Below, in pieces: positions 1-64,000 of a stretch of DNA of 64,000 nt. A program made the translations under genes and the position numbers. Each line of letters starts with the position of its first letter. Position 1 is the first letter of the stretch. This stretch comes from Akkermansiaceae bacterium (lineage in GTDB: Bacteria > Verrucomicrobiota > Verrucomicrobiia > Verrucomicrobiales > Akkermansiaceae), in contig CAIVKO010000083.1 of NCBI GenBank assembly GCA_903906515.1, forward strand, positions 1 to 64,000, given 5' to 3'. The notes under the pieces are model-generated. The model worked only from the letters and a program-made list of their open reading frames with translations. It had not been told where the DNA came from and ran no database searches.

Positions 1-1
1 C

Positions 2-760
2 CCTGTGCTTGCCGAAAATCTCCGCCGCAAGGCCTCCGGTCGCGTGGATGGTTTTGTGGTTGAAGCCGCGATCGCCGGTGGCCACAACGCCCCGCCGCGT
101 GGTCCGATGCAACTCACTCCGGATGGCGAGCCCATCTACGGTGAGCGCGACCGCATCGAGCCCGCGAAATTCGTAGATGTCGGGCTGCCATTCTGGCTGG
201 CCGGCGGATATGGCCGCTTGGGTAAACTTCGTGAAGCCCAATCCCAAGGTGCCATGGGCGTCCAAGTGGGAACCGCCTTTGCTTTCTGTGAGGAATCCGG
301 GTTTGATCCATCGATCAAGCGGAAAATCATCGAAGCCGTGAAACGCGGCGATTTGCACGTTCACACGGATGCTCTGGCCTCACCCACCGGGTTTCCCTTC
401 AAAGTCGCTCAAGTCCCGGGCAGCGTCGCGGAAAAGTCGGTCTATGAAGACCGCTGCCGCGTTTGCGACCTCGGCGTGCTGCGCGAGACCTATCAGAAGG
501 CGGACGGCAAGATCGGATACCGGTGCGCTTCCGAACCCAAGGAAATCTACATTTCCAAAGGCGGCGACCCGGCCCAGGCGGAAAACCGCAAGTGCATTTG
601 CAATGCGCTTTGTGCGTCCGCAGGGATCGGCCAGGTCCGCCATGGCTACCATGAACCGCAAATCATCACCATCGGCGACGATGTCGGCTGCGTGCGGGAA
701 TTGCTAGGTGACCGCGACAGCTACAGCGCCGCCGAGGTGATCCAGCATTTGTTAGCCTGA
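2..760 (+). CDS. Nitronate monooxygenase-like flavoprotein, C-terminal part
   Basis: The reading frame is open from the first bases, so the N-terminus lies outside the window. The visible 252 residues match the second half of the nitronate monooxygenase / 2-nitropropane dioxygenase TIM barrel. The segment IAGGHNAPPRG is followed by a glycine-rich stretch, WLAGGYGRLGKL, and then GAMGVQVGTAF, which form the FMN phosphate-binding part in this family. Known members oxidise alkyl nitronates with FMN; the substrate here is unknown. The last third is cysteine-rich (CRVC, YRCA, KCICNALC), a tail found in a subgroup of these proteins that may bind a metal (inference). The stop overlaps the 3' end of the convergent NnrS gene by 9 bases. 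Confidence 0.8.
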   Translation, partial: PVLAENLRRKASGRVDGFVVEAAIAGGHNAPPRGPMQLTPDGEPIYGERDRIEPAKFVDVGLPFWLAGGYGRLGKLREAQSQGAMGVQVGTAFAFCEESGFDPSIKRKIIEAVKRGDLHVHTDALASPTGFPFKVAQVPGSVAEKSVYEDRCRVCDLGVLRETYQKADGKIGYRCASEPKEIYISKGGDPAQAENRKCICNALCASAGIGQVRHGYHEPQIITIGDDVGCVRELLGDRDSYSAAEVIQHLLA

Positions 761-1966
761 AGTTTTTTCCTTCCGTCTCGGGCATTGACTCCTGCGGACA
801 GGCGTGTCCTCGTTGCGCAGGAAGAACCTGGCAAGCGCGATCAACCAGATGGATGCCGCCAGCGCCCATGTCCAGGCCGCGTAGATTTGATGGGAAATCC
901 TGACCTTGGGCAGGAAATCAGCGGTAAAACGCGTGAATGCCGCCAGAACCACCAAGCCCACCACCCAGCGCAACCAAATGATTTTTCCAGTGAGTAAATC
1001 ATGGCGTCCGGCGTGGCCGAGAACCACCCGCGCACCGACAGCGAGAGTGAACAGGCCGAGTCCCGATGCAAAGAACAAGTGCAGCGATCCCACTCTTGCT
1101 TGCGGCGTGAATGCTGCGCTGGTGATTCCCGCCGCCAGTCCGCAGAGTGCCCAGCGCACGGCGTTGCCGGGAGTGCTTGATAGTTTTCCGATGCGCAGCA
1201 GCGGCGTCTCCAGAATGAACCATGTCGTGACCACTCCGGCCCGCAGTAATTGCCCGGTTAAGGGCGATTCTATCAACTCCATGGCGAAACTCGCCAGCAC
1301 CAGCAATCCCGCGGTGCCCGCCTTGGCAACTAACAACCACCATCCGGCGGGCGGGCGCGGCGAGTCATCGAAGGAATGACTGCTGCTCAGCCCGAAAAAC
1401 CTGGGCAACACATACGGCCCGATGCCCATCAGCGGCAGCAGGAGAAATCCCTGAAAAAGGAGAAGTTTGGCGCACCTTTCCGCGTTCGTTCCGGGAATGT
1501 TGTTTCCTGCCAGATATCCGGCCGCCGCGCAGGCTCCGAGAATGCCTGTTAGTGACAGGATGAATCCGGGTGGCGGTGTGTCACGATTTCCTAACAACCA
1601 TCGCCCGGCCATGCCGAGGAAAAGCGCCACCATCATCGCGCAGAACGCGGTGTCTCCAGCGGCCACGTGTCCCGTCGCATGGCTTGCCGCACAGGAAAAC
1701 CAGAGAATCAACATCAACGACAGCTCCGCTCCGAACCATGACCGGTTGCCCGCCAAACGTGGAAAGGCCGTGCCGATAAAACCGATCACAAACGCCCCCA
1801 TGAAACACTCGATCATCATCCGCGTGTGTGCCTCGATCGGATAATACCCGATCCAATGCGCATACCACAGCGGCCACATCATCACACCCACCATGCTGGC
1901 TACCATGCCCAGCGGGAAAAATACCCGATAGGGCTCTTCCCTCACCATCTTCCACAATCGATTCAT
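752..1966 (-). CDS. nnrS: NnrS family haem-copper membrane protein
   Basis: This 404-residue protein is almost entirely hydrophobic, with about 12 membrane segments, and matches the NnrS family. NnrS proteins are inner-membrane haem/copper proteins linked to nitric oxide stress and denitrification. Visible signatures include an early conserved histidine in EAHTRMMIECFMGAFV and the stretch GTAFPRLAG. A second conserved part reads LLLPLMGIGPYVLPRFFG. The start is the ATG at 1966 directly before MNRLWKMV. The basic tail (RRSQCPRRKEK) would be cytoplasmic. The gene stands alone and converges on the nitronate monooxygenase gene. No denitrification reductase is nearby, so a general NO-tolerance role is an inference. 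Confidence 0.82.
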   Translation of the reverse strand: MNRLWKMVREEPYRVFFPLGMVASMVGVMMWPLWYAHWIGYYPIEAHTRMMIECFMGAFVIGFIGTAFPRLAGNRSWFGAELSLMLILWFSCAASHATGHVAAGDTAFCAMMVALFLGMAGRWLLGNRDTPPPGFILSLTGILGACAAAGYLAGNNIPGTNAERCAKLLLFQGFLLLPLMGIGPYVLPRFFGLSSSHSFDDSPRPPAGWWLLVAKAGTAGLLVLASFAMELIESPLTGQLLRAGVVTTWFILETPLLRIGKLSSTPGNAVRWALCGLAAGITSAAFTPQARVGSLHLFFASGLGLFTLAVGARVVLGHAGRHDLLTGKIIWLRWVVGLVVLAAFTRFTADFLPKVRISHQIYAAWTWALAASIWLIALARFFLRNEDTPVRRSQCPRRKEKTSG

Positions 1967-2035
1967 CTGCAGGAGGATGTAGGCTGGGTAGCCGCCTATT
2001 CAAGACGTAAAATTCATGAATCCAGCCTCTTCATC

Positions 2036-2308
2036 CACGCCGGATGAGTGTTTGCGAAGAGAAAAGGTGGGCAGGGACCGTCTTTGCCTGTCGGCCATGC
2101 GGGATGGCTTCGCGGATGATCCTTGCCGCTACAAGCGGCCAACGCATTCCGAGCGCGATCCACGAGCGAAAGGCAGGGACTCGACCTCCGGGCGGTCCAG
2201 AGCATGGATAGCGAATGCTTGGAGAATGAGCAGATCTCCGAAGCCAAGGCATTCGCTGGATCATTCTCACCTCATGCACAAGGACTGCTCGGAGAGACGG
2301 TCCCTGCC
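2036..2308. repeat. Dispersed palindromic repeat, copy 1 (composite)
   Basis: This fills most of the 425-base gap 1967-2391, which has no gene. The complete palindrome is 2172-2308. It begins GGCAGGGAC at 2172, reaches GCGGTCC at 2198, and ends with its imperfect reverse complement (GGACTGCTC ... GGTCCCTGCC, 2282-2308). A partial unit precedes it: 2036-2084 closely matches 48938-48986, which is the flank and left arm of copy 4. Inner words GAGAATGA and TCATTCTC form a second inverted pair. Other copies are at 6942-7071, 11078-11209 and 48972-49112. It resembles REP/BIME or MITE-type elements; no transposase is present. Confidence 0.85.
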
Positions 2309-2391
2309 TTGGTTTGCTCGATTCCTTGGGCACACGACGGGCTTCCGAGTCCAAGATAACTATTTTTTCCTGAGCCCGTCCTTTTCATTCA

Positions 2392-3483
2392 ATGAAACCG
2401 GATTTTGACGGATCGGGAATTTCCTGCCAACATGGCCGCCAAACCATGGACGACGAATCACCCCGCCCGCCGAGGCGCAAACGCTACAGCGGCAAGAACC
2501 CCCGTCGTTTCGAGGACAAATACAAGGAACGCGACCCGGAGCGCTACGCCGATACCGTGGCCAAGGTGATCGCTTCCGGAAAAACCCCGGCGGGCTCGCA
2601 TATTCCCATTCTCGCCGAAGAGTGCCTGGTGGCGCTGCAACTTTCCCATGGAATGGTCGGACTGGATTGCACTCTGGGATACGGCGGCCATGCGGAGAGG
2701 ATTTTGGAAAAAATCACCCCCGGCGGGAAATTGATCGGTCTGGATCAAGACCCTATCGAACTCCCGAAATCCGAACAACGCCTCCGCCAGGCCGGATACG
2801 GTGACGATGCCTTCGAGGCGGTGCGCTCGAATTACGCGGGAATCACCAAGTTGCTGGCCGCTCGCGGTATCTCCGGCGTGGACTTCATTTTCGCCGATCT
2901 CGGGTGCTCGTCGATGCAGTTTGATAATCCCTCGCGTGGTTTCAGTTTCAAAAACGCCGGGCCGCTCGACATGCGGATGAATCCTAACAAAGGTATCTCC
3001 GCCGCTGAGTGGTTAGCCAAGATCACTCCCGAAAAACTCGCCATTGCACTGATCGAAAATGCCGACGAACCCCGCGCGGAATCCTTGGCCGATGCGTTGG
3101 CGGGCCGATCCTTTGCCAACACGCTCGCTCTCGCCGAGGCGGTGCGCGGTGCCGTCAGGGTAGGGGATGAGGATGAGCGTGAACTCACCGTGCGGCGGGT
3201 GTTCCAAGCCATCAGGATTGCGGTGAATGAGGAATTCGTCGCGCTCGATGCCTTCCTGCGGGTTTTGCCGGATTGCCTGAATCCCGGCGGACGCGTCGCG
3301 GTTCTGACATTCCACTCGGGTGAAGATCGACGGGTAAAAAAATCCTTCCAGAGTTGCCTGAAATCCGGGTTGTTTTCAGAGATCAGCGATGGAGTGATCA
3401 CCGCCGGCCCGGAAGAACGCCGCCTCAATCCGCGGAGTTCCTCCGCGAAGCTGAGATGGGCGGTGAGGAGTCTCACTCCCTGA
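2392..3483 (+). CDS. rsmH: 16S rRNA (cytosine1402-N4)-methyltransferase RsmH
   Basis: RsmH (MraW) methylates C1402 of 16S rRNA with SAM in the cytoplasm. The SAM-binding motif reads GLDCTLGYGGHAERIL, followed by LIGLDQDP. Later motifs typical of the family are ADLGCSSMQFDNPSRGFSF, LDMRMNP, VFQAIRIAVNEE, VLTFHSGEDR and NPRSSSAKLRWA. The first ATG is at 2392; an ATG at 2446 (MDDESPRPPRRKR) would remove 18 residues and gives a more natural basic N-terminus, but neither has a clear ribosome binding site. In most bacteria rsmH lies in the division/cell-wall cluster after mraZ. Here none of those genes is adjacent. Members with a longer insert before NPRSSSAKLR form a distinct branch (inference). 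Confidence 0.88.
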   Translation: MKPDFDGSGISCQHGRQTMDDESPRPPRRKRYSGKNPRRFEDKYKERDPERYADTVAKVIASGKTPAGSHIPILAEECLVALQLSHGMVGLDCTLGYGGHAERILEKITPGGKLIGLDQDPIELPKSEQRLRQAGYGDDAFEAVRSNYAGITKLLAARGISGVDFIFADLGCSSMQFDNPSRGFSFKNAGPLDMRMNPNKGISAAEWLAKITPEKLAIALIENADEPRAESLADALAGRSFANTLALAEAVRGAVRVGDEDERELTVRRVFQAIRIAVNEEFVALDAFLRVLPDCLNPGGRVAVLTFHSGEDRRVKKSFQSCLKSGLFSEISDGVITAGPEERRLNPRSSSAKLRWAVRSLTP

Positions 3484-3516
3484 ACCGTAGAAGAACTCCA
3501 GGCATCATTCTCCAAA

Positions 3517-3544
3517 AAATGATTCTGTCAAAAATGATTCTGTC
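3517..3544. repeat. Two tandem copies of AAATGATTCTGTC
   Basis: The 13-base word AAATGATTCTGTC occurs at 3517-3529 and again at 3532-3544, in the gap between rsmH and the ThuA gene. The same word recurs at 19748-19760 between pdxJ and ssb. Both places continue into similar text (an AAGAGC word, then GAATCG or GAATAG). It appears to be a short dispersed intergenic repeat with unknown role. Confidence 0.55.
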
Positions 3545-3659
3545 ATCTTTTTGAATCGTAAGAGCGTAGAGCTGAATAGTAATCATAAACCCCTGATTTT
3601 TTGATAAATCCTATCCTTACCCGTCGTAAGTTCACACTCACTTCAACGCTTTTACCTCT

Positions 3660-4586
3660 ATGAAACTCCTATTGCTTTCCCTCGCTACCGCCGCCTTGTG
3701 TTCATACGCATTTGCCCAGGATACCCCGGTTCCACCGATCAAGCCGCCCGATGATGCGTGGAAGGCGAAGATCGCCTCCCTGGCCCCGGCAAAACCACGC
3801 GTCGAACCCAAAAGCCCCCGCAAGGTGCTGATGGTCTCGCTGGCAACCGGCTTCTGCCACGAGGTCATTCCTCATGTGGATGCCGTCATCGATACGCTGG
3901 CAAAAACCGGTGCTTTCGAAGTCACTCACTCGAATGACCCCGCGATGTTCGAACCCGCCAAGCTGGCGCAGTTTGACGCTGTGATTCTAAACAACACCTG
4001 CACCAAAAATCCGGGCCGCAACTGGTTCATCGATGTTCTGCAAAAGGACAAATCGCTCAGCGATGACCAATGCAAGGAAAAGGCCGCGGCACTGGAGAAA
4101 TCGTTGATCGATTTTGTGGCCCAGGGCAAGGGCGTGGTGGCGATTCATGGTGCCATCGTTTTCCTCAATGAATCCAAAGACTTCAGCGGCATGATGGGCG
4201 GAAGTTTTTCGATGCACCCGAAACTCGAAGAACTGACCGTCAAACTGGTCGAACCGGACCATGCCTTGCTGAAAGCCTTCCAAGGCAAGCCATTCACCCA
4301 TCTCGATGAACCCTATCTGTTCAAAAGTGCCTACAATGACAAGAACTTCCGGCCGTTGCTGGAGCTTGATATGGATTCCCTCGATCCGAAAACCCAGCAG
4401 GCGATGAAGGGCGATCGCCGCTATGTCTCATGGATCAAATCTCACGGTAAAGGCCGCGTGTTCTATTGTTCTCCATCGCACCGGCCCGAAACCTATGAGC
4501 GCGAAAGCGTGCTGCAATACTACCTCGATGGTATCCAGTATGCGCTCGGTGATTTGAAATGCGACGATTCTCCGATCAAGAAGTAA
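3660..4586 (+). CDS. Secreted ThuA-domain protein
   Basis: The 308-residue product starts with a clear signal peptide (MKLLLLSLATAALCSYAFA, cleavage before Gln20), so it is exported. The rest matches the ThuA-like fold, a class I glutamine-amidotransferase-like domain. Visible family features are KVLMVSLATGFCHEVIP near residue 57, then FDAVILNNT, KGVVAIHGA, GGSFSMHP and GRVFYCSPSHRPETY near the end. ThuA was named for trehalose utilisation. Secreted versions are abundant in Verrucomicrobiota and Planctomycetes, often beside glycosidases and oxidoreductases, and their reaction is not established. It is 69 bases upstream of the fucosidase on the same strand, which supports a role in sugar breakdown (inference). 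Confidence 0.82.
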   Translation: MKLLLLSLATAALCSYAFAQDTPVPPIKPPDDAWKAKIASLAPAKPRVEPKSPRKVLMVSLATGFCHEVIPHVDAVIDTLAKTGAFEVTHSNDPAMFEPAKLAQFDAVILNNTCTKNPGRNWFIDVLQKDKSLSDDQCKEKAAALEKSLIDFVAQGKGVVAIHGAIVFLNESKDFSGMMGGSFSMHPKLEELTVKLVEPDHALLKAFQGKPFTHLDEPYLFKSAYNDKNFRPLLELDMDSLDPKTQQAMKGDRRYVSWIKSHGKGRVFYCSPSHRPETYERESVLQYYLDGIQYALGDLKCDDSPIKK

Positions 4587-4655
4587 AAATTCATATTTGT
4601 GAAATCCTGAATCATACATAATAACAGTTCATCATTTGTATCTCTATTTAATCCC

Positions 4656-6419
4656 ATGAAATCGACCCGTTTCCTCACTCTGTTCTTATCGTTAGCCACC
4701 CTGATGGGGACGGTTAAATCCGTCGCCGCCGCCGAAGTCGAAACTCCCGAGCAACGTGAGGCCCGCCTCAAATGGTTCAAGGAGGCCCGCTTTGGCATGT
4801 TCATCCACTGGGGCGTCTATGCCGTCCCGGCCGGGGTTTGGCAGGGCAAACCGATCCAGGGTATCGGTGAATGGATTTTAAAAAGCGGTTCCATCCCGCT
4901 GAAAGATTATCGTGCCTTCGCCAAGGACTTTACCGCTGCCAAATACGATCCGTCCGCCTGGGCTGATCTGGCGAAGCAGGCGGGTATGAAATATGTGGTC
5001 ATCACATCGAAGCACCACGACGGCTTTACCCTTTATGATTCCAAAGTCAGCGATTGGAATGCGGTTAAGGCATCGGGTGCCAAGCGCGATCTGATCGCCC
5101 CGCTCGAAAAGGAAGTGCGGGCACGGGGCCTCAAATTCGGCCTCTATTATTCCCAAGCACAGGACTGGACCCATCCCGGTGGTGCCATCATGGGCAAAAA
5201 AGCGGGAGAACCCGGATGGGACCCCGCCCAGACCGGCGACTTCGACAAATACCTCAAGGACATCGCTCTGCCTCAGACCGAGGAAATTCTAGCAGCTTTC
5301 AAACCGGACGTCATCTGGTGGGATACGCCGTCCAACATGACCACGGAACGCGGCAAACCGCTGCATGATGCCCTGGCTGCGGTGCCGGGCATCATCAGCA
5401 ACAACCGACTGGGTGGCGACTTCAAGGGCGACACATCCACACCCGAACAGCACATCCCGCCGCGCGGATACCCCGGGGAAATGTTCGAGGTTTGCATGAC
5501 CATGAATGATACATGGGGTTACAAAAAAGATGACCACAACTGGAAAAGCGTGACCCGGATTCTGCAAAATCTATCCGATATTTCTAGCAAGGGAGGCAAT
5601 TTTCTGCTCAATGTCGGACCGACGGCGGAAGGGGAAATCCCTGCGGAAAGCATCGAGCGGCTCAAGGCGGTCGGCCAGTGGATGGACAGTTATAGCGAGG
5701 CTATCTACGCCACCGAAGCCAGTCCCTTTGCCCGCCGGTTGAACTGGGGCAGAGTCACCCGCAAAACGGTGGGTGATAAAACCATGCTGTATCTCCACGT
5801 TTGGGATTGGCCCGCGGATGGCAAGTTGTTGCTGCCTACCCTGAAAGAAAAGCCGATCTCCGGAAAGGTGATGAAAACCGGCGCTTCCGTGACGGCGGAA
5901 TCCAGTGCCGAGGGAGTGGTGGTGACTTTGCCCGGAAAGGCGACCGATCCTAACATCTCCGTGGTCGCGTTGGAATTCCAAGGCCCCTTGACCATCACCC
6001 AACAATCTTCGGTGGGACCGGGCGCGGACGGAAGCATCGAGTTGGATGCCTTTGCCGCCGATCTTCATGGTGGTTATACCGGCACCATCAGGGTCGAAGG
6101 AAGCGGGAAACAGGCCATGCTAAGCGACTGGAAGTTGGCTGAATGGTGGGTGGAGTATATGGTCAATACTCCGGCAGCCAAGGAGTGGAAAATTTCCGCT
6201 GAAGTCGCTGCCTCCGATAAGGTCAAATTGAATATAGGTGTAGGCAAAACCAAGGCAGATGTGGAGGTTCCTGCGACCGGCGGCGAGGATCAGTGGAAAG
6301 TAGTTTCACTTGGCACTCTCAAGCTGCCCAAGGGTGAATCTTCACTGCAAGTCCACCCGGCCAAAGCAGGTTGGAAGCCGATCCGTGTCCGCAAGGTCAC
6401 ACTGACACCGGTGGACTGA
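4656..6419 (+). CDS. Secreted alpha-L-fucosidase, GH29
   Basis: GH29 enzymes release alpha-linked L-fucose from glycans by a retaining mechanism. The signal peptide (about residues 1-26, ending SVAAA) sends it to the periplasm or outside. Family motifs are FGMFIHWGVYAVPAG (residues 46-60), YVVITSKHHDGFTLYDS (113-129), FGLYYSQAQDW (161-171) and VIWWDTP (219-225). Asp223 is the predicted nucleophile. NFLLNVGPTAEGEIP (315-329) is also diagnostic. After the barrel and a beta-sandwich (to about 450), an extra C-terminal domain of about 130 residues (GYTGTIRVEG ... RVRKVTLTP) looks like a carbohydrate-binding beta-sandwich of the DUF5077 kind (inference). It sits between a ThuA protein and a degraded pectate-lyase-type gene. 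Confidence 0.92.
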   Translation: MKSTRFLTLFLSLATLMGTVKSVAAAEVETPEQREARLKWFKEARFGMFIHWGVYAVPAGVWQGKPIQGIGEWILKSGSIPLKDYRAFAKDFTAAKYDPSAWADLAKQAGMKYVVITSKHHDGFTLYDSKVSDWNAVKASGAKRDLIAPLEKEVRARGLKFGLYYSQAQDWTHPGGAIMGKKAGEPGWDPAQTGDFDKYLKDIALPQTEEILAAFKPDVIWWDTPSNMTTERGKPLHDALAAVPGIISNNRLGGDFKGDTSTPEQHIPPRGYPGEMFEVCMTMNDTWGYKKDDHNWKSVTRILQNLSDISSKGGNFLLNVGPTAEGEIPAESIERLKAVGQWMDSYSEAIYATEASPFARRLNWGRVTRKTVGDKTMLYLHVWDWPADGKLLLPTLKEKPISGKVMKTGASVTAESSAEGVVVTLPGKATDPNISVVALEFQGPLTITQQSSVGPGADGSIELDAFAADLHGGYTGTIRVEGSGKQAMLSDWKLAEWWVEYMVNTPAAKEWKISAEVAASDKVKLNIGVGKTKADVEVPATGGEDQWKVVSLGTLKLPKGESSLQVHPAKAGWKPIRVRKVTLTPVD

Positions 6420-6440
6420 TTTCTATCAGAATATTCGACC

Positions 6441-6926
6441 ATGACTCATCAAAAAGGAATTCGATTCGGCGTCAGTCTTCTGGTGCTCTGCGCTTGTCTG
6501 TTCATGGGCACCGTGCCGTTGCGGGCCGCCGTGTTCAACATCGTCGATTACGGCGCGAAGGGGGATGACAGCACGGACAACACCGCCGCATTTTCCAAAT
6601 GCATGGAGGCTGTCATCGCCGCGGGTGGCGGACAGATGTATCTTCCCGCCGGCGTCTATCGCGGTCGCATCATCATCCATGCGGTCACAGTGACCGGCAA
6701 ACACGGATTTTCAATCGATCAATTGGATATGGAAATTGCCGGCAAGGGGCAGACCGATCCACACAACGCCTGGCAGGCTACGGCATACAATCTCAACGAT
6801 CCCTCCAATCTCGGCGTGGGCGATATTAACTTCTGGGTGGTCGAGGGTGGAGTGGGCGCGATCGAATCCTTCACCCGCAACGGTGGCACCGGCGTCCGCA
6901 CCCGCAGAGTCGGTTCGGCACCCTGA
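6441..6926 (+). pseudogene. Pectate-lyase-type beta-helix gene with internal deletion
   Basis: The 161-residue frame begins with a signal peptide and the classic start of a right-handed beta-helix enzyme of the pectate_lyase_3 / GH28 type (FNIVDYGAKGDDSTDNTAAF). After one or two coils (MYLPAGVYRG) it jumps to what looks like the far C-terminal end of such proteins (WQATAYNLNDP, INFWVVEGGVGAIESF). Full-length relatives have several hundred residues, so most of the helix appears to have been lost by an in-frame deletion near residues 85-100. The frame remains open, so a short secreted peptide could still be made, but it should not fold as an enzyme. It lies 21 bases after the fucosidase, and a palindromic repeat begins 15 bases after its stop. 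Confidence 0.65.
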
Positions 6927-6941
6927 GGGTGTATTAAAAAA

Positions 6942-7071
6942 GGCAGGGACTGACCTCCGGGCGGTCCGGCGAATGGAGGGCGAGAGACCAGTCGCAGACT
7001 GATTATCAATCATTTCATGCGCAGATTCTTCTCATTTCATTTGCCGGACCGCCCGGAGGTCGGCCCCTGCC
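6942..7071. repeat. Dispersed palindromic repeat, copy 2
   Basis: The left arm (6942-6967, starting GGCAGGGACTGACCTCC) and right arm (7046-7071, ending CGGCCCCTGCC) are imperfect reverse complements of 26 bases, separated by 78 bases. The interior shares words with copy 3, including GAGACCAG, ATGCG and TTCTCATTTC. It starts 15 bases after the collapsed beta-helix gene. Confidence 0.85.
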
Positions 7072-7324
7072 ATTGTTAAGACGACCTCCGAGGGAATGTC
7101 TTCAAAATGGGAGGCTGATATTACCTCCATGGCACTCCGATCGTGCAGTATGTGCTTTGCGTCATACCTATGCCGATTTCAACATCCGCCTCATCTATCA
7201 GGATAGATTGCTACAAGGCGGTTATTCTCGTCGAAGAAGAAAATGCGTTGGTTGTCGCACTCCATGAAGGCGATTGAAGCGCGTGGATGATGTTTGAAAA
7301 GTAATCCAAGTTCTGTCTCCTCCC
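7072..7324. other. Non-coding stretch with possible minus-strand peptide remnant
   Basis: No intact gene is visible. On the minus strand a short frame around 7201-7275 reads MECDNQRIFFFDENNRLVA followed by a stop. It has a protein-like composition and may be the tail of a lost gene, but it is too short to assign. Confidence 0.25.
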
Positions 7325-7693
7325 TCAACGAGCAGCTGGCGGTTCCGGATGGATGGGTGGCCGGGAAGCCATGGGAGGGGTAGTGGGAAGGATCGTTGGA
7401 GTGTTAGTATGGGTGGATCCACCCAGATCCTGAAGAAGTTTCAGTCCTAACAATCCGGAAAGCGGGCCGCTGGTACTGTCGCCGCTGCCGCCGGTGATCA
7501 GGATTTCCGGCATGACCTTCACGTGCTCCCGACCGATGATTTCCGCGATTTTGGCGCGGGTGAAATTGTCGCTGCCCATGGCGGAGACTTGAAGTTGGTA
7601 TGACTCGGCGTTGGCCTTGCCGATTGCCAGGATTTTTTCGGCTTCCGCATTACCGGTGAGGGCGATGCGCTCGGCTTCGGCGGAGGCGATCAT
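7325..7693 (-). pseudogene. Flotillin/SPFH protein, C-terminal fragment
   Basis: The 122-residue frame matches only the C-terminal end of flotillin-like band-7 proteins. It has the Ala/Glu-rich coiled-coil segment SAEAERIALTGNAEAEKIL, then KANAESYQLQ, and the terminal part HVKVMPEILITGGSGDS with GLLGLKLLQ. Full-length flotillins have 400 or more residues with an N-terminal membrane anchor and SPFH domain, and these are missing. The ATG at 7693 is only the first codon after the break. Directly upstream, in another frame, lies the end of an unrelated membrane protein, so the 5' part seems to have been removed by a deletion. Confidence 0.7.
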
Positions 7694-7870
7694 CCAAACA
7701 CATGCAGACCGACCATGGTGATGGAGATGAAGTCCATCAGCGAGTGATGGCCGATGATGCTGATGGAAAATGGCTGGATAATAGCAAACAATCGGGTCAC
7801 TTCGAGGGCCAGAAAGGTCAGCGCGGTGAGCAACGTGACGGCACGGCGGCGGAGCGTTCCGAGTTATGGC
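7690..7870 (-). pseudogene. Membrane-protein fragment fused to the flotillin tail
   Basis: On the minus strand, 7870 down to 7690 gives about 58 residues without a start codon: an arginine-rich turn, then hydrophobic stretches (VTLLTALTFLALEVTRLF, then FISITMVGLHVFG), then TGA. A stop lies just upstream of the first codon. It reads like one or two transmembrane helices of a larger protein. The TGA overlaps the ATG that opens the flotillin remnant, so the junction of two deleted genes is at about 7690. The parent family is not recognised. Confidence 0.4.
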
Positions 7871-8027
7871 TCTAATATGTTAGATAAGGGTTGCTCTCTG
7901 GATGCGGTAGCTTTCTCGGAAGCTGGTTTCAGGCTGCAAGTGCATGAGGCGCTTCTTTTTCTCACGCGAATTTCTTAGAATTGATTTTCTCCCGATTCGG
8001 CAAAATTCATGACGCTCCCAATGAGCC

Positions 8028-9554
8028 TCACTTCGCGGTCTTGGCGCTTGCGATGCCGAGTTTGACAGTCTCGCCTTTTTTCAGGGTGAGCTTGCGGATC
8101 AGGATGAAGTCATCGCTGGCCACTGCGTCCACTTTGACGCCATTTGGGATCGTTAGACTCGCTGTCGGGATTCGTTTTGGCAGCCACAGCGGATAAGCGC
8201 CCTCGAAGTCGTCGTTGGCGGTTAGGGTCAGGGTGAGGGTGTTATCTTCGGTTTTCCAGGATGACTTGATTGCATGCGGTTTGAGTGTGGGATCAAAGCG
8301 CGCCTCCCAGAGCGGATCTCCCCAGAATGCGACCACATCGCGGTCGTGAATGAGTCCGATCAGATCCTTCTGGTCCTTTTGCGCGGGTTTGAGGACCGGA
8401 ATCAATTGGTTGAGGCCCTCGATGAATTTGTGGTCGGTTTTCATGCCTTCTTGGATGTCTTCGGCATCGAAATTGATTTTTTCCGCGCCGGGGAAGCGGG
8501 TGAGGGTCTCGTGGATGAGGCATTGCGTGTTGAGGAAGAAAGCTTCGGAAAGCGAGAGCCCGCCCCGGCTGTTTTGCCAGAGTCCGGATGTGCCCCATCC
8601 CGAGCGGCCGAACCAGGTGGGGACCACGTAGCCGACGAATTGGCGGAAACCCGCAGTGCTCAGAGCGCTGACGACCATCGAGTGATTGGTGCCTTTGGCA
8701 TCGCCGATGAGGCAATTGCCACTGGCCATCCAGACGCGGCATGAATCCTTGGACGCAGTGAGGGTGGGGGCCTTGGTGGATTCAACCCACTCGCCGAGTT
8801 TTTCCACCTTCCCGGTGAACATCGCTCCTCCGAGGAACTTGGCGAACTCATTGCGCTGCTGCATGCTGAGCACATGGAATTTTCCGCCGTGACTGGCGAT
8901 GAGCCCGAGACTGAAGGGCATTTCCAGATTGAACTGGGTGGCGTGGGAACTGGTCACCAATAGTTGCGGGTCTTCCTTGTTCCAGTAGTCGGCAAACATA
9001 TTGACGGTGCCTGTCGGTTGTTCCGCTTCGTTCCAAGTGCCTTCTTCGGGTGGTTTTCCCGAGAGTTTGCGGGTGAATTTGCCTTTTTTTCCGTCGCTGA
9101 TGGTGAGGCCGGAATCCACCAGGCCCAAATCAATGCCGGTGGTGGTGAGCGCCCTGCGGATGATGAGGGGCTTTCTCGGTTCGATCAGCCGCATGGCATC
9201 TTGCGGGGTGTTGCCGGTGATGAGTCCCCAGCGGCAGTCGGTCCATGGATCGTCATCGGCCATGCGGGTGGCCCGGTTGATCGCGCGGACGGTTGTGGCC
9301 TTGAAGGATTCCGGTTTGCCGATGATGGCGAGGTAGCGGGGTTGGTGTTTTTTCAGAGTCTCAACGAGCCCGTTCTCGGTGCCATCCCAGACCTCGCATT
9401 TTCCGGAGTGCATGGACGAGAGCTTCTCTCCCACCTCCTTCCAGCCAGGATCGACCGCGGCATCCTTGGAAATAAGGGATAAATATTCTGTGGCGTCAGC
9501 AACGGTGGCCGCAGCAATCAGGGCTGCGGAAAAAAAGATGGCAAATTTCTTCAT
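8028..9554 (-). CDS. Secreted protein with possible caspase/gingipain-like (clan CD) fold
   Basis: This 508-residue protein has a signal peptide (about residues 1-21, ending ATVADA). I do not recognise a named family. The layout is suggestive of a C25/gingipain-like peptidase: RYLAIIGKPESF (73-84) and a region listing administrative steps such as WGLITGNTPQDAMRLI (109-124), then a histidine in LLVTSSHATQFN (His204), and a cysteine after a hydrophobic strand in VWMASGNCLIGDAKG (Cys281). In clan CD peptidases a His and a Cys at the ends of successive strands form the catalytic pair. The C-terminal 100 residues (LTLTLTANDDFEGAYPLW) look like a beta-sandwich. It is transcribed away from the ROK gene. 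The fold assignment is an inference; it could also be an inactive relative. Confidence 0.5.
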   Translation of the reverse strand: MKKFAIFFSAALIAAATVADATEYLSLISKDAAVDPGWKEVGEKLSSMHSGKCEVWDGTENGLVETLKKHQPRYLAIIGKPESFKATTVRAINRATRMADDDPWTDCRWGLITGNTPQDAMRLIEPRKPLIIRRALTTTGIDLGLVDSGLTISDGKKGKFTRKLSGKPPEEGTWNEAEQPTGTVNMFADYWNKEDPQLLVTSSHATQFNLEMPFSLGLIASHGGKFHVLSMQQRNEFAKFLGGAMFTGKVEKLGEWVESTKAPTLTASKDSCRVWMASGNCLIGDAKGTNHSMVVSALSTAGFRQFVGYVVPTWFGRSGWGTSGLWQNSRGGLSLSEAFFLNTQCLIHETLTRFPGAEKINFDAEDIQEGMKTDHKFIEGLNQLIPVLKPAQKDQKDLIGLIHDRDVVAFWGDPLWEARFDPTLKPHAIKSSWKTEDNTLTLTLTANDDFEGAYPLWLPKRIPTASLTIPNGVKVDAVASDDFILIRKLTLKKGETVKLGIASAKTAK

Positions 9555-9665
9555 GCTTCATATGAGCGAGACGGTTCGGTGGTATTGCCTGAAAAAACTC
9601 AGAGCAGTTTTTGTTGGATCTCGTCGGGGATGCAGTTATGCTCCTCGTGTTATCTTTTTTGAGCC

Positions 9666-11054
9666 ATGTCACTTGTCATCCGACCTGCCTTCCGTCCCGT
9701 TCTTGACCCGGGTTTTGTTCCCGCCGTCCTTTGGAATCGGGCTTATCAAGCCAAAGTCAAGGCCTCCACGGCCTCCCGCCCCATCGATCTCGCCCTCAGC
9801 CGTGTGGACGGCACGACCTTCCGTTGGTCCGGGCGCGTGCTGTCCGCCGGCGGTGCCAACGACGTTCTGACGCTTCGTTACATCGAGCGGCTGTTCAAGT
9901 TTCTGCTTTGGCAGAAGGGTGGTTGCCGCCTGTGGGTGGCTGGGGCGCCGGAAGTGGCCGCCTCGCTTGCTGCGATCTATTCGGAAACCGGCTCACGTTC
10001 CTTCGATTGGGATTTCATCGGTAGCAAGATCTTTGGAGAACCGATTACGGTGAATGCGGTCGATTTCGCCGAGCTTCCCGAGGCCAACGATTCGGTGATG
10101 ACGCTGGGCCGTAATTTGGATGGGTGCCGCATCGGATTCGACCTCGGTGGATCTGATAGAAAATGTGCCGCCATGATCGATGGTGAGGTGGTCTTCTCCG
10201 AAGAAGTCGTATGGGACCCGTATTTCCAGAGTGATCCGAACTATCACATCGAAGGGATTCACGATTCGCTCAAGCGCGCCGCAGCGCACCTCCCGCGTGT
10301 GGATGCGATCGGCGGAAGCTCGGCAGGTGTTTATGTCAACAACGAGGTCCGGGCCGCATCGCTCTTCCGCGGCGTGAGTCCGGAGGATTTTGAGAAACAC
10401 ATCCGCCGCATTTTCTTCACCCTCAAGGAGCGTTGGAACAACATCCCGTTCGAAGTGGTGAACGACGGCGAAGTCACCGCTCTCGCTGGTTCGATGGGTC
10501 TCAATGCCAATCAGGTGCTGGGAGTGGCCATGGGAACTTCCGAGGCCGCCGGCTACGTCGATGCGCAGGGCCATATCAAACCCTGGCTCGATGAACTGGC
10601 GTTTGCTCCGGTCGATTTCCGCGAGCCTGCGGATTCACCGGTGGACGAATGGTCGGGCGATCACGGTTGCGGCGCGCTGTATTTCTCCCAACAAGCCGTC
10701 GCCCGGCTCGCGCCCGCTGCTGGATTTGATTTTGGCAAAATGCCCTTCCCCGAGCAACTCGTGAAAATCCAGGAGGCCATGAATGTCGGAGACACCCGCG
10801 CCGCTTCGATTTATGAAACGATCGGCTGCTATTTCGGTTATTCCATCGCGCATTACGCGGATTTTTATGACATCGCCAACCTTCTGATCCTGGGTCGTGT
10901 GACCTCCGGAGAAGGGGGCAACATGATCATTCACGAGGCGGAAACCGTACTCGTTAGAGAATTCCCGGAACTTCAGATCAAGCTGGTCGTGCCTGATGAG
11001 AAAACGAAACGCCATGGCCAGGCGGTCGCTGCGGCCAGCCTTCCACCGCTGTGA
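9666..11054 (+). CDS. ROK family protein (sugar kinase-like)
   Basis: ROK proteins are actin-fold sugar kinases or repressors. The ATP phosphate-1 motif is seen as IGFDLGGSDRKCAAM (156-170), followed by VDAIGGSSAGVYVNN, the VVNDGEVTALAGSM segment holding the conserved catalytic Asp, and LGVAMGTSEAAGYV for sugar/phosphate contacts. Two features are unusual: about 150 residues precede the kinase core, and the Cys-rich zinc motif of classical ROK enzymes is absent (VDEWSGDHGCGALYF at that place). No helix-turn-helix is visible, so an enzyme is more likely than a repressor. It lies among sugar-degradation genes. The start at 9666 is the first ATG; its N-terminus (MSLVIRPAFRPVLDPGF) is plausible. 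Confidence 0.75.
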   Translation: MSLVIRPAFRPVLDPGFVPAVLWNRAYQAKVKASTASRPIDLALSRVDGTTFRWSGRVLSAGGANDVLTLRYIERLFKFLLWQKGGCRLWVAGAPEVAASLAAIYSETGSRSFDWDFIGSKIFGEPITVNAVDFAELPEANDSVMTLGRNLDGCRIGFDLGGSDRKCAAMIDGEVVFSEEVVWDPYFQSDPNYHIEGIHDSLKRAAAHLPRVDAIGGSSAGVYVNNEVRAASLFRGVSPEDFEKHIRRIFFTLKERWNNIPFEVVNDGEVTALAGSMGLNANQVLGVAMGTSEAAGYVDAQGHIKPWLDELAFAPVDFREPADSPVDEWSGDHGCGALYFSQQAVARLAPAAGFDFGKMPFPEQLVKIQEAMNVGDTRAASIYETIGCYFGYSIAHYADFYDIANLLILGRVTSGEGGNMIIHEAETVLVREFPELQIKLVVPDEKTKRHGQAVAAASLPPL

Positions 11055-11055
11055 G

Positions 11056-11225
11056 AGCCTGTCTGAATATTGCAGCAGGCAGGGACCGATCTCCGAGCGG
11101 TCCAAGAGAATGGAAAGCGGGAGACCAGCCATGAACGGATTTTAAAGCATTGTATGCGAGGATTCATTCTCATTTCTTTTACCGGACCGCCCGGAGGTCG
11201 GTCCCTGCCATTTATAAGACAGGCT
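11056..11225. repeat. Dispersed palindromic repeat, copy 3, with outer inverted pair
   Basis: The core arms are 11078-11103 and 11184-11209, 26-base imperfect reverse complements. They are enclosed by AGCCTGTCT (11056-11064) and its exact reverse complement AGACAGGCT (11217-11225). GAGAATG (11106-11112) and CATTCTC (11165-11171) form an inner pair. The element begins just after the ROK stop and ends 8 bases before the degraded glycosidase gene, so a transcript would fold into a long hairpin between two convergent genes. Confidence 0.85.
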
Positions 11226-11233
11226 TTAAGGTT

Positions 11234-11928
11234 TTACTTCGTGGGAGCGATGGGAAACTGGACGTTGGTGCTGATCCTGCCGTTTTTGAGGTATCCGTCG
11301 GCGGCACCAAACAGATAGCTTGGTTCGTCGTTTTCGGGAAGAACAAACGGGCGCTCGATCCGGGACTTGCTCATGCTTCCGTCTTCGAGCGGATAGGAAT
11401 CGCCGAGGACCTTCGCGTGTGGTGAGGGTTTCCATGTGAGTCCGTCTTCGGAATGGAACAAACAAAGTCCTCCCGGGGAGCCGCTGAAGGTCCCCGTCAC
11501 ATCGCGGGCGACGGCGTAGTAGCGATTTCCATATTTTTGGCTGAACCAGATGAACGGGTCCTCGGCCAGCATCCATGATTTGCCGGGCTTTTCCGCTTCG
11601 AAGATTTTGCCGAGCGTTTTCACGTAGGGGCCTTCCGGGGATGTGGCGATGGCGGCTCCAAACCGGACGTTGCTACCCATTTCCTTGCCTTCAACGTATT
11701 GCACCGCCTTGTAGATGACCAGCACTCCGCCGTCAGGTCTCAGGCACGCGGCGGGATTGTCCCGTCCGGACCTTTCACCGGAGCACCGCACCAGACAAAG
11801 TAGCCCTTCTCGCCGAAACGGTTTGCTGCAGGCAGAGGTTTGACGCGGGCGCCGAGATCGAGATCCTGGGCGTGCAACAAAGATGTTAGATAAACCAGGA
11901 GGGTGAGAAGACGTTTCATCGGATTCAT
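11234..11928 (-). pseudogene. Secreted five-bladed-propeller glycosidase gene (GH43-like), deleted and frameshifted
   Basis: Two minus-strand frames meet near 11760. The upstream one starts at 11928 (or 11919) with a signal peptide (MKRLLTLLVYLTSLLHAQ) and runs to GYFVWCGAPVKGPDG, the start of a GH43-like propeller family. The downstream one (11234-11791) resumes at NPAACLRPDGGVLVIYKA and carries SWMLAEDPFIW, CLFHSEDGLTW and RIERPFVLP. In intact relatives more than 100 residues separate these parts, so the sequence between PDG and NPA appears deleted, with a change of frame. This would leave no functional enzyme. Neighbours suggest a former role in polysaccharide use. Confidence 0.65.
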
Positions 11929-11968
11929 GGAGCTGGATTGGCGCGCAGGCTTTTCATCCAGTTGGTCC

Positions 11969-13210
11969 TTACGGATGTTGGGCAACAGGATCCGGGGTGA
12001 AACGATCAATCGCGGTCGCGACTGTCATATCGGCCAATACGTTGGTGGTTGATCGGCAACGTGCGATCACCCAATCGACCGAAAGCAAGGTTACCAGCGC
12101 TTCACCCGGTAAATGCAGGGAGCTCAGCACTAACGTCAGAGCGACGATGCCTGCTTCCGGAAAACCTGACACCCCCAGGGTTGCGACGACTGATAACAAG
12201 GCCACCCACAACTGCGTGCCGAGGCTCATGTCAATGCCCAGAGCCTGTGCGATAATTAGTGCCGCGACAACTTCGTAAAGGAGGATGCCGTCGTTGTTGA
12301 AGTTCGTGCCGATGCAGGTTGAAAGCCGCGCGGCCTCGTCCTTTACTCCGCACTCGCGCAGCGCCGTGAGCGTCATCGGCATCGTCGCCAGACTGCTATT
12401 GATTCCAAATGCATAGATCGCCGGAGCGCGCGCCGCCCGCCAGAATGTCCGAAGTGTTAGGCGTGGATGTCCGGCGATCCAAAGCTGATAGGTCATCAGG
12501 ATCTGGATGGTCATCCCCGCTATACAGGTCATGACATAAGCACTCAACCCCACGATCAACGACAAGCCGCTCCGGCCGACGGCCTTGGCGACCGCGCAAA
12601 ACACCGCGATCGGGACGAGATAAATCAGCCATCCGATGATCTTGATGCAGACCGCAAAGAGCGTGGTGAATGTTTTTTGCACGAGATTTTCCGGAAGTAT
12701 ATCCTGCTCCTGCGGTGCGCGTAAAACCAGCCGTAAACCAAAACCGAAAAGCAGCGCGATGACAATCACCCCGGGTGTCGATCCGCTTGCAAAGGGCTCG
12801 ATGATGCTTTCCGGAACGACCGATTCGAGGGCTTTGATCCAACTCACTTCTTTCAGTGTTCCGGCAGTCGTGTGCGAGTTTGCTGTGATGATTCCATGCA
12901 GAAGCAACCCTGGCTTGAAGACGTTGACCAGCACGAGTGCGATCACCACCGATACCAAGGCATTGAAGGATGAAACACCTGCCATGATGCCAAATCCGCG
13001 CCCTGAAAGGCGGGCCTTCAAAAGGCCATCGACAATTGCTAGAAACAGCAATGGAATGGCAATCGCCTTGAGAGCTTGCACTACAAGCTTGCTGACTTCG
13101 CCAAGTGGTTCTGCATTCTTTCCCAGTAGAGTTCCTGCAAGAACACCTAATAAGAGCGCTCCAATGGTGGCGAAGAATAAACGGCGTGACGTGGATTTAC
13201 TGTCAGACAT
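11969..13210 (-). CDS. Dicarboxylate/amino acid:cation symporter (SDF family)
   Basis: This 413-residue inner-membrane protein matches the DAACS/SDF family (GltP, DctA, SstT), which import glutamate, aspartate or C4-dicarboxylates with H+ or Na+. The membrane domain starts RRLFFATIGALLLGVLAG. The family serine motif is present in changed form as INSSLATMP (HP1 region), the substrate/cation motif as TNFNNDGILLYE instead of NMDGTALY, and the last signature as CRSTTNVLAD. The departures from the usual NMDGT suggest an atypical substrate (inference). The start MSDSKSTSRR at 13210 fits the family. It lies downstream of a 429-base gap on its 5' side and converges with nothing. Confidence 0.85.
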   Translation of the reverse strand: MSDSKSTSRRLFFATIGALLLGVLAGTLLGKNAEPLGEVSKLVVQALKAIAIPLLFLAIVDGLLKARLSGRGFGIMAGVSSFNALVSVVIALVLVNVFKPGLLLHGIITANSHTTAGTLKEVSWIKALESVVPESIIEPFASGSTPGVIVIALLFGFGLRLVLRAPQEQDILPENLVQKTFTTLFAVCIKIIGWLIYLVPIAVFCAVAKAVGRSGLSLIVGLSAYVMTCIAGMTIQILMTYQLWIAGHPRLTLRTFWRAARAPAIYAFGINSSLATMPMTLTALRECGVKDEAARLSTCIGTNFNNDGILLYEVVAALIIAQALGIDMSLGTQLWVALLSVVATLGVSGFPEAGIVALTLVLSSLHLPGEALVTLLSVDWVIARCRSTTNVLADMTVATAIDRFTPDPVAQHP

Positions 13211-13544
13211 AGGATGTTTACTTGTGCGCCAAGGCGCTCAATGCTGAAATTCAGAAATGAAGACGCCTTGGAATAGTCCGGGATTTGGCGGAGTTGATGT
13301 CTTTCACCGCAGTCTTCATTTGCAGCGAGCGTAGCTTTTCTGACCGCATGGCCAAGAAAATTTAATGTCATCCATTGAGCGCTTGCCGTTGGTGGCTATA
13401 GATCATGTCGGCCATAAGATCCTTGTGCTCGTCGTCCTTCCTCATGTGGCCAATTCTTTGTCTTTGTGGTGGCACACGGCCACACGAAATTGTGAAGATT
13501 TGCACAATAGCGGTGAAGTTTTGCTTTGGATCATCTTGGCTGGA
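13211..13544. other. Intergenic region with no recognised gene
   Basis: The 429-base interval 13211-13639 separates the symporter from the divergent sigma-factor gene. A 73-codon frame at 13365-13586 has unconvincing composition and no family match that I recognise. Promoters for both flanking genes should lie here; the best candidate is given separately. Confidence 0.4.
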
Positions 13545-13573
13545 TTCTTATCGAAATTTAAAAACCTTATAAT
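13545..13573 (+). promoter_or_regulatory. Possible promoter for the sigma-factor gene
   Basis: A perfect TATAAT sits at 13568-13573, 66 bases before the ATG of the ECF gene, in an AT-rich patch. A weak TTCTTA lies 17 bases upstream (13545-13550). The -10 is good and the -35 poor. Confidence 0.35.
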
Positions 13574-13639
13574 CAATGAGTTGTAAAATTTCGGAATAGG
13601 AGGAAGACAGCGGGCGGGGAATGATGTAGAGTTTTAACG

Positions 13640-14314
13640 ATGTCTGAGGACGACGAGGAAAAAGATCAAGAACGGGAAGAGATTCTGGCACAGGCGTGTG
13701 GGAAAACCCGCAAGAGTCTGATTGCCCGGTTGGAGAATTGGGAGGACCAGCGGACGTGGGACGAGTTCTACCAAACGTATTGGCGGTTGATCTACTCGGT
13801 GGCGGTGAAGGCCGGGTTGCGACAGGACGAAGCGTTCGATTGCGTGCAGGAAACCATTCTTTCCATTGCCAAGCAGAGTAAGAAAAAGCTGTATGATCCG
13901 GCGCAGGGGTCGTTCAAGACCTGGTTGATGAACATGACCCGCTGGCGGATCAACGATCAGTTCCGCAAACGCAGGAAGGACACCGCGATGGTGATGGGCG
14001 AGTGGGAGAATGATCGCAAGACCGCAGTGATCGATCGGGTGGAGGATCCTGCGGGGGATGTCTTGTCCCGCTTGTGGAACATCGAGTGGAAAAAGAACGT
14101 GGCCGATGCGGCGCTCTCGCGGGTGAAGGCGCAGGTCTCGCCGAAACAATATCAGATTTTCGATTGTTATGTCATCAAACAGTGGGATGCCCGCAAGGTG
14201 CAGGAGAAGCTCAACGTGAGCATGGCCCAGGTCTATCTGGCCAAACACCGGGTGGGGTCCGTGCTGAAACGCGAATTGGCCAAACTCGACGACGAAGACG
14301 ACGATGCCGGTTAG
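13640..14314 (+). CDS. ECF-type RNA polymerase sigma factor
   Basis: The 224-residue protein has the two-domain layout of extracytoplasmic-function sigma factors. Region 2 is seen in WDEFYQTYWRLIYSVAVKAG, DEAFDCVQETILSIAKQ and FKTWLMNMTRWRINDQFRK (about 40-108). Region 4 with its helix-turn-helix is VSPKQYQIFDCYVIKQW followed by VQEKLNVSMAQVYLAKHRV (about 167-205). The N-terminus and C-terminus are highly acidic. No anti-sigma factor is adjacent; instead the stop overlaps the start of a Ser/Thr kinase gene by 11 bases, so the two are probably translationally coupled. In known kinase-linked ECF groups of Planctomycetes and Verrucomicrobiota, phosphorylation replaces anti-sigma control; applying that here is an inference. 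Confidence 0.88.
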   Translation: MSEDDEEKDQEREEILAQACGKTRKSLIARLENWEDQRTWDEFYQTYWRLIYSVAVKAGLRQDEAFDCVQETILSIAKQSKKKLYDPAQGSFKTWLMNMTRWRINDQFRKRRKDTAMVMGEWENDRKTAVIDRVEDPAGDVLSRLWNIEWKKNVADAALSRVKAQVSPKQYQIFDCYVIKQWDARKVQEKLNVSMAQVYLAKHRVGSVLKRELAKLDDEDDDAG

Positions 14315-16853
14315 AATACGCCCGAACCCCACGATTCCGGATCACGAGGTTCTGCGTAAAATCGGCGGCGGAGCTTATGGTGAGGTGTGGCTGGCACGCG
14401 GGGTGACCGGAGCGATGCGGGCGGTGAAGGTGGTGTGGCGTGAGGACTTCGAGGATGAGCGCGGGTTTGAGCGGGAGTTCGAGGGAATTCTCAAATTCGA
14501 GCCGATTTCGCGCGACCATCCCGGTCTGGTGAATATTCTGCATGTGGGCCGGAGTCCTGACGGCACGTCATTTTATTATTATGTGATGCAGCTCGGCGAC
14601 GATGTGCGGACGGGCCGGGAAATCAATCCGATCGAGTATGAACCGCGTACGCTGCGGGCGGACCATCAGCAGACGGCCGGTGTGCAATGGGATACGGACG
14701 ATTGCATCGAGGTGGGCCTCCGCCTGGCGGAGGCGCTCGGACATCTGCACGAACAGGGATTGGCTCACCGCGATGTGAAGCCATCTAACATTATCTTTGT
14801 CAATGGCAAGGCCAAGCTTGCCGACATCGGCCTGGTAGCGGCACGTGGCCAGCGGACATTTGTGGGCACCGAAGGATTCGTGCCGCCGGAGGGACCGGGT
14901 TCCACCCAAGCGGATGTCTACAGTCTTGGCAAGGTGCTTTATGAAATCGCCACCGGCAAGGACCGGATGAATTTTCCGGATCTGCCGGATGAGATTCCAA
15001 CCGGTCCGGACCGCAAGCGTTGGTTAGAGCTCAACCGCGTGATTTGCGATATCTGCGAGCCGAGGATTTCCAAACGCAAGATTTCCAGCGCCACGGATTT
15101 GGCCGAGGCCCTGAGGCGGATTCAGCATGGCAAGCGCCGCCGTCGCGGTGGACTCGCGGTCTGGCTTACCACGCTCATGCTGACCGGCTTCTCATGCTGG
15201 GCGGGGTGGCAGACGGTCAAGGAAACCGAGTGGGCGAAGCGCTTGCTCGCAGGACCGGTGGCATCGCCTCCCGCTGTCGGGTTACTGAGGGTTTTCAGCA
15301 GTCCGGAAGAAGCGGATGTATTGGATTCCAACGGAGTGTTGGTGGGCACAACCCCCACGCCGACGATGACGGCGATGGTGGGTGACGATGTTTCATTCAC
15401 GTTGCGTAAGAATGGCTTTTTACCGCTGACCATTGAAGGGCGCATGACTGCGGCGGGGCTGAAGGAACCGATGGTGTTGTTCGGTCAGTTGCAGGTCTTT
15501 TGTCCGCCCGTGGCGGGTGATTTGTGGCACGATCATTTGGGCGCTCCCTATCAACCTGTGGAGGACCATCATGTGGGGGCCGGTTTTGTGTCCAAGGGTT
15601 TGTGGGAACAGTTTGCGAAGGACTCCAAGACCCCGCTGGATCCGGTGGAAATCCTGAAATTCAAGCAAAACGACGAGATCGTGGACATCATGCTCACCAC
15701 CCAGGCAGCGGCGCGCGCGTTCTGCGGGTGGCTTGGGACCACCGGCATCAAGGCGGGTTTCCTCACCGAGGAGCATGAGGTCCGCCCGCTGTTTGAAGCG
15801 ACTTTTGACAACCCCGCACTCAGCGCGAATGCGCGCACGGTGGGCCTGCGGCCGTTCCGCGTGATGATCCGCCGGATCGTTTATGGCAGTCTCCGCCTTA
15901 CCAGCAATCCTCCTGGCGCGGATGTTTATGTGAACGGCCAGGCGGCGGGCTCATCCGAGACCACTCTAATTGTTCCTGACGTAAAACCCGGCTCTGTGGA
16001 GATTCTGCTGGTCCGGCAGGGATACAAACCTCTCATCAAAACCATTACCCTCAAGGAAGGGCAGATGTTTGAGGAGAATCTTACCCTTGAGAAAAACCGG
16101 AGTGTCGTTTTCGGCCGCGAATGGGAGAATGGAATCAAGATGAGTTTTGTCCCCGTGGGGCAGGATCTGATGGCGTCGGTCTGGGAAACCCGTGTCAGCG
16201 ACTATATCTTGTTCGTCAAGGAATCTGGCCATCAAGCACCGCGTCCGGCTTCATTTCTCCAAGAGCCCGACCATCCGGTGGTCAACGTTTCAAGGGACGA
16301 CGCGGAGGCCTTCTGCGACTGGTTGACGGAGCGCGAGCGCAAGGCGGAACTCATCGCGCAATCGCACATCTATCGGCTACCCACCGATCACGAGTGGAGC
16401 CTCATGGCGGGTCTCCAGGAAGAGGAGGGGATCAGCCCCAACTCGCGGGATGCCCACAAGCAGCAGATATTTCCGTGGGGTGTGGCTTGGGCGGATGGGG
16501 AAAAAGTGGGTAACTTCGCCGACCGCGCGCTCGCCGAAACACCCGGAGTTTCCAGTGATCGGACGATTCTAGGATATGACGATGGATTCGCCTTCACTTC
16601 TCCGGCAGGCAGTTTTCCACCAAACAAACTCGGCATCTATGACCTGAGCGGGAATGTCCAGGAATGGGTGTCCGATGACTACTCGGCAATCGCCGGGAAT
16701 TTCGTGCTCGGAGTCCTGCGTGGCGGCGGATGGAATACCTATCAGCTTGAGAATCTCTACACCGGCTCCCGCAACGGGACGCCGCCCGCATCGCAGGATA
16801 CCATTTATGGATTCCGTGTGGTGCTTGCCAAAATCTCTCCCAAGGACGAATAA
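14304..16853 (+). CDS. Membrane Ser/Thr kinase with PEGA and FGE-sulfatase-like domains
   Basis: The 849-residue protein starts with a Hanks-type kinase: glycine loop KIGGGAYGEVWLA (19-31), ATP lysine Lys42, catalytic loop HRDVKPSN (155-162, Asp157) and DIG instead of DFG (Asp174). A basic stretch and one membrane helix follow (about 283-302). Outside are a PEGA domain (about 326-395), a middle part with RAFCGWLG (471-478) that resembles a worn FGE-sulfatase half, a second PEGA domain (SLRLTSNPPGADVYVNGQ, 529-546) and a C-terminal FGE-sulfatase/SUMF1-like domain (about 605-849: PVVNVSRDDAEAFCDWL, YRLPTDHEWSLMAG, DLSGNVQEW, GFRVVLA). The kinase probably senses an outside signal through these domains and acts on the coupled sigma factor (inference). 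Confidence 0.88.
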   Translation: MPVRIRPNPTIPDHEVLRKIGGGAYGEVWLARGVTGAMRAVKVVWREDFEDERGFEREFEGILKFEPISRDHPGLVNILHVGRSPDGTSFYYYVMQLGDDVRTGREINPIEYEPRTLRADHQQTAGVQWDTDDCIEVGLRLAEALGHLHEQGLAHRDVKPSNIIFVNGKAKLADIGLVAARGQRTFVGTEGFVPPEGPGSTQADVYSLGKVLYEIATGKDRMNFPDLPDEIPTGPDRKRWLELNRVICDICEPRISKRKISSATDLAEALRRIQHGKRRRRGGLAVWLTTLMLTGFSCWAGWQTVKETEWAKRLLAGPVASPPAVGLLRVFSSPEEADVLDSNGVLVGTTPTPTMTAMVGDDVSFTLRKNGFLPLTIEGRMTAAGLKEPMVLFGQLQVFCPPVAGDLWHDHLGAPYQPVEDHHVGAGFVSKGLWEQFAKDSKTPLDPVEILKFKQNDEIVDIMLTTQAAARAFCGWLGTTGIKAGFLTEEHEVRPLFEATFDNPALSANARTVGLRPFRVMIRRIVYGSLRLTSNPPGADVYVNGQAAGSSETTLIVPDVKPGSVEILLVRQGYKPLIKTITLKEGQMFEENLTLEKNRSVVFGREWENGIKMSFVPVGQDLMASVWETRVSDYILFVKESGHQAPRPASFLQEPDHPVVNVSRDDAEAFCDWLTERERKAELIAQSHIYRLPTDHEWSLMAGLQEEEGISPNSRDAHKQQIFPWGVAWADGEKVGNFADRALAETPGVSSDRTILGYDDGFAFTSPAGSFPPNKLGIYDLSGNVQEWVSDDYSAIAGNFVLGVLRGGGWNTYQLENLYTGSRNGTPPASQDTIYGFRVVLAKISPKDE

Positions 16854-16888
16854 CCGCCAATTTCTATCCAATCACTCACAATACCATC

Positions 16889-17302
16889 ATGGTCGAAATC
16901 AAACTCACATACGAAGGAGATCTACATTGCTCCGCTATCCACACTCCCTCCGGAAACACGCTCGTCACTGATGCGCCGGTGGACAACAACGGACGCGGAC
17001 TGGCGTTCTCTCCCACTGATCTCGTGGCCACTGCCCTCGGGTCGTGTGTTGCCACAGTCATTGGTATCGTCGCAAAGCGCAAGGAGATCGCGGTGGAAGG
17101 GATGACGGTGACCATCCGCAAGTTCATGTCCGATGGGCAGCCCCGGCGGATCAGTCGCTTGGAACTCGATCTAACCGTCCCGTTGTCCGGCAGTCACCCC
17201 GACCGTAAGTTGCTTGAGAGTGCTGCCCGCAGTTGTCCGGTCAACCAGAGCATCCACCCGGATATTGATGTGGTCATGAACTGGACTTGGCAGGAAGGCT
17301 GA
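16889..17302 (+). CDS. OsmC family peroxiredoxin-like protein
   Basis: This 137-residue protein matches the OsmC/Ohr superfamily, which reduces organic hydroperoxides with a cysteine pair. The first conserved cysteine lies in ATALGSCVATVIGIVAKR (Cys53) and the second in SAARSCPVNQSI (Cys116). The length is usual for the family. It begins 35 bases after the kinase stop on the same strand and converges with hemB. Whether it belongs to OsmC proper or to the YhfA-type branch cannot be decided from these motifs. Confidence 0.85.
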   Translation: MVEIKLTYEGDLHCSAIHTPSGNTLVTDAPVDNNGRGLAFSPTDLVATALGSCVATVIGIVAKRKEIAVEGMTVTIRKFMSDGQPRRISRLELDLTVPLSGSHPDRKLLESAARSCPVNQSIHPDIDVVMNWTWQEG

Positions 17303-17347
17303 AATCCGCCGGAAAGGATTTGCAGGTTTGGGGTTTAGGCCACTTCT

Positions 17348-18334
17348 TCACGGGGTTTTTCCGCACCACTGAGCCGCTTGTTTGGCGAAGTAGGTGAGGA
17401 TCATCGAGGCCCCGGCGCGCTTGATGGACAACAATGACTCCATCACAATCGCCTGTTCATCAAGCCAACCGCCGGCGGCAGCGCTCTTGAGCATGAGATA
17501 CTCGCCGCTCACCTGATAGGCCGCCACCGGGAGAGTTGATGTTTCACGCACTTTCGCGATGACATCGAGATACATCCCGGCGGGTTTGACCATAAGCATG
17601 TCAGCGCCTTCAGCTTCATCCAGCAGGGTCTCGCGCACCGCCTCGCGGATGTTGCCGGGATCCATCTGATAGGTTTTCTTGTCACCGTCTTTGGGCGCGG
17701 AATCCAACGCTCCGCGGAACGGTCCGTAAAATGCGGACGCATACTTCGCGGTATAACTCAGAATGGAAACGTCGGTAAAATCCTCGCTGTCCAGCGCGTC
17801 GCGGATCGCTGCGACGCGACCGTCCATCATGTCCGACGGAGCGACGATGTCTGCTCCGGCCCGCGCATGGCTGACGGCCTGCTGGCAGAGGACTTCCACG
17901 GTTTCATCGTTGAGAATCACCAGTTCTTCGCGCAGATTCCGGCGGACTAATCCGTCGTGACCATCGGAGTTATAAGGATCCAGCGCCACGTCTGTGATGA
18001 CGCAGAGGGTCGGGTGCGCGGCCTTCAGGGCGCGGATCGCGCGCGGCACCAGTCCGTCGTCGTTGTAGGATTCTTCGGCTTCGCTGGTTTTCAGGTCATC
18101 ATCGATTTTCGGGAAAAGAACCACCGCTGGAATTCCGAGCGCGTGGGCTTCGCCTGCCTCGCGGACCAGGCTGTCGAGCGACCAGCGGGTCACGCCGGGC
18201 ATCGAGGCGATCGGAGTATCCACCGCGTCTTCATGTAGAAACATGGGCAGGATGAAATCCGAGGGGCTGAGCGAGGTTTCCCCGACCATCGAGCGGATGG
18301 CGGGCGTGCGGCGGTTGCGGCGGGGACGAAGCAT
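17348..18334 (-). CDS. hemB: Delta-aminolevulinic acid dehydratase (porphobilinogen synthase)
   Basis: HemB joins two molecules of 5-aminolevulinate into porphobilinogen, the second common step of haem synthesis in the cytoplasm. The 328-residue length is standard. Schiff-base lysines are Lys197 in SYTAKYASAFYGPFR and Lys250 in DMLMVKPAGMYLD. The metal loop reads DVALDPYNSDGHDGLV (115-130) with Asp residues where zinc-type enzymes have three cysteines, so this is a magnesium/potassium-type enzyme like that of Pseudomonas (established family distinction). Upstream lies a long palindrome shared with the acpS 3' end, so expression could depend on read-through from pdxJ-acpS or on a promoter inside that element. 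Confidence 0.95.
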   Translation of the reverse strand: MLRPRRNRRTPAIRSMVGETSLSPSDFILPMFLHEDAVDTPIASMPGVTRWSLDSLVREAGEAHALGIPAVVLFPKIDDDLKTSEAEESYNDDGLVPRAIRALKAAHPTLCVITDVALDPYNSDGHDGLVRRNLREELVILNDETVEVLCQQAVSHARAGADIVAPSDMMDGRVAAIRDALDSEDFTDVSILSYTAKYASAFYGPFRGALDSAPKDGDKKTYQMDPGNIREAVRETLLDEAEGADMLMVKPAGMYLDVIAKVRETSTLPVAAYQVSGEYLMLKSAAAGGWLDEQAIVMESLLSIKRAGASMILTYFAKQAAQWCGKTP

Positions 18335-18364
18335 GAGAAGAAGAGTTTGAGACAGAAGAGTTTG

Positions 18365-18515
18365 AGACAGAAGACTAGGAGACAGAAGACAGAAGACAAG
18401 AAGGAAGAAAACACGTTCTCAAAGACGAAATCTGAATCGATGAGGAGTGAATGTCTCAAGCCATCCTCTTCTTCTTCCTCTGATCTTCTGTCTTCTGTCT
18501 CCTAGTCTTCTGTCT
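18365..18515. repeat. Polypurine palindrome between acpS and hemB
   Basis: A perfect 32-base inverted repeat (18365-18396 against 18484-18515) surrounds an 87-base loop. The arms are built from tandem AGACAGAAG-like units; the loop continues partly palindromic (AAGAAGGAAGAA against TTCTTCTTCC). The right arm supplies the last codons and stop of acpS (KTED then TAG). The left arm ends 30 bases before the hemB start. One strand is almost pure purine. It could act as an attenuator or mRNA processing hairpin. Confidence 0.8.
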
Positions 18516-18891
18516 TTACCGCGATGGCGTTGGCGGCGGCGTATTGTTGGGTGTGGGTTAGGCTGATTTGGATGTTGGTGATGCCGTGTGCATTTGCGAA
18601 GGCTTCAGCCGCGCCACTTAGGTGGAGTTTTGGTGCACCTTGGGGGTCGTGGAAAATTTCGAGGTCGTGCAATCCGGCGTTGCGACCGATGCCGGTGCCG
18701 AGTGCTTTAGCAACCGCTTCTTTGGCGGCAAAACGCGCGGCGTAGTGGATGGCCGGAATTTTTCTGGATTCACAGTATTTGCGCTCGGCGGGAGTGAAGA
18801 TCTTGTCGAGAAACGCGTCCCCGTGGCGAGCGATGGAGGAGGCGATGCGTTCCACCTCGACCACGTCGATACCGATACCGAAAACACACAT
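18502..18891 (-). CDS. acpS: Holo-[acyl-carrier-protein] synthase
   Basis: AcpS transfers 4'-phosphopantetheine from CoA to apo-ACP. The 129-residue product has the family motifs GIGIDVVEVERI (residues 5-16, with the metal-binding Asp9), and FTPAERKYC followed by YAARFAAKEAVAKALGTG (50-67, with metal-binding Glu58). The terminal SLTHTQQYAAANAIAV completes the match. The start is the ATG at 18891; longer frames upstream run antisense into pdxJ and have no support. It follows pdxJ after 2 bases, the same pairing as in E. coli. The final residues KTED come from a palindromic repeat at the 3' end. Confidence 0.93.
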   Translation of the reverse strand: MCVFGIGIDVVEVERIASSIARHGDAFLDKIFTPAERKYCESRKIPAIHYAARFAAKEAVAKALGTGIGRNAGLHDLEIFHDPQGAPKLHLSGAAEAFANAHGITNIQISLTHTQQYAAANAIAVKTED

Positions 18892-18893
18892 AT

Positions 18894-19640
18894 TCAGGCG
18901 GGATACAGGGTTATTAATTCCTTCATTTCCCGCACGGCGGTGGTCATGCCGACGCGCATGGCGCGGGCAACGATGCTGTGGCCGATGTTGAGCTCGGCGA
19001 GATGGGGGATTTTCAGGATGATCTTGATGTTCGTGTAGTTGATTCCGTGTCCGGCGTTCACCTGCAGCGCGGAGGCATGACCTGCGTGGGCAGCGTTGAT
19101 GAGGCGCTGAAGTTCGGTTTCCACCGCGTCGCCCGTGGCATTGGCGAAACATCCGGTGTGGAGTTCGATCATTTCGGCACCGGTCTCACGGGCGGATTCG
19201 ATTTGTTTTAAATCGGGGTCGATAAACAAACTCACTTTGATGCCGGCGTCCTGCAAGCGTGCCACGGCCATGCGGATTTTATCGAATCCGGCCGCCACAT
19301 CGAGGCCGCCTTCCGTGGTGATTTCCATGCGGGTTTCCGGAACCAGGCAGGCAAAGTCAGGCTTGAGTTTTAGCGCGATGGCCAGCATTTCCTCGGTCAC
19401 GCCCATTTCGAAATTCAGAGGCAGCGGAATTTCCGCGCGAATCCGAAATGCGTCGTTTTCCTGCATGTGGCGTCGATCGCCACGGACGTGAATGGTGAGA
19501 GAGTCAGCTCTTCCGGCCAGCGCGTCGTGTCCGGCATCGACTGGGCTCGGTTCTGCATTCGTACTTTCGTAGGCCTGCGCATAGCGGGCCTGACGAAGGG
19601 TGGCGATATGATCGATATTGACTCCTAGCAGCAACGGCAT
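18894..19640 (-). CDS. pdxJ: Pyridoxine 5'-phosphate synthase
   Basis: PdxJ condenses 1-deoxy-xylulose 5-phosphate with aminoacetone 3-phosphate in the DXP-dependent vitamin B6 pathway. The sequence is typical from LLGVNIDHIATLRQAR at the start through ADSLTIHVRGDRRHMQ, LNFEMGVTEEML, VSLFIDPD, IELHTGCFAN and VNAGHGINYTNI. The ATG at 19640 (MPLLLGVNIDH) matches the usual N-terminus; an ATG at 19667 would add nine residues. The active-site histidine and glutamate regions (VNIDH, ETRMEITTEGG) are present. The gene leads a pdxJ-acpS-hemB group on the minus strand. Confidence 0.94.
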   Translation of the reverse strand: MPLLLGVNIDHIATLRQARYAQAYESTNAEPSPVDAGHDALAGRADSLTIHVRGDRRHMQENDAFRIRAEIPLPLNFEMGVTEEMLAIALKLKPDFACLVPETRMEITTEGGLDVAAGFDKIRMAVARLQDAGIKVSLFIDPDLKQIESARETGAEMIELHTGCFANATGDAVETELQRLINAAHAGHASALQVNAGHGINYTNIKIILKIPHLAELNIGHSIVARAMRVGMTTAVREMKELITLYPA

Positions 19641-19747
19641 GACTGCACATATCGCCAAAACCCGCATGCGGCAAGACTCACTTGCGGGCGAAGACGCAAG
19701 ACTTCAAGACGCGAGAGAAGAGGAAGAAGAATGCACACTTCCGTGTA

Positions 19748-19760
19748 AAATGATTCTGTC
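19748..19760. repeat. Third copy of AAATGATTCTGTC
   Basis: This matches the words at 3517-3529 and 3532-3544. It lies in the 180-base space between ssb and pdxJ, after a purine-rich stretch (19680-19735) with repeated AAGAC units similar in style to the acpS/hemB palindrome. Confidence 0.5.
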
Positions 19761-19820
19761 GCCCTCTTAAAACATGGTAAAAGAGCAGAGTCGAATCGTT
19801 GCTTCCTGGGGAAGGGGGGA

Positions 19821-20306
19821 TCAGAAAGGAATCTCGTCCTCTTCCTGAAATTCGTCTGCCGGAGCGGCTGAGGCACCTTGAGGGGGGGCTTGGCGCGGTT
19901 GTTGTTGCGGTGGGCGCGAGCTTTGTTGGGGTGCACCTGCTGCGTGAGGAGCACCGCCACCGGCGCCACTTCTGCCGTCAGGGAGGAATTGGAGGGTTTC
20001 TCCGATCACTTTGAGTTTACTGCGTTTTTTGCCGGTTTCCTTGTCATCCCAAGTGTCCATTTGCAGGCGGCCTTCGATATAGACACCGCGTCCCTTGGTG
20101 AGGTATTGTTGGGCGAGTTCCGCCTGGCGACCCCAGAGGGTGACATCAACGAAGATGGTTTCTTCTTGTTTCTGGTTCTGTTCGTTGTTCCAGATGCGGT
20201 TGATGGCAAGGGTGATATCCGCGACGGCGGTGCCCTTGGGTGTGTACCGAAGCTCGGGATCCCGGGTGAGATTCCCGATGAGCATGACTTTGTTGAGATT
20301 GGCCAT
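19821..20306 (-). CDS. ssb: Single-stranded DNA-binding protein
   Basis: SSB coats single-stranded DNA in replication and repair and recruits partners with its C-terminal tip. The OB fold covers about residues 1-108 (LNKVMLIGNLTRDPELRYTP, FVDVTLWGRQAELAQQYL, GRGVYIEGRLQ). A low-complexity Gln/Pro/Gly/Ala linker follows, and the acidic tip ends DEIPF, the usual partner-binding peptide. Length 161 is normal. It follows rpsF after 69 bases; the rpsF-ssb order is widely conserved, but the usual next genes rpsR and rplI are absent here. Confidence 0.95.
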   Translation of the reverse strand: MANLNKVMLIGNLTRDPELRYTPKGTAVADITLAINRIWNNEQNQKQEETIFVDVTLWGRQAELAQQYLTKGRGVYIEGRLQMDTWDDKETGKKRSKLKVIGETLQFLPDGRSGAGGGAPHAAGAPQQSSRPPQQQPRQAPPQGASAAPADEFQEEDEIPF

Positions 20307-20375
20307 AACGGTGGGATTTTAGCAATTCAGACGGCGGATGCAAGAAAGAAAGTGTTCTTTCGAACAATCTTTATT

Positions 20376-20663
20376 TCAAGCGATGCGCTGGAAATGTTGG
20401 AGGTGGACGTGGCCGTTGAGGCGGAGGCGGTCTTGGATTTTGGTGACGACGTCCGGTGCGCCTTCGAAGGTGTAGTGGACGTAGTGACCGGCCTCGAGGT
20501 GACGGGAATTGTAGGCGAACTGGCGACGGCCGAGCTGGGTGATTTTTTGCAGCTTGGCACCTTCGGTTTCGAGTTCTTTGCCGACAGCGGTAACGAGTTC
20601 GTCAACGGTGCCATCGAGGGATTTGGTATTAAGGACGATCAGTCCCTGGTATTTGCGGCTCAT
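20376..20663 (-). CDS. rpsF: Small ribosomal subunit protein bS6
   Basis: The 95-residue product matches bS6, which pairs with bS18 on the 30S platform. Motifs are YQGLIVLNTKSL at the start, GRRQFAY in the middle and GHYVHYTFEGAPDVV. The ATG at 20663 (MSRKYQGL) gives the family length; its first 35 bases overlap the 3' end of pth in another frame, so translation is probably coupled. No clear ribosome binding site is seen before it. Confidence 0.92.
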   Translation of the reverse strand: MSRKYQGLIVLNTKSLDGTVDELVTAVGKELETEGAKLQKITQLGRRQFAYNSRHLEAGHYVHYTFEGAPDVVTKIQDRLRLNGHVHLQHFQRIA

Positions 20664-21249
20664 CAGTTTGAGGTAGGTTGGTTTGGATACGTGTGTGGTA
20701 TTGGTTCGCCGCAGTGGCGATGCCTTTGGAACGCGCAAGCTGCACGGCTTCGAGAGCGGTGGCAAGCGTGTTTTCTACAAGTGGGCGTTCATCGGGCGAA
20801 AATTTTCCAAGAACGTGTCCCACCATGTTTCCCGGTTGGCTGCCGCCGATGCCGATTTTGAGGCGCGTGAAGGCATCGGTGCCTAGGTGTTCCATGATGG
20901 ATTTGATGCCATTGTGACCGCCAGCGGAGCCTTTTTCGCGGAAACGCAAGGTGCCAAGGGGCAGTGCCGCGTCATCGTAGATCACGAGGATCTGCTCCGG
21001 TGCCCACTTGTGGAAGGCCAAGACCTGGCGGATGCTGCGGCCGCTGAGGTTCATGAATGTCTGGGGTTTGAGCAGCAGGGTGCCGGAATCCGGGAGTTTT
21101 GCCAGGTGGCACTGCCATTTCGGGGTGGATTGGAATCCCACACCGGATGAGGCGGCCAACCGGTCCAACACCATGAATCCGATGTTGTGGCGGGTATCTT
21201 CATATTGCCGCCCCGGATTTCCAAGGCCAACGATCAGCGGGAAGGACAT
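20629..21249 (-). CDS. pth: Peptidyl-tRNA hydrolase
   Basis: Pth recycles peptidyl-tRNA that drops from ribosomes. The 206-residue protein has all family motifs: LIVGLGNPGRQYEDTRHNIG (residues 5-24, including the catalytic His21), LLLKPQTFMNLSG, LVIYDDAALPLG and KGSAGGHNGIKSI. The C-terminal 20 residues run past the usual end and overlap the rpsF start by 35 bases. It lies in the order prs-rplY-pth-rpsF-ssb; prs-ctc-pth is a classic grouping. Confidence 0.95.
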   Translation of the reverse strand: MSFPLIVGLGNPGRQYEDTRHNIGFMVLDRLAASSGVGFQSTPKWQCHLAKLPDSGTLLLKPQTFMNLSGRSIRQVLAFHKWAPEQILVIYDDAALPLGTLRFREKGSAGGHNGIKSIMEHLGTDAFTRLKIGIGGSQPGNMVGHVLGKFSPDERPLVENTLATALEAVQLARSKGIATAANQYHTRIQTNLPQTDEPQIPGTDRP

Positions 21250-21309
21250 GAGCTGTAATTTGAAATTTGAGAGCTGTAATCCGAGGTTTGAGATTTCAGA
21301 TTACAAAGA

Positions 21310-21337
21310 CGCCCGGGGCGAGTGACCGGCCCGGGCG
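21310..21337 (-). terminator. GC-rich hairpin between rplY and pth
   Basis: CGCCCGGG (21310-21317) pairs with CCCGGGCG (21330-21337) over a 12-base loop. On the minus strand a short TCTTTG follows, a weak T-tract. It may be an attenuator inside the operon. Next to it, 21253-21303 holds AT-rich words (AATTTGAAATTTGAG, GTTTGAGATTTCAG) like those at 34787-34818 and 38712-38742. Confidence 0.4.
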
Positions 21338-21366
21338 CTTGAGAATTGGGATTAATCCGGGAGCGA

Positions 21367-22008
21367 TTAGGATTTGGCAGCTGGTGCTTTGGCAGCCGGG
21401 GCGGCGGCAGCGGGTGCAGCAGCTGCAGCGGCTTCGATGTCCGCACCGGAGCCGGCGCGGCCGATGTGAACCACCACAACGTCCTTTGAATGGGTCGGGC
21501 GCACGCCCTTCGGGTATTTGATGTCGCCAAGGTGGAGCGAGGCTCCGAGCTCCATGGCGCTGATGTCGATATCGAGGAATTCCGGGAGATCGTCCGGCAC
21601 GCAGATGATTTCGATGGCGTGCACGTATTGTTCGATCACACCGCCTGCCTTGACGCCTGGGCATTCGCCATTCAGGTGGGCCGGGATGTGTGCGGTGATT
21701 TCAGTCTTCTCATCGATGGCGAGGAAGTCGGCGTGGACGGCTTCGCCGGAAAGCGGATGGTGCTGGATGGCTTGGATGAAAGCCATGCTGGTGCCTTGGC
21801 CTTCGATTTCAAGGTTGACGATGATGTTTTCCGAACTGCTTTTCGCGATGAGCTCGGTGAAAGACTTGGCGTCTACCTTGAGATTCTTGTTTTCGGCGCC
21901 GCGTCCGTAAATGACGGATGGGAGCCAGCCTTCGCGGCGCATTTGATTGAGGCGACCGGAGCCGGTGCGGGCGCGGGGTGCTGCTTTGAGTGATGTCTTG
22001 ATTGCCAT
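21367..22008 (-). CDS. rplY: Large ribosomal subunit protein bL25 (Ctc/TL5 type)
   Basis: The 213-residue protein is the long Ctc form of bL25, which binds 5S rRNA. The N-terminal domain (residues 1-95: TSLKAAPRARTGSGRLNQMR, WLPSVIYGRG, AFIQAIQHHPLSGEAVHADF) binds RNA, and the C-terminal TL5-like domain (GECPGVKAGGVIEQYVHAIE, DLPEFLDIDISAMELG, SLHLGDIKYPKGV) follows. A 25-residue Ala/Pro-rich tail ends in KAPAAKS. It follows prs, with its own probable promoter in the 135-base gap. Confidence 0.92.
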   Translation of the reverse strand: MAIKTSLKAAPRARTGSGRLNQMRREGWLPSVIYGRGAENKNLKVDAKSFTELIAKSSSENIIVNLEIEGQGTSMAFIQAIQHHPLSGEAVHADFLAIDEKTEITAHIPAHLNGECPGVKAGGVIEQYVHAIEIICVPDDLPEFLDIDISAMELGASLHLGDIKYPKGVRPTHSKDVVVVHIGRAGSGADIEAAAAAAPAAAAPAAKAPAAKS

Positions 22009-22074
22009 GACGGAGAGGTCGATGTGTTTGGAGTGAGGCGCCGGCTGAATTGAAATGACTGGCGCGGGGCGGGC

Positions 22075-22103
22075 TGTGTAACCGCCGGAGCGGCACTTGT
22101 CAA
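22075..22103 (-). promoter_or_regulatory. Probable promoter before rplY
   Basis: On the minus strand a perfect TTGACA (22098-22103) is followed after 17 bases by TACACA (22075-22080), 66 bases from the rplY start. The -35 is consensus and the -10 is weak. It lies just downstream of prs. Confidence 0.45.
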
Positions 22104-22143
22104 AAATTTGTTTGCTGAGAAGGAATTTATCCGTTTTTCAGCC

Positions 22144-23070
22144 TCAGATGGTGAAGAGGGTAGTGATCGATTGGCCGCCGTGGATCCGGCGGATGGCCTC
22201 GCCCAGAAGCGGGCCGATGCCTACCACCTGGACTTTCGGGCCGGCGGCTTGAGGCACCGAATCCGTGGTGATCACTTCCTCGATGGCAGAATCCAAGATC
22301 CGTTTGTGCGCCATTTCTCCTAAAATGGCGTGGGAAACACCGGCGAAAATCCGTTTTGCGCCGTGTCTGCGGAGGATCTCCGCCGCTGCCATGAGGGTGC
22401 CGGCGGTTTCGGTCATGTCATCGACGAGCAGGACGTCGCGTCCTTCGACCTCACCGATGACGTTCATGGCCTCCACGCGGGTGGCGTTGACGCGGTGCTT
22501 GGCGACGATGGCGAGCTCGGCTTCGAGGGCGTCGGCGTAGGCGCGGGCCATCTTGACGCCGCCGACATCCGGGGAGACGACTGTCAGGTTCGAAGTATCC
22601 GGATGGCGTTCCCGAAGGTGGCTGATGAGCACGGATTTGGCGTAGAGATGATCCACGGGGATGTCAAAAAACCCTTGGATTTGAGGGGCGTGAAGGTCCA
22701 TCGTCAGTACGCGGTTGACGCCTGCGGAGGTGAGCAGGTTGGCCACCAGTTTGGCGGTGATGGGGACGCGCGGTTGGTCTTTCCGGTCCTGGCGCGCATA
22801 TCCGAAAAACGGCATGACCGCGGTGATACGCTCAGCGCTCGCGCGGCGTGCGGCATCCACCATGATCAGCAGCTCCATCAGATTGTGATTGGTTGGCGGG
22901 CAACTCGGCTGGATGATGAAAACATCCTCACCTCGGATGTTTTCATCGATTTTCACGAATGTTTCACCGTCCGGGAAGGCGGTGACTTGGACATCGGCAA
23001 GCGGTTGTCCGAGATTTTCTGCGATGCGCTCGGCAAGCGCGCGATGGGCGGTTCCACTGATAAGTTTCAT
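22144..23070 (-). CDS. prs: Ribose-phosphate pyrophosphokinase
   Basis: Prs makes PRPP from ribose 5-phosphate and ATP for nucleotide, His and Trp synthesis. Clear motifs are VTAFPDGETFVKIDENIRGE, DVFIIQPSCPPTNHNLMELL, MPFFGYARQDRKDQPRVPI and the PRPP-binding loop VLLVDDMTETAGTL. TMDLHAPQIQGFFDIPVDHL is also diagnostic. The ATG at 23070 (MKLISGTAHRAL) gives 308 residues, the usual size; an upstream ATG at 23145 would add 25 residues without homology. It heads the prs-rplY-pth-rpsF-ssb run and is transcribed away from the exosortase gene. Confidence 0.95.
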   Translation of the reverse strand: MKLISGTAHRALAERIAENLGQPLADVQVTAFPDGETFVKIDENIRGEDVFIIQPSCPPTNHNLMELLIMVDAARRASAERITAVMPFFGYARQDRKDQPRVPITAKLVANLLTSAGVNRVLTMDLHAPQIQGFFDIPVDHLYAKSVLISHLRERHPDTSNLTVVSPDVGGVKMARAYADALEAELAIVAKHRVNATRVEAMNVIGEVEGRDVLLVDDMTETAGTLMAAAEILRRHGAKRIFAGVSHAILGEMAHKRILDSAIEEVITTDSVPQAAGPKVQVVGIGPLLGEAIRRIHGGQSITTLFTI

Positions 23071-23108
23071 GAAGGATGAGCTGGGGATGATGGCTGGCGA
23101 CGGGATTG

Positions 23109-23137
23109 TTGACACTCGCGGGGCTCTCGGCAATACT
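23109..23137 (+). promoter_or_regulatory. Probable promoter of the exosortase gene
   Basis: TTGACA (23109-23114) is followed after 17 bases by AATACT (23132-23137, four of six consensus bases). This predicts a transcript start near 23144, ahead of both start codons considered for the exosortase. It lies just outside the divergent prs start. Confidence 0.5.
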
Positions 23138-23170
23138 TTGCTCACAAAACCTTTCCGTACCCGTCACCTA

Positions 23171-24178
23171 ATGCCATCCCACTTGCTAGAATCCGCCACA
23201 GACGGGTCTGAAATCCACGGCGGAGATGTTGTGAAACGCTCATACGGGTTGCCGTTGGCGGTTTCGGTGCTGGTGTTGCTGTGGTTCTACGGGTTTGAGT
23301 CTCGCTTTGGTGCAAACCGCGGGCAGTCGGCTTTCACGTGGATATGGAGCGCGTGGAACGAGGAAAACGACTATGAGCACGGATTTCTTTTTCCGCTGAT
23401 CATCGCGGGACTGGTGATTCACCGGTTCAAGGCATTGAAGGAGGCGGCGGGGAAGGGAAGCCTGTGGGGACTGGTGGTCGTGTTGGTGGGCGCGCTTTTT
23501 TACGCGGCGGCCTATCGCACGCTGCAACCACGGGTGGCGATGGGTGCTCTGCCGTTCCTGCTGTGGGGTTCCGCATGGTATCTTTGGGGCAACAAGGTGG
23601 CGAAAATCCTTTTTTTACCGTTGTTTTTCTTCTGGTTGGCCATTCCGTTGCCGAGTTTCCAGCAGGCGACCAACCAATTGCAATTGCTCGCCACGTCCAT
23701 GGCCCATCAAGGCGCCTCGCTTTTCGGCGTGGAAACCTTGGTTCAGGGAAACATGATCTCATCCGCTCATGGCGACTGGGAGCCGCTCAAAATCGCCAAA
23801 GGGTGCAGCGGCATCCGCTCCCTGATGGCCCTGCTGATGATCTCCGGCGCCTGGGCTTGCGTGGCGGACATCGCACCATGGAAACGTGCGGTGCTTTTTC
23901 TATCAGCCGTTCCCTTGGCCATTATCGGCAACTCGCTGCGGGTGACATCGATTTTCGTGATCGGCGAGTATGGCAATGCCGCATGGGCGCGCGGGACTTG
24001 GCACGATTGGTCCGGGCTGCTGTTGTTTTATCCGTTTTCCCTGATGCTTCTGCTTGTCATTCACTCGGTTCTTGAAGGCGGGCTGCCATGGAAGAAAGCC
24101 AAACGGCAACTCCGGCGAGTGGTGGTCACCCGCACGGAGTCGGGCGAGGAATCCAAACCATCTATTTCCGAATCATGA
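23171..24178 (+). CDS. Exosortase
   Basis: Exosortases are multi-pass membrane transpeptidases that process PEP-CTERM-type C-terminal signals. The 335-residue protein has about eight membrane helices, starting YGLPLAVSVLVLLWFYGF. The catalytic triad is visible: Cys212 in IAKGCSGIRSLMALL, Arg257 in GNSLRVTSIF and His278 in TWHDWSGLLLFYP. The early motif NDYEHGFLFPLIIAGL is also typical. The start at 23171 is the first ATG after the promoter; a GTG at 23231 preceded by GGAG five bases away is an alternative that removes 20 residues. The stop overlaps the EpsI start (ATGA). No PEP-CTERM substrate is seen in this window. Confidence 0.9.
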   Translation: MPSHLLESATDGSEIHGGDVVKRSYGLPLAVSVLVLLWFYGFESRFGANRGQSAFTWIWSAWNEENDYEHGFLFPLIIAGLVIHRFKALKEAAGKGSLWGLVVVLVGALFYAAAYRTLQPRVAMGALPFLLWGSAWYLWGNKVAKILFLPLFFFWLAIPLPSFQQATNQLQLLATSMAHQGASLFGVETLVQGNMISSAHGDWEPLKIAKGCSGIRSLMALLMISGAWACVADIAPWKRAVLFLSAVPLAIIGNSLRVTSIFVIGEYGNAAWARGTWHDWSGLLLFYPFSLMLLLVIHSVLEGGLPWKKAKRQLRRVVVTRTESGEESKPSISES

Positions 24179-24903
24179 AGTGGAATGCATGGTGGCTGCC
24201 GTTTTTGTTAGGGATCGCCCTGGGGGTCGTCTATGTCCTGCCCAAGGCGGGCGAGACCGCACAATCCGCAGTGAAAATGGAACTGCCGGGCACGCTGGGC
24301 GGATGGTCGTTTGAGAAAATCAATCCAAGTGAAGAGGAACTCGGGACCTTGAGCGATGACACGGATTTCGCAAAGTCGATTTGCCTGCGTGCGCGTCCGG
24401 GCGAGGTGAACCTCGAAGGGCGCCTGATTCCGGACAGAATGGATCTTGCCATTGTTCTATCAGGTAGTGATCTGAACAACTCGATTCACCGACCCGAGCG
24501 CTGTATGCCGGCGCAGGGTCACCAAATCACCTCATCCAGAGATGTCCAGGTTCAACTCGCTAACGGGCACTCCTACTTGGCAAAACGACTGCACTCCGTG
24601 CAGACGATCCAAGGCAGCAAGGAAGGCACCGTGGCGGCCCGTTTCAATTGCGTGACCTATTATTTTTTCGTTGGCCACGATGAGATTACCAACGATCACC
24701 TTGCGCGCACCTTGATCGACATGAAAGACCGTCTGGTGCGCGGCATGGACCAGCGCTGGGCCTATGTTTCCGTCTCGATGTGGTATGGGAAAATGCCATG
24801 GATCGAGAAAGAAGTCACCGAAGCCGAGGCAGATGAGAAACTCGTCAAGTTTCTCAAGGACTTCACCCAGGATCAAATCCGCTGGGATCAGATCCAGCGC
24901 TGA
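24175..24903 (+). CDS. EpsI family exosortase-associated protein
   Basis: The 242-residue protein has one N-terminal membrane anchor (WWLPFLLGIALGVVYVLP) and then a domain on the outer face of the membrane. It matches EpsI (DUF3485), often found next to or fused with exosortases. Visible family features are LPGTLGGWSFEKI near residue 38 and NSIHRPERCMPAQGHQI near residue 105, with the conserved Arg/Cys. It overlaps the exosortase by 4 bases, so both are co-translated. EpsI is linked to exopolysaccharide export in other bacteria; its biochemical role is unknown. Confidence 0.85.
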   Translation: MKWNAWWLPFLLGIALGVVYVLPKAGETAQSAVKMELPGTLGGWSFEKINPSEEELGTLSDDTDFAKSICLRARPGEVNLEGRLIPDRMDLAIVLSGSDLNNSIHRPERCMPAQGHQITSSRDVQVQLANGHSYLAKRLHSVQTIQGSKEGTVAARFNCVTYYFFVGHDEITNDHLARTLIDMKDRLVRGMDQRWAYVSVSMWYGKMPWIEKEVTEAEADEKLVKFLKDFTQDQIRWDQIQR

Positions 24904-25026
24904 TCGTGGGGGGCGATCTAACGGTTCGTCCACCGCAACCTGTGGCATTTACACCAATCCGATATGTGGACGCTCCTTGGCGCAAGCGTTCTGCGTGCCT
25001 GAGTTGGCGGCAGTAGCTGTAGTCCG

Positions 25027-25437
25027 CTAGACGCCCAGAACCCGGACATCGAGGCCGGCGATGCGGCGGAAGTGCGCTTCATCCCGGGGACCGACCAGCA
25101 CCCCGCACCCCAAGCAACGTGCGGTGGCCGCAACGGCGATGTCGTTTTGGGGAATCATCGTTCCGCTTTGGGTCAACTCGGCGAAGATGTCGGCATGATG
25201 TTCTGCGGTCTCTGCGGTGAATGGTTCTATGCCCATCACGCGGCGCAAGGATTCGAGACGGGCCATGCGGCGTGCTGCCCGGACTGCGGAATCGGCCAAA
25301 CGGACGCCGGCCAGTGCTTCGGCCCAGACCACGGCTGGCATCACGAGTTCCTCGGTGTCGTCCAGGGCGAGGGTATGGCCGGCGTTGAGCGCGCGCTCCC
25401 AAGCGACCAGCGCGGAAGTATCGAGAATCAGGCCCAT
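25027..25437 (-). CDS. PIN-domain toxin, VapC-like
   Basis: The 136-residue protein is a PIN-domain ribonuclease. Acidic metal-binding residues are in LILDTSALVAWER (Asp6), MPAVVWAEALAGVRL (Glu39 region) and IPQNDIAVAATARCLG (Asp near 98), with VLVGPRDEAHFRRIAGL near the end. VapC toxins cut tRNA or rRNA when the antitoxin is lost. The ATG at 25437 overlaps the antitoxin gene by 10 bases, so the pair is co-translated. The target is unknown. Confidence 0.88.
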   Translation of the reverse strand: MGLILDTSALVAWERALNAGHTLALDDTEELVMPAVVWAEALAGVRLADSAVRAARRMARLESLRRVMGIEPFTAETAEHHADIFAELTQSGTMIPQNDIAVAATARCLGCGVLVGPRDEAHFRRIAGLDVRVLGV

Positions 25438-25691
25438 GGATTGTTGGCGGGTTGATCGGCCTCGTTCACTTTTTCCAGATCGTCTGCGAACGACGGATCG
25501 TGTGGCAGACGGGCTACAGCCGACACAAGTTCTCCCCAAGTCGCGCGGCGAGACCCGCTGGCGGGCATGAGCTCGGCGATGGGTTGGTCGTTTTTGGTGA
25601 GGAGGAAATGCTCACCCTTGTGCTTTACCCGCGCAAGATAGTCGCCCAGATGGCGAGCGGCGTCGGTGGTGCTGATTGTAGTCGTTATCAT
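25428..25691 (-). CDS. Phd/YefM-type antitoxin
   Basis: The 87-residue protein begins ITTTISTTDAARHLGDYLAR and continues HFLLTKNDQPIAELMPA, the N-terminal DNA-binding fold of Phd/YefM antitoxins. The C-terminal part (DDLEKVNEADQPANNPWA) should wrap the toxin. It lies directly upstream of the PIN toxin, and a palindrome 14 bases before its start codon is a likely operator, which fits self-repression typical of the family. Confidence 0.85.
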   Translation of the reverse strand: MITTTISTTDAARHLGDYLARVKHKGEHFLLTKNDQPIAELMPASGSRRATWGELVSAVARLPHDPSFADDLEKVNEADQPANNPWA

Positions 25692-25704
25692 GCGGGTAAT
25701 TGTA

Positions 25705-25724
25705 ATTTACAAAATTATGTAAAT
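25705..25724 (-). promoter_or_regulatory. Likely operator of the toxin-antitoxin pair
   Basis: ATTTACA (25705-25711) and TGTAAAT (25718-25724) are perfect inverted arms with a 6-base AT spacer, 14 bases upstream of the antitoxin ATG. The AT-rich palindrome stands out from its surroundings and is where a Phd-type dimer would bind. Confidence 0.6.
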
Positions 25725-25883
25725 CAAGGTGGATTTCCACACAAGTGTGAGAGGACGAGTGAGGCGATGGCCTAGCCGAGGAACTGGGGGTGGGCGGGGA
25801 ATCGCGGTTGATTTGCCCCCACGGCACAAGATTTTGAGTGGTAACCGGGTGGGTGTCTGTTTTTCGGGGCAAGCATTTCCGCC

Positions 25884-26786
25884 TCAGCCCTCCGAGTCTT
25901 GCGGGAGCACGGAGGGGAGGATTTGGGCGGCGTGTTCGGGGGAGAGTTCCTCAACCTTGCGAAGTTGGCGCTCAATGGAGCGGGAGCGGACGCCGGTCTT
26001 GTCTATCTCCTTGCTGGCGGAATCGAGTTTGTCCTTCACCTTGTCGAGGACCTCTCCGAACTTGGCGAACTCGGTTTTGACCGCGCCGAGGACGTTCCAG
26101 ACCTCACTGGAGCGCTGTTGGATGGCGAGCGTGCGGAAGCCCATTTGAAGGCTGTTGAGAAGGGCGGCGAGGGTGGTGGGGCCGACTACGATGACGCGGT
26201 GCTGGCGTTGGATCTGCTCGCTTAGGCCTGGCTGGCGGAGGACCTCGGCGTAGAGACCTTCAGTGGGGAGAAAGAGCAGCGCGAAATCGGTGGTGTGGGG
26301 CGGCGAGATGTATTTCTCGGCGATGGTTTTGGCGAAGTCGCGGACGCGATTGCCGAGGGCGAGCGAGGCGGCGGCCACAGCCTCGGTGTCGGCGCGTTCG
26401 GCGGCCTCGGACAGGCGTTGGTAATCCTCGATGGGAAACTTGGCGTCGAGGGGCAGCCAGACGGGATGTTTGGCGTCGCCCTGGCCGGACAGTTTGATGG
26501 CAAACTCGACGCGGGCGGCGGACCCGGGGATGGGGGCCACGTTGGACTCGTATTGGTCGCGGGTGAGGACCTGTTCGAGGAGGGCTGCGAGCTGGACCTC
26601 GCCCCAGGTGCCGCGGGTCTTGACATTGGTAAGGACGCGCTTGAGGTCGCCCACGCCGGTGGCGATCTGCTGCATCTCCCCGAGTGCCTTAGTCACGCGG
26701 TCGAGGTTGTCTCCGACCATTTTGAACGATTCGCCGAGGCGTTGCTCGAGGGTGGACTTGAGGCGTTCGTCTACGGTGGCTCGCAT
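25884..26786 (-). CDS. rmuC: RmuC family protein, 5'-truncated
   Basis: RmuC is a predicted nuclease-like protein that limits recombination at inverted repeats. The 300 residues from the first ATG cover nearly the whole RmuC domain: LKRVLTNVKTRGTWGEVQLA, KHPVWLPLDAKFPIEDYQRL, KYISPPHTTDFALLFLPTEG, VIVVGPTTLAALLNSLQMGF. The frame stays open upstream to about 27089 and encodes another 100 residues of Ala/Glu-rich coiled coil typical of RmuC, but has no ATG, GTG or TTG. It then hits TAG where FGE-sulfatase sequence begins on the other strand. The native start and membrane anchor appear deleted. A shortened protein from 26786 is possible; whether it works is unknown. Confidence 0.75.
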   Translation of the reverse strand: MRATVDERLKSTLEQRLGESFKMVGDNLDRVTKALGEMQQIATGVGDLKRVLTNVKTRGTWGEVQLAALLEQVLTRDQYESNVAPIPGSAARVEFAIKLSGQGDAKHPVWLPLDAKFPIEDYQRLSEAAERADTEAVAAASLALGNRVRDFAKTIAEKYISPPHTTDFALLFLPTEGLYAEVLRQPGLSEQIQRQHRVIVVGPTTLAALLNSLQMGFRTLAIQQRSSEVWNVLGAVKTEFAKFGEVLDKVKDKLDSASKEIDKTGVRSRSIERQLRKVEELSPEHAAQILPSVLPQDSEG

Positions 26787-27084
26787 CTCGTCGAGTTTGG
26801 CGGCGTTTTGGGCGGAGAGTTCGGCGAGCTTGGTGTCGAGTGCCTGGCGGACGAGTTCAAGTTCCTGCTTGGTGGTGGTCTGGAGCTGACCGAGGCGGCT
26901 GGCGAAGTCGTTGAGCTGGGTGTTTTGGGCGGCGCGGGAGTCGTCGAGTTTGGCGGCGGTTTTATGCTGGAACTCGGCGGTCTGGGCGCGGGCCTCGGAG
27001 CGTGCGGCTGTGGCGGCGTCAGCCAGTTCGGAGCGGGTGCGGGAAAGGGCCAGTGAGGTGGATTCAGCGTTTTCGCGCAGGCGG

Positions 27085-27741
27085 TTGGTCTATTGCCCTG
27101 CAGGAAGTTTCATGATGGGCAGCCCAGCTTACGAAGAAAATCGGAGCAGTGATGAAGGTCAGGTCCAAGTCCGAATCAGCAAGGCTTTCTGGTTAAGCGA
27201 AAACGAGCTCACACAGGCGCAGTGGAGTGCTGCGATGCTTGAAAATCCGATTACTTTCAAAGGAGATGATCGGCCGGTGAAGAATGTGAGTTGGAACGAC
27301 GCTCAGGAGTTTCTCAAGAAAGTCAATGACAGCGGCATTCTGCCGCCAGGATGGAAAATGGCACTACCGACGGAAGCGCAGTGGGAATACGCCTGTCGGG
27401 CGGGCACCAGCGCCCCTTACGCCAACCCATCGCTGAACGCGCTGGCTTGGTATGATGATCTCAACGGCGGGACTCATCCGGTGGCCACCAAGGCACCGAA
27501 TGCATGGGGTTTGCACGACATGCACGGCAACGTGTGGGAATGGTGCGCGGATTGGTATGACAATACGCTCGCAGGCGGCGTCGATCCAAAAGGATCGACT
27601 TCGGGCTTAGGCCGCGTGTATCGCGGTGGCTCTTGGTTTGTAAACGCCGCCAGATGCCGCTCGTCCCAACGGGGCAGCTACGACCCAACTATCCGGAACG
27701 ACGAGCTGGGCTTTCGCCCCGCACTGGTTACATCGGAATAA
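27085..27741 (+). pseudogene. FGE-sulfatase (SUMF1-like) domain protein, 5'-truncated
   Basis: Homology to FGE-sulfatase domains starts abruptly at VYCPAGSFMMGSPAYEEN and covers the rest of the domain: FWLSENELTQAQWSAAM, VKNVSWNDAQEFLKKV, KMALPTEAQWEYACRAGT, WGLHDMHGNVWEWCADWYD, GRVYRGGSW and ELGFRPAL. The upstream part of the frame (to an ATG at 26911) is only the antisense of the RmuC coiled coil, so the true N-terminus, usually a signal peptide or kinase, is gone. An ATG at 27112 has AGGAA five bases upstream and might still be used. Such domains in this phylum serve as ligand-binding modules or effectors; catalytic formylglycine formation is not implied. Confidence 0.65.
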
Positions 27742-27894
27742 AGTCATTAGCCAGTCTTGCAGATACGCGAGGCTTTATTGCCGAAGCAGAGAGATAGCGC
27801 TAAATGGGTTGTTTTTCAAACAGGTTGACCTTACTCCCTGCGCGTGACCGCCACGATTGGAGCTGCTTCCATTGCGTCGAAGCGGGTCAGGGAG

Positions 27895-30333
27895 TCACGC
27901 GCTTTTTCCGTCCGCTTTGGGCTTGCGGATTTGGGGGGCGGTGGGATGGGAGGTGGGAATGACTTTATCGATGGCCTCCGCAGGCACCCAGCCGCAGGTT
28001 TTGGTGGCGAAGGAGATGTACACCCAGTGACCGGATTCGCGGATCACCTCGCAGAGTGTGCCGGGCGGTGCATCAATCACTTCAGGCGAGGTGCGTGAGG
28101 CATCGGCATGGAGGACGACTTTTTCGCCGGTGATGACGCCCTGGCGATGGGCTGGGATAAATTCGGCATCTGTGGGGAAATAGTGCCACCCAAGGCCGCC
28201 GCAGGTGATGAGGAGCGGACCAATCACCAAGGCTAGAATGGCGGAGATACGGATGCGTGCTCCTTGGCGGGTGGCTGGGAACACGAGAATGGCGAGTCCA
28301 CAAAGCCAGACTCCCACCCAGGTCATGTTTTGCCATCCGTTGAGAGAAATGCGGGCGAGCGCATATTGATAGTCCGGTCGGAGCACGGTGATGGATCCAT
28401 ATTTGCGCTCGATAAAACGCAGGTTCTGAAGGGCTTCCCGATGGCTGGAATCGCGAGCGATGGCTCTCCGGTAATACAGCGCCGCGTAACCCGGCGACCC
28501 GGCGCGGTAACAGGCGTTGCCGATGTTGTAGAGCGTGTCCGCAGTGAGTGTTTCGTAAGGTCCCGCACCGAGCCATTGGCTGATGGCTTCATCATACTTC
28601 GCACCGTCATACGCTTCGCGCGCACTCTGAATGCGGGTGTCGGTGTCATCCGCGCGCGCCTGTTGCGAAAACAGCAGCATGATGGCGATGCATGATATCG
28701 CGGCATCGCGCAGGATGCGGAGTATGGCTTGACGGCGCTTCGGTTCCAATACGCCGGTCTTCGGTTTATCCTTGAGAAAACACAAGGAGTCTCTTTCTGA
28801 TAGAATCTCCTGCACCTCCGGGTTTTTTCTATCGCCTAGCGATTTTTCGATGAATCGGCCAGCTGCCATAAGGAAGTCGGCATCATCGGCGGATTTCATT
28901 TTCTCCACCTCCCGCAGCGCGGTGACGCGTGCATTGAGCACGGGGTCGCGGTGGAAGCGGTGGCCATGTCTTATCCACAGGGCTTTCAGTATCAAGCCCA
29001 GTGCGATCAGGGCTCCGAGCGCATGGCCACTCCAATCAGGGAGTCTGCGGGTTGTGGGTATGGTAAGGCTGGCGGTGGGGAGAATTCCGAGAATGTCGGT
29101 CATGCGCTCGACGGGGAGCGGCAACGCCTTGGGTGGTCCAACGGCCGCGCTGGCAGCTGCGATGGCGGGTTTCATCTTGAGTTGGATCGGCTCGGTGAGT
29201 TGTGTTTGATAGGACTGGCTCTTGGGATCGAAATATACCAGGCGGAACGCGGGGATCTCCGGCTTGATTTCCAAGGGGCGCATGAATTGGTGGAAAACCG
29301 TTGTGCCGGAGAGTTCCCGGCGCTCGTCGCCACGCAGATCGGTGGTGGCCTCATAGACTTTCCAACCGTCGGTGACCAATGGTTTCGGCGGGCGCAGTGT
29401 GTCGAGGTTGCCGCTACCTCTAACCACAATGTCCACCGCGATGGGGTCGCCCTCAGTGACATCGACCGTGGAGGTGCCGACCGTGACATGGAAATTTCCG
29501 ACCGCGTTTTCAAAACCTTCGGGCGCACCTTTCGGGAGAGGTTTGGATTCGAGTTCGAGTTTAGGGACCTGAAGATTCACTTCTTCCGAAACCCTGCGTT
29601 GGAAGCCATCAAGAATCACCTGGGTGGTGACCAGTCGTACCGTGGCCGGGCCGATGTTGATCTTGCCGGCGCGGGTGGGTGTAAGCGTGCTAGGATAGGC
29701 CACGGAAAAATACGGCCGGCCTAACAAGTTGACCTGGCCGCGCATAGCGGATGGCTGGAATCGCCATGCGGTGACTCCGTCGCGTTGGAAATCCGGATTT
29801 CCCCAGTCTTCGACGACCTGTTCCTGCGGTATATAGATCTTGATTTCAACCGGTGTGGTTTCGCCATTGTATGGGTTTTTGTTCAATACCCGGAATGTGC
29901 TGGCATAGCGGAACTGCCTGCCTCCGGCCTCGGCCTCCGACCATTGGAGGTCGTCCGGATTGAACACCGTGAAATCGATGGGTTCGGTGTGGGTTTTGGT
30001 TCCCCCGACGACGACTTCGAACGATGGCAGCATGTGATTTCCCAGTTCATAACTCGAAACCAGGTAGTCGAAAACATATTCCAGTTTCCGGCCGGGGATC
30101 GCACGGACCGATCCGCGGCCCGCTATTTGGATATCAATGTCCTTGAGCTTCGGCAGAGTCGGTAGGTCCGGTGGTTGATTTCCTGAGACGGCGATTTCCA
30201 GCAGCGCCTGCTCGCCGCGTGCGAGAAACCGTGTGGATAGTCGGCTGACCGTTTGAGCTCCTGTGGTCAGGGTGACCAGCAGCCACGCCATGGATATGTA
30301 TGTTAGAAATCTGCAAGAAGTGGTTCCGTTCAT
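27895..30333 (-). CDS. BatD-BatE fusion protein (BatD domain, TPR, SH3)
   Basis: The 812-residue protein starts with a signal peptide or anchor (LTYISMAWLLVTLTTGAQ) and a long BatD-type region of beta domains (to about 400: ARGEQALLEIAVSG, GSGNLDTLRPPKP), then a membrane helix (434-453). At 546-561 a second signal-like stretch (SCIAIMLLFSQQARA) precedes TPRs (REAYDGAKYDEAISQWL, LYNIGNACYRAG), two more helices (about 671-717) and an SH3-like domain (725-793, ending CGWVPAEAID). The second half equals a separate BatE protein, and the inner signal-like stretch looks like its vestigial signal peptide, so this is a BatD-BatE fusion (inference). Bat proteins assemble with MoxR-type ATPases at the cell envelope. 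It is the last gene of the operon, 4 bases after batBC. Confidence 0.82.
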   Translation of the reverse strand: MNGTTSCRFLTYISMAWLLVTLTTGAQTVSRLSTRFLARGEQALLEIAVSGNQPPDLPTLPKLKDIDIQIAGRGSVRAIPGRKLEYVFDYLVSSYELGNHMLPSFEVVVGGTKTHTEPIDFTVFNPDDLQWSEAEAGGRQFRYASTFRVLNKNPYNGETTPVEIKIYIPQEQVVEDWGNPDFQRDGVTAWRFQPSAMRGQVNLLGRPYFSVAYPSTLTPTRAGKINIGPATVRLVTTQVILDGFQRRVSEEVNLQVPKLELESKPLPKGAPEGFENAVGNFHVTVGTSTVDVTEGDPIAVDIVVRGSGNLDTLRPPKPLVTDGWKVYEATTDLRGDERRELSGTTVFHQFMRPLEIKPEIPAFRLVYFDPKSQSYQTQLTEPIQLKMKPAIAAASAAVGPPKALPLPVERMTDILGILPTASLTIPTTRRLPDWSGHALGALIALGLILKALWIRHGHRFHRDPVLNARVTALREVEKMKSADDADFLMAAGRFIEKSLGDRKNPEVQEILSERDSLCFLKDKPKTGVLEPKRRQAILRILRDAAISCIAIMLLFSQQARADDTDTRIQSAREAYDGAKYDEAISQWLGAGPYETLTADTLYNIGNACYRAGSPGYAALYYRRAIARDSSHREALQNLRFIERKYGSITVLRPDYQYALARISLNGWQNMTWVGVWLCGLAILVFPATRQGARIRISAILALVIGPLLITCGGLGWHYFPTDAEFIPAHRQGVITGEKVVLHADASRTSPEVIDAPPGTLCEVIRESGHWVYISFATKTCGWVPAEAIDKVIPTSHPTAPQIRKPKADGKSA

Positions 30334-30337
30334 GATA

Positions 30338-32395
30338 TTACCAATCTTTTTCTGGGTTGCGGAATTCACGGCGGCCGGGTGTGAGCGGGCCTTTCTCCAT
30401 GTCGGCGTTTTCCTTGAGTATCCGTTTAGCCTGATCCTCCGGAGTTTCGTCGGGGTTGGAATTCTGGGCTTTGCCATCTTTGGATTCGTTCTTCGGCTTT
30501 TCCTTCTTCGATCCGTTTTCGGCGTTCGGATCTTCCTCCTTGTCGCCATTCTTCGGTTTGGGGTTTTGGTCATCTCCTTCCTTGCCATCCGATGGCTTGG
30601 GTTTCGGTTTGTTCTTGTTACCCTGATCCCCATCGGGCTTTTCTTTTGGCTGCTCCTTAGGATCTTCCTTAGGCGCGGTTTCTTCGGAGTTTCCTAATTT
30701 GGGGTCGCTTTGTTCGGGATCGGGCGGGGGGATGGAATCCTCGGTTTTTTGCTTTTCCTCCTCCAGCAGTTCCCGCAGGCGTTTCAGATAGGTGATGATC
30801 ACCCTGCGGTTTTCCAACGCGGTTCGGTTCGTTGGATTGATGTCCAAGCCCGAGTCATAATGCCGGATTGCATCGACCCAGTTGGTCACAATGGCCTTGA
30901 TGGTTTTAGCGCCCTTGGAATCGGATTTTTCCGCGCTCATATCGGCGAGCAGTTTGCGGACCTGATCATCGAATGATTTCATGTCAGGAACCTCCGCCGC
31001 GTTCGATGGATAGGTTTTACCCGCAAGGTTCTTCCAACCGACCTGAAAAAGTGATGCTCCTAATCCCAGGTGGCTGGCTTCCAGAATGCCTGAGTGATCT
31101 GTCAGCAGCGCCTGGCTGTATGCGGCGCAGGCGTCCCGGAAATCGCCATTGCGATATGCGGCGGTGGCCTCGCCAATGCGGAAGCGCGCCTTCATTTCGT
31201 CGGAACGATGGTTTTCCGCGAGATTCCGGTAGGCATCCCTCGCATCCGGGTAGCGTTTTTGTTGAAGGGCCAGCTTTGCGGCAGAGACCTCGTCGGCACG
31301 CGTGGAAACGGGTGTTAGGACACATATGGCCAGTGCGATGGTGGTGGCATTCACCCCGCGCCAACGGGTGCCGGCGACGATGGCTCCCAGCAGGAACAAA
31401 ATCGCAGGAAAGAGCAGCCACTGATAGAACTCGATCGAAATGGCGCGCTCACGGCCTTCCATTTCGAAAGCATCCAGATCCTTGACCGCGGATTTCACCA
31501 ACGCCGGGATGTCGGTACCGGAACCTGCGGTCGCATAGCTGCCCCGCGTCTCGGACGCGAGCTTGCGCATCACATCCGGGTGGAGCTGGCTGATCACCGC
31601 TTTACCGCTACGATCGATCATCCGGTTACCGGGGAAATCCGCGTTTGGCACGTAGTTGCCGTCTTCCGTGCCGACGCCGACGGCGAGAACATACACTCCG
31701 GAGTGGCGGGCTTCGTAAATCATGTCGTCGAGATCGCCGTCGTTCTGGTCGCCATCGCTTATAATGACCAAGGCGTTGTTTTTTTGTCCGGTTTTTCTGA
31801 GGGTGTCGGTGGCGAGGCGCACGGCCTCGGCCAGATTCGATCCGCCCATGGGTGCCCATGTTTCATCGAGTTGTTCCACGGTCTCGCGCACCGCATTGTG
31901 ATCGACCGTGAGCGGGGCATATTCATAGGCGTCACCGGCGAATCCGATCAGGCCGATGCGTTCGTTGGGCATGGCTTCCAACAGTTCGTAGATGACGACT
32001 TTAGCCTGCGTCAGACGGTCGGGTTTCACATCGGTCACGCGCATGCTGCGTGAGAGGTCGATGGCGATGAGGACATTGCGGCCGAGGGATTTTTCGGTGC
32101 GGGATCCGGCGTCCGCATACGGTCGGGCGAGGGCGGCGATGATGGTCGCGCACGCAGCTAACAGCAGTGCCAGCGCAAACCAGCGGGGAAGGGGGTTGCC
32201 GCGCCGGAGCAGGGTGGGACGCAGGCGGGGTGCGACGAATTCCGCCCATTGCCTGCGCCGGAGACGCGCCACCGCGAAGGCACCCGCACCCAGAAGCGGG
32301 AGCAGGACCAGCAGAATCAGCCAGGCGGGTTGGGCGAGTTTCAAGGGATCAGGGTGATGGAGGTGGATTGAGGGCGAGAAGGGTGACCGCGGCAA
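30338..32395 (-). CDS. BatB-BatC fusion (VWA domain plus TPR)
   Basis: The 685-residue protein has two N-terminal membrane helices, then a von Willebrand A domain with the metal site DLSRS (Asp113, Ser115, Ser117) and VIISDGDQNDGD. A further helix (WLLFPAILFLLGAIVAG, 326-342) is followed by a signal-like stretch (ATTIALAICVLTPVSTRA) and TPRs (about 370-540). The C-terminus is a Lys/Glu/Pro-rich low-complexity tail that ends GRREFRNPEKDW, the typical BatC end. BatB and BatC are separate genes in Bacteroides-type operons; here they are one. The ATG at 32395 overlaps batA by 47 bases; a TTG at 32344 (LKLAQPAWLI) is an alternative start nearer the first helix. Confidence 0.85.
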   Translation of the reverse strand: MPRSPFSPSIHLHHPDPLKLAQPAWLILLVLLPLLGAGAFAVARLRRRQWAEFVAPRLRPTLLRRGNPLPRWFALALLLAACATIIAALARPYADAGSRTEKSLGRNVLIAIDLSRSMRVTDVKPDRLTQAKVVIYELLEAMPNERIGLIGFAGDAYEYAPLTVDHNAVRETVEQLDETWAPMGGSNLAEAVRLATDTLRKTGQKNNALVIISDGDQNDGDLDDMIYEARHSGVYVLAVGVGTEDGNYVPNADFPGNRMIDRSGKAVISQLHPDVMRKLASETRGSYATAGSGTDIPALVKSAVKDLDAFEMEGRERAISIEFYQWLLFPAILFLLGAIVAGTRWRGVNATTIALAICVLTPVSTRADEVSAAKLALQQKRYPDARDAYRNLAENHRSDEMKARFRIGEATAAYRNGDFRDACAAYSQALLTDHSGILEASHLGLGASLFQVGWKNLAGKTYPSNAAEVPDMKSFDDQVRKLLADMSAEKSDSKGAKTIKAIVTNWVDAIRHYDSGLDINPTNRTALENRRVIITYLKRLRELLEEEKQKTEDSIPPPDPEQSDPKLGNSEETAPKEDPKEQPKEKPDGDQGNKNKPKPKPSDGKEGDDQNPKPKNGDKEEDPNAENGSKKEKPKNESKDGKAQNSNPDETPEDQAKRILKENADMEKGPLTPGRREFRNPEKDW

Positions 32396-33365
32396 GCGCC
32401 GTCAGCAGCGCGACTCCGAGGAACCAGGGAAATAACTCTGTATCTTCGATTACAGTGAAGCTTTTTGCATCGGTTTTTTCCAGGCGGTCGATCGTGGTGA
32501 ATGAGCTTTTCAGGGTTTCGAGATCCTTGGCGTAGTAATGCTCCGCGCCGGTGATCGAGGCGATTTTACGGAGGGTGGGCAGATCGAATTCCTGATAGGG
32601 AAACCGCATGATGCCGGGGTCCACGCGTGCGTCGGGAGTGCCGATGGCGATGGTATAGATCTTGATGCCAAGGGTTTTGCAGAGTTCTGCGGCTTCGATG
32701 GGTGAGATTTTTCCGGAGTTGCTGGCACCATCGGTGATGAGCACGATGATCTTGCTCTTGGAATCGCGGGTTTCGAGGCGGGAGGCCGCGGCGGCGAGTG
32801 CGGAGCCGATGGCGGTGCCTTGGTCCTTCACCGTGCCATTGTCATACAAATCATTGAGCCGGAGTTTGCCGAGGGCTTTTCTGAGCCATTTGTGGTCGAG
32901 CGTGACCGGGCTGGCGTCGCGAGGTCTGCCAGCAAAGGCGATCAAGCCCATCCGGTCGTCGGGTCGGCGGTTGATGAAATCATCCACCACCATTTTGGCG
33001 ACATCGACGCGTTGCACGCTTACTCCCTGATCGATGAAATCCTTGATGCTCATCGAGAGTGAGACATCGAAGGCGATCATGATATCGATGCCGCTGGCCG
33101 TGCGGTTCTGGTATTCGTTGCGGAGGACGGGGCGCGCCATCGCGAAGATAGCTACGAGTAAAGCGGAGAGTGCCAAAGGAAACGCGAAGCCACCGGCTGT
33201 GTGGCGGGTGCGTTTTCCTAGGCTCACCAGGACGGATAGATTGGGAAACACCACTGCGGCCTCGGCACCGCGGCCTCGGCGGAGCAGGATCAGGAGAAGC
33301 GCGGGCAGCAGCAGAAGCAGCCAGCCGGGTTGCAAGAAGCGGAAGGATTCGGCAAACGGAATCAT
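32349..33365 (-). CDS. batA: BatA-type von Willebrand A membrane protein
   Basis: This 338-residue protein has helices at the N-terminus (WLLLLLPALLLILL, then FPLALSALLVAIFAMA), a VWA domain with a complete metal site DVSLS (Asp100, Ser102, Ser104), VLITDGASNSG, and a final helix (FLGVALLTALAAVTLLA). BatA proteins sit in the inner membrane with the VWA domain outside and are linked to aerotolerance and envelope stress in other bacteria. Its start overlaps the DUF4381 stop by 4 bases. Confidence 0.88.
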   Translation of the reverse strand: MIPFAESFRFLQPGWLLLLLPALLLILLRRGRGAEAAVVFPNLSVLVSLGKRTRHTAGGFAFPLALSALLVAIFAMARPVLRNEYQNRTASGIDIMIAFDVSLSMSIKDFIDQGVSVQRVDVAKMVVDDFINRRPDDRMGLIAFAGRPRDASPVTLDHKWLRKALGKLRLNDLYDNGTVKDQGTAIGSALAAAASRLETRDSKSKIIVLITDGASNSGKISPIEAAELCKTLGIKIYTIAIGTPDARVDPGIMRFPYQEFDLPTLRKIASITGAEHYYAKDLETLKSSFTTIDRLEKTDAKSFTVIEDTELFPWFLGVALLTALAAVTLLALNPPPSP

Positions 33366-33880
33366 GTGGAGAATCCGTGGTGAAGGGTTTCCAGAAGAGA
33401 GCGGGAATCCGAAATGATTTTTCCCGCAGCGGGTTCTGCGGGAATTTCGGGCGCGTATTTCATGGTGGCAAGCCGGGTGAATCCAGTTGCTGCGACCAGA
33501 CGGGTTTCCGCTGTGAGTTGTAGCAGCGCGTCATGGCGGGAAATGAATTCCTCATGCGTCTCAAACAGCGCTGGATCCCCTGCGGCGATGGATAGATATC
33601 TTCTCAGGATGAGCGAGCATTGGATTGCGGCGTCGCGTGCATCGGTGACGATGATTTTGGACAACGCTTCCACGGCTTCCGCACGTGCGGCATGGCGGAG
33701 GGTCTGCGTGCTGGGCGCAGATGATTTGCGTTTCCGAGCGATCATAATCACCACAACCATGATCAAGACCAACAGAGCCACACCCGCAATGATCCACCAC
33801 TGGGAAAACCCCGAGTCCGGAAGCAGCGATTCCGGTGAGGGAGCCTCCAGCAGTTCGAGTTTTTGGGGATTCCCGTTCAT
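33362..33880 (-). CDS. DUF4381-type membrane protein of the Bat operon
   Basis: The 172-residue protein has one membrane helix (IIAGVALLVLIMVVVIMI, about 29-46) and a helical cytoplasmic part (HAARAEAVEALSKIIV, IQCSLILRRYLSIA, HEEFISRHDALLQL). Proteins of the DUF4381 family occupy this place between DUF58 and BatA genes in many genomes. No enzymatic motif is visible. It follows DUF58 after 5 bases and overlaps batA by 4. Confidence 0.75.
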   Translation of the reverse strand: MNGNPQKLELLEAPSPESLLPDSGFSQWWIIAGVALLVLIMVVVIMIARKRKSSAPSTQTLRHAARAEAVEALSKIIVTDARDAAIQCSLILRRYLSIAAGDPALFETHEEFISRHDALLQLTAETRLVAATGFTRLATMKYAPEIPAEPAAGKIISDSRSLLETLHHGFST

Positions 33881-33885
33881 GTCGT

Positions 33886-34779
33886 TTAGCGGGCACGTTT
33901 GCGGCTGCGGCGTTTGAGCAGGCGGTGCAGCGCGGCGAGAGTGTCGCCGCTGGTGGATAGGTCCGCGGTGTCGATGCCGTGTTTTCGGAAAATGGAGGTG
34001 ACTCCCTCGTGCTGGCGCCCCTGGAGTTTGTTGTAGGCCATTCGCAGGTTCGGATTGCTGGTGTTGACCACGGTTTCAAACCCGGTTTCGGAGTCGATCA
34101 TGACGACCTTGCCCGCTTTCGGGAGTTTAATTTCCAGCGGGTCCAGAACGCGCAGGGCCACGATTTCATGTTTGCGGGCGACCTTTCCCAGCGGGCGGTC
34201 CAGTGGGTCCGAGTGAAAATCCGAGATGAGGAAAACCAGAGATTTTCGGCGCAGCGTGCGCACGAGGAAATCACAAACCCCGGACACGGAGGTTCCGGGA
34301 TGCGTGGGTTTTGCGACAAGAATCTCACGAACCATGCGCAGCAGGTGCCGACTGCCTTTTTCCGGGGGGATGAAAAGCAGCGGTTCGTTGGCGAAGATCA
34401 CGAGTCCCACCTTGTCGCCGTTGTGCAGCGCGCTGAAGCCGAGTATGGCAGCGGTTTCCACGGCAATCTCCCGCTTGCTCCGCGACACGCTGCCGTAATC
34501 CGCCGAGCCGGACACATCTACGGTTAGAATCACCGAGAGCTCGCGCTCCTCGTGAAATTTTCTCACATACGGTGCGTTCATCCGGGCCGTCACATTCCAA
34601 TCGATGAAGCGGATTTCATCGCCGTGCTGGTATTCGCGGAAGTCATCGAAATCCAGTCCCTGGCCGCGGAATGACGAAAGATATTCACCGGAAAACGACT
34701 CGCGCACCAACCGCCGGGCCTTGATCTCCAGCTTGCGCACGCGCGCCATGATTTCGTCAATCTGTTCGTCGGTCAGCAT
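33886..34779 (-). CDS. DUF58 domain protein
   Basis: The 297-residue soluble protein carries the DUF58 signature SSFRGQGLDFDDFREYQ followed by DEIRFIDWNVTARM (37-66), and a VWA-like metal site DVSGS (Asp88, Ser90, Ser92). LVFLISDFHSDPLDRPLG completes the fold. DUF58 proteins are constant partners of MoxR ATPases and probably bind clients or metal. The Arg-rich C-terminus ends LLKRRSRKRAR. It is the second gene of the moxR operon. Confidence 0.9.
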   Translation of the reverse strand: MLTDEQIDEIMARVRKLEIKARRLVRESFSGEYLSSFRGQGLDFDDFREYQHGDEIRFIDWNVTARMNAPYVRKFHEERELSVILTVDVSGSADYGSVSRSKREIAVETAAILGFSALHNGDKVGLVIFANEPLLFIPPEKGSRHLLRMVREILVAKPTHPGTSVSGVCDFLVRTLRRKSLVFLISDFHSDPLDRPLGKVARKHEIVALRVLDPLEIKLPKAGKVVMIDSETGFETVVNTSNPNLRMAYNKLQGRQHEGVTSIFRKHGIDTADLSTSGDTLAALHRLLKRRSRKRAR

Positions 34780-34786
34780 CTGTTGA

Positions 34787-34818
34787 TTTCAAATTTGAAA
34801 TTTCAAATCTCAAATTTC
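34787..34818. repeat. AT-rich palindromic words between moxR and the DUF58 gene
   Basis: The 39-base spacer is built of TTTCAAATTT / AAATTTGAAATTTCAAA words that read nearly the same on both strands. Similar text lies at 38712-38742 and 21253-21303. It separates two genes of one operon and may modulate message stability. Confidence 0.5.
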
Positions 34819-35802
34819 TCACGGTACGGCCACCTTGTTCATGATGCGCTCGATGACGGAATCGGTGGTGATTTCCTCTGCCTCCGCTTCGTAGGTGAGC
34901 AGGATGCGGTGGCGCAGGACGTCGAGCGCCATGTCCTTGACATCCTGCGGCGTCACAAACGAGCGGCCGTTCATGAAGGCGAGCGCCCGTGCGGTTAGAG
35001 CGAGATTGATCGTGCCCCGCGGCGAGGCTCCGGCGCGAACGAGGTTCTTGAGCGGTGCGTCCACCAGGCTGGGGAAGCGCGTGGTGTAAATGATTTGCAC
35101 GATGTATTTGCGGATCGCGGGATCGATGTAGATCGAGTTCACCAACTCGCGCGACGCCGCCACTTGTTCCGGTGTGGCCACCGGCTTCGTTTGGTATGGC
35201 GGGGTGGAGGTGGCCATGCGGTCGAGAATTTCCAATTCCTCGTCCTTGGTCGGGTAGCCGACGGTCACCTTGAGCAGGAAGCGGTCGAGTTGCGCCTCCG
35301 GAAGTTGATAGGTGCCTTCCTGGTCGATCGGATTCTGGGTGGCCAGCACGAGAAACGGCTGGGGCAGAGGGTAGGAGTGATCGCCGAGGGTGACCTGCCG
35401 TTCCTGCATGGCCTCCAACAGGGCGGACTGGACTTTGGCCGGAGCTCGGTTGATTTCGTCGGCCAGAATCAGGTTGTTGAAAATCGGGCCGAGCTTGGGT
35501 TCGAACTTCGTTGCCTGCGGGTGATAGACCATGGTGCCGACGAGGTCGGCCGGGAGCAGGTCCGGGGTGAATTGGAAGCGGGCGAACGAGGCGCGGAGGG
35601 ATCCTGAGAGTGCTTTGACCGCCAGGGTTTTGGCGAGGCCGGGCACACCTTCCAGCAGGATGTGGCCATTGCAGAGGAGCCCGATCAGCAGGCGGTCCAC
35701 CAAGCGCTCCTGGCCGACGAGCACCCGTCCCATTTCCTGCTTCACTTCCTGGATCCAGCCACTGGTTGCGGCGATTTGTTCCTGTATGTTTTCCTTGGTC
35801 AT
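34819..35802 (-). CDS. MoxR family AAA+ ATPase
   Basis: MoxR ATPases are chaperone-like AAA+ proteins that work with VWA partners. In the 327-residue product the Walker A motif is GVPGLAKT (52-59), followed by FQFTPDLLPADLVGTMVYHP, the Walker B region NLILADEINRAPAKVQSAL, sensor residues in FLVLATQNPIDQEGTYQLPE, and GASPRGTINLALTARALAF in the lid. The ATG at 35802 (MTKENIQEQI) fits the family length; an upstream ATG at 35883 has no support. It heads moxR-DUF58-DUF4381-batA-batBC-batDE. Confidence 0.93.
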   Translation of the reverse strand: MTKENIQEQIAATSGWIQEVKQEMGRVLVGQERLVDRLLIGLLCNGHILLEGVPGLAKTLAVKALSGSLRASFARFQFTPDLLPADLVGTMVYHPQATKFEPKLGPIFNNLILADEINRAPAKVQSALLEAMQERQVTLGDHSYPLPQPFLVLATQNPIDQEGTYQLPEAQLDRFLLKVTVGYPTKDEELEILDRMATSTPPYQTKPVATPEQVAASRELVNSIYIDPAIRKYIVQIIYTTRFPSLVDAPLKNLVRAGASPRGTINLALTARALAFMNGRSFVTPQDVKDMALDVLRHRILLTYEAEAEEITTDSVIERIMNKVAVP

Positions 35803-36025
35803 TGGTTTGCTGGGCTCAGTTTGACACGACGCGACATCCGCGCAACTCCCAAAGCGACACGGCGGTCCTCGTTTATGCCTCAAAGTGGCGATCCTCCGGT
35901 CATTTGTTGCATTTCGGGTCGGCCGGGTTCTTTTCCACTGGTTAAATTCTCCTAAATCTTGCGCCTTTATTGCGATTCGCCGGATATTTCTTGTTCGAAG
36001 TGGCTGCTAACCCTACCCGACGCGC

Positions 36026-36664
36026 ATGGATCCCCAACGCCCGTCTAACATCACTGAAACCAAAATTGTCATGTCCGATCCCACCGCACTGGGTGTGTTC
36101 GGCCTCTCGATGGTGACCTTTGTCGCCGCCTCGCAGAAGATGGGGTGGACCACCGGTGTCACCTACATCATTCCGTGGGCGTTGTTCCTCGGTTCTTTGG
36201 CGCAGATCTGGGCATCCACCATTGATTTCCGCAAAAACAATTACTTCGGGGCAATTGTTCTCGGTGCCTACGGATTGTTCTGGGTGGCCGTGTCCATGCA
36301 TTGGGCGATCAGCCTCGGTTGGTTCGGAAAAGTCGATGTGACGGCGGATCCGAAGCAACTCGCCTTCGCCTGCATCGGTTACACCATCTTTTCGCTATTC
36401 ATCATGGTCGCCGCATTTGAGGCAAACCGTGTATTTGCAGCGATTCTCGTCCTCATCAATATTCTGCTTCCAACGCTGGCGATCAGCATTTTGCAAAAAG
36501 GAACTCCGCTGGGAACCCTTTGCTCTGGAGCGGCGGCCTGGTCGGAGTTGGGCATCTCGTTGCTCGGATTTTACGCGGCAGGCGCGGTTTTCCTGAACAG
36601 CTACTTCGGACGCACCTTGCTGCCTCTCGGACGCCCGTTCGGTTGGATCCGTAAAGGTCCCTGA
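36026..36664 (+). CDS. Acetate uptake transporter (GPR1/FUN34/SatP family)
   Basis: The 212-residue protein has six membrane helices and matches the AceTr family, which imports acetate and succinate. The family start motif NPxPLGL is present as SDPTALGVFGLSMVTF (about 17-32). Other parts are IIPWALFLGSLAQIWAS, NNYFGAIVLGAYGLFWVAV and LLGFYAAGAVFLNS. Two methionines (residues 1 and 16) could start it; the second (MSDPTALG) is nearer the motif. The upstream 223 bases also hold the moxR promoter region. Confidence 0.85.
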   Translation: MDPQRPSNITETKIVMSDPTALGVFGLSMVTFVAASQKMGWTTGVTYIIPWALFLGSLAQIWASTIDFRKNNYFGAIVLGAYGLFWVAVSMHWAISLGWFGKVDVTADPKQLAFACIGYTIFSLFIMVAAFEANRVFAAILVLINILLPTLAISILQKGTPLGTLCSGAAAWSELGISLLGFYAAGAVFLNSYFGRTLLPLGRPFGWIRKGP

Positions 36665-36757
36665 GACGGATCGGCCAATTCCAATCCCTTTTAGCGTTTT
36701 TGGTCGGTCACCGGGCGAGATCTCTGCATGTGACCGGGCTGAATTGTTTTTTGATTT

Positions 36758-37588
36758 TTGGATATGACGATCCGCGAAACCGGCACTAGGATGTGTGCGG
36801 ACATGAAGGAGGCGGCAGACGAAAACCAGAAGAAACAGATCGTGGTGGGGGCTGGAATCCTCCTACTGCTGGCTTTTATTGTCGCGGGGGTGGTGATGAA
36901 TGCCCACGTGATCCCTGGGGTCGTGGGCGAATGGATCTCGATGATGGTTGGCTTGATGACCACGCCGATTATTTTGGAAACATCGGCATTTATTGGAGGC
37001 TTGATGGTGGTTCTGACGATCAATCACTGGCGGCAAAAACGTGACGGAGACGAATTGGTTTATCTGGAGGAATCGGACGCGCCGCAAGAGGGGAAATCGT
37101 CTGATTTGCCGGTGCGGGCGGGGGCGGTTAAAGCTCCTGAAAAGGAACTGCGCTTCACCCGCTCAGGGCAGGCAGTGGTGTTCTGGCTACTTGCGGCGTT
37201 TTTCGCGGCGATTGCGGTGACTCTTTGCGCGAGCGCACTGTATCGTGATGTCAATCCGGCGCTGCCGCATCTCGCGTGGGCATTGGCCCCGCTTTGGCTG
37301 GCCGTGGTATTGGCCCGCCTCGCGGTGGGGTTGACCCGTCATGCCTATTTGATTCTAACACCGCTGGGTATCGAAATTTTTCCATTTTTCAGGCCGGCTC
37401 GTGGGATGAGGTTGCTGACCTGGCAGGAGGTGGTCGATGCGGAAGCCGATCCCGCGTACACCATGCTGACGCTCCATCACAATCTTGAAAAGACGTCCGG
37501 CATCCGGCTTTCGCTCAAACCGATTCGCTCGGACCGCAGAGAGTTGCTGGTCAAGGCGGTGGCAGGCAGGATGATCGCTAGCAAATAA
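36758..37588 (+). CDS. Four-helix membrane protein of unknown function
   Basis: I do not recognise a named family. The 276-residue protein has an acidic/basic N-terminus, predicted helices at about 27-47, 70-89, 138-160 and 171-191, an acidic linker (about 99-128), and a soluble C-terminal part. That part (LTPLGIEIFPFFRPARGM, LLTWQEVVDAEADP, LKPIRSDRRELLVKAV) looks like the small PH-like domains that follow membrane helices in many bacterial proteins (inference). Starts at Met1, Met3 or Met12 are all possible. It converges with pilT with 6 bases between. Confidence 0.6.
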   Translation: MDMTIRETGTRMCADMKEAADENQKKQIVVGAGILLLLAFIVAGVVMNAHVIPGVVGEWISMMVGLMTTPIILETSAFIGGLMVVLTINHWRQKRDGDELVYLEESDAPQEGKSSDLPVRAGAVKAPEKELRFTRSGQAVVFWLLAAFFAAIAVTLCASALYRDVNPALPHLAWALAPLWLAVVLARLAVGLTRHAYLILTPLGIEIFPFFRPARGMRLLTWQEVVDAEADPAYTMLTLHHNLEKTSGIRLSLKPIRSDRRELLVKAVAGRMIASK

Positions 37589-37594
37589 CAGCTT

Positions 37595-38704
37595 TCAATG
37601 CGACATCGGGTTTTCGCCGGAGGCATCACCCAAGTGGGATAGATTGGATGGCAGGAAGCGTTTGAAGCGTGTTTTATCGATGGATTTCATGTAGGCTTCC
37701 GCAGGAGAGATCATTCCGGCCTTGAGCTTCGACCAGATGGACTCGTCCATGAACTGCATGCCTTGGTTTTTACCGCCGGTGATGACGTCGTAGAGTTTTT
37801 GGGTGGCACCTTCGCGGATGATGGCGGAGACGGCCGGAGTGGCGAACATGATTTCGTGCACGGCGGTCCGGCCGGGTTTATCCACGCGCTTGCAGAGGAG
37901 CTGGGCGACAACGCCGCGCAGCGAAGCGGCGAGCATGGTGCGCACCTGGGATTGTTGGTCCGCCGGGAACACGTCGATGATGCGGTCCACGGTCTTGCGG
38001 GCGTTGTTGGTGTGGAGTGTGCCGAAGACAAGCAAGCCGGTTTCAGCGGCTGTTAGGGCGAGCGAGATGGTTTCAAGGTCGCGCATTTCCCCGACCAATA
38101 CGATGTCCGAATCCTCGCGCAGGGCGGCGCGGAGACCATCGGCGAATGACGGTGTCTGGACCGGCACCTCGCGCTGGGTGATGATGGACCGCTTGTTGGA
38201 GTGAACGAACTCGATGGGTTCTTCCACGGTGATGATGTGGCGGTTGAAGTTGATGTTGATATAATCCAACAGCGCGGCCAGCGTGGTGGACTTGCCGGAG
38301 CCGGTAGGGCCGGTGACAAGCACCAGACCGGAGCGCATGTGGCCGAATTCCTTGACGATATCGGGCACGCCGAGTGACTCCAGCGATGCGATCTCGGTGG
38401 GGATTAAACGGAAAACCGCGGCCAGGCCCCATTGTTGTTTCAGGTAGTTGCAGCGGAAACGGGAGTCCTCGTCCATCTCATAGGCGAAGTCCAAATCCCC
38501 GCATTCCATGTAGCGTTGGAACGCGCGGGCATCACAGATTTCCAAGAGCAGGTTCTTAAAATCCTCACCCGCGAGGACCTCCGTATCGGGAATCGCGGAA
38601 ACCGCGCCGTGGACGCGGATTTTCGGGGGCTGGCCTTCGGTTAGGTGAAGGTCGGAGCCTTTGTTGGCGATCAGATAGCGGAAAAATTGGTCGATGCGGG
38701 CCAT
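37595..38704 (-). CDS. PilT/PilU-type pilus retraction ATPase
   Basis: PilT hexamers retract type IV pili. The 369-residue protein has the N-terminal PAS-like domain (SDLHLTEGQPPKIRVHG), Walker A GPTGSGKS (132-139), Asp box HIITVEEPIEFVHSNKRSII, Walker B SDIVLVGEMRDLETIS, and the His box LVFGTLHTNNARKTVDRIID. The C-terminal AIREGAT-like segment is SAIIREGATQKLYDVI. It is followed on the same strand by nothing and preceded by a second PilT 112 bases upstream. No pilin or assembly genes are present in the window. Confidence 0.92.
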   Translation of the reverse strand: MARIDQFFRYLIANKGSDLHLTEGQPPKIRVHGAVSAIPDTEVLAGEDFKNLLLEICDARAFQRYMECGDLDFAYEMDEDSRFRCNYLKQQWGLAAVFRLIPTEIASLESLGVPDIVKEFGHMRSGLVLVTGPTGSGKSTTLAALLDYININFNRHIITVEEPIEFVHSNKRSIITQREVPVQTPSFADGLRAALREDSDIVLVGEMRDLETISLALTAAETGLLVFGTLHTNNARKTVDRIIDVFPADQQSQVRTMLAASLRGVVAQLLCKRVDKPGRTAVHEIMFATPAVSAIIREGATQKLYDVITGGKNQGMQFMDESIWSKLKAGMISPAEAYMKSIDKTRFKRFLPSNLSHLGDASGENPMSH

Positions 38705-38711
38705 GGAATGG

Positions 38712-38742
38712 AAATCTTAAATTTTAAATTCCAAATTTGAAA
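38712..38742. repeat. AT-rich intergenic words between the two pilT genes
   Basis: The text AAATCTTAAATTTTAAATTCC followed by AAATTTGAAA resembles 34787-34818 and 21253-21303. It occupies the 5' leader of the downstream pilT gene. Confidence 0.4.
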
Positions 38743-38816
38743 CGAAGTGTCTCGATCGTGGGTTGCATGATGGATTTCGTTTCGGATTTAGTAATTAGGG
38801 TTTCGCGCTTTCTATT

Positions 38817-39899
38817 TCAGGACTCGAGGAATTCCTTCATTTGCGCTTTGTCATCGGCGCGGAAGATCAACTCATCACGCGTGATCTGGTGATCGATGTA
38901 GAGGCGGCGGAGGGACTCATCCATGGTGATCATGCCGACGTTTTTGCCGGTCTGCATGACGCCGGGTAGCATGAAGGTTTTGCCTTCGCGGATGCAGTTG
39001 GCGACGGCGGGGGTGTTGACCAGAAGTTCGAGAGCGAGCACGCGGCCTTTACCATCGGCTTTTGGAACGAGCTGCTGGGAGAGGATGCCGCGCAGGGATT
39101 CCGAGACCATGATGCGTATCTGGTCACGCTGGTCGGTGGGGAAAACGTCCAACACGCGATCCAGCGTCCGCGGGGCGTTGCCAGTGTGAAGGGTGCCTAA
39201 CACAAGGTGTCCTGTTTCGGCGGCGGTCAGTGCGAGCTGGATGGTTTCAAGGTCGCGCATTTCCCCGACCATGATGACGTCCGGGTCTTCCCGGAGCGCG
39301 CCACGCAGCGCCCTGGCGAACGACTCTGTGTGGGTGTGGACTTCGCGCTGGTTGACGTGGCAGCCTTTCGACTCGAAGACGTATTCGATCGGGTCTTCAA
39401 GTGTGAGGATGTGGTCCTCGCGGTCACGGTTGATGAAATCGACCAATGCGGCGAGAGTGGTGGATTTTCCCGATCCAACGGATCCGGTGACCAACACCAG
39501 GCCGTTCTGGTAGCGTGTGAGCGGGAGGATGTGCTCAAGCGGCAGGCCGATATCCTCGATGGTGCGGATGGTTGTGTTGATGACCCGGAAAGCCATGTCG
39601 TAACCGAGGCGCTGCTTGACGCAGGAGGCGCGGTAACGACCGTTGCTGGCGGAGTAGGCGAAGTCGATATCACCCTTGACCTGCAGTCGCTCCCATTCGG
39701 CGTCCCCGAGGAACGATCTTGCGAGGCGTTCCGTATCCTGGGGTGTCAGAGGTTGGTGGTCATTCCAGATTGGCTGGAGCTGGCCGAAGCGTCTCCACGC
39801 AGGAGGGTATGCGGTCGCGAGGTGAACGTCGGAGCATTCGTAATCACGCCCGAGTTGGAGGTATTGATCGACATGATCGAGAACCTGATGAGTGGACAT
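38817..39899 (-). CDS. Second PilT-type ATPase
   Basis: The 360-residue protein is a PilT-family paralogue. It has Walker A GSVGSGKS (139-146, Val for the usual Thr), HILTLEDPIEYVFESKGCHV, PDVIMVGEMRDLETIQLAL, and LVLGTLHTGNAPRTLDRVLD. The C-terminal segment NCIREGKTFMLPGVMQTGKN corresponds to the retraction motif. It differs clearly from the neighbour (N-terminal DVHLATAYPPAWRRFG), so the pair may form PilT/PilU-like partners (inference). It is 8 bases from the next minus-strand gene. Confidence 0.9.
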   Translation of the reverse strand: MSTHQVLDHVDQYLQLGRDYECSDVHLATAYPPAWRRFGQLQPIWNDHQPLTPQDTERLARSFLGDAEWERLQVKGDIDFAYSASNGRYRASCVKQRLGYDMAFRVINTTIRTIEDIGLPLEHILPLTRYQNGLVLVTGSVGSGKSTTLAALVDFINRDREDHILTLEDPIEYVFESKGCHVNQREVHTHTESFARALRGALREDPDVIMVGEMRDLETIQLALTAAETGHLVLGTLHTGNAPRTLDRVLDVFPTDQRDQIRIMVSESLRGILSQQLVPKADGKGRVLALELLVNTPAVANCIREGKTFMLPGVMQTGKNVGMITMDESLRRLYIDHQITRDELIFRADDKAQMKEFLES

Positions 39900-39907
39900 G
39901 GAAAGAT

Positions 39908-40309
39908 TCAGCGTTTTTTGATTTTTCGTGAAGCGAGTGGTGCGGAGACAGGTTCGTCAGGAAATCTCACTAGACCACCTGCCAGGTTTTTGAAGCGGCC
40001 TATCAGCCATGCTTCCAGCAATGGGCGTGCCGTTTTGAAGGCGAGTCCTAACAGAGTGGATTTGATCCCGCGACTGCTTTTTCCTGTGATGGCTGGCTTG
40101 CGGCGGAACAACAAGCTGGCGGCCAAGCCGGAACCGAGAGAACCTAACAACCATGCCAGAGGATGTCTGCCGAGTGACTCGCGGACGCGTGAAGGGACAT
40201 CCAGCCTGCGCCGGAAAACCGCAGCCTCCGCTGCGAGGCAGGAGCGTGAGGCATTGCTTAGGCGGATCAAACGGAGAATTTCAGGGTGTTTTACAGCTTT
40301 AGAATCCAT
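39908..40309 (-). CDS. Small basic protein, YqjK-position partner
   Basis: The 133-residue protein is basic and has a short hydrophobic part (LAWLLGSLGSGLAASLLF, about 51-68) and a second one (LAFKTARPLLEAWLIG). I see no domain signature beyond that. It overlaps the holin-like gene by 19 bases and is last in a YqjD-YqjE-like set, the position of YqjK in enterobacteria, so a role with those membrane proteins is inferred. Confidence 0.6.
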   Translation of the reverse strand: MDSKAVKHPEILRLIRLSNASRSCLAAEAAVFRRRLDVPSRVRESLGRHPLAWLLGSLGSGLAASLLFRRKPAITGKSSRGIKSTLLGLAFKTARPLLEAWLIGRFKNLAGGLVRFPDEPVSAPLASRKIKKR

Positions 40310-40716
40310 TCGCGGTCTTTTTGAAATTCAGAACGGGTGACAGGAAATGCCGGTGGGCCTGATTTTTTAGCCATGACTACCACAATCAAGGCGATCAGGA
40401 GATGGACGGCTGCACAAACAAGGGCGATCCAATACCATGGATAGTGCGAATTTTCAGCAATCAAGGCGATACCACCTGCCAGAATCAGTGCCCATGTGAA
40501 AAACGCGCAAATACCAACGACGGTCCACAGCAGCAATCGTCGCGCCAGATTTTCCGCCGCGCCTTTGGATTCTATCTGGATGAGAGAAAGCCGTGCCGTC
40601 ACCAATGCCAGAGCCGCCTCGCGCCATGTCACGGGGCGGTTGAAAGACTCCGGACCGGCCCCCCGATCGGAGAGTTGCGGTTGGGACGGAATATCGGTAT
40701 CCGGTTCTGGATTCAT
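40291..40716 (-). CDS. Phage-holin-like membrane protein, YqjE/DUF1469 type
   Basis: The product has two membrane helices (about 61-86 and 93-116 counting from Met at 40716) after an amphipathic segment (WREAALALVTARLSLIQIES). This is the layout of the YqjE / holin-X (PF07332) family. Despite the name these are usually chromosomal membrane proteins. An ATG at 40734 would add six residues. It lies between a DUF883 protein and a small basic protein. Confidence 0.75.
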   Translation of the reverse strand: MNPEPDTDIPSQPQLSDRGAGPESFNRPVTWREAALALVTARLSLIQIESKGAAENLARRLLLWTVVGICAFFTWALILAGGIALIAENSHYPWYWIALVCAAVHLLIALIVVVMAKKSGPPAFPVTRSEFQKDREWILKL

Positions 40717-40787
40717 GGGAGTGCAACCTGACATGCCTGACGGGTATCAGGTTGTAGCCGGCAATCGGGAGTGCGTAGGGACCAATC

Positions 40788-41210
40788 TCAGCGGCGGACG
40801 ATGAGCCCGATCAAGAATCCGAGTCCGAGGGCGCTGACCACGCACTTGGTCGGGTTTTGGCGGATGTAATCCTCAGCAGTGACTTGGAACTCCTTGGCTT
40901 TCACTCGGGTGTCCTGCCACTGTTCCGTGGCGGATTCCTTGATGTGCTGGGCTTTTTCCGTGGCGGCGGATTTCAAGGCGGCGGCTTTTTCAGTCGCGCT
41001 ATCGCGGAAATGCTGAGCGGATTCCACGGCGCGGTCCTTGATGGCGGAGGCTTTTGTCTCTGCGGTGTGAACGAACTCACGGGCTTTTTCACTCGCCGCG
41101 GCGCGCAGGTCGTTCGCGGCTTGGGAAATCGTCGGAGATGACGATTCGGCGGGCGATGTGAATCCAGATTCCGGATCGAGGGTAGCTGGGATACTGAAAG
41201 GTTTGTTCAT
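40788..41210 (-). CDS. DUF883/ElaB-YqjD-like membrane-anchored protein
   Basis: The 140-residue protein is a long amphipathic helix rich in Ala, Glu and Lys with repeating units (SATEKAAALKSAATEKAQHI, then KESATEQW), ending in one short membrane anchor (VVSALGLGFLIGLIVRR). This is typical of YqjD/ElaB/DUF883, which in E. coli tether ribosomes to the membrane in stationary phase. It heads a three-gene set with the holin-like protein and the basic protein. Confidence 0.8.
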   Translation of the reverse strand: MNKPFSIPATLDPESGFTSPAESSSPTISQAANDLRAAASEKAREFVHTAETKASAIKDRAVESAQHFRDSATEKAAALKSAATEKAQHIKESATEQWQDTRVKAKEFQVTAEDYIRQNPTKCVVSALGLGFLIGLIVRR

Positions 41211-41311
41211 GGTATTTGTGGTTTCCTTGACGTGTCGTCATGACAGGTCGGGCGAGGAATTAGTCGCATTTTCTTTCATCGTGTGCAAGGGGTGTCTTCG
41301 AAAATCGCCAA

Positions 41312-43789
41312 TCAATTTCTGCCACCTACGATTTTCGCCTTGGGCGGTGCGAGCAGGACCTCCCCCTGCTCGTCCGGGGGGGAGGTGAACATGACATTTT
41401 CCCATTTGGTTTCCTTCAATGGGCCCGTTCCGCGGAATTGAAACATGCCATAAAACGGTCTGAGCGGCAGGGTGATCAGGCTGAGCAGGCCACGAGCATT
41501 CATGCGCATGGTCATATCGATGGTGCGTTCCTTGAGGTCGATGGCTCCGTCTCCCGTGAAGACCAGCGAGGTGGTGGTGGTTTGGAAATCCTTGGTGCTG
41601 AGAATGCCATCTTTGATTTTGAAATTGCAAAATGCACTCTTGGCACGTTCGAAGCCGGCTTTCCGGTCGCCGAGCACTCCGCTGATGAGAGGGCTGAGTG
41701 GCCCTAAGATGGGCACCGATAATAACTCGGCTTTATTCAAGGCCAGTAGTCCTGTGCCATTCATGGTCTCCACCTGGCCGTTTGTTAGGGCGAATTCGAT
41801 TCTTCCGGTTACCTCGCCGGAACCCTTCATATTGAATCCGTATGTGGATGATAGAGCGGGGAGAGAGAGCCGGGTCCAGCTCATGTCTCCGCTGAGTCTG
41901 CCTTTATCGCGGACCTCAAAGCTCGCTTTGATCGGACCGTCGAAAGCTTCGAGTTTCAGTGGGTCCACCGTAACACGATCCCCGCGGATGGACACCTTGC
42001 CAGTAGGTTTCAAAAGGGTGACATCCTCACCCAGAAAGCGATAATTCGCGGCGGAACCGTTGAAGGAAATATCGAGCGCGGTGCGGCCCTGCGGTGTCAC
42101 ATCGACCACGCCGGAGCCTTTGAGTTCCGGTGGGGTGTGAAAGCGGTAGATTTCGATCGCGTCAGCGACTTTCGGCGCGAACAAACGGACCATCGGTGCG
42201 GCCCAGAACGTGCCGGTGACGTCTTCGACATCCACGGTTTTGGTGGCGGCGACATAGCGGATCCTGCCAACCTTGGATGTCGCGTGTTTGGGGCCGTTGA
42301 ATTCCTTGCGCAGGGGGTAGTCCTGATAATTGAAAACGACGGTGCCGTCGAAGAAATCGAGTTCGTGATGGCTCAGTGAGAATTGGCACTCCGCCGAGTT
42401 GACCGGAACGCCCTTGTAGCTGACGTTTTTCACAATGCCGCCGCCGGTGTAGGCCCATGATGTCCGATCAGTGGCATCGAATCCGCCTTCCAGACGGACC
42501 AGATAGGACGATCCATCGCGGTTGGAGAAATCGTCGATGACTTGTTCCAATGGCTGCCCGACAAAAAACGGACGGAGGATTGCTCCGGGTATGGTGCTTT
42601 CCACGGCCAAGCGGACCAATGGCCATTGAATCAAGGCTTTGCCACGGGCCTCGCCGTCGGCATGTTGCAAGACCACGTCTCTAAGGAACAAGTCGCCACC
42701 GTTCCAGGAAAACGCGCATTTCACTGTTTTGAAGCGCACATCGCGCAATTTGACGGAATTACAGGCGGCGTGCCCCGTCATCTGAATGCGTGGATTGCTG
42801 CCTTCTTCGAGGAGGAACGTGCCTTCCGCATCAATCGTCTGACTCCCACCTATGGTGATTTCCTTGATCGGAGGTGTGCCAAACCAATTCTTGAGCAAGG
42901 ACGGGATCTCCAGAGATGAGTGGATGTCGAAACGTCCCTCATGCTCGCTGATGTCATAGTCGGCGTGCCCGTGAAGTTCTCCGTGCGGGTCTTTCGCTTG
43001 CAGTGAGGTGATCGTCAGCAGGTTGCCGGTGATTTCGGAATCCGCAGTGATCAGATCCAGTGTATGGTTGTTTTTTTCCACGCCTTTTGCCGTCAGCGAG
43101 AGCTTCGCCTCCAGCGAGTCCGGTTGGTTGACGTCTCCGTTGAGGACGATGCGCAGTTGCGGTGGTTGGTCTGGATCAAACCGCCAGCGCTTGAGTTCTC
43201 CGATGATGCGAGCGATCAACTGCCGTCGTTTACCTTCTTGGGAGCGATCCGGCACATGCTGGGGGTTATCTTTGAAGCCGATGATTCTGGCGTCCAGGAT
43301 GATGCGGATGCCAGCGATGGTTCCGCTGGCGTTGCGGATTTCGAATCGCCGGTTGCCAGGCATGAATAGCAGGCCGTTGGCATCCTTGATTTCCAGGGTT
43401 TCGGAATCGGGGTCGCCTGGGTCCACCGGCATGATCAGCGTCACATTGACGAACTCGATTTTGGTGATTTTCACATCACCGCGGGCGAGTTTGGTTTTAT
43501 CGAAATCCAGGACTACGTTTTCGAGTTTGGAAATCTCATGGAGACGGGTGGCATCCGAAAAAACACTCACTTTGGTGGCGAGCACGCCGCGGAGCGGATT
43601 GTAGCTGAGGCCGCCGATTCTGACGTAAGCGCCTTGTTTGCTCATTTCATTTTCGATGGCGGCGCGCCAAGATGCTGGCATGCCGGTGCGGTTGGCCCAC
43701 CAAAGCATTCCGACGCCCGCGAGGATCGCCGCGACGACCAACAGGAAGGCGATGGATCGTAGGTTGCGGGTGAGGTGCAGGTGAGACAT
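41312..43789 (-). CDS. AsmA-like envelope protein
   Basis: The 825-residue protein has a single N-terminal membrane anchor (AFLLVVAAILAGVGMLWWAN) and then a very long region of beta strands. The C-terminal 200 residues match the AsmA-like C-terminal domain (GEVTGRIEFALTNGQVETMN, FKIKDGILSTKDFQTTTTSL, DLKERTIDMTMRMNARGL). AsmA-clan proteins (TamB, YhdP, AsmA) are thought to form hydrophobic bridges moving phospholipid between inner and outer membranes. The start at 43789 (MSHLHLTRNL) is close to the anchor; an ATG at 43831 is possible. It overlaps nothing and follows radC after 43 bases. Confidence 0.8.
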   Translation of the reverse strand: MSHLHLTRNLRSIAFLLVVAAILAGVGMLWWANRTGMPASWRAAIENEMSKQGAYVRIGGLSYNPLRGVLATKVSVFSDATRLHEISKLENVVLDFDKTKLARGDVKITKIEFVNVTLIMPVDPGDPDSETLEIKDANGLLFMPGNRRFEIRNASGTIAGIRIILDARIIGFKDNPQHVPDRSQEGKRRQLIARIIGELKRWRFDPDQPPQLRIVLNGDVNQPDSLEAKLSLTAKGVEKNNHTLDLITADSEITGNLLTITSLQAKDPHGELHGHADYDISEHEGRFDIHSSLEIPSLLKNWFGTPPIKEITIGGSQTIDAEGTFLLEEGSNPRIQMTGHAACNSVKLRDVRFKTVKCAFSWNGGDLFLRDVVLQHADGEARGKALIQWPLVRLAVESTIPGAILRPFFVGQPLEQVIDDFSNRDGSSYLVRLEGGFDATDRTSWAYTGGGIVKNVSYKGVPVNSAECQFSLSHHELDFFDGTVVFNYQDYPLRKEFNGPKHATSKVGRIRYVAATKTVDVEDVTGTFWAAPMVRLFAPKVADAIEIYRFHTPPELKGSGVVDVTPQGRTALDISFNGSAANYRFLGEDVTLLKPTGKVSIRGDRVTVDPLKLEAFDGPIKASFEVRDKGRLSGDMSWTRLSLPALSSTYGFNMKGSGEVTGRIEFALTNGQVETMNGTGLLALNKAELLSVPILGPLSPLISGVLGDRKAGFERAKSAFCNFKIKDGILSTKDFQTTTTSLVFTGDGAIDLKERTIDMTMRMNARGLLSLITLPLRPFYGMFQFRGTGPLKETKWENVMFTSPPDEQGEVLLAPPKAKIVGGRN

Positions 43790-43832
43790 GCGGCGATTCC
43801 CGAAGTTGGGACAAAAAAAGCAAAAAAGCAAC

Positions 43833-44627
43833 TCAGGGAATCAATCCCGCCTCACGAAAGGAATAATAGCCAGATCTGCCGGGGGATGGCTTGCCGATGA
43901 TGACATGATCGATGAAGCAAACCTGCATGAGCGCGGCAGCTTCGATAATCCGGCGGGTCACGATTTCATCCGAGCGGCTGGGACCAGGATCACCCGATGG
44001 GTGATTGTGGATGAGCACGAAGCCGTAAGCGCCACGGGTGATCACCGGGCGCAGGATTTCCCTGGGATGGGCGTTGGACTCGCTCACCGTGCCCACGGAA
44101 ACGACATTGGTGCCAATGTGCCGCAGACGGGGGTCCACCACGGCCACGACGACTTGTTCTTGGGTGAGGTGGCTGAGTTGTGGTGCAAAAAATTCGTAAA
44201 TGAGTTCCGGCCTGTCCAATGGGATTTCCCGGAGTTGTTCGCGTGCCACGCGGATGCCGAGTTCGAAGGCGGCGGCGAGTTTGGACGCTTTGGCCAACCC
44301 CAGCCCGTATTCCTTGGCGAGTTCCGCCACCGGCAGACCGCCCAGCGCTCCCAATGAGCCGTATTTTCGGACCAGATCCCGTCCGATTTCGATGGCGCTG
44401 CGCCCTTTGGTTCCGGTGGAAATGAACAAGGCCATCAATTCGGCATTGTCCAAAGCTGTGGGCCCGAGTTGCGCCAGTTTCTCGCGCGGCCGTTCATTGC
44501 GGGGAAGATCGTGAATGCGTGATCCGTTTCCGTCCCTTTCCGGCGTGGCGTGGTCGCCGTCTGTGAGCCTGGTGCAGTCTGAATTTTCGAATGGATCTTT
44601 ACTGGAATCATACGTAGCGCCGTTCAT
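43833..44627 (-). CDS. radC: RadC family JAB/JAMM protein
   Basis: The 264-residue protein has an N-terminal helix-hairpin-helix-like part (PREKLAQLGPTALDNAELMA, YGLGLAKASKLAAAFELG) and a C-terminal RadC domain with the JAMM zinc motif HNHPSGDPGPSRSD. RadC was thought to act in DNA repair, but its function is not settled. The first 35 residues lack homology; an internal start near RIHDLPRNERPREKL is conceivable. The length is slightly above the usual 225. Confidence 0.92.
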   Translation of the reverse strand: MNGATYDSSKDPFENSDCTRLTDGDHATPERDGNGSRIHDLPRNERPREKLAQLGPTALDNAELMALFISTGTKGRSAIEIGRDLVRKYGSLGALGGLPVAELAKEYGLGLAKASKLAAAFELGIRVAREQLREIPLDRPELIYEFFAPQLSHLTQEQVVVAVVDPRLRHIGTNVVSVGTVSESNAHPREILRPVITRGAYGFVLIHNHPSGDPGPSRSDEIVTRRIIEAAALMQVCFIDHVIIGKPSPGRSGYYSFREAGLIP

Positions 44628-44696
44628 GTGAACAGTTAAAGCGTGATGTCACATCCAGCACAAGAGGAAAATCTATCGAATTTCCGATTTTCGAGA

Positions 44697-45815
44697 TTAC
44701 CAATCCGAGCCGAGTCCGTAGCGCGCAGCCAGTTCCAGCAAATCATCGCGCATCGGCCATTCGTCCGGGCGTTCGTTGGTGGTGTGGCGTTTGCTGGCAC
44801 CTTTGAGATGCATGCATCCGGTGTTGTCGCCGATGCTGCGGACAGTCTCGACCTCTTCAGGTGTGAGGCGGATGTCGGGCAGAGTTGCTAGATCGCGGAT
44901 TTTGTCTTCGATCGGGCGGGCGGGATTTCCAGCTTCCTGGATGAAGGTGGGCACCACGCTCTCCACCGCCGGTTGGCTGAGATTCCAGATCGAGGCGAAC
45001 TGCAACAGGCTGAGACCGTATTTTTCCGTGATCGGGCGCATTCTTTCGGCTTTTTCCATGCCGTGCTGGACCCAGCCGTCTGGCCGATACGTCCGGTGGT
45101 CGCCGGCCTTGAATTCGTGACCGGGCAGGCCGACGTCGCCGTGGAAAACTCCGCCATGATCGACCACGCGGGTCATCACCTTGACGCCGAATTTTTCACA
45201 TGCTGGCAGGATGAGTCCGGTGGGCCAAGGTTCGAGCGGACTGAGAATGAGCATCGCCCAATCAATGAGTTCGCCGAAACGTTCGTAGCAATCGACGATA
45301 TCGAGGGAGAATCCGTTAGCGGGGCCCGGCGCGATGCCGAGTTGTTTGGTGAGGCCTTGGTCCTTGAGGTTTTTCAATGCCTGCCAGAGTGTCTCGTTGG
45401 TGTATCCGATTTCATCCGGATTGTGCAGCATGAGCAGATCGAAGTGATCGGTTCCGCAGCGTTCGAGTTCCTTTGCAGCGGCCATTTGCGTGAAAGCGGC
45501 GTATTGTTCCGGACCGCGCAATACGGGATCGGTGAAACGCGGGTATCCCCGGCTGCCGAGGCGTTGGCCTTCATAAAAATCGTGGCCAATCATGCCCACC
45601 AGGCTGTAGGTGCTGCGGTCAATGCCGGTCAGTGCATTTCCGAGCAATTCGTCGGCCTTGCCATTACCATAGACATCGGAGGTGACGAAGGTCCGGATGC
45701 CGGATTCGTAGGCGGTTTGAATGCACTCAATGAAGCGTGCTTCGGATAGGGTTTCTCCGAAATGCATGAAGCGTCCGCCGCTCCATGTGCCGTATGCCGT
45801 AGTGGTAGGTTCCAT
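44697..45815 (-). CDS. Aldo/keto reductase
   Basis: The 372-residue protein is a TIM-barrel aldo/keto reductase. The catalytic tyrosine is in FVTSDVYGNGKADELLGNAL with the Asp before it, and the DLLMLHNPDEIG strand supplies the conserved His. The NADPH-binding end includes PAVESVVPTFIQ. The barrel carries a long extension (KHTTNERPDEW-like stretch near the C-terminus). The start at 45815 (MEPTTTAYGTWSGG) matches the family. It sits downstream of fabH; its substrate cannot be predicted. Confidence 0.85.
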   Translation of the reverse strand: MEPTTTAYGTWSGGRFMHFGETLSEARFIECIQTAYESGIRTFVTSDVYGNGKADELLGNALTGIDRSTYSLVGMIGHDFYEGQRLGSRGYPRFTDPVLRGPEQYAAFTQMAAAKELERCGTDHFDLLMLHNPDEIGYTNETLWQALKNLKDQGLTKQLGIAPGPANGFSLDIVDCYERFGELIDWAMLILSPLEPWPTGLILPACEKFGVKVMTRVVDHGGVFHGDVGLPGHEFKAGDHRTYRPDGWVQHGMEKAERMRPITEKYGLSLLQFASIWNLSQPAVESVVPTFIQEAGNPARPIEDKIRDLATLPDIRLTPEEVETVRSIGDNTGCMHLKGASKRHTTNERPDEWPMRDDLLELAARYGLGSDW

Positions 45816-45937
45816 GATTGTCTTGAGAAAATGGCTAGAGTTGATGGGGTGAAAGGTCAATCCGGAAGCATAATATGCGTTGAAAGATCCGAATCAGGAA
45901 GACGGACTTTCGGCATGTGGACCGGATAGAGGGGGGC

Positions 45938-46939
45938 TCACCAACGGATGGCGGCCGCCGCCCATGTCAATCCGGCTCCGAATGCGACCAGCACGATATA
46001 TTCGCCGCGTTTGAAGGCTCCGGTGCGGTTGGCTTCATCCATTGCGATGGCGATGGATGCGGCTGAGGTGTTGCCGTATTTGTGGAGGTTGATGAAAACG
46101 CGCTCGTTAGGGACGGCGAGGCGGTCGGCAATGGCATCGATGATGCGGCGGTTTGCCTGGTGGGGGATGACGCAGGCGATTTCCTCGGCTTTCCAACCGG
46201 CGCGTGCGATGACTTTTTCCGCGGCTTCCTTCATGCGGTTGACGGCGATCTTGAAAACCTCCTTGCCCTGCATGTTGAGCGTGTGGGTGTGTTGGTTGAC
46301 GTTTTCGCTGGTGATCGGGCAGGCGGAGCCGCCGCCGGGAATTTCGAGCAGGTGGGTCAGGTTGCCGTCGGTTCCCATTTCGGTGGCGACGATCGAGCCC
46401 TCGCCGGGTTCCGCGCGGCGCAGGATGGCGGCACCGGCACCATCACCGAAGAGCACGCAGGTCGAGCGATCTTCCCAATTGGTCACGGTGGAGAGTTTTT
46501 CCGCACCGATGATGAGGGCGTTTTTGAAAGCGCCGTCCGAGATCAGGCGCTTGGAGATTTTCATGGCATAGAGAAATCCGGAGCAGGCGGCGGAGATGTC
46601 GAAGGCCACTGCATTGAACGCACCGATTTGCTGCTGAACGTGGCAGGCCGTCGCGGGGGTGGGGGTGTCCGGCGTGATGGTGGCGACGATGATCAACTCG
46701 ATATCGAGTGGCTCCAACCCGGCTTGTTCGAGCGCGCGGCGAGCGGCCTTGGATGCCATGTGGGAGGTGAACTCGTCATCCGCCGCGATTCTGCGCTCCT
46801 TGATGCCGGTGCGTGTCACGATCCATTCGTCGCTGGTATCCACCCTGGCGGCGAGTTCTTCGTTGGTAAGAATTTTTTCCGGGACGTAACTGCCGGTGCC
46901 TGCGATGCAGACGTCGATGACGGATGTCTTTTCACTCAT
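45938..46939 (-). CDS. fabH: Beta-ketoacyl-ACP synthase III
   Basis: FabH condenses acetyl-CoA with malonyl-ACP to start fatty-acid synthesis. The catalytic triad is complete: Cys119 in AFDISAACSGFLYAM, His260 in VIPHQANRRIIDAI and Asn290 in LHKYGNTSAASIA. The N-terminal GTGSYVPEKILTNEEL and DEWIVTRTGIKERRI are also typical. The ATG at 46939 gives 333 residues; the longer frame from 46975 has no support. It follows plsX in the conserved order yceD-rpmF-plsX-fabH. Confidence 0.96.
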   Translation of the reverse strand: MSEKTSVIDVCIAGTGSYVPEKILTNEELAARVDTSDEWIVTRTGIKERRIAADDEFTSHMASKAARRALEQAGLEPLDIELIIVATITPDTPTPATACHVQQQIGAFNAVAFDISAACSGFLYAMKISKRLISDGAFKNALIIGAEKLSTVTNWEDRSTCVLFGDGAGAAILRRAEPGEGSIVATEMGTDGNLTHLLEIPGGGSACPITSENVNQHTHTLNMQGKEVFKIAVNRMKEAAEKVIARAGWKAEEIACVIPHQANRRIIDAIADRLAVPNERVFINLHKYGNTSAASIAIAMDEANRTGAFKRGEYIVLVAFGAGLTWAAAAIRW

Positions 46940-47036
46940 GCGGGCGGGAGACTGGAGACTGAATGCCCCGCTCACAAGCCCGAAGTTCGGGCGGGCGTCA
47001 GGAAATGGAAATTATTCGACCCGCAATTCCTTACCA

Positions 47037-48068
47037 TCAGGCTTCAGTAGAAGTGCTGGAGGTGGAAATGGACGCGAGTTCCTGCTGAATGCGTGAGTTG
47101 ACGCGGCTTTCCACAGTTTCCATGGCGACCCGGATGGCGTTTCGCACGGCCAGGGCGGTGGAGGAACCGTGGGCGATGATGACCACGCCGTTGACGCCGA
47201 GAAGCGGACTGCCGCCGTATGTCTCGTAGCTGCTTTTTTCCTTGAGCGCCTTGAAGGCGCCCTGGGCGAGAACAGCGCCGCAAAGTCGTAGCGGGTTGCC
47301 CTTGATTTCGGCCTTGAGCCACTTGGAAACCGCCTTGGCCGTGGCCTCCACGGTTTTGAGCATGATATTGCCGACAAATCCGTCGCAAAGCACGACATCC
47401 AGCTCGGTTTCGAAAAGATCGCGTCCTTCGACGTTGCCAACAAAATGGATGCCCGGCGTTTGCTTGAGTTGCTTGAAGGTTTCTTTGGTGAAAGTGGTGC
47501 CTTTTTCGTCCTCTTCGCCATTGGACATCAGTCCGACTTTCGGGTTTTTCACCCCCAGCACGTTGCGGGCGAAGGCGGTGCCCATTACCGCGTAGGCGAC
47601 CAAGTGCTCGGGCTTGGCCTCCGGGTTGGCCCCGGCGTCCAGAATGTGGCAGAGCCCGAATTCGTTGGGAATGGCGGTGGCGATACCAGCGCGGTCCACG
47701 CCGGGGAGGGTCCGCAGTTTCAAAGTCGCGGAGGCCACGGCACCACCGGTGTTGCCGGCCGAGACAAAGGCTTCCGCCTTGCCTTCCTTGACCATGTCCA
47801 TGGCCACATTGATCGACGAAAGCTTCTTGCGGCGCACGGTTTTGGCGCCGGGCTCGGCCATGCCGATGACTTCCGGGGCGTGCACGATACTGACCCGCGG
47901 GTCATTCAAATCGAGTCCTTGCTTGGCGCACTCCGCTTTCAGAATTCCCTCGTCACCGACCAAAAACAGATGGGTGATCTTGGAATAATAGCGGAGGGCG
48001 TCGATGGCTCCTCCGATATTGACTGCGGGGGCGAGGTCCCCGCCCATGGCGTCCAGGGCGACTTTCAT
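47037..48068 (-). CDS. plsX: Phosphate acyltransferase PlsX
   Basis: PlsX makes acyl-phosphate from acyl-ACP for phospholipid synthesis. The 343-residue protein has the family start VALDAMGGDLAPAVNIGGAI and further motifs VSAGNTGGAVASATLKL, LDAGANPEAKPEHLVAYAVM, VGLMSNGEEDEKGT and GSPLLGVNGVVIIAHGSST. It lies 110 bases after rpmF, separated by a terminator-like hairpin, so it may have its own promoter. Confidence 0.96.
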   Translation of the reverse strand: MKVALDAMGGDLAPAVNIGGAIDALRYYSKITHLFLVGDEGILKAECAKQGLDLNDPRVSIVHAPEVIGMAEPGAKTVRRKKLSSINVAMDMVKEGKAEAFVSAGNTGGAVASATLKLRTLPGVDRAGIATAIPNEFGLCHILDAGANPEAKPEHLVAYAVMGTAFARNVLGVKNPKVGLMSNGEEDEKGTTFTKETFKQLKQTPGIHFVGNVEGRDLFETELDVVLCDGFVGNIMLKTVEATAKAVSKWLKAEIKGNPLRLCGAVLAQGAFKALKEKSSYETYGGSPLLGVNGVVIIAHGSSTALAVRNAIRVAMETVESRVNSRIQQELASISTSSTSTEA

Positions 48069-48116
48069 GTGAGTTTGTAAATTGCGGGTGCGCGGGTGAA
48101 TTTTAGGAAATGGGTA

Positions 48117-48150
48117 TGAAAAATCACCGCCCAGGAAAAATCCCGGGCGG
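48117..48150 (-). terminator. Rho-independent terminator after rpmF
   Basis: On the minus strand CCGCCCGGG and CCTGGGCGG form a nine-pair stem with one mismatch around an AT-rich loop (48127-48150), followed by a T-rich run (TGATTTTT) at 48117-48126. It lies 29 bases after the rpmF stop and 49 bases before plsX. Confidence 0.7.
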
Positions 48151-48178
48151 TAATTTAGCTGAAATCACGCGAGTGGTT

Positions 48179-48361
48179 TCAGCTGACTTCAACATCGAGC
48201 ACCTGACGGTCACGATAGTAGCCACATGAAGGGCAGGCAATGTGCGAAGGCACTTTGCTGCCGCACTCGGGGCAATTTTTGAAGATCGGCGCACGCCAAC
48301 GTTTGGCGCCACGGCGCATTTTCTGACGGCTTTTGGATTGGCGGCGTTTTGGTACGGCCAT
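48179..48361 (-). CDS. rpmF: Large ribosomal subunit protein bL32
   Basis: The 60-residue protein begins AVPKRRQSKSRQKMRRGAKR and has the zinc-ribbon cysteines in CPECGSKVPSHIACPSCGYY, so it is the zinc-binding form of bL32. It lies 15 bases after the YceD gene, the usual partner, and is followed by a terminator. Confidence 0.96.
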   Translation of the reverse strand: MAVPKRRQSKSRQKMRRGAKRWRAPIFKNCPECGSKVPSHIACPSCGYYRDRQVLDVEVS

Positions 48362-48376
48362 GGTCTTGCTTTGGTG

Positions 48377-48880
48377 TTAGGGTTGGTCCTTTAGGTCCTT
48401 GAGATTGTCGAGAGCTGACCAACGGTCATCACTCCCGACGCGGGGCGGAGTGGGTAGCGCAGGATCGACGGGTTTGTCCACTGATAAATATCGGGGATCG
48501 ATTTCACACTGTTGTGGAATATCCCCATCCTCGCAGCGAGGGTCCACCGGGAAGTTGATCAAAATTTCCTCCCGCAGGGCCTCTGTAGCGTCGATATCGC
48601 CCTCCTTTTCGATCTCCACGGAAACCGCCGACCCCTCCAGTCGGATCGTCTGAATAAAGGGGTGCAACGACCTCACGCAGGTGAATTCAAAGGGAGCGGA
48701 GAGAGAGCCGGTGAGCAATAATTCGGAACCGAAGCGCTGGGCCCAGACATCGTATTCAAGCGGCCCCACCGCCTGCGCATCACCCTCCGGGAGGTCGAAG
48801 ATTTCTTTCGGGAGCACCCCGGAAAACCCTTTTCCCTCGTCCGGGAGTCCTGCCAAATCAATAATAAAACGTCCTTTCAC
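48377..48880 (-). CDS. yceD: YceD/DUF177 family protein
   Basis: The 167-residue protein matches YceD (DUF177), which precedes rpmF in most bacteria and in plants helps 23S rRNA accumulate. Visible features are SELLLTGSLSAPFEFTCVRS with the conserved Cys, and the acidic C-terminal part LREEILINFPVDPRCED with IDPRYLSVDKPVDPALP. It heads the yceD-rpmF run; a palindromic repeat lies upstream. Confidence 0.85.
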   Translation of the reverse strand: MKGRFIIDLAGLPDEGKGFSGVLPKEIFDLPEGDAQAVGPLEYDVWAQRFGSELLLTGSLSAPFEFTCVRSLHPFIQTIRLEGSAVSVEIEKEGDIDATEALREEILINFPVDPRCEDGDIPQQCEIDPRYLSVDKPVDPALPTPPRVGSDDRWSALDNLKDLKDQP

Positions 48881-48937
48881 GGTCGGATTATACCCCTGAA
48901 GCGGTGATCGCCAAGCCGGAAATTTTTTCGCTCATGC

Positions 48938-49112
48938 CACGCCGAATGAGTATGCGCGAAGCGAAAGGGTGGGCAGGGACCGTCTCTCCGAGCGGTCCGC
49001 GTGCATGTGATGTGAATGATCCAGCGAATATTTTCAGCTTCCGCTATCCTCTCGTTCTCCATGTATTCGCGTCGCATGCGGTCATGGACCGCCCGGAGGT
49101 CGGGTCCCTGCC
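48938..49112. repeat. Dispersed palindromic repeat, copy 4
   Basis: The arms are 48972-48998 (starting GGCAGGGACCGTCTCTCC) and 49086-49112 (ending CGGGTCCCTGCC). The flank 48938-48971 (GCCGAATGAGTATGCGCGAA) is shared with copy 1. Inner words (GAATGATCCAGCGAAT) match copy 1 in reverse orientation (ATTCGCTGGATCATTC), so the interior is inverted between copies. It fills most of the 321-base gap between the divergent yceD and amidase genes; nothing else is seen there. Confidence 0.85.
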
Positions 49113-49201
49113 ATTTTTCAGTCAGGCGCTGATGCCCCGCTTTTTTCCAGATCAGGAGAAATTGATTTTGAGGACGGGAGATTTCGTGGTAGTGGCTGTG
49201 C

Positions 49202-49900
49202 GTGCATCGATTCCACAAGCCATTTTCATTGATTTTAGGGGCGTTCTTACTTTGCCAGTGCCAGGAACTGGGTCCGCCGCGAGGTGGTGGTCGATCGCGT
49301 CCGGCGGGTGGCGGTCCGATGCCGATGTCGCGGATGTATCGCGAGGTCCACCTCAGGCCGGACATGGTCCCGCGTGGCACCCATGGACGCAAGGTATACC
49401 GGTCGATGAGGCCTCGCTACATCACGATTCATAGCACCCAGAACTACACTGCGAATGCGGCGCAGCACTCGCTCGCCCTGAAACACGGGGCACTGCGATC
49501 GCCGAAAAATCCCCACGGCGGAAACCGTATCGGTTATCTCATCTGGCACTTTACGGTGGACGACCACGAGGCGATCCAGCACATGCCGACCACGGAACAG
49601 GGTGAGCACGCGGATTTCGCAGGCCCGGGAAACCGACTCTCGATCGGCATCGAGATGTGCGAGAATCGCGGCAGCAACCTCAATGCCACCATCGAACGCA
49701 CGGCGAAGTTGACTGCCATCCTGATGAAGAAGAATGGAATTCCGCTTTGCAATGTGGTGCCGCACTATCACTGGCCGCGGCACGGAAAACATCCGCCTAA
49801 CAAAAATTGCCCGCATTTCCTGCTCGACCACGGCCGCCCCGGTTCGAAGTGGAGATGGTTCCAAGGCAAGGTCAATTATTACTACCGGCAACTCCAATGA
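49202..49900 (+). CDS. N-acetylmuramoyl-L-alanine amidase (Amidase_2), likely lipoprotein
   Basis: The product cleaves the bond between MurNAc and the stem peptide of peptidoglycan. The 232-residue protein begins with a signal peptide with a lipobox-like end (LILGAFLLCQC), then a Gly/Pro/Arg-rich linker. The zinc ligands are visible in YITIHSTQNYTANA, NVVPHYHWPRHGKHPPNKN and NCPHFLLD, the H-H-C/H pattern of the Amidase_2 (PGRP-like) family. YLIWHFTVDDHEAIQHMP is also typical. Its stop overlaps the next start (ATGA). Confidence 0.85.
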   Translation: MHRFHKPFSLILGAFLLCQCQELGPPRGGGRSRPAGGGPMPMSRMYREVHLRPDMVPRGTHGRKVYRSMRPRYITIHSTQNYTANAAQHSLALKHGALRSPKNPHGGNRIGYLIWHFTVDDHEAIQHMPTTEQGEHADFAGPGNRLSIGIEMCENRGSNLNATIERTAKLTAILMKKNGIPLCNVVPHYHWPRHGKHPPNKNCPHFLLDHGRPGSKWRWFQGKVNYYYRQLQ

Positions 49901-50286
49901 CGGACGGTCCATCCAAGGATCATGGCAGTCCGGGAAACCGGGATGTCGTTCTGGATCCGGGCGTGTATTACGTCTGCCAGCGCTGCACCGCGTGTTGCAG
50001 GTGGCCGGGAGACGTTCGGCTTGAGGAGGAGGAAATCCCGGTCATCGCCGGGTTTCTTGGCCTGATCGAGGCTGACTTCCTCCAGCAATACACCCGCCTG
50101 CGTTCGAATCGGAACGGCCTCTCGCTCATCGAAAGAGAAAACCACGAATGCATCATGCTGGAAGGGAACGCCTGCCGCATCCATCCGGTCAAACCCGGGC
50201 AATGCGAGGGGTTTCCTAACAAGTGGAATTTTCCCGGTTGGCGACGAGTCTGTGAGGCGGTGCCGGTGGCGGTTGAGCTCATTTGA
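49897..50286 (+). CDS. YkgJ-type cysteine-cluster protein
   Basis: The 129-residue protein matches the YkgJ/CxxCxxxxC family: YVCQRCTACCRWPGDVRL (about 25-42), then CIMLEGNACRIHPVKPGQC with further cysteines, and FPGWRRVC. The eight cysteines probably bind a metal or iron-sulfur cluster (inference). It overlaps the amidase by 4 bases. Function unknown. Confidence 0.8.
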   Translation: MTDGPSKDHGSPGNRDVVLDPGVYYVCQRCTACCRWPGDVRLEEEEIPVIAGFLGLIEADFLQQYTRLRSNRNGLSLIERENHECIMLEGNACRIHPVKPGQCEGFPNKWNFPGWRRVCEAVPVAVELI

Positions 50287-50459
50287 AGCATGATCTGGAT
50301 CGGATCTTTGTCGCCCGAATCAAACCTGGTCTTCGGTTTCTCATGTCCACGAGCGCTCACCCGGTAAATTTCAACATTGTTGAACAATCGAATGGTAAAG
50401 ATTCGTTATGTTTGGCAGGATTTCCTGCGTGTTCGGACCTGCGGGAACTGCCAGTCTGA

Positions 50460-53066
50460 ATGTGGAGGATGCTAGGAATAATGAGAAAATTGATTCAATC
50501 CGAAAAAATCAGGCGTTGGTTTGGCGTCGTGATGCGTTTCGCCTGGTTGGCGGTGATGATCATCGCCCTCATGGCGTTGCACCGCGAATGGGCGGGTTTC
50601 AACATGAAGGAGCTTGATGGGGTGCTGCGCCGGATCGGAGGTTGGCATTTGGCGTGCGCGTTGGTGCTGACGGCGCTGAGCCTGCTTTGCAATGCCTCGT
50701 TGGATCTGGTGGCGTTGCGATGGTTGCGGCGGGATCTTCCTAAGGGGAAGGTATTGGGCACCGCCTTGATCGCGGGTTCTTTCAGCATGAATGGTGGCGG
50801 CACGATCCTGGGCGGTGGTACGATCCGGCTGCGCTTGTATGGCCAATATGGATTGGATGGCGCAGAAATTGCCAAACTGACCGGATTTCTGTTGATCGCC
50901 GGTTGGTTGGGTCATGCGCTGCTGGCGGGGATTTTGTTATGTTGGAGCCCTCCGGACCTGCCGTGGTTGTCCGCTATGGTCGGGCGTGGGGTGGGAGCGT
51001 TGTTGTTGGCTTCCTGTTTCACACTCGCGGTGTTGTCGGTCACCGGATTCCGAGGCCGCAAGATTCCTTTCCTGCCCCCGTTGAATCTGCTTCTAACCAC
51101 GATGGTGGTGTCGACGCTCGATTGGTTGTTCGCGGGGCTCGCGCTGCGGGTTTTTCTTCCTGCGGAAATCCCGACTCCGGCATTTCTGGCGGCGACTGCG
51201 GTCGGGCAGGCGCTCGGTGCGGCCAGTCATGTGCCTGGCGGGGTGGGGGTGATGGAGATTTCTATCAGCAAGCTGTCGGCGGGAATGAGCGAGCCGGCGG
51301 TTATGGCCGGAGCGCTGCTCACTTACCGGATGATTTACTATCTGATACCATTCCTGATCGCCGTGATCGCGGTGAGCAGTCGTGAAATCTGGGCCAAGCG
51401 GCATTGGGCGAAGATCACGGTGGATGGCACGGCCAAGGCATGGTCGGCCATCGCGCCGCAGTTGGCGGGCATGACCGCGCTGGCGGGCGGATTCGTGCTG
51501 ATGTTGTCCGCCACCACGCCGATGCTTGTGGAGCGTCGGGTGGTTCTCGAAAATTTCATTCCGCTGCCATTCGTGGAGGCGTCGCATTTTCTATCGAGCA
51601 TTGCGGGAACCGTCATGATCATCGTCGCTCACGGACTGCTGCGCCGCGTGAGGGCGGCTTGGTGGATTGCCGTGCTGATGGCGGGTGGTGGAGTGGTGTT
51701 TTCGCTGTTGAAGGGGTTCGATTGGGAAGAGGCGGTGGTGTTGTGTGTGTTTCTCGGAGCCTTGCTGCCATTCAAGTCGAAGTTCCACCGTCATGCGGGC
51801 ATTTGGACGCGCAGGTTCACACCGTTGTGGTGGGCTCTGATTCTATCTATCATCGGCATCGCGATTTGGTTCGGTTTCTACACCAGTCGCCATGTGGGAT
51901 ATGAGTCCGACCTGTGGTGGCAATATTCGTTCGAGAACGATGCGTCCCGGTTGCTGCGCGGGATGGCCGGAAGCGCCCTGATTTTGTTGTTTGTCGCGCT
52001 CACGCAGTGGTTGCGTCCGGCACCGCCGCGGGCGCGAACCCCGTTGCCGGAAATGGGTAAAATCGAAGCCATGGTTGCGAAAAGTACCCGCTGCGCCAGT
52101 GCGCTCGCGTTGGTGGGCGATAAGGACTTCCTTTTCAATTACGACCAGAACGCGTTCCTGATGTACCGCGACCAGAGCAGGACGCGAGTCGCCATCGCGG
52201 ACCCGGTGGGGGATGAGGAGATGTTCGAAGGGCTTTACTGGCGGTTTGCGGAACAGGCGCAGGACGAGGGCATGAGGGTGGTGTTCTATCAGGTGTCGGC
52301 GGCGATGGTGCCGATTTGTGTCGAAATGGGCATGAGGGTGTTCAAACTCGGCGAGGAGGCGATGATTCCGCTGGAAACGTTCGATCTGGCTTCATCCGGG
52401 CTTAAGAAATTCCGCAAGGTGATGAACCGCATGGAGCGTGAGGATTGGCGCTTCGAGATCTGGTCGCTCGATCAGGTGGCTACGCGCATCGAAGAACTCC
52501 GCACGATTTCGGACGCATGGCTTGCTCATCAAGGGGCGCGTGAAAAGGGGTTTTCGCTAGGCAGTTTCGAGGATGACTACATCCGCCGGCTTCCGGTGGC
52601 GGTCATTTTCGTGAAAGACAAGTTGGTCGCGTTCGGCAACATGTGGCCGGGCAACGGAAAAGACGAACTTTCCACCGATCTGATGCGCCATCTGCCCGAT
52701 GCGCCGAACGGTGTGATGGACTGCTTGTTCGTGAGCCTGATGTTGTGGGGCAAGGAGCAGGGATACCAATGGTTCGATCTCGGTATGGCCCCGTTGTCGG
52801 GGCTGGCGGGGCGGCAATTCGCGCCTTTGTGGAACCGCATCGGCGGGTTGATTTATGACCGGGGCGAAGCATTTTACAATTTCAACGGGCTGCGCGCTTG
52901 GAAAAGCAAGTTTCAGCCGATCTGGAAACCCCGCTACCTCGCGATTCCGAAAGCTTGGGATCTCCCTGCTGTTATTCTCGACATCACCGGGTTGATTGGG
53001 AAATCCTCCATCCGTTCGTGCGCTTCATCTTCCGAGCCGAACACCGGACCCTCGACCGCACCATGA
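50460..53066 (+). CDS. mprF: MprF-like aminoacyl-phosphatidylglycerol synthase/flippase
   Basis: MprF adds an amino acid (lysine or alanine) from aminoacyl-tRNA to phosphatidylglycerol and flips the product, making the surface less negative. The 868-residue protein has about 14 membrane helices; the flippase core includes FSMNGGGTILGGGTIRLRLY and the segment QALGAASHVPGGVGVMEISI. The C-terminal DUF2156 catalytic domain (from about 530) has DKDFLFNYDQNAFLMYRDQ, RVAIADPVGDEEMFEGLYW, MNRMEREDWRFEIW and WFDLGMAPLSGLAGRQFAPL. The first ATG at 50460 is followed by others at residues 4 and 8. Its stop overlaps a VirJ-type hydrolase gene. Confidence 0.9.
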   Translation: MWRMLGIMRKLIQSEKIRRWFGVVMRFAWLAVMIIALMALHREWAGFNMKELDGVLRRIGGWHLACALVLTALSLLCNASLDLVALRWLRRDLPKGKVLGTALIAGSFSMNGGGTILGGGTIRLRLYGQYGLDGAEIAKLTGFLLIAGWLGHALLAGILLCWSPPDLPWLSAMVGRGVGALLLASCFTLAVLSVTGFRGRKIPFLPPLNLLLTTMVVSTLDWLFAGLALRVFLPAEIPTPAFLAATAVGQALGAASHVPGGVGVMEISISKLSAGMSEPAVMAGALLTYRMIYYLIPFLIAVIAVSSREIWAKRHWAKITVDGTAKAWSAIAPQLAGMTALAGGFVLMLSATTPMLVERRVVLENFIPLPFVEASHFLSSIAGTVMIIVAHGLLRRVRAAWWIAVLMAGGGVVFSLLKGFDWEEAVVLCVFLGALLPFKSKFHRHAGIWTRRFTPLWWALILSIIGIAIWFGFYTSRHVGYESDLWWQYSFENDASRLLRGMAGSALILLFVALTQWLRPAPPRARTPLPEMGKIEAMVAKSTRCASALALVGDKDFLFNYDQNAFLMYRDQSRTRVAIADPVGDEEMFEGLYWRFAEQAQDEGMRVVFYQVSAAMVPICVEMGMRVFKLGEEAMIPLETFDLASSGLKKFRKVMNRMEREDWRFEIWSLDQVATRIEELRTISDAWLAHQGAREKGFSLGSFEDDYIRRLPVAVIFVKDKLVAFGNMWPGNGKDELSTDLMRHLPDAPNGVMDCLFVSLMLWGKEQGYQWFDLGMAPLSGLAGRQFAPLWNRIGGLIYDRGEAFYNFNGLRAWKSKFQPIWKPRYLAIPKAWDLPAVILDITGLIGKSSIRSCASSSEPNTGPSTAP

Positions 53067-53881
53067 CTCTTTTCTCACGAGTGATTCTCCGTCGTTCCCT
53101 ATTGGTTCTTCAGATTTTACTGTTGATTCCGATAGGATGGTTCATCTGGCATGTCCTGATGCCGCGCGGATTCTCCAGCAACAAGGCGGAGGTTCTACCG
53201 CTGCGTTTATCCACCGGGGATTTTAAAGTGCTTTATCACGCCGCAAAAAGTCCCAAGGGAGTCATCATCGTCGCTACCGGGGACGGCGGATGGTCTGACC
53301 AATGGGAGGAACCGCTTGCACTTCATGCCGCCGCAGCGGGATACGCGGTCGGTGGCTGGGACTGCCGGAGATTCGCCGATACACGGACATTCGATCAAGC
53401 GCAACTGGTGGAGGCGTTTAATGGCGCGGTTGGTGTGGTTAGAAAACGGGCAGGCCTCGCGGATGATTGTCCGGTCTGGTACACCGGATGGTCCACCGGA
53501 GCCGAGTGGGCGGTGGCGGCAGCCGCTAGTCCGCAACGCGAAAAACATCTGATAGGCATTCTTGCCGCGGCACCCGGCGACCGTAGCCGCTACGGCATCA
53601 CCGCCAGCGATTTGTTAGGTTTAGAGCCGCAGGGCCCGGGATCCTTCGCGTTGAAGGATCATGCGCCGCTGCTGAAGGGAATCCATGTGGTGCAATTTGC
53701 AGCAGGTCTGGATCCTCTGGATGATGCCGGATGGCTGGATTCGCTTGGTTCGGAAACCCCGCACAAGCTTGTTTCCATTCCAGATGTCCCACATGACATG
53801 GGATGCGCGGGCGAGAGGTTTCAAGCCGAGTTCGACATGGCCATCCAGTGGATGCATGACACGCCCGTGCCGATGAAATGA
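53063..53881 (+). CDS. VirJ/AcvB-type serine hydrolase
   Basis: The 272-residue protein has an N-terminal membrane anchor or signal (LLVLQILLLIPIGWFIWHVL) and an alpha/beta hydrolase of the VirJ family. The nucleophile is Ser144 in YTGWSTGAEWA; Asp217 (FAAGLDPLDDAGW) and His244 (DVPHDMG) complete a plausible triad. ATGDGGWSDQWEEPLA forms the oxyanion region. AcvB in Agrobacterium hydrolyses lysyl-phosphatidylglycerol. Here the gene overlaps the MprF-like gene by 4 bases, so synthase and hydrolase are co-expressed. Confidence 0.88.
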   Translation: MTLFSRVILRRSLLVLQILLLIPIGWFIWHVLMPRGFSSNKAEVLPLRLSTGDFKVLYHAAKSPKGVIIVATGDGGWSDQWEEPLALHAAAAGYAVGGWDCRRFADTRTFDQAQLVEAFNGAVGVVRKRAGLADDCPVWYTGWSTGAEWAVAAAASPQREKHLIGILAAAPGDRSRYGITASDLLGLEPQGPGSFALKDHAPLLKGIHVVQFAAGLDPLDDAGWLDSLGSETPHKLVSIPDVPHDMGCAGERFQAEFDMAIQWMHDTPVPMK

Positions 53882-53925
53882 GGCGGCGTCAGCGGGGGGG
53901 GTGTCTGGTAGTAGAAAGAAAAATG

Positions 53926-54053
53926 AACCGCAGATGGACGCGGATTAACGCAGATAATAAAGAGCTGTGTTAATTGGCTTATACGCCAGGCTGTTAGTAT
54001 CAGTTGCTCATATGCTTCTTAAGATTAACGTCCATCTGCGTCCATCTGCGGTT
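53926..54053. repeat. Palindromic repeat entering the permease 3' end
   Basis: AACCGCAGATGGACGC at 53926-53941 and its exact reverse complement at 54038-54053 bracket about 96 bases. Arms continue with GATTAACGCAGAT-like units. The right arm is read in frame by the APC permease gene and supplies its last residues NQPQMDADGR and the TAA stop. It differs from the GGCAGGGAC family. Confidence 0.7.
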
Positions 54054-55629
54054 GATTTCCCTCATTATTTTCATCGGCCTTCGCCTGGAATCCATTTCCA
54101 CGTGATTTGTTCAGCCGACTGTGGCGGAAACCGTAGATGAAATAGAACAGCAATCCGACACCTAACCAGATTAGGAACCGCAGCCATGTCACCCAGGGCA
54201 ATTGCGCCATCAGGTAACCGCAACTGAGGATCGCACCTAACGGTATCCATGGCACCAGCGGGGTGCGGAACGGTCGAGCCCGGTCGGGTTCGGTGCGACG
54301 CAGCAGGATCACGCCCACCGCGACTAGCACGAATGCGAAGAGCGTCCCGATGTTACAGAGTTCGACGACCTCGTTGATGTTCGTGACTGCGGCGAACCCT
54401 GCCACGAACACACCGGTGAGAATCGTCATCGTGTGCGGCGTGCGGAAGCGTGGGTGCACTCGTGCGGCCCATGGAGGAAGCAGGCCGTCGCGGGCCATCG
54501 AAAACAGGATGCGCGGTTGGCCAATCTGGAATACGATCAAGACGGAAGTCGTGGCAAATACCGCGCCGAACGCGATGATGCCAGCCGACCAGTTCAGGCC
54601 ACGATCCATGAAGGCCTTGGCCAGCGGGTCGGCAACGCCACTGAGTTGGTGCCATGGCACCATGCCGGTTAGAACCAGAGCGACGACAATATAGATGATG
54701 GTGCAGACGACGAGGCTGGAAATGATGGCGATGGGCATGTCGCGCTGCGGATTGCGCGCTTCCTCGGCTGCGGTGGAGACGGCGTCGAATCCGATGTAGG
54801 CGAAGAAAATGATCGCCGCCGCGCTGGAGACCCCGGCGAAACCGTTTGGCGCAAAAGGTGTCCAGTGTTCCGGTTTCACATAACAGGCACCGGCGATTAC
54901 GAAGAAAGCGATGATCGCCAGCTTGAGCAGGACCATCGCGGAATTGAAGCGGGCGCTTTCATGAATGCCGCGCACGAGAACCCAGGTGATGACGGCCACG
55001 ATCAACACGGCTGGTAAGTTGAATACCACTGGCACGCCGAGCAGTTTTGGTGCTGCGGCAAGTGCACCCACACCACGGGCCACAACATCACCCAAGGTCG
55101 AGGGATCAATACCGGCTGCGTTGGCTGCGGTCGCTTGGTGCGCTGCTTGCAACGCCGAGCGCAGGTCCGTGCCCAGCCAGAGCGGCCAGTGTATGCCGAA
55201 GCCCTCGATCAAACTTTGAAAATAGTCCGACCACGAGATGGCGACGGCGACATTGCCTACAGCGTATTCGAGGATCAGATCCCATCCGATGATCCAGGCG
55301 ATGAGTTCGCCCAAGGTCGCGTAAGCGTAGGTGTAAGCGGATCCGGAAACCGGGACCATCGCCGCGAATTCCGCGTAGCAGAGTGCGGCAAAGCTACAGG
55401 CCACCGCCACAAGGATAAAGGAAATCACCAAAGCCGGTCCCGCGCCGAGGTGGTCCGCTCCGCCCGCTGCGGCGCTGCCGATGGTCGAGAATATCCCCGC
55501 GCCGATGATTGCGCCGACCCCGAGCAGTGTCAGGTGGACCGGGCCGAGCGAGCGTTTGAGTTGTTGGTGAGGCTCAGTGGTTTCACCGACGAGGTGATCT
55601 AGCGATTTGCGGCGGAAAATTCGGTTCAT
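54025..55629 (-). CDS. APC family amino acid permease (CAT-like)
   Basis: The 534-residue protein has about 13 membrane helices and matches cationic-amino-acid-transporter-like APC permeases. Signatures are HLTLLGVGAIIGAGIFSTIG near residue 31, VPVSGSAYTYAYATLGELIA, IGWDLILEYAVGNVAVAISW, FFAYIGFDAVSTAAEEARNP and PRILFSMARDGLLPPW. Substrate not determined. The last ten residues (NQPQMDADGR) come from a palindromic repeat that has entered the 3' end, so the native stop has been lost. The start at 55629 (MNRIFRRKSL) is the best; an ATG at 55635 adds two residues. Confidence 0.9.
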   Translation of the reverse strand: MNRIFRRKSLDHLVGETTEPHQQLKRSLGPVHLTLLGVGAIIGAGIFSTIGSAAAGGADHLGAGPALVISFILVAVACSFAALCYAEFAAMVPVSGSAYTYAYATLGELIAWIIGWDLILEYAVGNVAVAISWSDYFQSLIEGFGIHWPLWLGTDLRSALQAAHQATAANAAGIDPSTLGDVVARGVGALAAAPKLLGVPVVFNLPAVLIVAVITWVLVRGIHESARFNSAMVLLKLAIIAFFVIAGACYVKPEHWTPFAPNGFAGVSSAAAIIFFAYIGFDAVSTAAEEARNPQRDMPIAIISSLVVCTIIYIVVALVLTGMVPWHQLSGVADPLAKAFMDRGLNWSAGIIAFGAVFATTSVLIVFQIGQPRILFSMARDGLLPPWAARVHPRFRTPHTMTILTGVFVAGFAAVTNINEVVELCNIGTLFAFVLVAVGVILLRRTEPDRARPFRTPLVPWIPLGAILSCGYLMAQLPWVTWLRFLIWLGVGLLFYFIYGFRHSRLNKSRGNGFQAKADENNEGNQPQMDADGR

Positions 55630-55867
55630 GGGCAATGTTCAGAGCGGCGAGCTTATTCTTGATCGCCTCTTTTCCAAGAGGAAATGTTGGGAAAGGCGGT
55701 GGCTGGATGAGTTCTCCGCACCTGCCCGGAATCCGGTTTGGATTTCGATACGTAAATGTGAATTTGATGAACCAAGGTGCCAATCAATGACGCTTCACAA
55801 CCGCAAGCGCTTCATCCGAAGTTGGACATCCGCTTCGCAGTCCACATTTCACCTCCACTACCCACTT

Positions 55868-56479
55868 ATGGAAATCGATCCCATGGAGTCCGCTACCGCA
55901 GCCAGTGAGAAAAACCGTGCCAGCGAGGCCGCAGACAGTCGCCTCGGTTCATGGGTCGCGATCACTGTCGCATTGCTCGCCACTTTTCTCGGTGTCTGCA
56001 AGGTCAAGGACGATAATCTCGTCCAGTCCATGCAGCAGGCCCAGGCCGATAAACTCGACCACTGGTCGTTCTATCAAGCGCGGAACCTCCGTGAGGAGGT
56101 GGCCAAGGCGACTCTCGTGCAACTCAATCTGTCGGAGGTCACAGCCCAGGATCCGCAGGTTCGCTCGAACTACCGGGATGCCATCACCAACTATGAACGC
56201 CTCGTTGCCGATCAGGCCTCCAAAAAGGAGGAACTGCGGTTGCTGGCTGAGGCGGACCAACGCCATTATAACGAGTTGAATTATCATGATGACCAATTCG
56301 ACCTTGCCGACGCCCTGATTGCCCTGGCGATTTCGCTGCTGGCCCTTACAGCCCTGACCCATAAGAAGTGGCTGTATTGGATTGCCCTGATCCCAACGCT
56401 GTTAGGAACCATCATGGGATCGGCCGGATTGTTTGGCTGGCACCTGCACTCGGAATTCTTCGCCCGCCTGTTGTCCTGA
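55868..56479 (+). CDS. DUF4337-type membrane protein
   Basis: The 203-residue protein has an N-terminal membrane helix (WVAITVALLATFLGVCKV, about 29-46), a long polar helical region (SMQQAQADKLDHWSFYQARN, YRDAITNYERLVADQ) and two C-terminal helices (LADALIALAISLLALTAL, YWIALIPTLLGTIMGSAG). This layout fits DUF4337. Function unknown. The start at 55868 (MEIDPMESATAAS) places the first helix correctly. It is 38 bases from the next small membrane protein. Confidence 0.75.
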   Translation: MEIDPMESATAASEKNRASEAADSRLGSWVAITVALLATFLGVCKVKDDNLVQSMQQAQADKLDHWSFYQARNLREEVAKATLVQLNLSEVTAQDPQVRSNYRDAITNYERLVADQASKKEELRLLAEADQRHYNELNYHDDQFDLADALIALAISLLALTALTHKKWLYWIALIPTLLGTIMGSAGLFGWHLHSEFFARLLS

Positions 56480-56517
56480 TCTCCGGAAATTGAAATATAT
56501 TGTTAGACTCCAACACC

Positions 56518-57006
56518 ATGACCAACAAAGCCAAGCGGGTTTTCCGCCACAGCCATCTGACCGATTTTTCCCACGCCATCATGGACTGGATCGGATCCGT
56601 GTCCTCGTTGGTGGTGCACACCGGTTTGTTCGTGTGCAGCTTCGCGTTGATCCTGTTCGGGGTCAACGCCGACCATGTGCTTCTGGTGCTGACGACCGTT
56701 GTTTCACTGGAGGCAATCTACATGGCGATTTTCATTCAGATGGCGATCAACCTGAATAGTAAAAGCCTCGATGAGGTGGAGGAGGACCTGGATGAGATCC
56801 AGGAGGATGTGGATGAGATCCAGAAGGATCTGGATGAAATCCAGGAGGATGTGGAAGAGATCCAGAAGGACGTTGAGGAAATCGAAAAGGTGGATCAGGG
56901 GCCGGAGTCGGCTGAGTTACAGAACAGCATGGTGCTGTCGAAAATCGAATCGCAACTCCAGATCCTGCTCGCCGAGGTCAACCGAATCAAGAGCGCGAAT
57001 CTCTGA
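56518..57006 (+). CDS. Membrane protein with heptad coiled coil
   Basis: The 162-residue protein has two membrane helices (HTGLFVCSFALILFGV and HVLLVLTTVVSLEAIYMAIF, about 35-75), in the style of DUF1003 / low-affinity iron-permease-like proteins, then a perfect heptad coiled coil (LDEIQED, VDEIQKD, LDEIQED, VEEIQKD) and a helical end (SKIESQLQILLAEVNRIKS). I do not recognise a named family. The start at 56518 (MTNKAKRVFRHS) follows an ATG at 56500. The coil probably makes oligomers in the cytoplasm. Confidence 0.7.
   Translation: MTNKAKRVFRHSHLTDFSHAIMDWIGSVSSLVVHTGLFVCSFALILFGVNADHVLLVLTTVVSLEAIYMAIFIQMAINLNSKSLDEVEEDLDEIQEDVDEIQKDLDEIQEDVEEIQKDVEEIEKVDQGPESAELQNSMVLSKIESQLQILLAEVNRIKSANL
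56770..56895 (+). repeat. 21-base tandem repeat encoding acidic heptads
   Basis: Six consecutive 21-base units (56770 to 56895) encode DEVEEDL, DEIQEDV, DEIQKDL, DEIQEDV, EEIQKDV and EEIEKVD. The DNA units are near-identical, so the number of heptads could change by slippage. Confidence 0.85.
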
Positions 57007-57061
57007 ACCGGTCTGAAAGGTAAATTGGAAATTGGGTGATTTGATATTGGGGGGCTGACAT

Positions 57062-58309
57062 CTATTTGAAAAGCACCGGCAGCAGCTCCGCTAGGTATCC
57101 GCGCCAGGTATCCCAGTCGTGATCACCGGCGGTGACGCGGAATTGGCGCTTGATGCCGTGTTTCTCCAATGCGGCTTCAAACTTACGCTGATCGGCCAAC
57201 AAGTCGTCGTTGCGGCCGATCTGATGCCAGAACAGACGCAGGTTGGCATTGGTGGCAGCGGGGTTTTTCAAGGCTGCGGCGCAGACCTTTTCCACATCGG
57301 GGACATAGGCGCTCATGCCTGCCACCCAGGCAAAAGTTTGCTGGTTCCGCAGGCCGATGAACATCGACTGGAATCCGCCCATCGAAAGTCCGCAGATTGC
57401 TCGGTGATTGGCATCCGGCACCGTCCGGTAGAGGTGGTCCACGAACGGCACCACGGCTTCGAGCACATCGGCTTCCATCGCCTCGAGATTGCGTTGGCCG
57501 TCGCCCTCCTCGTCGTGAAGATATGCGTGGCCGTCGGGCATCACAATGATCGCCGGTTGGCACGCTTGCCGGGCGATGAGGTTGTCGCTGATGTAGTTGG
57601 CGCGGCCGAACTCGGTCCAGGTCGCTTCCGTATCGCCGGTGCCGTGCATGAGGTAGAGCACAGGCCAGCGCTTGTCCGTCTCCGTCTCATAGCCGGGTGG
57701 GGTGTAGATGCGCAGGTGGCGCACCCGCTTGAGGGTTGGCGAAAAATAGTCGTTCAAATGCACGGTCCCGTGGGGCACCTCCTGCCACTGGGTGAGCAGC
57801 GGGGTGGATGACGGAATTTCCAATTCACTCTCATCTGGATCGCGTTCGGGTTTGATCTCGGGATTGGATGGATCGAGCATGACATCGCCGTCCACTACGA
57901 AGCTGTAGCCGTAGATGCCGGGTGCCATGGGGCCGACGGTTGCTGACCATACGCCGTGCTTGTCCTTCTTCATTTTCACGGGTTCGTGTTGGATTCCGCG
58001 CAGTTTCACCTTGGTGGCTGACGGTGCTGCCAGTCGGAAGGTGACTTGGCGATCGGCATGAATCTCGGGTGAATCCACCTCGATGTTCCCCGGATGTTCT
58101 GCGGCTTCAGTGGTGAGTAAAGATCTCAGGCACAGTGATCCAAGGGTTATCACGGTCAGAAGTTTTTGGAAGCGGTTGGAACTATACAGGAATATGTTAG
58201 TCCGGCGCGGGGTGTCCGGTTCCGCGTGGGCCAGTGCTGCCGATGCCTGCGATTTATCCGAAACCAGATCGCTGGTAGCGGCTACCTTGGATTTGCGGAG
58301 ATGCGGCAT
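57062..58309 (-). CDS. Secreted CE1-type esterase with E-set domain
   Basis: The product matches feruloyl-esterase-like carbohydrate esterases of family CE1. An E-set/CBM48-like domain (about 74-165: VTFRLAAPSATKVKLRGI, GIYGYSFVVDGDVMLDPSNP) precedes an alpha/beta hydrolase: WPVLYLMHGTGDTEATWTE, nucleophile Ser309 in AICGLSMGGFQSMF, Asp at 368/369, and His397 in AGDHDWDTW. The first ATG (58309) leaves 45 residues before a signal-like stretch (FQKLLTVITLGSLCLRSLL), so a start nearer 58170 would give a normal signal peptide; no ATG is there, only TTG. It likely acts on plant-type or algal polysaccharide. Confidence 0.8.
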   Translation of the reverse strand: MPHLRKSKVAATSDLVSDKSQASAALAHAEPDTPRRTNIFLYSSNRFQKLLTVITLGSLCLRSLLTTEAAEHPGNIEVDSPEIHADRQVTFRLAAPSATKVKLRGIQHEPVKMKKDKHGVWSATVGPMAPGIYGYSFVVDGDVMLDPSNPEIKPERDPDESELEIPSSTPLLTQWQEVPHGTVHLNDYFSPTLKRVRHLRIYTPPGYETETDKRWPVLYLMHGTGDTEATWTEFGRANYISDNLIARQACQPAIIVMPDGHAYLHDEEGDGQRNLEAMEADVLEAVVPFVDHLYRTVPDANHRAICGLSMGGFQSMFIGLRNQQTFAWVAGMSAYVPDVEKVCAAALKNPAATNANLRLFWHQIGRNDDLLADQRKFEAALEKHGIKRQFRVTAGDHDWDTWRGYLAELLPVLFK

Positions 58310-58669
58310 GGTCTTGCGTGAGCATAGGCGCGGAAGAAATCCGGGTCAAGCTTCCGCAGACCACCATGATGATTGGCACTAGGGGATATCATGTTTTCCG
58401 CCGGAGTGCGGCAGGCCGGGATCAAGCTCATGGCCAAGCATCACACGTAGGAGGATCTGAAAACGCCAAGCTTCAGTTCGGTCAATGGCCATCAAAGCGA
58501 AAAAATCGTTTCCAATAGAAGAATTGAAACTTCTGTTTTCGGGTGACTCATCCTCATTCCAGGCAGAGTTATGAGTCGCTCTCTTCCTTGTTTTTCGCGT
58601 GCCGGAAACTTTAGCCTTGGAGTGTGGCGGATGAGTTTCTAGGTTGTCCCCGGCAAGTGCCGATTTTCC
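58310..58669. other. Intergenic region with no recognised gene
   Basis: This 360-base stretch between the esterase and HPr genes has no frame I can support. A minus-strand frame (58379-58840) overlaps the HPr gene antisense and shows no family features. Promoters of the two divergent genes should lie here. Confidence 0.4.
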
Positions 58670-58936
58670 ATGGCCAAAAAAGAATTCACCATCATCAACA
58701 AACTCGGCATCCACGCCCGGCCCGCCGCGCAATTCGTTAAATTGGCGAATCGATTCGAGGCGGATGTCTTTGTGGAAAAAGACGGTGAGGAAGTGGATGG
58801 CAAGAGCATCATGGGACTCATGATGCTGGCCGCAGGCCACGGATCCGTCATTCTGGTCAGCACCGACGGCCCTGATGCCGAGGGCGCGATGGAAGCGATC
58901 GGCGAGTTGATTGCCCGTAAGTTCGAGGAGGATTGA
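58670..58936 (+). CDS. ptsH: HPr phosphocarrier protein
   Basis: HPr passes phosphate from enzyme I to PTS permeases or, in many bacteria without permeases, serves regulation. The 88-residue protein has the active histidine in KLGIHARPAAQFVKLA (His15) and the regulatory serine in VDGKSIMGLMMLAAGHGS (Ser46), so it can be a target of HPr kinase. No EI, EII or HPr kinase gene is adjacent. It ends 4 bases before the convergent Feo-partner gene. Confidence 0.94.
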   Translation: MAKKEFTIINKLGIHARPAAQFVKLANRFEADVFVEKDGEEVDGKSIMGLMMLAAGHGSVILVSTDGPDAEGAMEAIGELIARKFEED

Positions 58937-58940
58937 ATCC

Positions 58941-59066
58941 TCACTTTTTCCCGCAATCGCAGTGGTGCCCGCACCCGGATTTTTTGCGGGGCCTTGCCAT
59001 ACGGATGAGGAATACCGCGAGTGTGAGAGTCACGATTCCGGCTGCGGCGAGTGTTTGCCAGTCCAT
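58941..59066 (-). CDS. FeoB-associated Cys-rich membrane protein (41 residues)
   Basis: This very short gene reads MDWQTLAAAGIVTLTLAVF, then LIRMARPRKKS and ends GCGHHCDCGKK. One membrane helix (about 5-23) is followed by a basic loop and a Cys/His-rich tail. This is the layout of the FeoB-associated Cys-rich membrane protein family found after feoB in many bacteria. It starts 4 bases after the feoB stop. It probably helps assemble or gate the iron transporter (inference). Confidence 0.8.
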   Translation of the reverse strand: MDWQTLAAAGIVTLTLAVFLIRMARPRKKSGCGHHCDCGKK

Positions 59067-59070
59067 GGTG

Positions 59071-60957
59071 TTATGAAAATCCGAGGAGTTTTCCGCCCTG
59101 ATAGACGATCAGCGAGGCAATGTAGGCGAAGCCCGACATGAAGATGAACTGGCGGAACGCCCATTTCCAGGAACCGGTTTCCCTGGCGACCACGGCGGAT
59201 GTCGGCAGGCACTGGAGCGCGTAAATGTAGAAAACCAGCAGCGAAATTAGCGATAGCGGAGTGAAGAGCGGAGTGCCGTCCGACCGTTTCGCGGCGGCGA
59301 GCCGGTCGCGCAACAAGCTCCGGGTTTTCTCATCGCTCTCCGCCTCATCCACGCGGAAAAGCACGGCCATGGAGGAGTTGAAAACCTCGCGGGCGGCGAA
59401 GGATGTCAGGATGGCGGTGCCCACACGGCCATCGAAACCGAGGGGTTTCACCGCGGGTTCGATCACCGATCCAATCCGGCCGACGGCACTGTGGGCCAGC
59501 ATTTCGTCCTTGGTACCGCCTGATTTCGGGTAAGTGCCGAGTGCCCACAAAAGGATGGAAAGGCCGAGGATGATGGTGCCTGCCTGCGCGACGAATGACC
59601 ATGCCCGCTCGCCGACGTGGCGCAGGATGTAGCTCCACTGCGGCGCATGATAAGGCGGCAGCTCTAACAAGAAATGTGTAGCTCCGGTGTCTGGGCCCAG
59701 CTTTGCGCGCAGCAAGCGGGCCACTCCGAACGCGCTGGTTGTGCCGAGCGCGTAGATGGCGAATAAGATCATCGCCTGTTTCCAGGAGCCTTCATTTTCA
59801 TGCAACAACAGCGGCACGATTAGGAAATACACCGGCAGGCGTGCGGAGCAGCTCATCCACGGCGCTACGAAAATCGTGACCAATCGCTCCTTCGCGGAGT
59901 CGATCGTGCGGGTGGCGAGCACGCCGGGAATGGCACAGGCATACGAGCTGAAAAGCGGTAGGAACGCCTTGCCGCTCAATCCCGCCTTGGCCATCACACC
60001 ATCCATCAAAAATGCGGCGCGGGCCATGTAACCGGAACTCTCCAATAGCCCGATGAACAGGAACAGCAGCACGATTTGCGGCAGGAAAACCACCACGCCG
60101 CCCATACCACCGAGCACGCCATCGACCAGCAGCGAGCGCAAATCGCCGTCGGCCATGTGTGCCACCACCCAATTTGCAATCACGCCCTGACCTGCTTCGA
60201 TCCAGCCCATCGGGATTCTGGCGAAGGAAAAAATCCCCCAAAACACGCTGAACATGATGCCCAGAAACGCGATCCATCCGTAAACCGGGTGCAACAACCA
60301 ATTGTCCAATTGATCGGAGAGCGTGAGCTGATGGGCGTCTGGCCGACGTGCAGCGAGCTCACAAAGCCGGGTGATCAATGCGCGGCGGGAGTTTTCCAGA
60401 TTCTCCGCAGCCCACGCCACCGCCGGGGTGGGGGGGAATGGAAACCGCAGCGCCTGTTTCAACTCGATGATTCCTTTTCCCGCGTTGGCTTGCATCGGGA
60501 CCACGGGCACCCCGAGTTCTTCGGAGAGTTTCGCTGGATCGAGCCGTAAGCCGGATTTTTCCGCCATGTCCACCATGTTGAGCACAAGGACGGTCGGGAT
60601 TCCCAATTCGATAATCTGGAGGGCGAGCTGAAGGTGGCGTTCGAGGTTTGATGCATCGACCACGCAGACGACCATGTCCGGTTTTGCGTAACCCGGGATC
60701 TCGCCCTTGAGCGCGTCCACCGCCACTTTTTCATCCAGCGACGGTGCCCGCAACGAGTAACATCCGGGCAAATCGAGCACGTGGAGTTTTTTCCCGTGCG
60801 GAGTGAACATTTGTCCGGATTTTACCTCCACCGTGACGCCGGAGTAGTTGCCGACTTTCTGGTTGGATCCGGTCAACGCGTTGAAAACCGTTGTTTTCCC
60901 GGAATTCGGATTGCCAATCAGCGCAATGGTCGGCGGAAATTCAGAAGAACCTTGCAT
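59071..60957 (-). CDS. feoB: Ferrous iron transport protein B
   Basis: FeoB imports Fe(II) with an N-terminal G protein. The 628-residue protein shows the G1 motif GNPNSGKT (15-22), switch region SGVTVEVKSGQ, G3 DLPGCYSL, G4 LNMVDMAEKSG, and then the membrane part with two Gate motifs (GYMARAAFLMDGVMAKAGLSG, split family hallmark, and FSSYACAIPGVLATRTI). The size is at the short end of the family. It follows feoA after 15 bases; a Cys-rich partner follows. Confidence 0.95.
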   Translation of the reverse strand: MQGSSEFPPTIALIGNPNSGKTTVFNALTGSNQKVGNYSGVTVEVKSGQMFTPHGKKLHVLDLPGCYSLRAPSLDEKVAVDALKGEIPGYAKPDMVVCVVDASNLERHLQLALQIIELGIPTVLVLNMVDMAEKSGLRLDPAKLSEELGVPVVPMQANAGKGIIELKQALRFPFPPTPAVAWAAENLENSRRALITRLCELAARRPDAHQLTLSDQLDNWLLHPVYGWIAFLGIMFSVFWGIFSFARIPMGWIEAGQGVIANWVVAHMADGDLRSLLVDGVLGGMGGVVVFLPQIVLLFLFIGLLESSGYMARAAFLMDGVMAKAGLSGKAFLPLFSSYACAIPGVLATRTIDSAKERLVTIFVAPWMSCSARLPVYFLIVPLLLHENEGSWKQAMILFAIYALGTTSAFGVARLLRAKLGPDTGATHFLLELPPYHAPQWSYILRHVGERAWSFVAQAGTIILGLSILLWALGTYPKSGGTKDEMLAHSAVGRIGSVIEPAVKPLGFDGRVGTAILTSFAAREVFNSSMAVLFRVDEAESDEKTRSLLRDRLAAAKRSDGTPLFTPLSLISLLVFYIYALQCLPTSAVVARETGSWKWAFRQFIFMSGFAYIASLIVYQGGKLLGFS

Positions 60958-60972
60958 GACCGATGGGGGAAA

Positions 60973-61227
60973 TCACGCCATGGGGGATACCACCACTTGC
61001 TCGGCCAGTTCACGGCTGATCGCCAAGCGTGTGCCGCACAGTGAGCAGATCAAATTCCTCCCAGCTGAGAGCTTGCGGACTAGCAATTGCTCACAAAAAC
61101 CTAGGTCGCGCAGTCGATCACAGCCCGGCCCGCTCAGTTGGGAAATCCGCACATCACAGCCCACTCCGACCTGATTTAGGGTCATCGCGCTGTCGATCTG
61201 AAGATCTGCTGCATGGGTGTGTGACAT
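60973..61227 (-). CDS. feoA: FeoA protein
   Basis: FeoA is an SH3-like cytoplasmic partner of FeoB. The 84-residue product reads MTLNQVGVGCDVRISQLSG, then CDRLRDLGFCEQLLVRKL, and ends CSLCGTRLAISRELAEQVVV, the usual FeoA pattern. The ATG at 61227 (MSHTHAADLQ) is chosen; an ATG at 61185 (MTLNQVGV) would also fit. A probable Fur site lies 19 bases upstream. Confidence 0.88.
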   Translation of the reverse strand: MSHTHAADLQIDSAMTLNQVGVGCDVRISQLSGPGCDRLRDLGFCEQLLVRKLSAGRNLICSLCGTRLAISRELAEQVVVSPMA

Positions 61228-61245
61228 CCGCACGCAACAAAGCCT

Positions 61246-61264
61246 AATTGAGATTGATTTGCAA
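61246..61264 (-). promoter_or_regulatory. Probable Fur box before feoA
   Basis: AATTGAGATTGATTTGCAA (61246-61264) resembles Fur sites of the TGAGAATGATTTGCAA type and lies 19 bases upstream of the feoA start. It would repress feoAB when iron is sufficient. Confidence 0.55.
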
Positions 61265-61285
61265 CAAGAATTTTTTTGACGCGTG

Positions 61286-61307
61286 AAAAAAAAGGTCGGG
61301 ATCGACC
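61286..61307 (-). terminator. Rho-independent terminator of rnhA
   Basis: On the minus strand GGTCG and CGACC form a five-pair stem around a four-base loop (61294-61307), followed directly by eight T residues (61286-61293). A second small palindrome (GACCACGGGTGGTC, 61304-61317) overlaps it. It separates rnhA from feoA. Confidence 0.7.
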
Positions 61308-61338
61308 ACGGGTGGTCCACATAGGTAGGAAATGACCT

Positions 61339-61815
61339 CTAATCGTCGCGGTTGTCTTCGAAGCCGGTGTCTGGCGGTAGGTTTTTTTCGAGCACTGCGA
61401 GGTTGGCCAGTTCGTCGCAGCGTTCGTTTTCGGCGTGACCGGCGTGGCCTTTCACCCATTGCCAGCGGATTGTGTGCGTGGCCATGGCGGAGTCTAATAA
61501 TAGCCAGAGGTCCTTGTTTTTCACCGGTTTTTTATCAGAGGTCATCCAGCTGCGGCGTTTCCAACCATCGAGCCATTTTTCATTGATGGCCTGGACGAGG
61601 TATTTGGAATCGGAATGCAATTCGATCTTGCAGGGTTCGGTGAGCATTTCGAGCGCGGCGATGGCGGCACGCAGTTCCATGCGGTTGTTAGTCGTGAGTT
61701 TGAAACCGGCGGAAATTTCCTTGCGGTGATGGCCACAGACGAGCACCGCACCGAATGCGCCGGGGCCGGGATTGCCCTTGCATGCCCCGTCGGTATGGAT
61801 GATGACGTGTTTCAT
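61339..61815 (-). CDS. rnhA: Ribonuclease HI
   Basis: RNase HI cuts RNA in RNA-DNA hybrids. The 158-residue protein has the catalytic residues Asp9 ([13 protein letters not shown]), Glu47 ([13 protein letters not shown]), Asp69 ([13 protein letters not shown]), His124 ([12 protein letters not shown]) and Asp134 (RCDELANLA). The ATG at 61815 ([10 protein letters not shown]) is the right start; the frame upstream to 61962 runs antisense to the neighbouring glycosidase and has no support. Confidence 0.95.
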
Positions 61816-61831
61816 CAGGAAAAATATAGGG

Positions 61832-64000
61832 TTACGGTTTAGCCTTGGGGCGGACGCTCCATCGGACATCACCGGATTGCGGGCTTTCGAGAGTGAGGAG
61901 GTATAGGTCGACGGGGGCCGGGTGCGGCATGAGGGTGGCGGTGCCGGTGTTGACGCTGACATCGGTCAAATTCGTGCCATTGCCCGCGATGATGATCCGG
62001 AACGGCTCTCCTCCGATCACTTTGGCCGTGCCAGAAAGCTCCTTGCTGTTGGCATTCCACTGCACATCGGCCAGATCGACCCAGCCTTGCAGCAGGTGGC
62101 GGTCGGTGCTGATGACTTGCGGATGTGGCAAAACCTTACGCAGCGAAATCATCGCGCAATGGCCAGGATCGAGATCCTGTCGCAGTTTCGCGGATCCTTT
62201 GAGTTTGCCCAGATAGGTGTCGGTCCAGAACTCGTAGGCGTGGTAGCTGGCTGAAGGATCGAGTCCGATCGCGTTGCTGGCGCGATCACCACTCAGCGAT
62301 GTAGAGATCTCCTCGCGTTTTTTGCCGGTGTTATAAAACGTGACCTGCCGCCAGTCGGGTGTCAGTTCCAACTCATACACTTGGGGATCATGACCGCCGG
62401 TGAAGGCATCGAGCGGACGGGCGCTAACAGGTTCCTGATAGTGTGGATAACTGCGTGAGACGATGCGGGTGATTTCCGGGGTGAACAACGAATAGGACGT
62501 AGCCAGATCGAGGCGACCGCTGGTAAGGAAATTCAGGGTGATGAGAGCCTGCAGTTTTTGCGGCGTCACGTCATGCACCGCCTTGGTGTCGGAGTAATAA
62601 TTGAAAACGGTCCGGTTTTTATACCAACGCAGGCCGCTGCGCGAAACCATCTCCGGTTCGAACGTGTTGCCATCGCCCCAGATGCGCTGGGTGTCCACCA
62701 CTCCAGCGGTGATATCGAGACATGGGCGGCCGGATTCACCGAGCACGCGCTCGTCGATCAATCCGTCCTTGCCCATGGCTTGGCGCAGTAATTCGAAGGC
62801 GCGCCTATAAGCGGAGTTGGTGCTGGCGTATCGATCATCGAATCCGCCCTCGGGCCGCCATGCGGTGGCCGGATAATCCACCTTCACGCCGCGCACACCA
62901 GCCTTGCGGATTTCCGACCACACTTTGACGAAGTGGTCCGAGTATCCCTTGTCGGTGTAATCGTAGGTAACGTAGGGTTGATGGTGGTTGTGTTTGTTAG
63001 GTTTTTTCTCAAATCCGGGTGCGCGCTTGTCCACTTCCGAGGCGTCGTTGAAAAGCATCCAGTCCGGGTGGGCGCGGGCGAAGTCGTCGGATGGCATTCC
63101 GAGTTGCATGTAGGTGTAGCCGAAGCATCCCCGTTTATCGAGCGCCGTGCACCAGCTGGCGAAGGTTTCATAAGGTGGCACGAGATGTTTGAAAGTGCGG
63201 AGATGTTCGTCGTCCCACCAACCTTGCTCGGTATCCCCATGGTATTTGTCCGGCTCAAGCCGCATCATCGGCTTGGTGTATTTAGTCATACCGCAGGCAT
63301 TGGCGAAATCGGCCTCTTGCACCAGCTTAGCGGAGTTGTTCACTTCCGGAAGATGGCTGATATGCGACACGCTCCAGCCGCAGAGGACCGGGGATTCATA
63401 GACATGTGGGGATGCGTTGTTGGCCGAGCGCATCGCCTTGCCATAGCGTTCCAATGCCTCGAACGGATCCGTTCCAGTTAGATCCAGGTAAAACGTGTCG
63501 TCACTCAAGTCGTCCTTGCTCTCGTCCACCAGCACCCCGATCGGGTCCTCCGCGAACAATCCGGGGATACCTGCTTTGAGAGTGGCGATTTTCGCGAACG
63601 CGCGGTTTCCCAGCCCGCCCCACACGGCTGTGCGGCGCTTGCCATCCACCATACCGGTCAGTATCAGGCTGTTGCAAGAAATGCGATCGAGGCCGTTGGT
63701 GACGTGCGTGCCATCCATGCCGGCGCTGCCATTGAGTGTCTGCGGAGTGTTGATGCTCTTGCCGCCGAACAATCGGCCGCCGCCAAGCACGGTCGCATCG
63801 CGCAACCTCATGCTGTAGTAGTGAGGGGTCGCCAGTCCGAAACCCATCACCACCGCGGGATGTTGTTCGTAAAGGGTGAACGAGAACAAGCGCTTCGGAG
63901 GCATGGCGCCTTTGGTATATCGGTAGATCCCGTAATCGCTCAAGGCCAATACCAGACGGCGGCCCTTGCCGAGCGCATCGGCAACCTCCTCCTTGCGATA
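61832..64000 (-). CDS. Alpha-galactosidase-like glycosidase (clan GH-D), 5' end outside the window
   Basis: The frame is open to the end of the window, so the N-terminus is missing; 723 residues are seen. The central part is a barrel with [18 protein letters not shown] (putative nucleophile Asp in KVDYP), [20 protein letters not shown] (putative acid/base Asp), and [10 protein letters not shown] upstream, the pattern of GH36/GH27-type enzymes. A beta-sandwich (about 120 residues) ends the protein ([19 protein letters not shown]). Substrate cannot be fixed; alpha-galactosides are likely. It follows the same strand as rnhA with 16 bases between. Confidence 0.6.

Follow-up and report, generated by a model that had tools for sequence, protein, structure and literature searches.

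Most work on aminoacylated phosphatidylglycerol (aminoacyl-PG) has dealt with its role in protecting cells from cationic peptides. To our knowledge, its removal has been studied in few bacteria, for example Agrobacterium and Pseudomonas. In a stretch of 64,000 nucleotides from an Akkermansiaceae bacterium (contig CAIVKO010000083.1; “the window”), a gene for an MprF-like synthase overlaps a gene for a putative AcvB/VirJ-like hydrolase. This raises the question of whether the cell makes and removes aminoacyl-PG with a single module. The sequence comparisons described here suggest that it does: the pair is likely to be a coupled aminoacyl-PG synthase/hydrolase module that would set membrane lipid charge. 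Such a hydrolase family would bring make-and-remove control to a phylum in which our literature search found no MprF study by title (term “Verrucomicrobi”); the term was also missing among the matches listed for aminoacyl-PG.

The mprF gene and its overlapping neighbor

The preliminary description had reported a four-base overlap of the two genes, and this was confirmed: both open reading frames are on the + strand and have the bases ATGA in common.

50460..53066, + strand: mprF, aminoacyl-PG synthase/flippase, full-length, 868 aa (NCBIfam, Pfam, solved relatives)
50517..51389, + strand: flippase half of MprF (alignment; limits approximate, our own estimate)
52083..52943, + strand: cytoplasmic synthase domain of MprF, LPG_synthase_C, residues 542-828 (Pfam)
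53063..53066, + strand: ATGA stop/start overlap of mprF and the hydrolase gene, 4 bases common to both
53063..53881, + strand: AcvB/VirJ-like alpha/beta-hydrolase, 272 aa (AlphaFold2 model, fold, family profile)
53078..53164, + strand: N-terminal hydrophobic helix of the hydrolase (residues 6-34 by hydropathy; helix 3-32 in the model)

Alternative starts for mprF are the ATG at 50469 or 50481. The sequence assignment of its product to MprF is solid. The protein passed the cut-off of NCBIfam NF033480 bifunc_MprF at full length (807.9 bits against 600; model positions 8-841 of 841), matched Pfam LPG_synthase_C with 303.8 bits, and aligned with the solved relatives 7f47 and LpiA 6lvf across about 800 residues. 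In the alignment it keeps D221, E266 and Y289-R290-M-I-Y293, the counterparts of D234, E280 and Y303-R304-xx-Y307 in RtMprF; the roles of Asp234, Glu280 and YRXXY as flippase residues are taken from the available part of PMC8131360. The NF033480 match and the retained flippase residues thus bear out the initial call of an MprF-like synthase.

The two genes are probably one module with coupling in translation. A search for sigma-70-like promoters found none (1.7 expected) and one for terminator-like sequences gave 9 matches (5.4 expected); these counts were uninformative.

A divergent relative of AcvB

On its own, the window hydrolase scored 13.2 bits against Pfam VirJ (PF06057), below the cut-off of 22. 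No family passed its cut-off in Pfam and NCBIfam scans of this single sequence, and a phmmer search with it found no relative in the PDB. AcvB was reached by family profiles only: among 177,635 distinct PDB sequences it was the best match to the hydrolase family profile, with E 8.5e-6 for 14 rows and 1.6e-16 for 25 rows. The first matches to the 25-row profile were AcvB 9xhm (E 1.6e-16) and 9xhn (E 1.6e-11), followed by monoglyceride lipases (E ~6e-7). All 14 type A members had a Pfam VirJ match at E<=1 (best E 1.5e-6); the general family Hydrolase_4 matched 6 of the 14, in some of them with an E-value (as low as 1.4e-7) that surpasses the best VirJ value. All seven fused relatives scanned passed the VirJ cut-off, at 26-39 bits. 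A PF06057 search of the window's own genome gave no match, controls included, and says nothing on absence.

The AlphaFold2 model of the hydrolase (pLDDT 86.8) has an alpha/beta-hydrolase fold. Two structural searches with this model returned other hydrolases, including many esterases, and AcvB was not among the best 50 matches listed in either; we take these searches as support for the fold only. Hydropathy placed arginines before and at the start of the N-terminal helix, and the protein is predicted to be held in the membrane by this one helix, with its enzyme domain on the periplasmic side. Helix counts here and below come from a lower hydropathy threshold of our choosing; at a stricter one, segments were merged or lost.

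The codons of the residues proposed to act in catalysis and substrate recognition are as follows.

53282..53284, + strand: Asp74, equivalent to AcvB Asp271 (profile alignments)
53492..53494, + strand: Ser144, proposed nucleophile, equivalent to AcvB Ser336 (GWSTGA between strand and helix; alignments, model)
53588..53590, + strand: Arg176, opposite AcvB Asp370 (the same residue in every family row examined)
53711..53713, + strand: Asp217, proposed triad acid (model, family alignment)
53792..53794, + strand: His244, proposed triad histidine (model, family alignment)

S144, D217 and H244 were conserved in 37 of 37 hydrolase family rows, counted without three degenerate rows, a canonical VirJ and four fragments (L015, L016, L135 and L136). 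Ser144 lies opposite AcvB Ser336 in both profile alignments. The profile match to AcvB does not extend to the region of AcvB His433; His244 aligns with a histidine of a canonical VirJ from the same phylum (genome G186). At the alpha-amino site, Asp271 is kept as Asp74 and Asp340 is conservatively changed to Glu148. The Asp340 position is Glu or Asp in 16 of 16 type A proteins and Glu in 6 of 9 of type B, and it is acidic in 0 of 9 fusions; removal of Asp340 from AcvB lowered activity.

All 40 family rows, the three degenerate ones included, have Arg at the site of AcvB Asp370, to which lysine recognition has been attributed. Because of this invariant Arg, lysyl-PG is not the likeliest substrate. 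With low to moderate confidence, and on sequence grounds, alanine or another non-lysyl residue is likelier than lysine. The extent of any charge change would depend on the amino acid attached. The Arg/Asp switch provides a testable specificity marker.

These comparisons suggest that the protein is probably an active, distant and divergent relative of AcvB/VirJ. The original label of VirJ/AcvB hydrolase is thus borne out in part: the relationship to AcvB is there, but the protein departs from a canonical VirJ in its sub-cut-off score, the Arg at the Asp370 site and a likely membrane anchor where a soluble periplasmic form would be expected.

Pairs and fusions across the phylum

A survey of Verrucomicrobiota supported the pairing, which goes beyond a chance arrangement. 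With the hydrolase as the query, mprF adjoined the hydrolase gene in 15 of 15 loci (both genes are fragments in L015). Eleven of the 12 same-order junctions examined, with MprF identity as low as ~49%, were compatible with a 4-base overlap, three of them (L005, L007 and L009) having another ATG within six bases as a possible start. Gaps of 9 and 6 bases separate the genes in L012 and in a further genome, G570, respectively, and the gene order is reversed in L013 and L016. Among 387 genomes of the phylum, 20 carried an MprF-class synthase; of the 16 in which the hydrolase was found, 15 had such a synthase as well. The hydrolase was absent from 5 of these 20, one of which has a canonical VirJ; up to six candidates were scored per genome in these profile surveys, and no match is not proof of gene absence. 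Because the surveyed genomes are relatives of one another, these counts cannot be treated as independent. Three genomes of one genus (G078, G443 and G541) have a catalytically dead hydrolase, and the search for the synthase domain gave no match in these three.

The preliminary description had called the known pairing best studied in Alphaproteobacteria. The idea reaches beyond this group: the canonical VirJ gene in G186, from another verrucomicrobial family, adjoins mprF, and Pseudomonas homologs of AcvB are named in the available part of PMC13197417.

We also considered the whole neighborhood as one conserved operon and found no support for this. Of eight flanking window genes tested over 5 kb or less per side (less in some loci; plsX at 47037 lies beyond this span), two recurred, an amidase gene and a CxxCxxCC gene, each in L002 and L015 (2 of 15 loci).

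Members of this hydrolase family are also encoded just ahead of synthases that lack the flippase (type B partners, with six helices), and in nine genomes from three families of the phylum the hydrolase is fused to such a synthase. The fusions have a hydrophobic N-terminus followed by the hydrolase, about seven helices and the synthase. The partner synthases, paired or fused, form two lineages with long, fully supported branches between them. As a marker for a separate flippase, PF03706 gave no match in 5 of 12 flippase-less genomes (fusion and type B), and had no clear bearing on the question: the flippase half of the window MprF itself scores 19.7 bits against a cut-off of 33.4. The fusion survey covered the genomes of the phylum sample and a plasmid collection. 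In the latter, the window hydrolase had no match, and the fusion query matched 134 records, with no single place covering 80% of the query and no fusion seen.

The fusion protein probably crosses the membrane, and it resembles the LpiA-AcvB complex in the form of one natural polypeptide. A limited literature search (titles and abstract starts) found no report of an aminoacyl-PG synthase-hydrolase fusion, and the term “VirJ domain” was absent among the matches listed. The fusions independently support the LpiA-AcvB complex that has been proposed, and they offer a simple test protein in which synthase and hydrolase are fixed at 1:1. Being flippase-less, they also raise the question of how the lipid passes between the two active sites across the membrane.

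Proposed function and known systems

We infer the enzymatic activity, substrate, topology and physiological role of the module as follows. MprF would transfer the amino acid from an aminoacyl-tRNA onto phosphatidylglycerol (PG) in the inner leaflet of the cytoplasmic membrane, then flip the resulting aminoacyl-PG to the outer leaflet. The anchored serine hydrolase, on the periplasmic face, would cut off the amino acid and restore PG. The balance of the two activities would then determine the amount of aminoacyl-PG and with it the surface charge of the membrane. The idea of make-and-remove coupling, already present in the preliminary description, is well supported at the sequence level by the conserved pair, the two separate synthase lineages as partners and the natural fusions.

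It could be argued that the hydrolase is a general periplasmic lipase or esterase that acts on some other ester or lipid and is merely co-expressed with MprF. Alpha/beta-hydrolases are versatile, esterases were frequent in the fold searches, monoglyceride lipases are weaker sequence relatives, and Hydrolase_4 gave a better best E-value than VirJ. However, this is very unlikely for a family that is partnered with two synthase lineages and fused to one of them, whose best solved relative is AcvB, and whose dead copies occur in genomes with no synthase-domain match. Another possibility is that the enzyme is a transferase which passes the amino acid from aminoacyl-PG to a periplasmic acceptor, in which case the module would serve amino acid export or transfer and not the tuning of lipid charge. 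Acyl-enzymes formed on serine are able to acylate acceptors other than water, a synthase fused to a hydrolase would otherwise run a futile cycle, and the substrate pocket of the Arg176 clade is unlike that of AcvB; we nevertheless regard this as highly improbable, as the characterised relatives are hydrolases and none of the eight window neighbors tested (5 kb or less per side) recurs in more than two of 15 loci.

Compatible with the coupled module, the hydrolase could share the lysyl-PG specificity of AcvB if Arg176 lies outside the side-chain site. The retention of Asp74 and of an acidic residue, Glu148, in the window protein is in line with this, although it is unlikely given that two profile alignments place Asp370 opposite Arg176 and that the canonical VirJ of G186 has Asp at this position.

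Several observations were counted against the module: the sub-cut-off VirJ score, the phmmer search that gave no PDB relative, the monoglyceride lipase relatives, the Hydrolase_4 matches, the variation at the Asp340 site, the MprF-class genomes without hydrolase (5 of 20) and the polar-lipid lists of Luteolibacter. The latter contain PG, PE, DPG and one unidentified lipid, and the available part of PMC11427321 names no aminoacyl-PG. A literature search gave no paper on Luteolibacter and aminophospholipids.

A wider proposal can be put forward tentatively. The aminoacyl-PG hydrolases of Verrucomicrobiota with the invariant Arg at the AcvB Asp370 site may be a clade of their own, whose substrate is an aminoacyl lipid other than the lysyl form. 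Gene junctions that are close or overlap, in either order, and fusion would have tied this clade to its synthase. Each fusion might be one enzyme with aminoacyl-PG synthesis on one membrane face and its removal on the other, the extra seventh helix giving the parity for opposite sides. They could serve as a self-limiting lipid-charge thermostat or as an exit route for lipid-carried amino acids, the latter being considered because the fusions lack the MprF flippase half.

The lpiA-atvA pair of Rhizobium tropici resembles the LpiA-AcvB operon, and a P. aeruginosa hydrolase was reportedly described by Arendt in 2013. LysX, which is mycobacterial, gives a precedent for fusion of an MprF-type synthase to another enzyme (NF002821); its partner is a lysine-tRNA ligase according to the NCBIfam description, while in relatives of the window pair it is the hydrolase. 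The flippase-less Ala-PG synthase MprF1 of Clostridium perfringens, with six helices (PMC11980842, available in part), is like the type B partners, in contrast to the window MprF with its flippase half. Pseudomonas PA0919, from a host that makes Ala-PG, has Ser or Thr at the Asp370 site (PMC13197417, in the part available), whereas the window hydrolase has Arg. VirJ has a single catalytic domain (PMC13135905, available in part), as does the window protein, which falls below the Pfam VirJ cut-off.

According to the available part of PMC13197417, AcvB hydrolyses Lys-PG, its gene shares an operon with lpiA, and the AcvB protein binds LpiA; AtvA is named there as a homolog. The LpiA-AcvB system of Agrobacterium tumefaciens (PMC13197417 and PMC13135905, both in part) is like the window in that a synthase/flippase gene adjoins an alpha/beta-hydrolase gene, and the nucleophile serine, Asp271 and the module logic are alike. 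On the other hand, AcvB has two hydrolase domains and a cleaved signal where the window protein has one domain and a likely membrane anchor, and it has Asp370 and a Trp378-Leu379 loop where the window protein has Arg and Leu-Leu.

The gene pair and its products

The mprF gene and the hydrolase gene are read from the same strand and share an ATGA sequence.

50460-53066, + strand: first ORF, MprF, 868 aa
53063-53881, + strand: second ORF, hydrolase, 272 aa

The two genes and the 4-base overlap of the preliminary description are thus confirmed. MprF could also start downstream, at ATG 50469 or 50481. Upstream of mprF (49202-50286) are genes for an Amidase_2 protein and a putative metal-chelating CxxCxxCC protein; among 15 loci of relatives, they stand beside the pair again only in L002 and L015. 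Between the hydrolase and permease genes a short repeat (AACCGCAGATGGACGC) is present as two inverted copies spaced about 110 bases (53926-54053). A related pattern is found 23 times genome-wide, with five inverted pairs spaced 106-119 bases (window pair included), and this looks like a dispersed paired element.

The first product is a member of the MprF family. It matched NCBIfam NF033480 at 807.9 bits (cut-off 600) over positions 8-841 of 841 and is therefore full length, it matched Pfam LPG_synthase_C at 303.8 bits, and it aligned with solved MprF/LpiA chains across about 800 residues. Its D221, E266 and Y289-R290-xx-Y293 align with Asp234, Glu280 and Tyr303-Arg304-xx-Tyr307 of RtMprF (6lvf chain), flippase residues treated in PMC8131360. 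The protein is thus predicted to make and flip aminoacyl-phosphatidylglycerol (aminoacyl-PG).

The hydrolase alone scored under all curated cut-offs. Its AlphaFold2 model, which is confident (pLDDT 86.8), has an N-terminal helix followed by an alpha/beta-hydrolase; for the best nine chains, VIA Z was 20.0-20.6, at 3.1-3.7 A across 201-217 residues. The loci retrieved with the hydrolase sequence came from Verrucomicrobia, Akkermansiaceae, Luteolibacter pohnpeiensis, Brevifollis and similar, so that the genome looks verrucomicrobial. In searches of PDB sequences, a profile of 14 relatives had AcvB as its top match (E 8.5e-6, against 0.016 for the best non-AcvB entry), as did one of 25 relatives (E 1.6e-16; monoglyceride lipases second, E ~6e-7). 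Pfam VirJ matched all 14 family members at E<=1 (best 1.5e-6), and Hydrolase_4 matched six of them (best 1.4e-7). The proposed triad, Ser144, Asp217 and His244, comes after model strands in the order expected for the fold, and it is present in 37/37 family rows; this count excludes three degenerate rows, four fragments (L015, L016, L135 and L136) and the canonical VirJ. We suggest that the window hydrolase works like AcvB/VirJ, yet we do not file it under PF06057 because it falls short of the curated Pfam VirJ score (13.2 versus 22 bits) and lacks the Lys-specific residue. The proposed MprF-like synthase assignment stood.

Conservation and arrangement of the pair

In all 15 loci MprF adjoins the hydrolase, with MprF first in 13 and the hydrolase first in two. 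Of the 12 same-order junctions examined, 11 allow a 4-base overlap (another start being possible in 3 of the 11); this set is without L015, for which none is given, and the reversed L013 and L016. With the window and G570 (gap +6) added, the figure is 12 of 14. In L016 (5001-5713) and L048 the hydrolase frame is broken in the MAG, which may be error or decay, and the downstream mprF is cut by the contig end. Separately, a canonical VirJ gene (178 bits) begins 12 bases after a full mprF in genome G186 of another verrucomicrobial family (L086:3110-6400), so that an AcvB-type pair is also present in Verrucomicrobiota.

The hydrolase profile matched 16 of 387 genomes in a survey of the phylum. MprF-class synthases were found in 20 (PF09924 at 200 bits or more; G268, where a contig end truncates the gene, is counted with them), and both together in 15. 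Some PF09924 match occurred in 141/387 genomes, and LPG_synthase_C proteins of about 300 aa, too short to include a full membrane half, are present in many genomes.

A wider profile matched 30 of 384 genomes in a class survey, many already in the phylum survey. Grouped by gene neighbourhood, eight have the hydrolase next to a full MprF, like the window (type A; hydrolase first in G551, G644 and G268), nine a hydrolase followed by a flippase-less synthase of about 560-590 aa (type B), and seven both in one protein (type C; split across two contig ends in G217). Among the remaining six, G564 has its synthase fragments on a separate contig from the hydrolase, three genomes of one genus have a catalytically dead copy, G414 has a broken remnant and G535 is a weak match. 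The two readable hydrolase-first junctions of type A overlap by 34 (L013) and 25 bases (L125). The nine type-B junctions, all hydrolase first, comprise ATGA (five), GTGA, TTGA or a 5-base gap, an 8-base overlap and a 3-base gap (one each). Individual loci varied further: G451 has tandem hydrolase copies ahead of the synthase (L128:4862-6647), G644 has an extra solo hydrolase copy with Glu replacing Asp74 (L123:5032-5970), and the adjacent hydrolase and synthase remnants of G414 (L135:4523-5364) are a decayed pair or fusion.

Trees of 31 synthase rows (without L012, L015 and L016) and 26 hydrolase rows (without L041 and the degenerate L042) were built prior to the class survey. Type A formed a single group in both (100/99 and 98/96). 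The fusions did so in the hydrolase tree (97/99) and weakly in the synthase tree (74/59), and type B in the synthase tree (81/80) and not in the hydrolase tree. Long, fully supported branches divide types B and C from full MprFs. One hydrolase family is thus linked with two synthase lineages that lie far apart.

The dead copies (L042:5586-7370, L133:3700-5643 and L134:2866-3816) have lost Ser, Asp and His and kept the Arg discussed below; their three genomes have no PF09924 match. They are possibly pseudo-enzymes with a new role.

Substrate residues and proposed mechanism

According to PMC13197417, a docking model supported by mutants puts the lysine side chain at AcvB Asp370 and the alpha-amino group at Asp271 and Asp340; B. 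abortus VirJ and homologs from Ala-PG producers have Ser or Thr in place of Asp370. In both profile alignments Asp370 aligns with window Arg176, and Arg occupies this site in 40/40 family rows, degenerate rows counted. The canonical VirJ of G186 has Asp there. Asp271 is kept as Asp74, Asp340 corresponds to Glu148, and the membrane loop Trp378-Leu379 aligns with Leu184-Leu185. Judged from the single Asp370 position, a non-basic aminoacyl lipid, alanyl-PG or another, would be a likelier substrate than lysyl-PG. The Asp340/Glu148 site is acidic in 16/16 type-A and 6/9 type-B hydrolases; in the fusions it is Ala, Val, Thr or Gly (acidic in 0/9), an argument that their activity or specificity is altered.

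The genes of the two enzymes are adjacent, conserved and, in other genomes, fused. MprF would make aminoacyl-PG and flip it, and on the periplasmic face the anchored hydrolase would take the amino acid off. AcvB, as described in PMC13197417, is without hydrophobic helices and associates via a loop and via LpiA. The same need seems to be met by the anchor helix in type A, by a possible lipoprotein signal at the L046 N-terminus, or by fusion in type C. Against this mechanism, the Luteolibacter polar lipids published in PMC11427321 include no named aminoacyl-PG, only one unidentified lipid. The interpretation in the preliminary description is partly supported: MprF family membership, conservation of the pair and its fusion elsewhere favor it, and the VirJ score and the missing Lys-specific residue set the hydrolase apart from a canonical VirJ/AcvB.

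Hydrolase-synthase fusions

The most interesting part of the finding is the fusion, which occurs in nine genomes: four of the window's own family f1 (G254, G178, G251 and G566), three of f2 (G187, G190 and G217) and two of f23 (G029 and G003). The eight complete proteins have 843-880 aa. All seven that were Pfam-scanned (the set without L126) scored 26-39 bits for VirJ, above its cut-off of 22, and 234-250 bits for LPG_synthase_C.

Hydropathy peaks, a crude predictor with a threshold of our choosing, gave one N-terminal hydrophobic segment ahead of the hydrolase (two in L038) and seven segments between hydrolase and synthase in 7/8 fusions (six in L035). Type-B synthases (the set without L127) had six segments in 6/8 and five in two. 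An odd count would place hydrolase and synthase on opposite membrane faces and six would not, so the fusions are suggestive of opposite-face placement.

A limited literature search found no earlier report of a synthase-hydrolase fusion. There are precedents for its features: CpMprF1 (PMC11980842) is a flippase-less Ala-PG synthase, and LysX is a synthase fusion.
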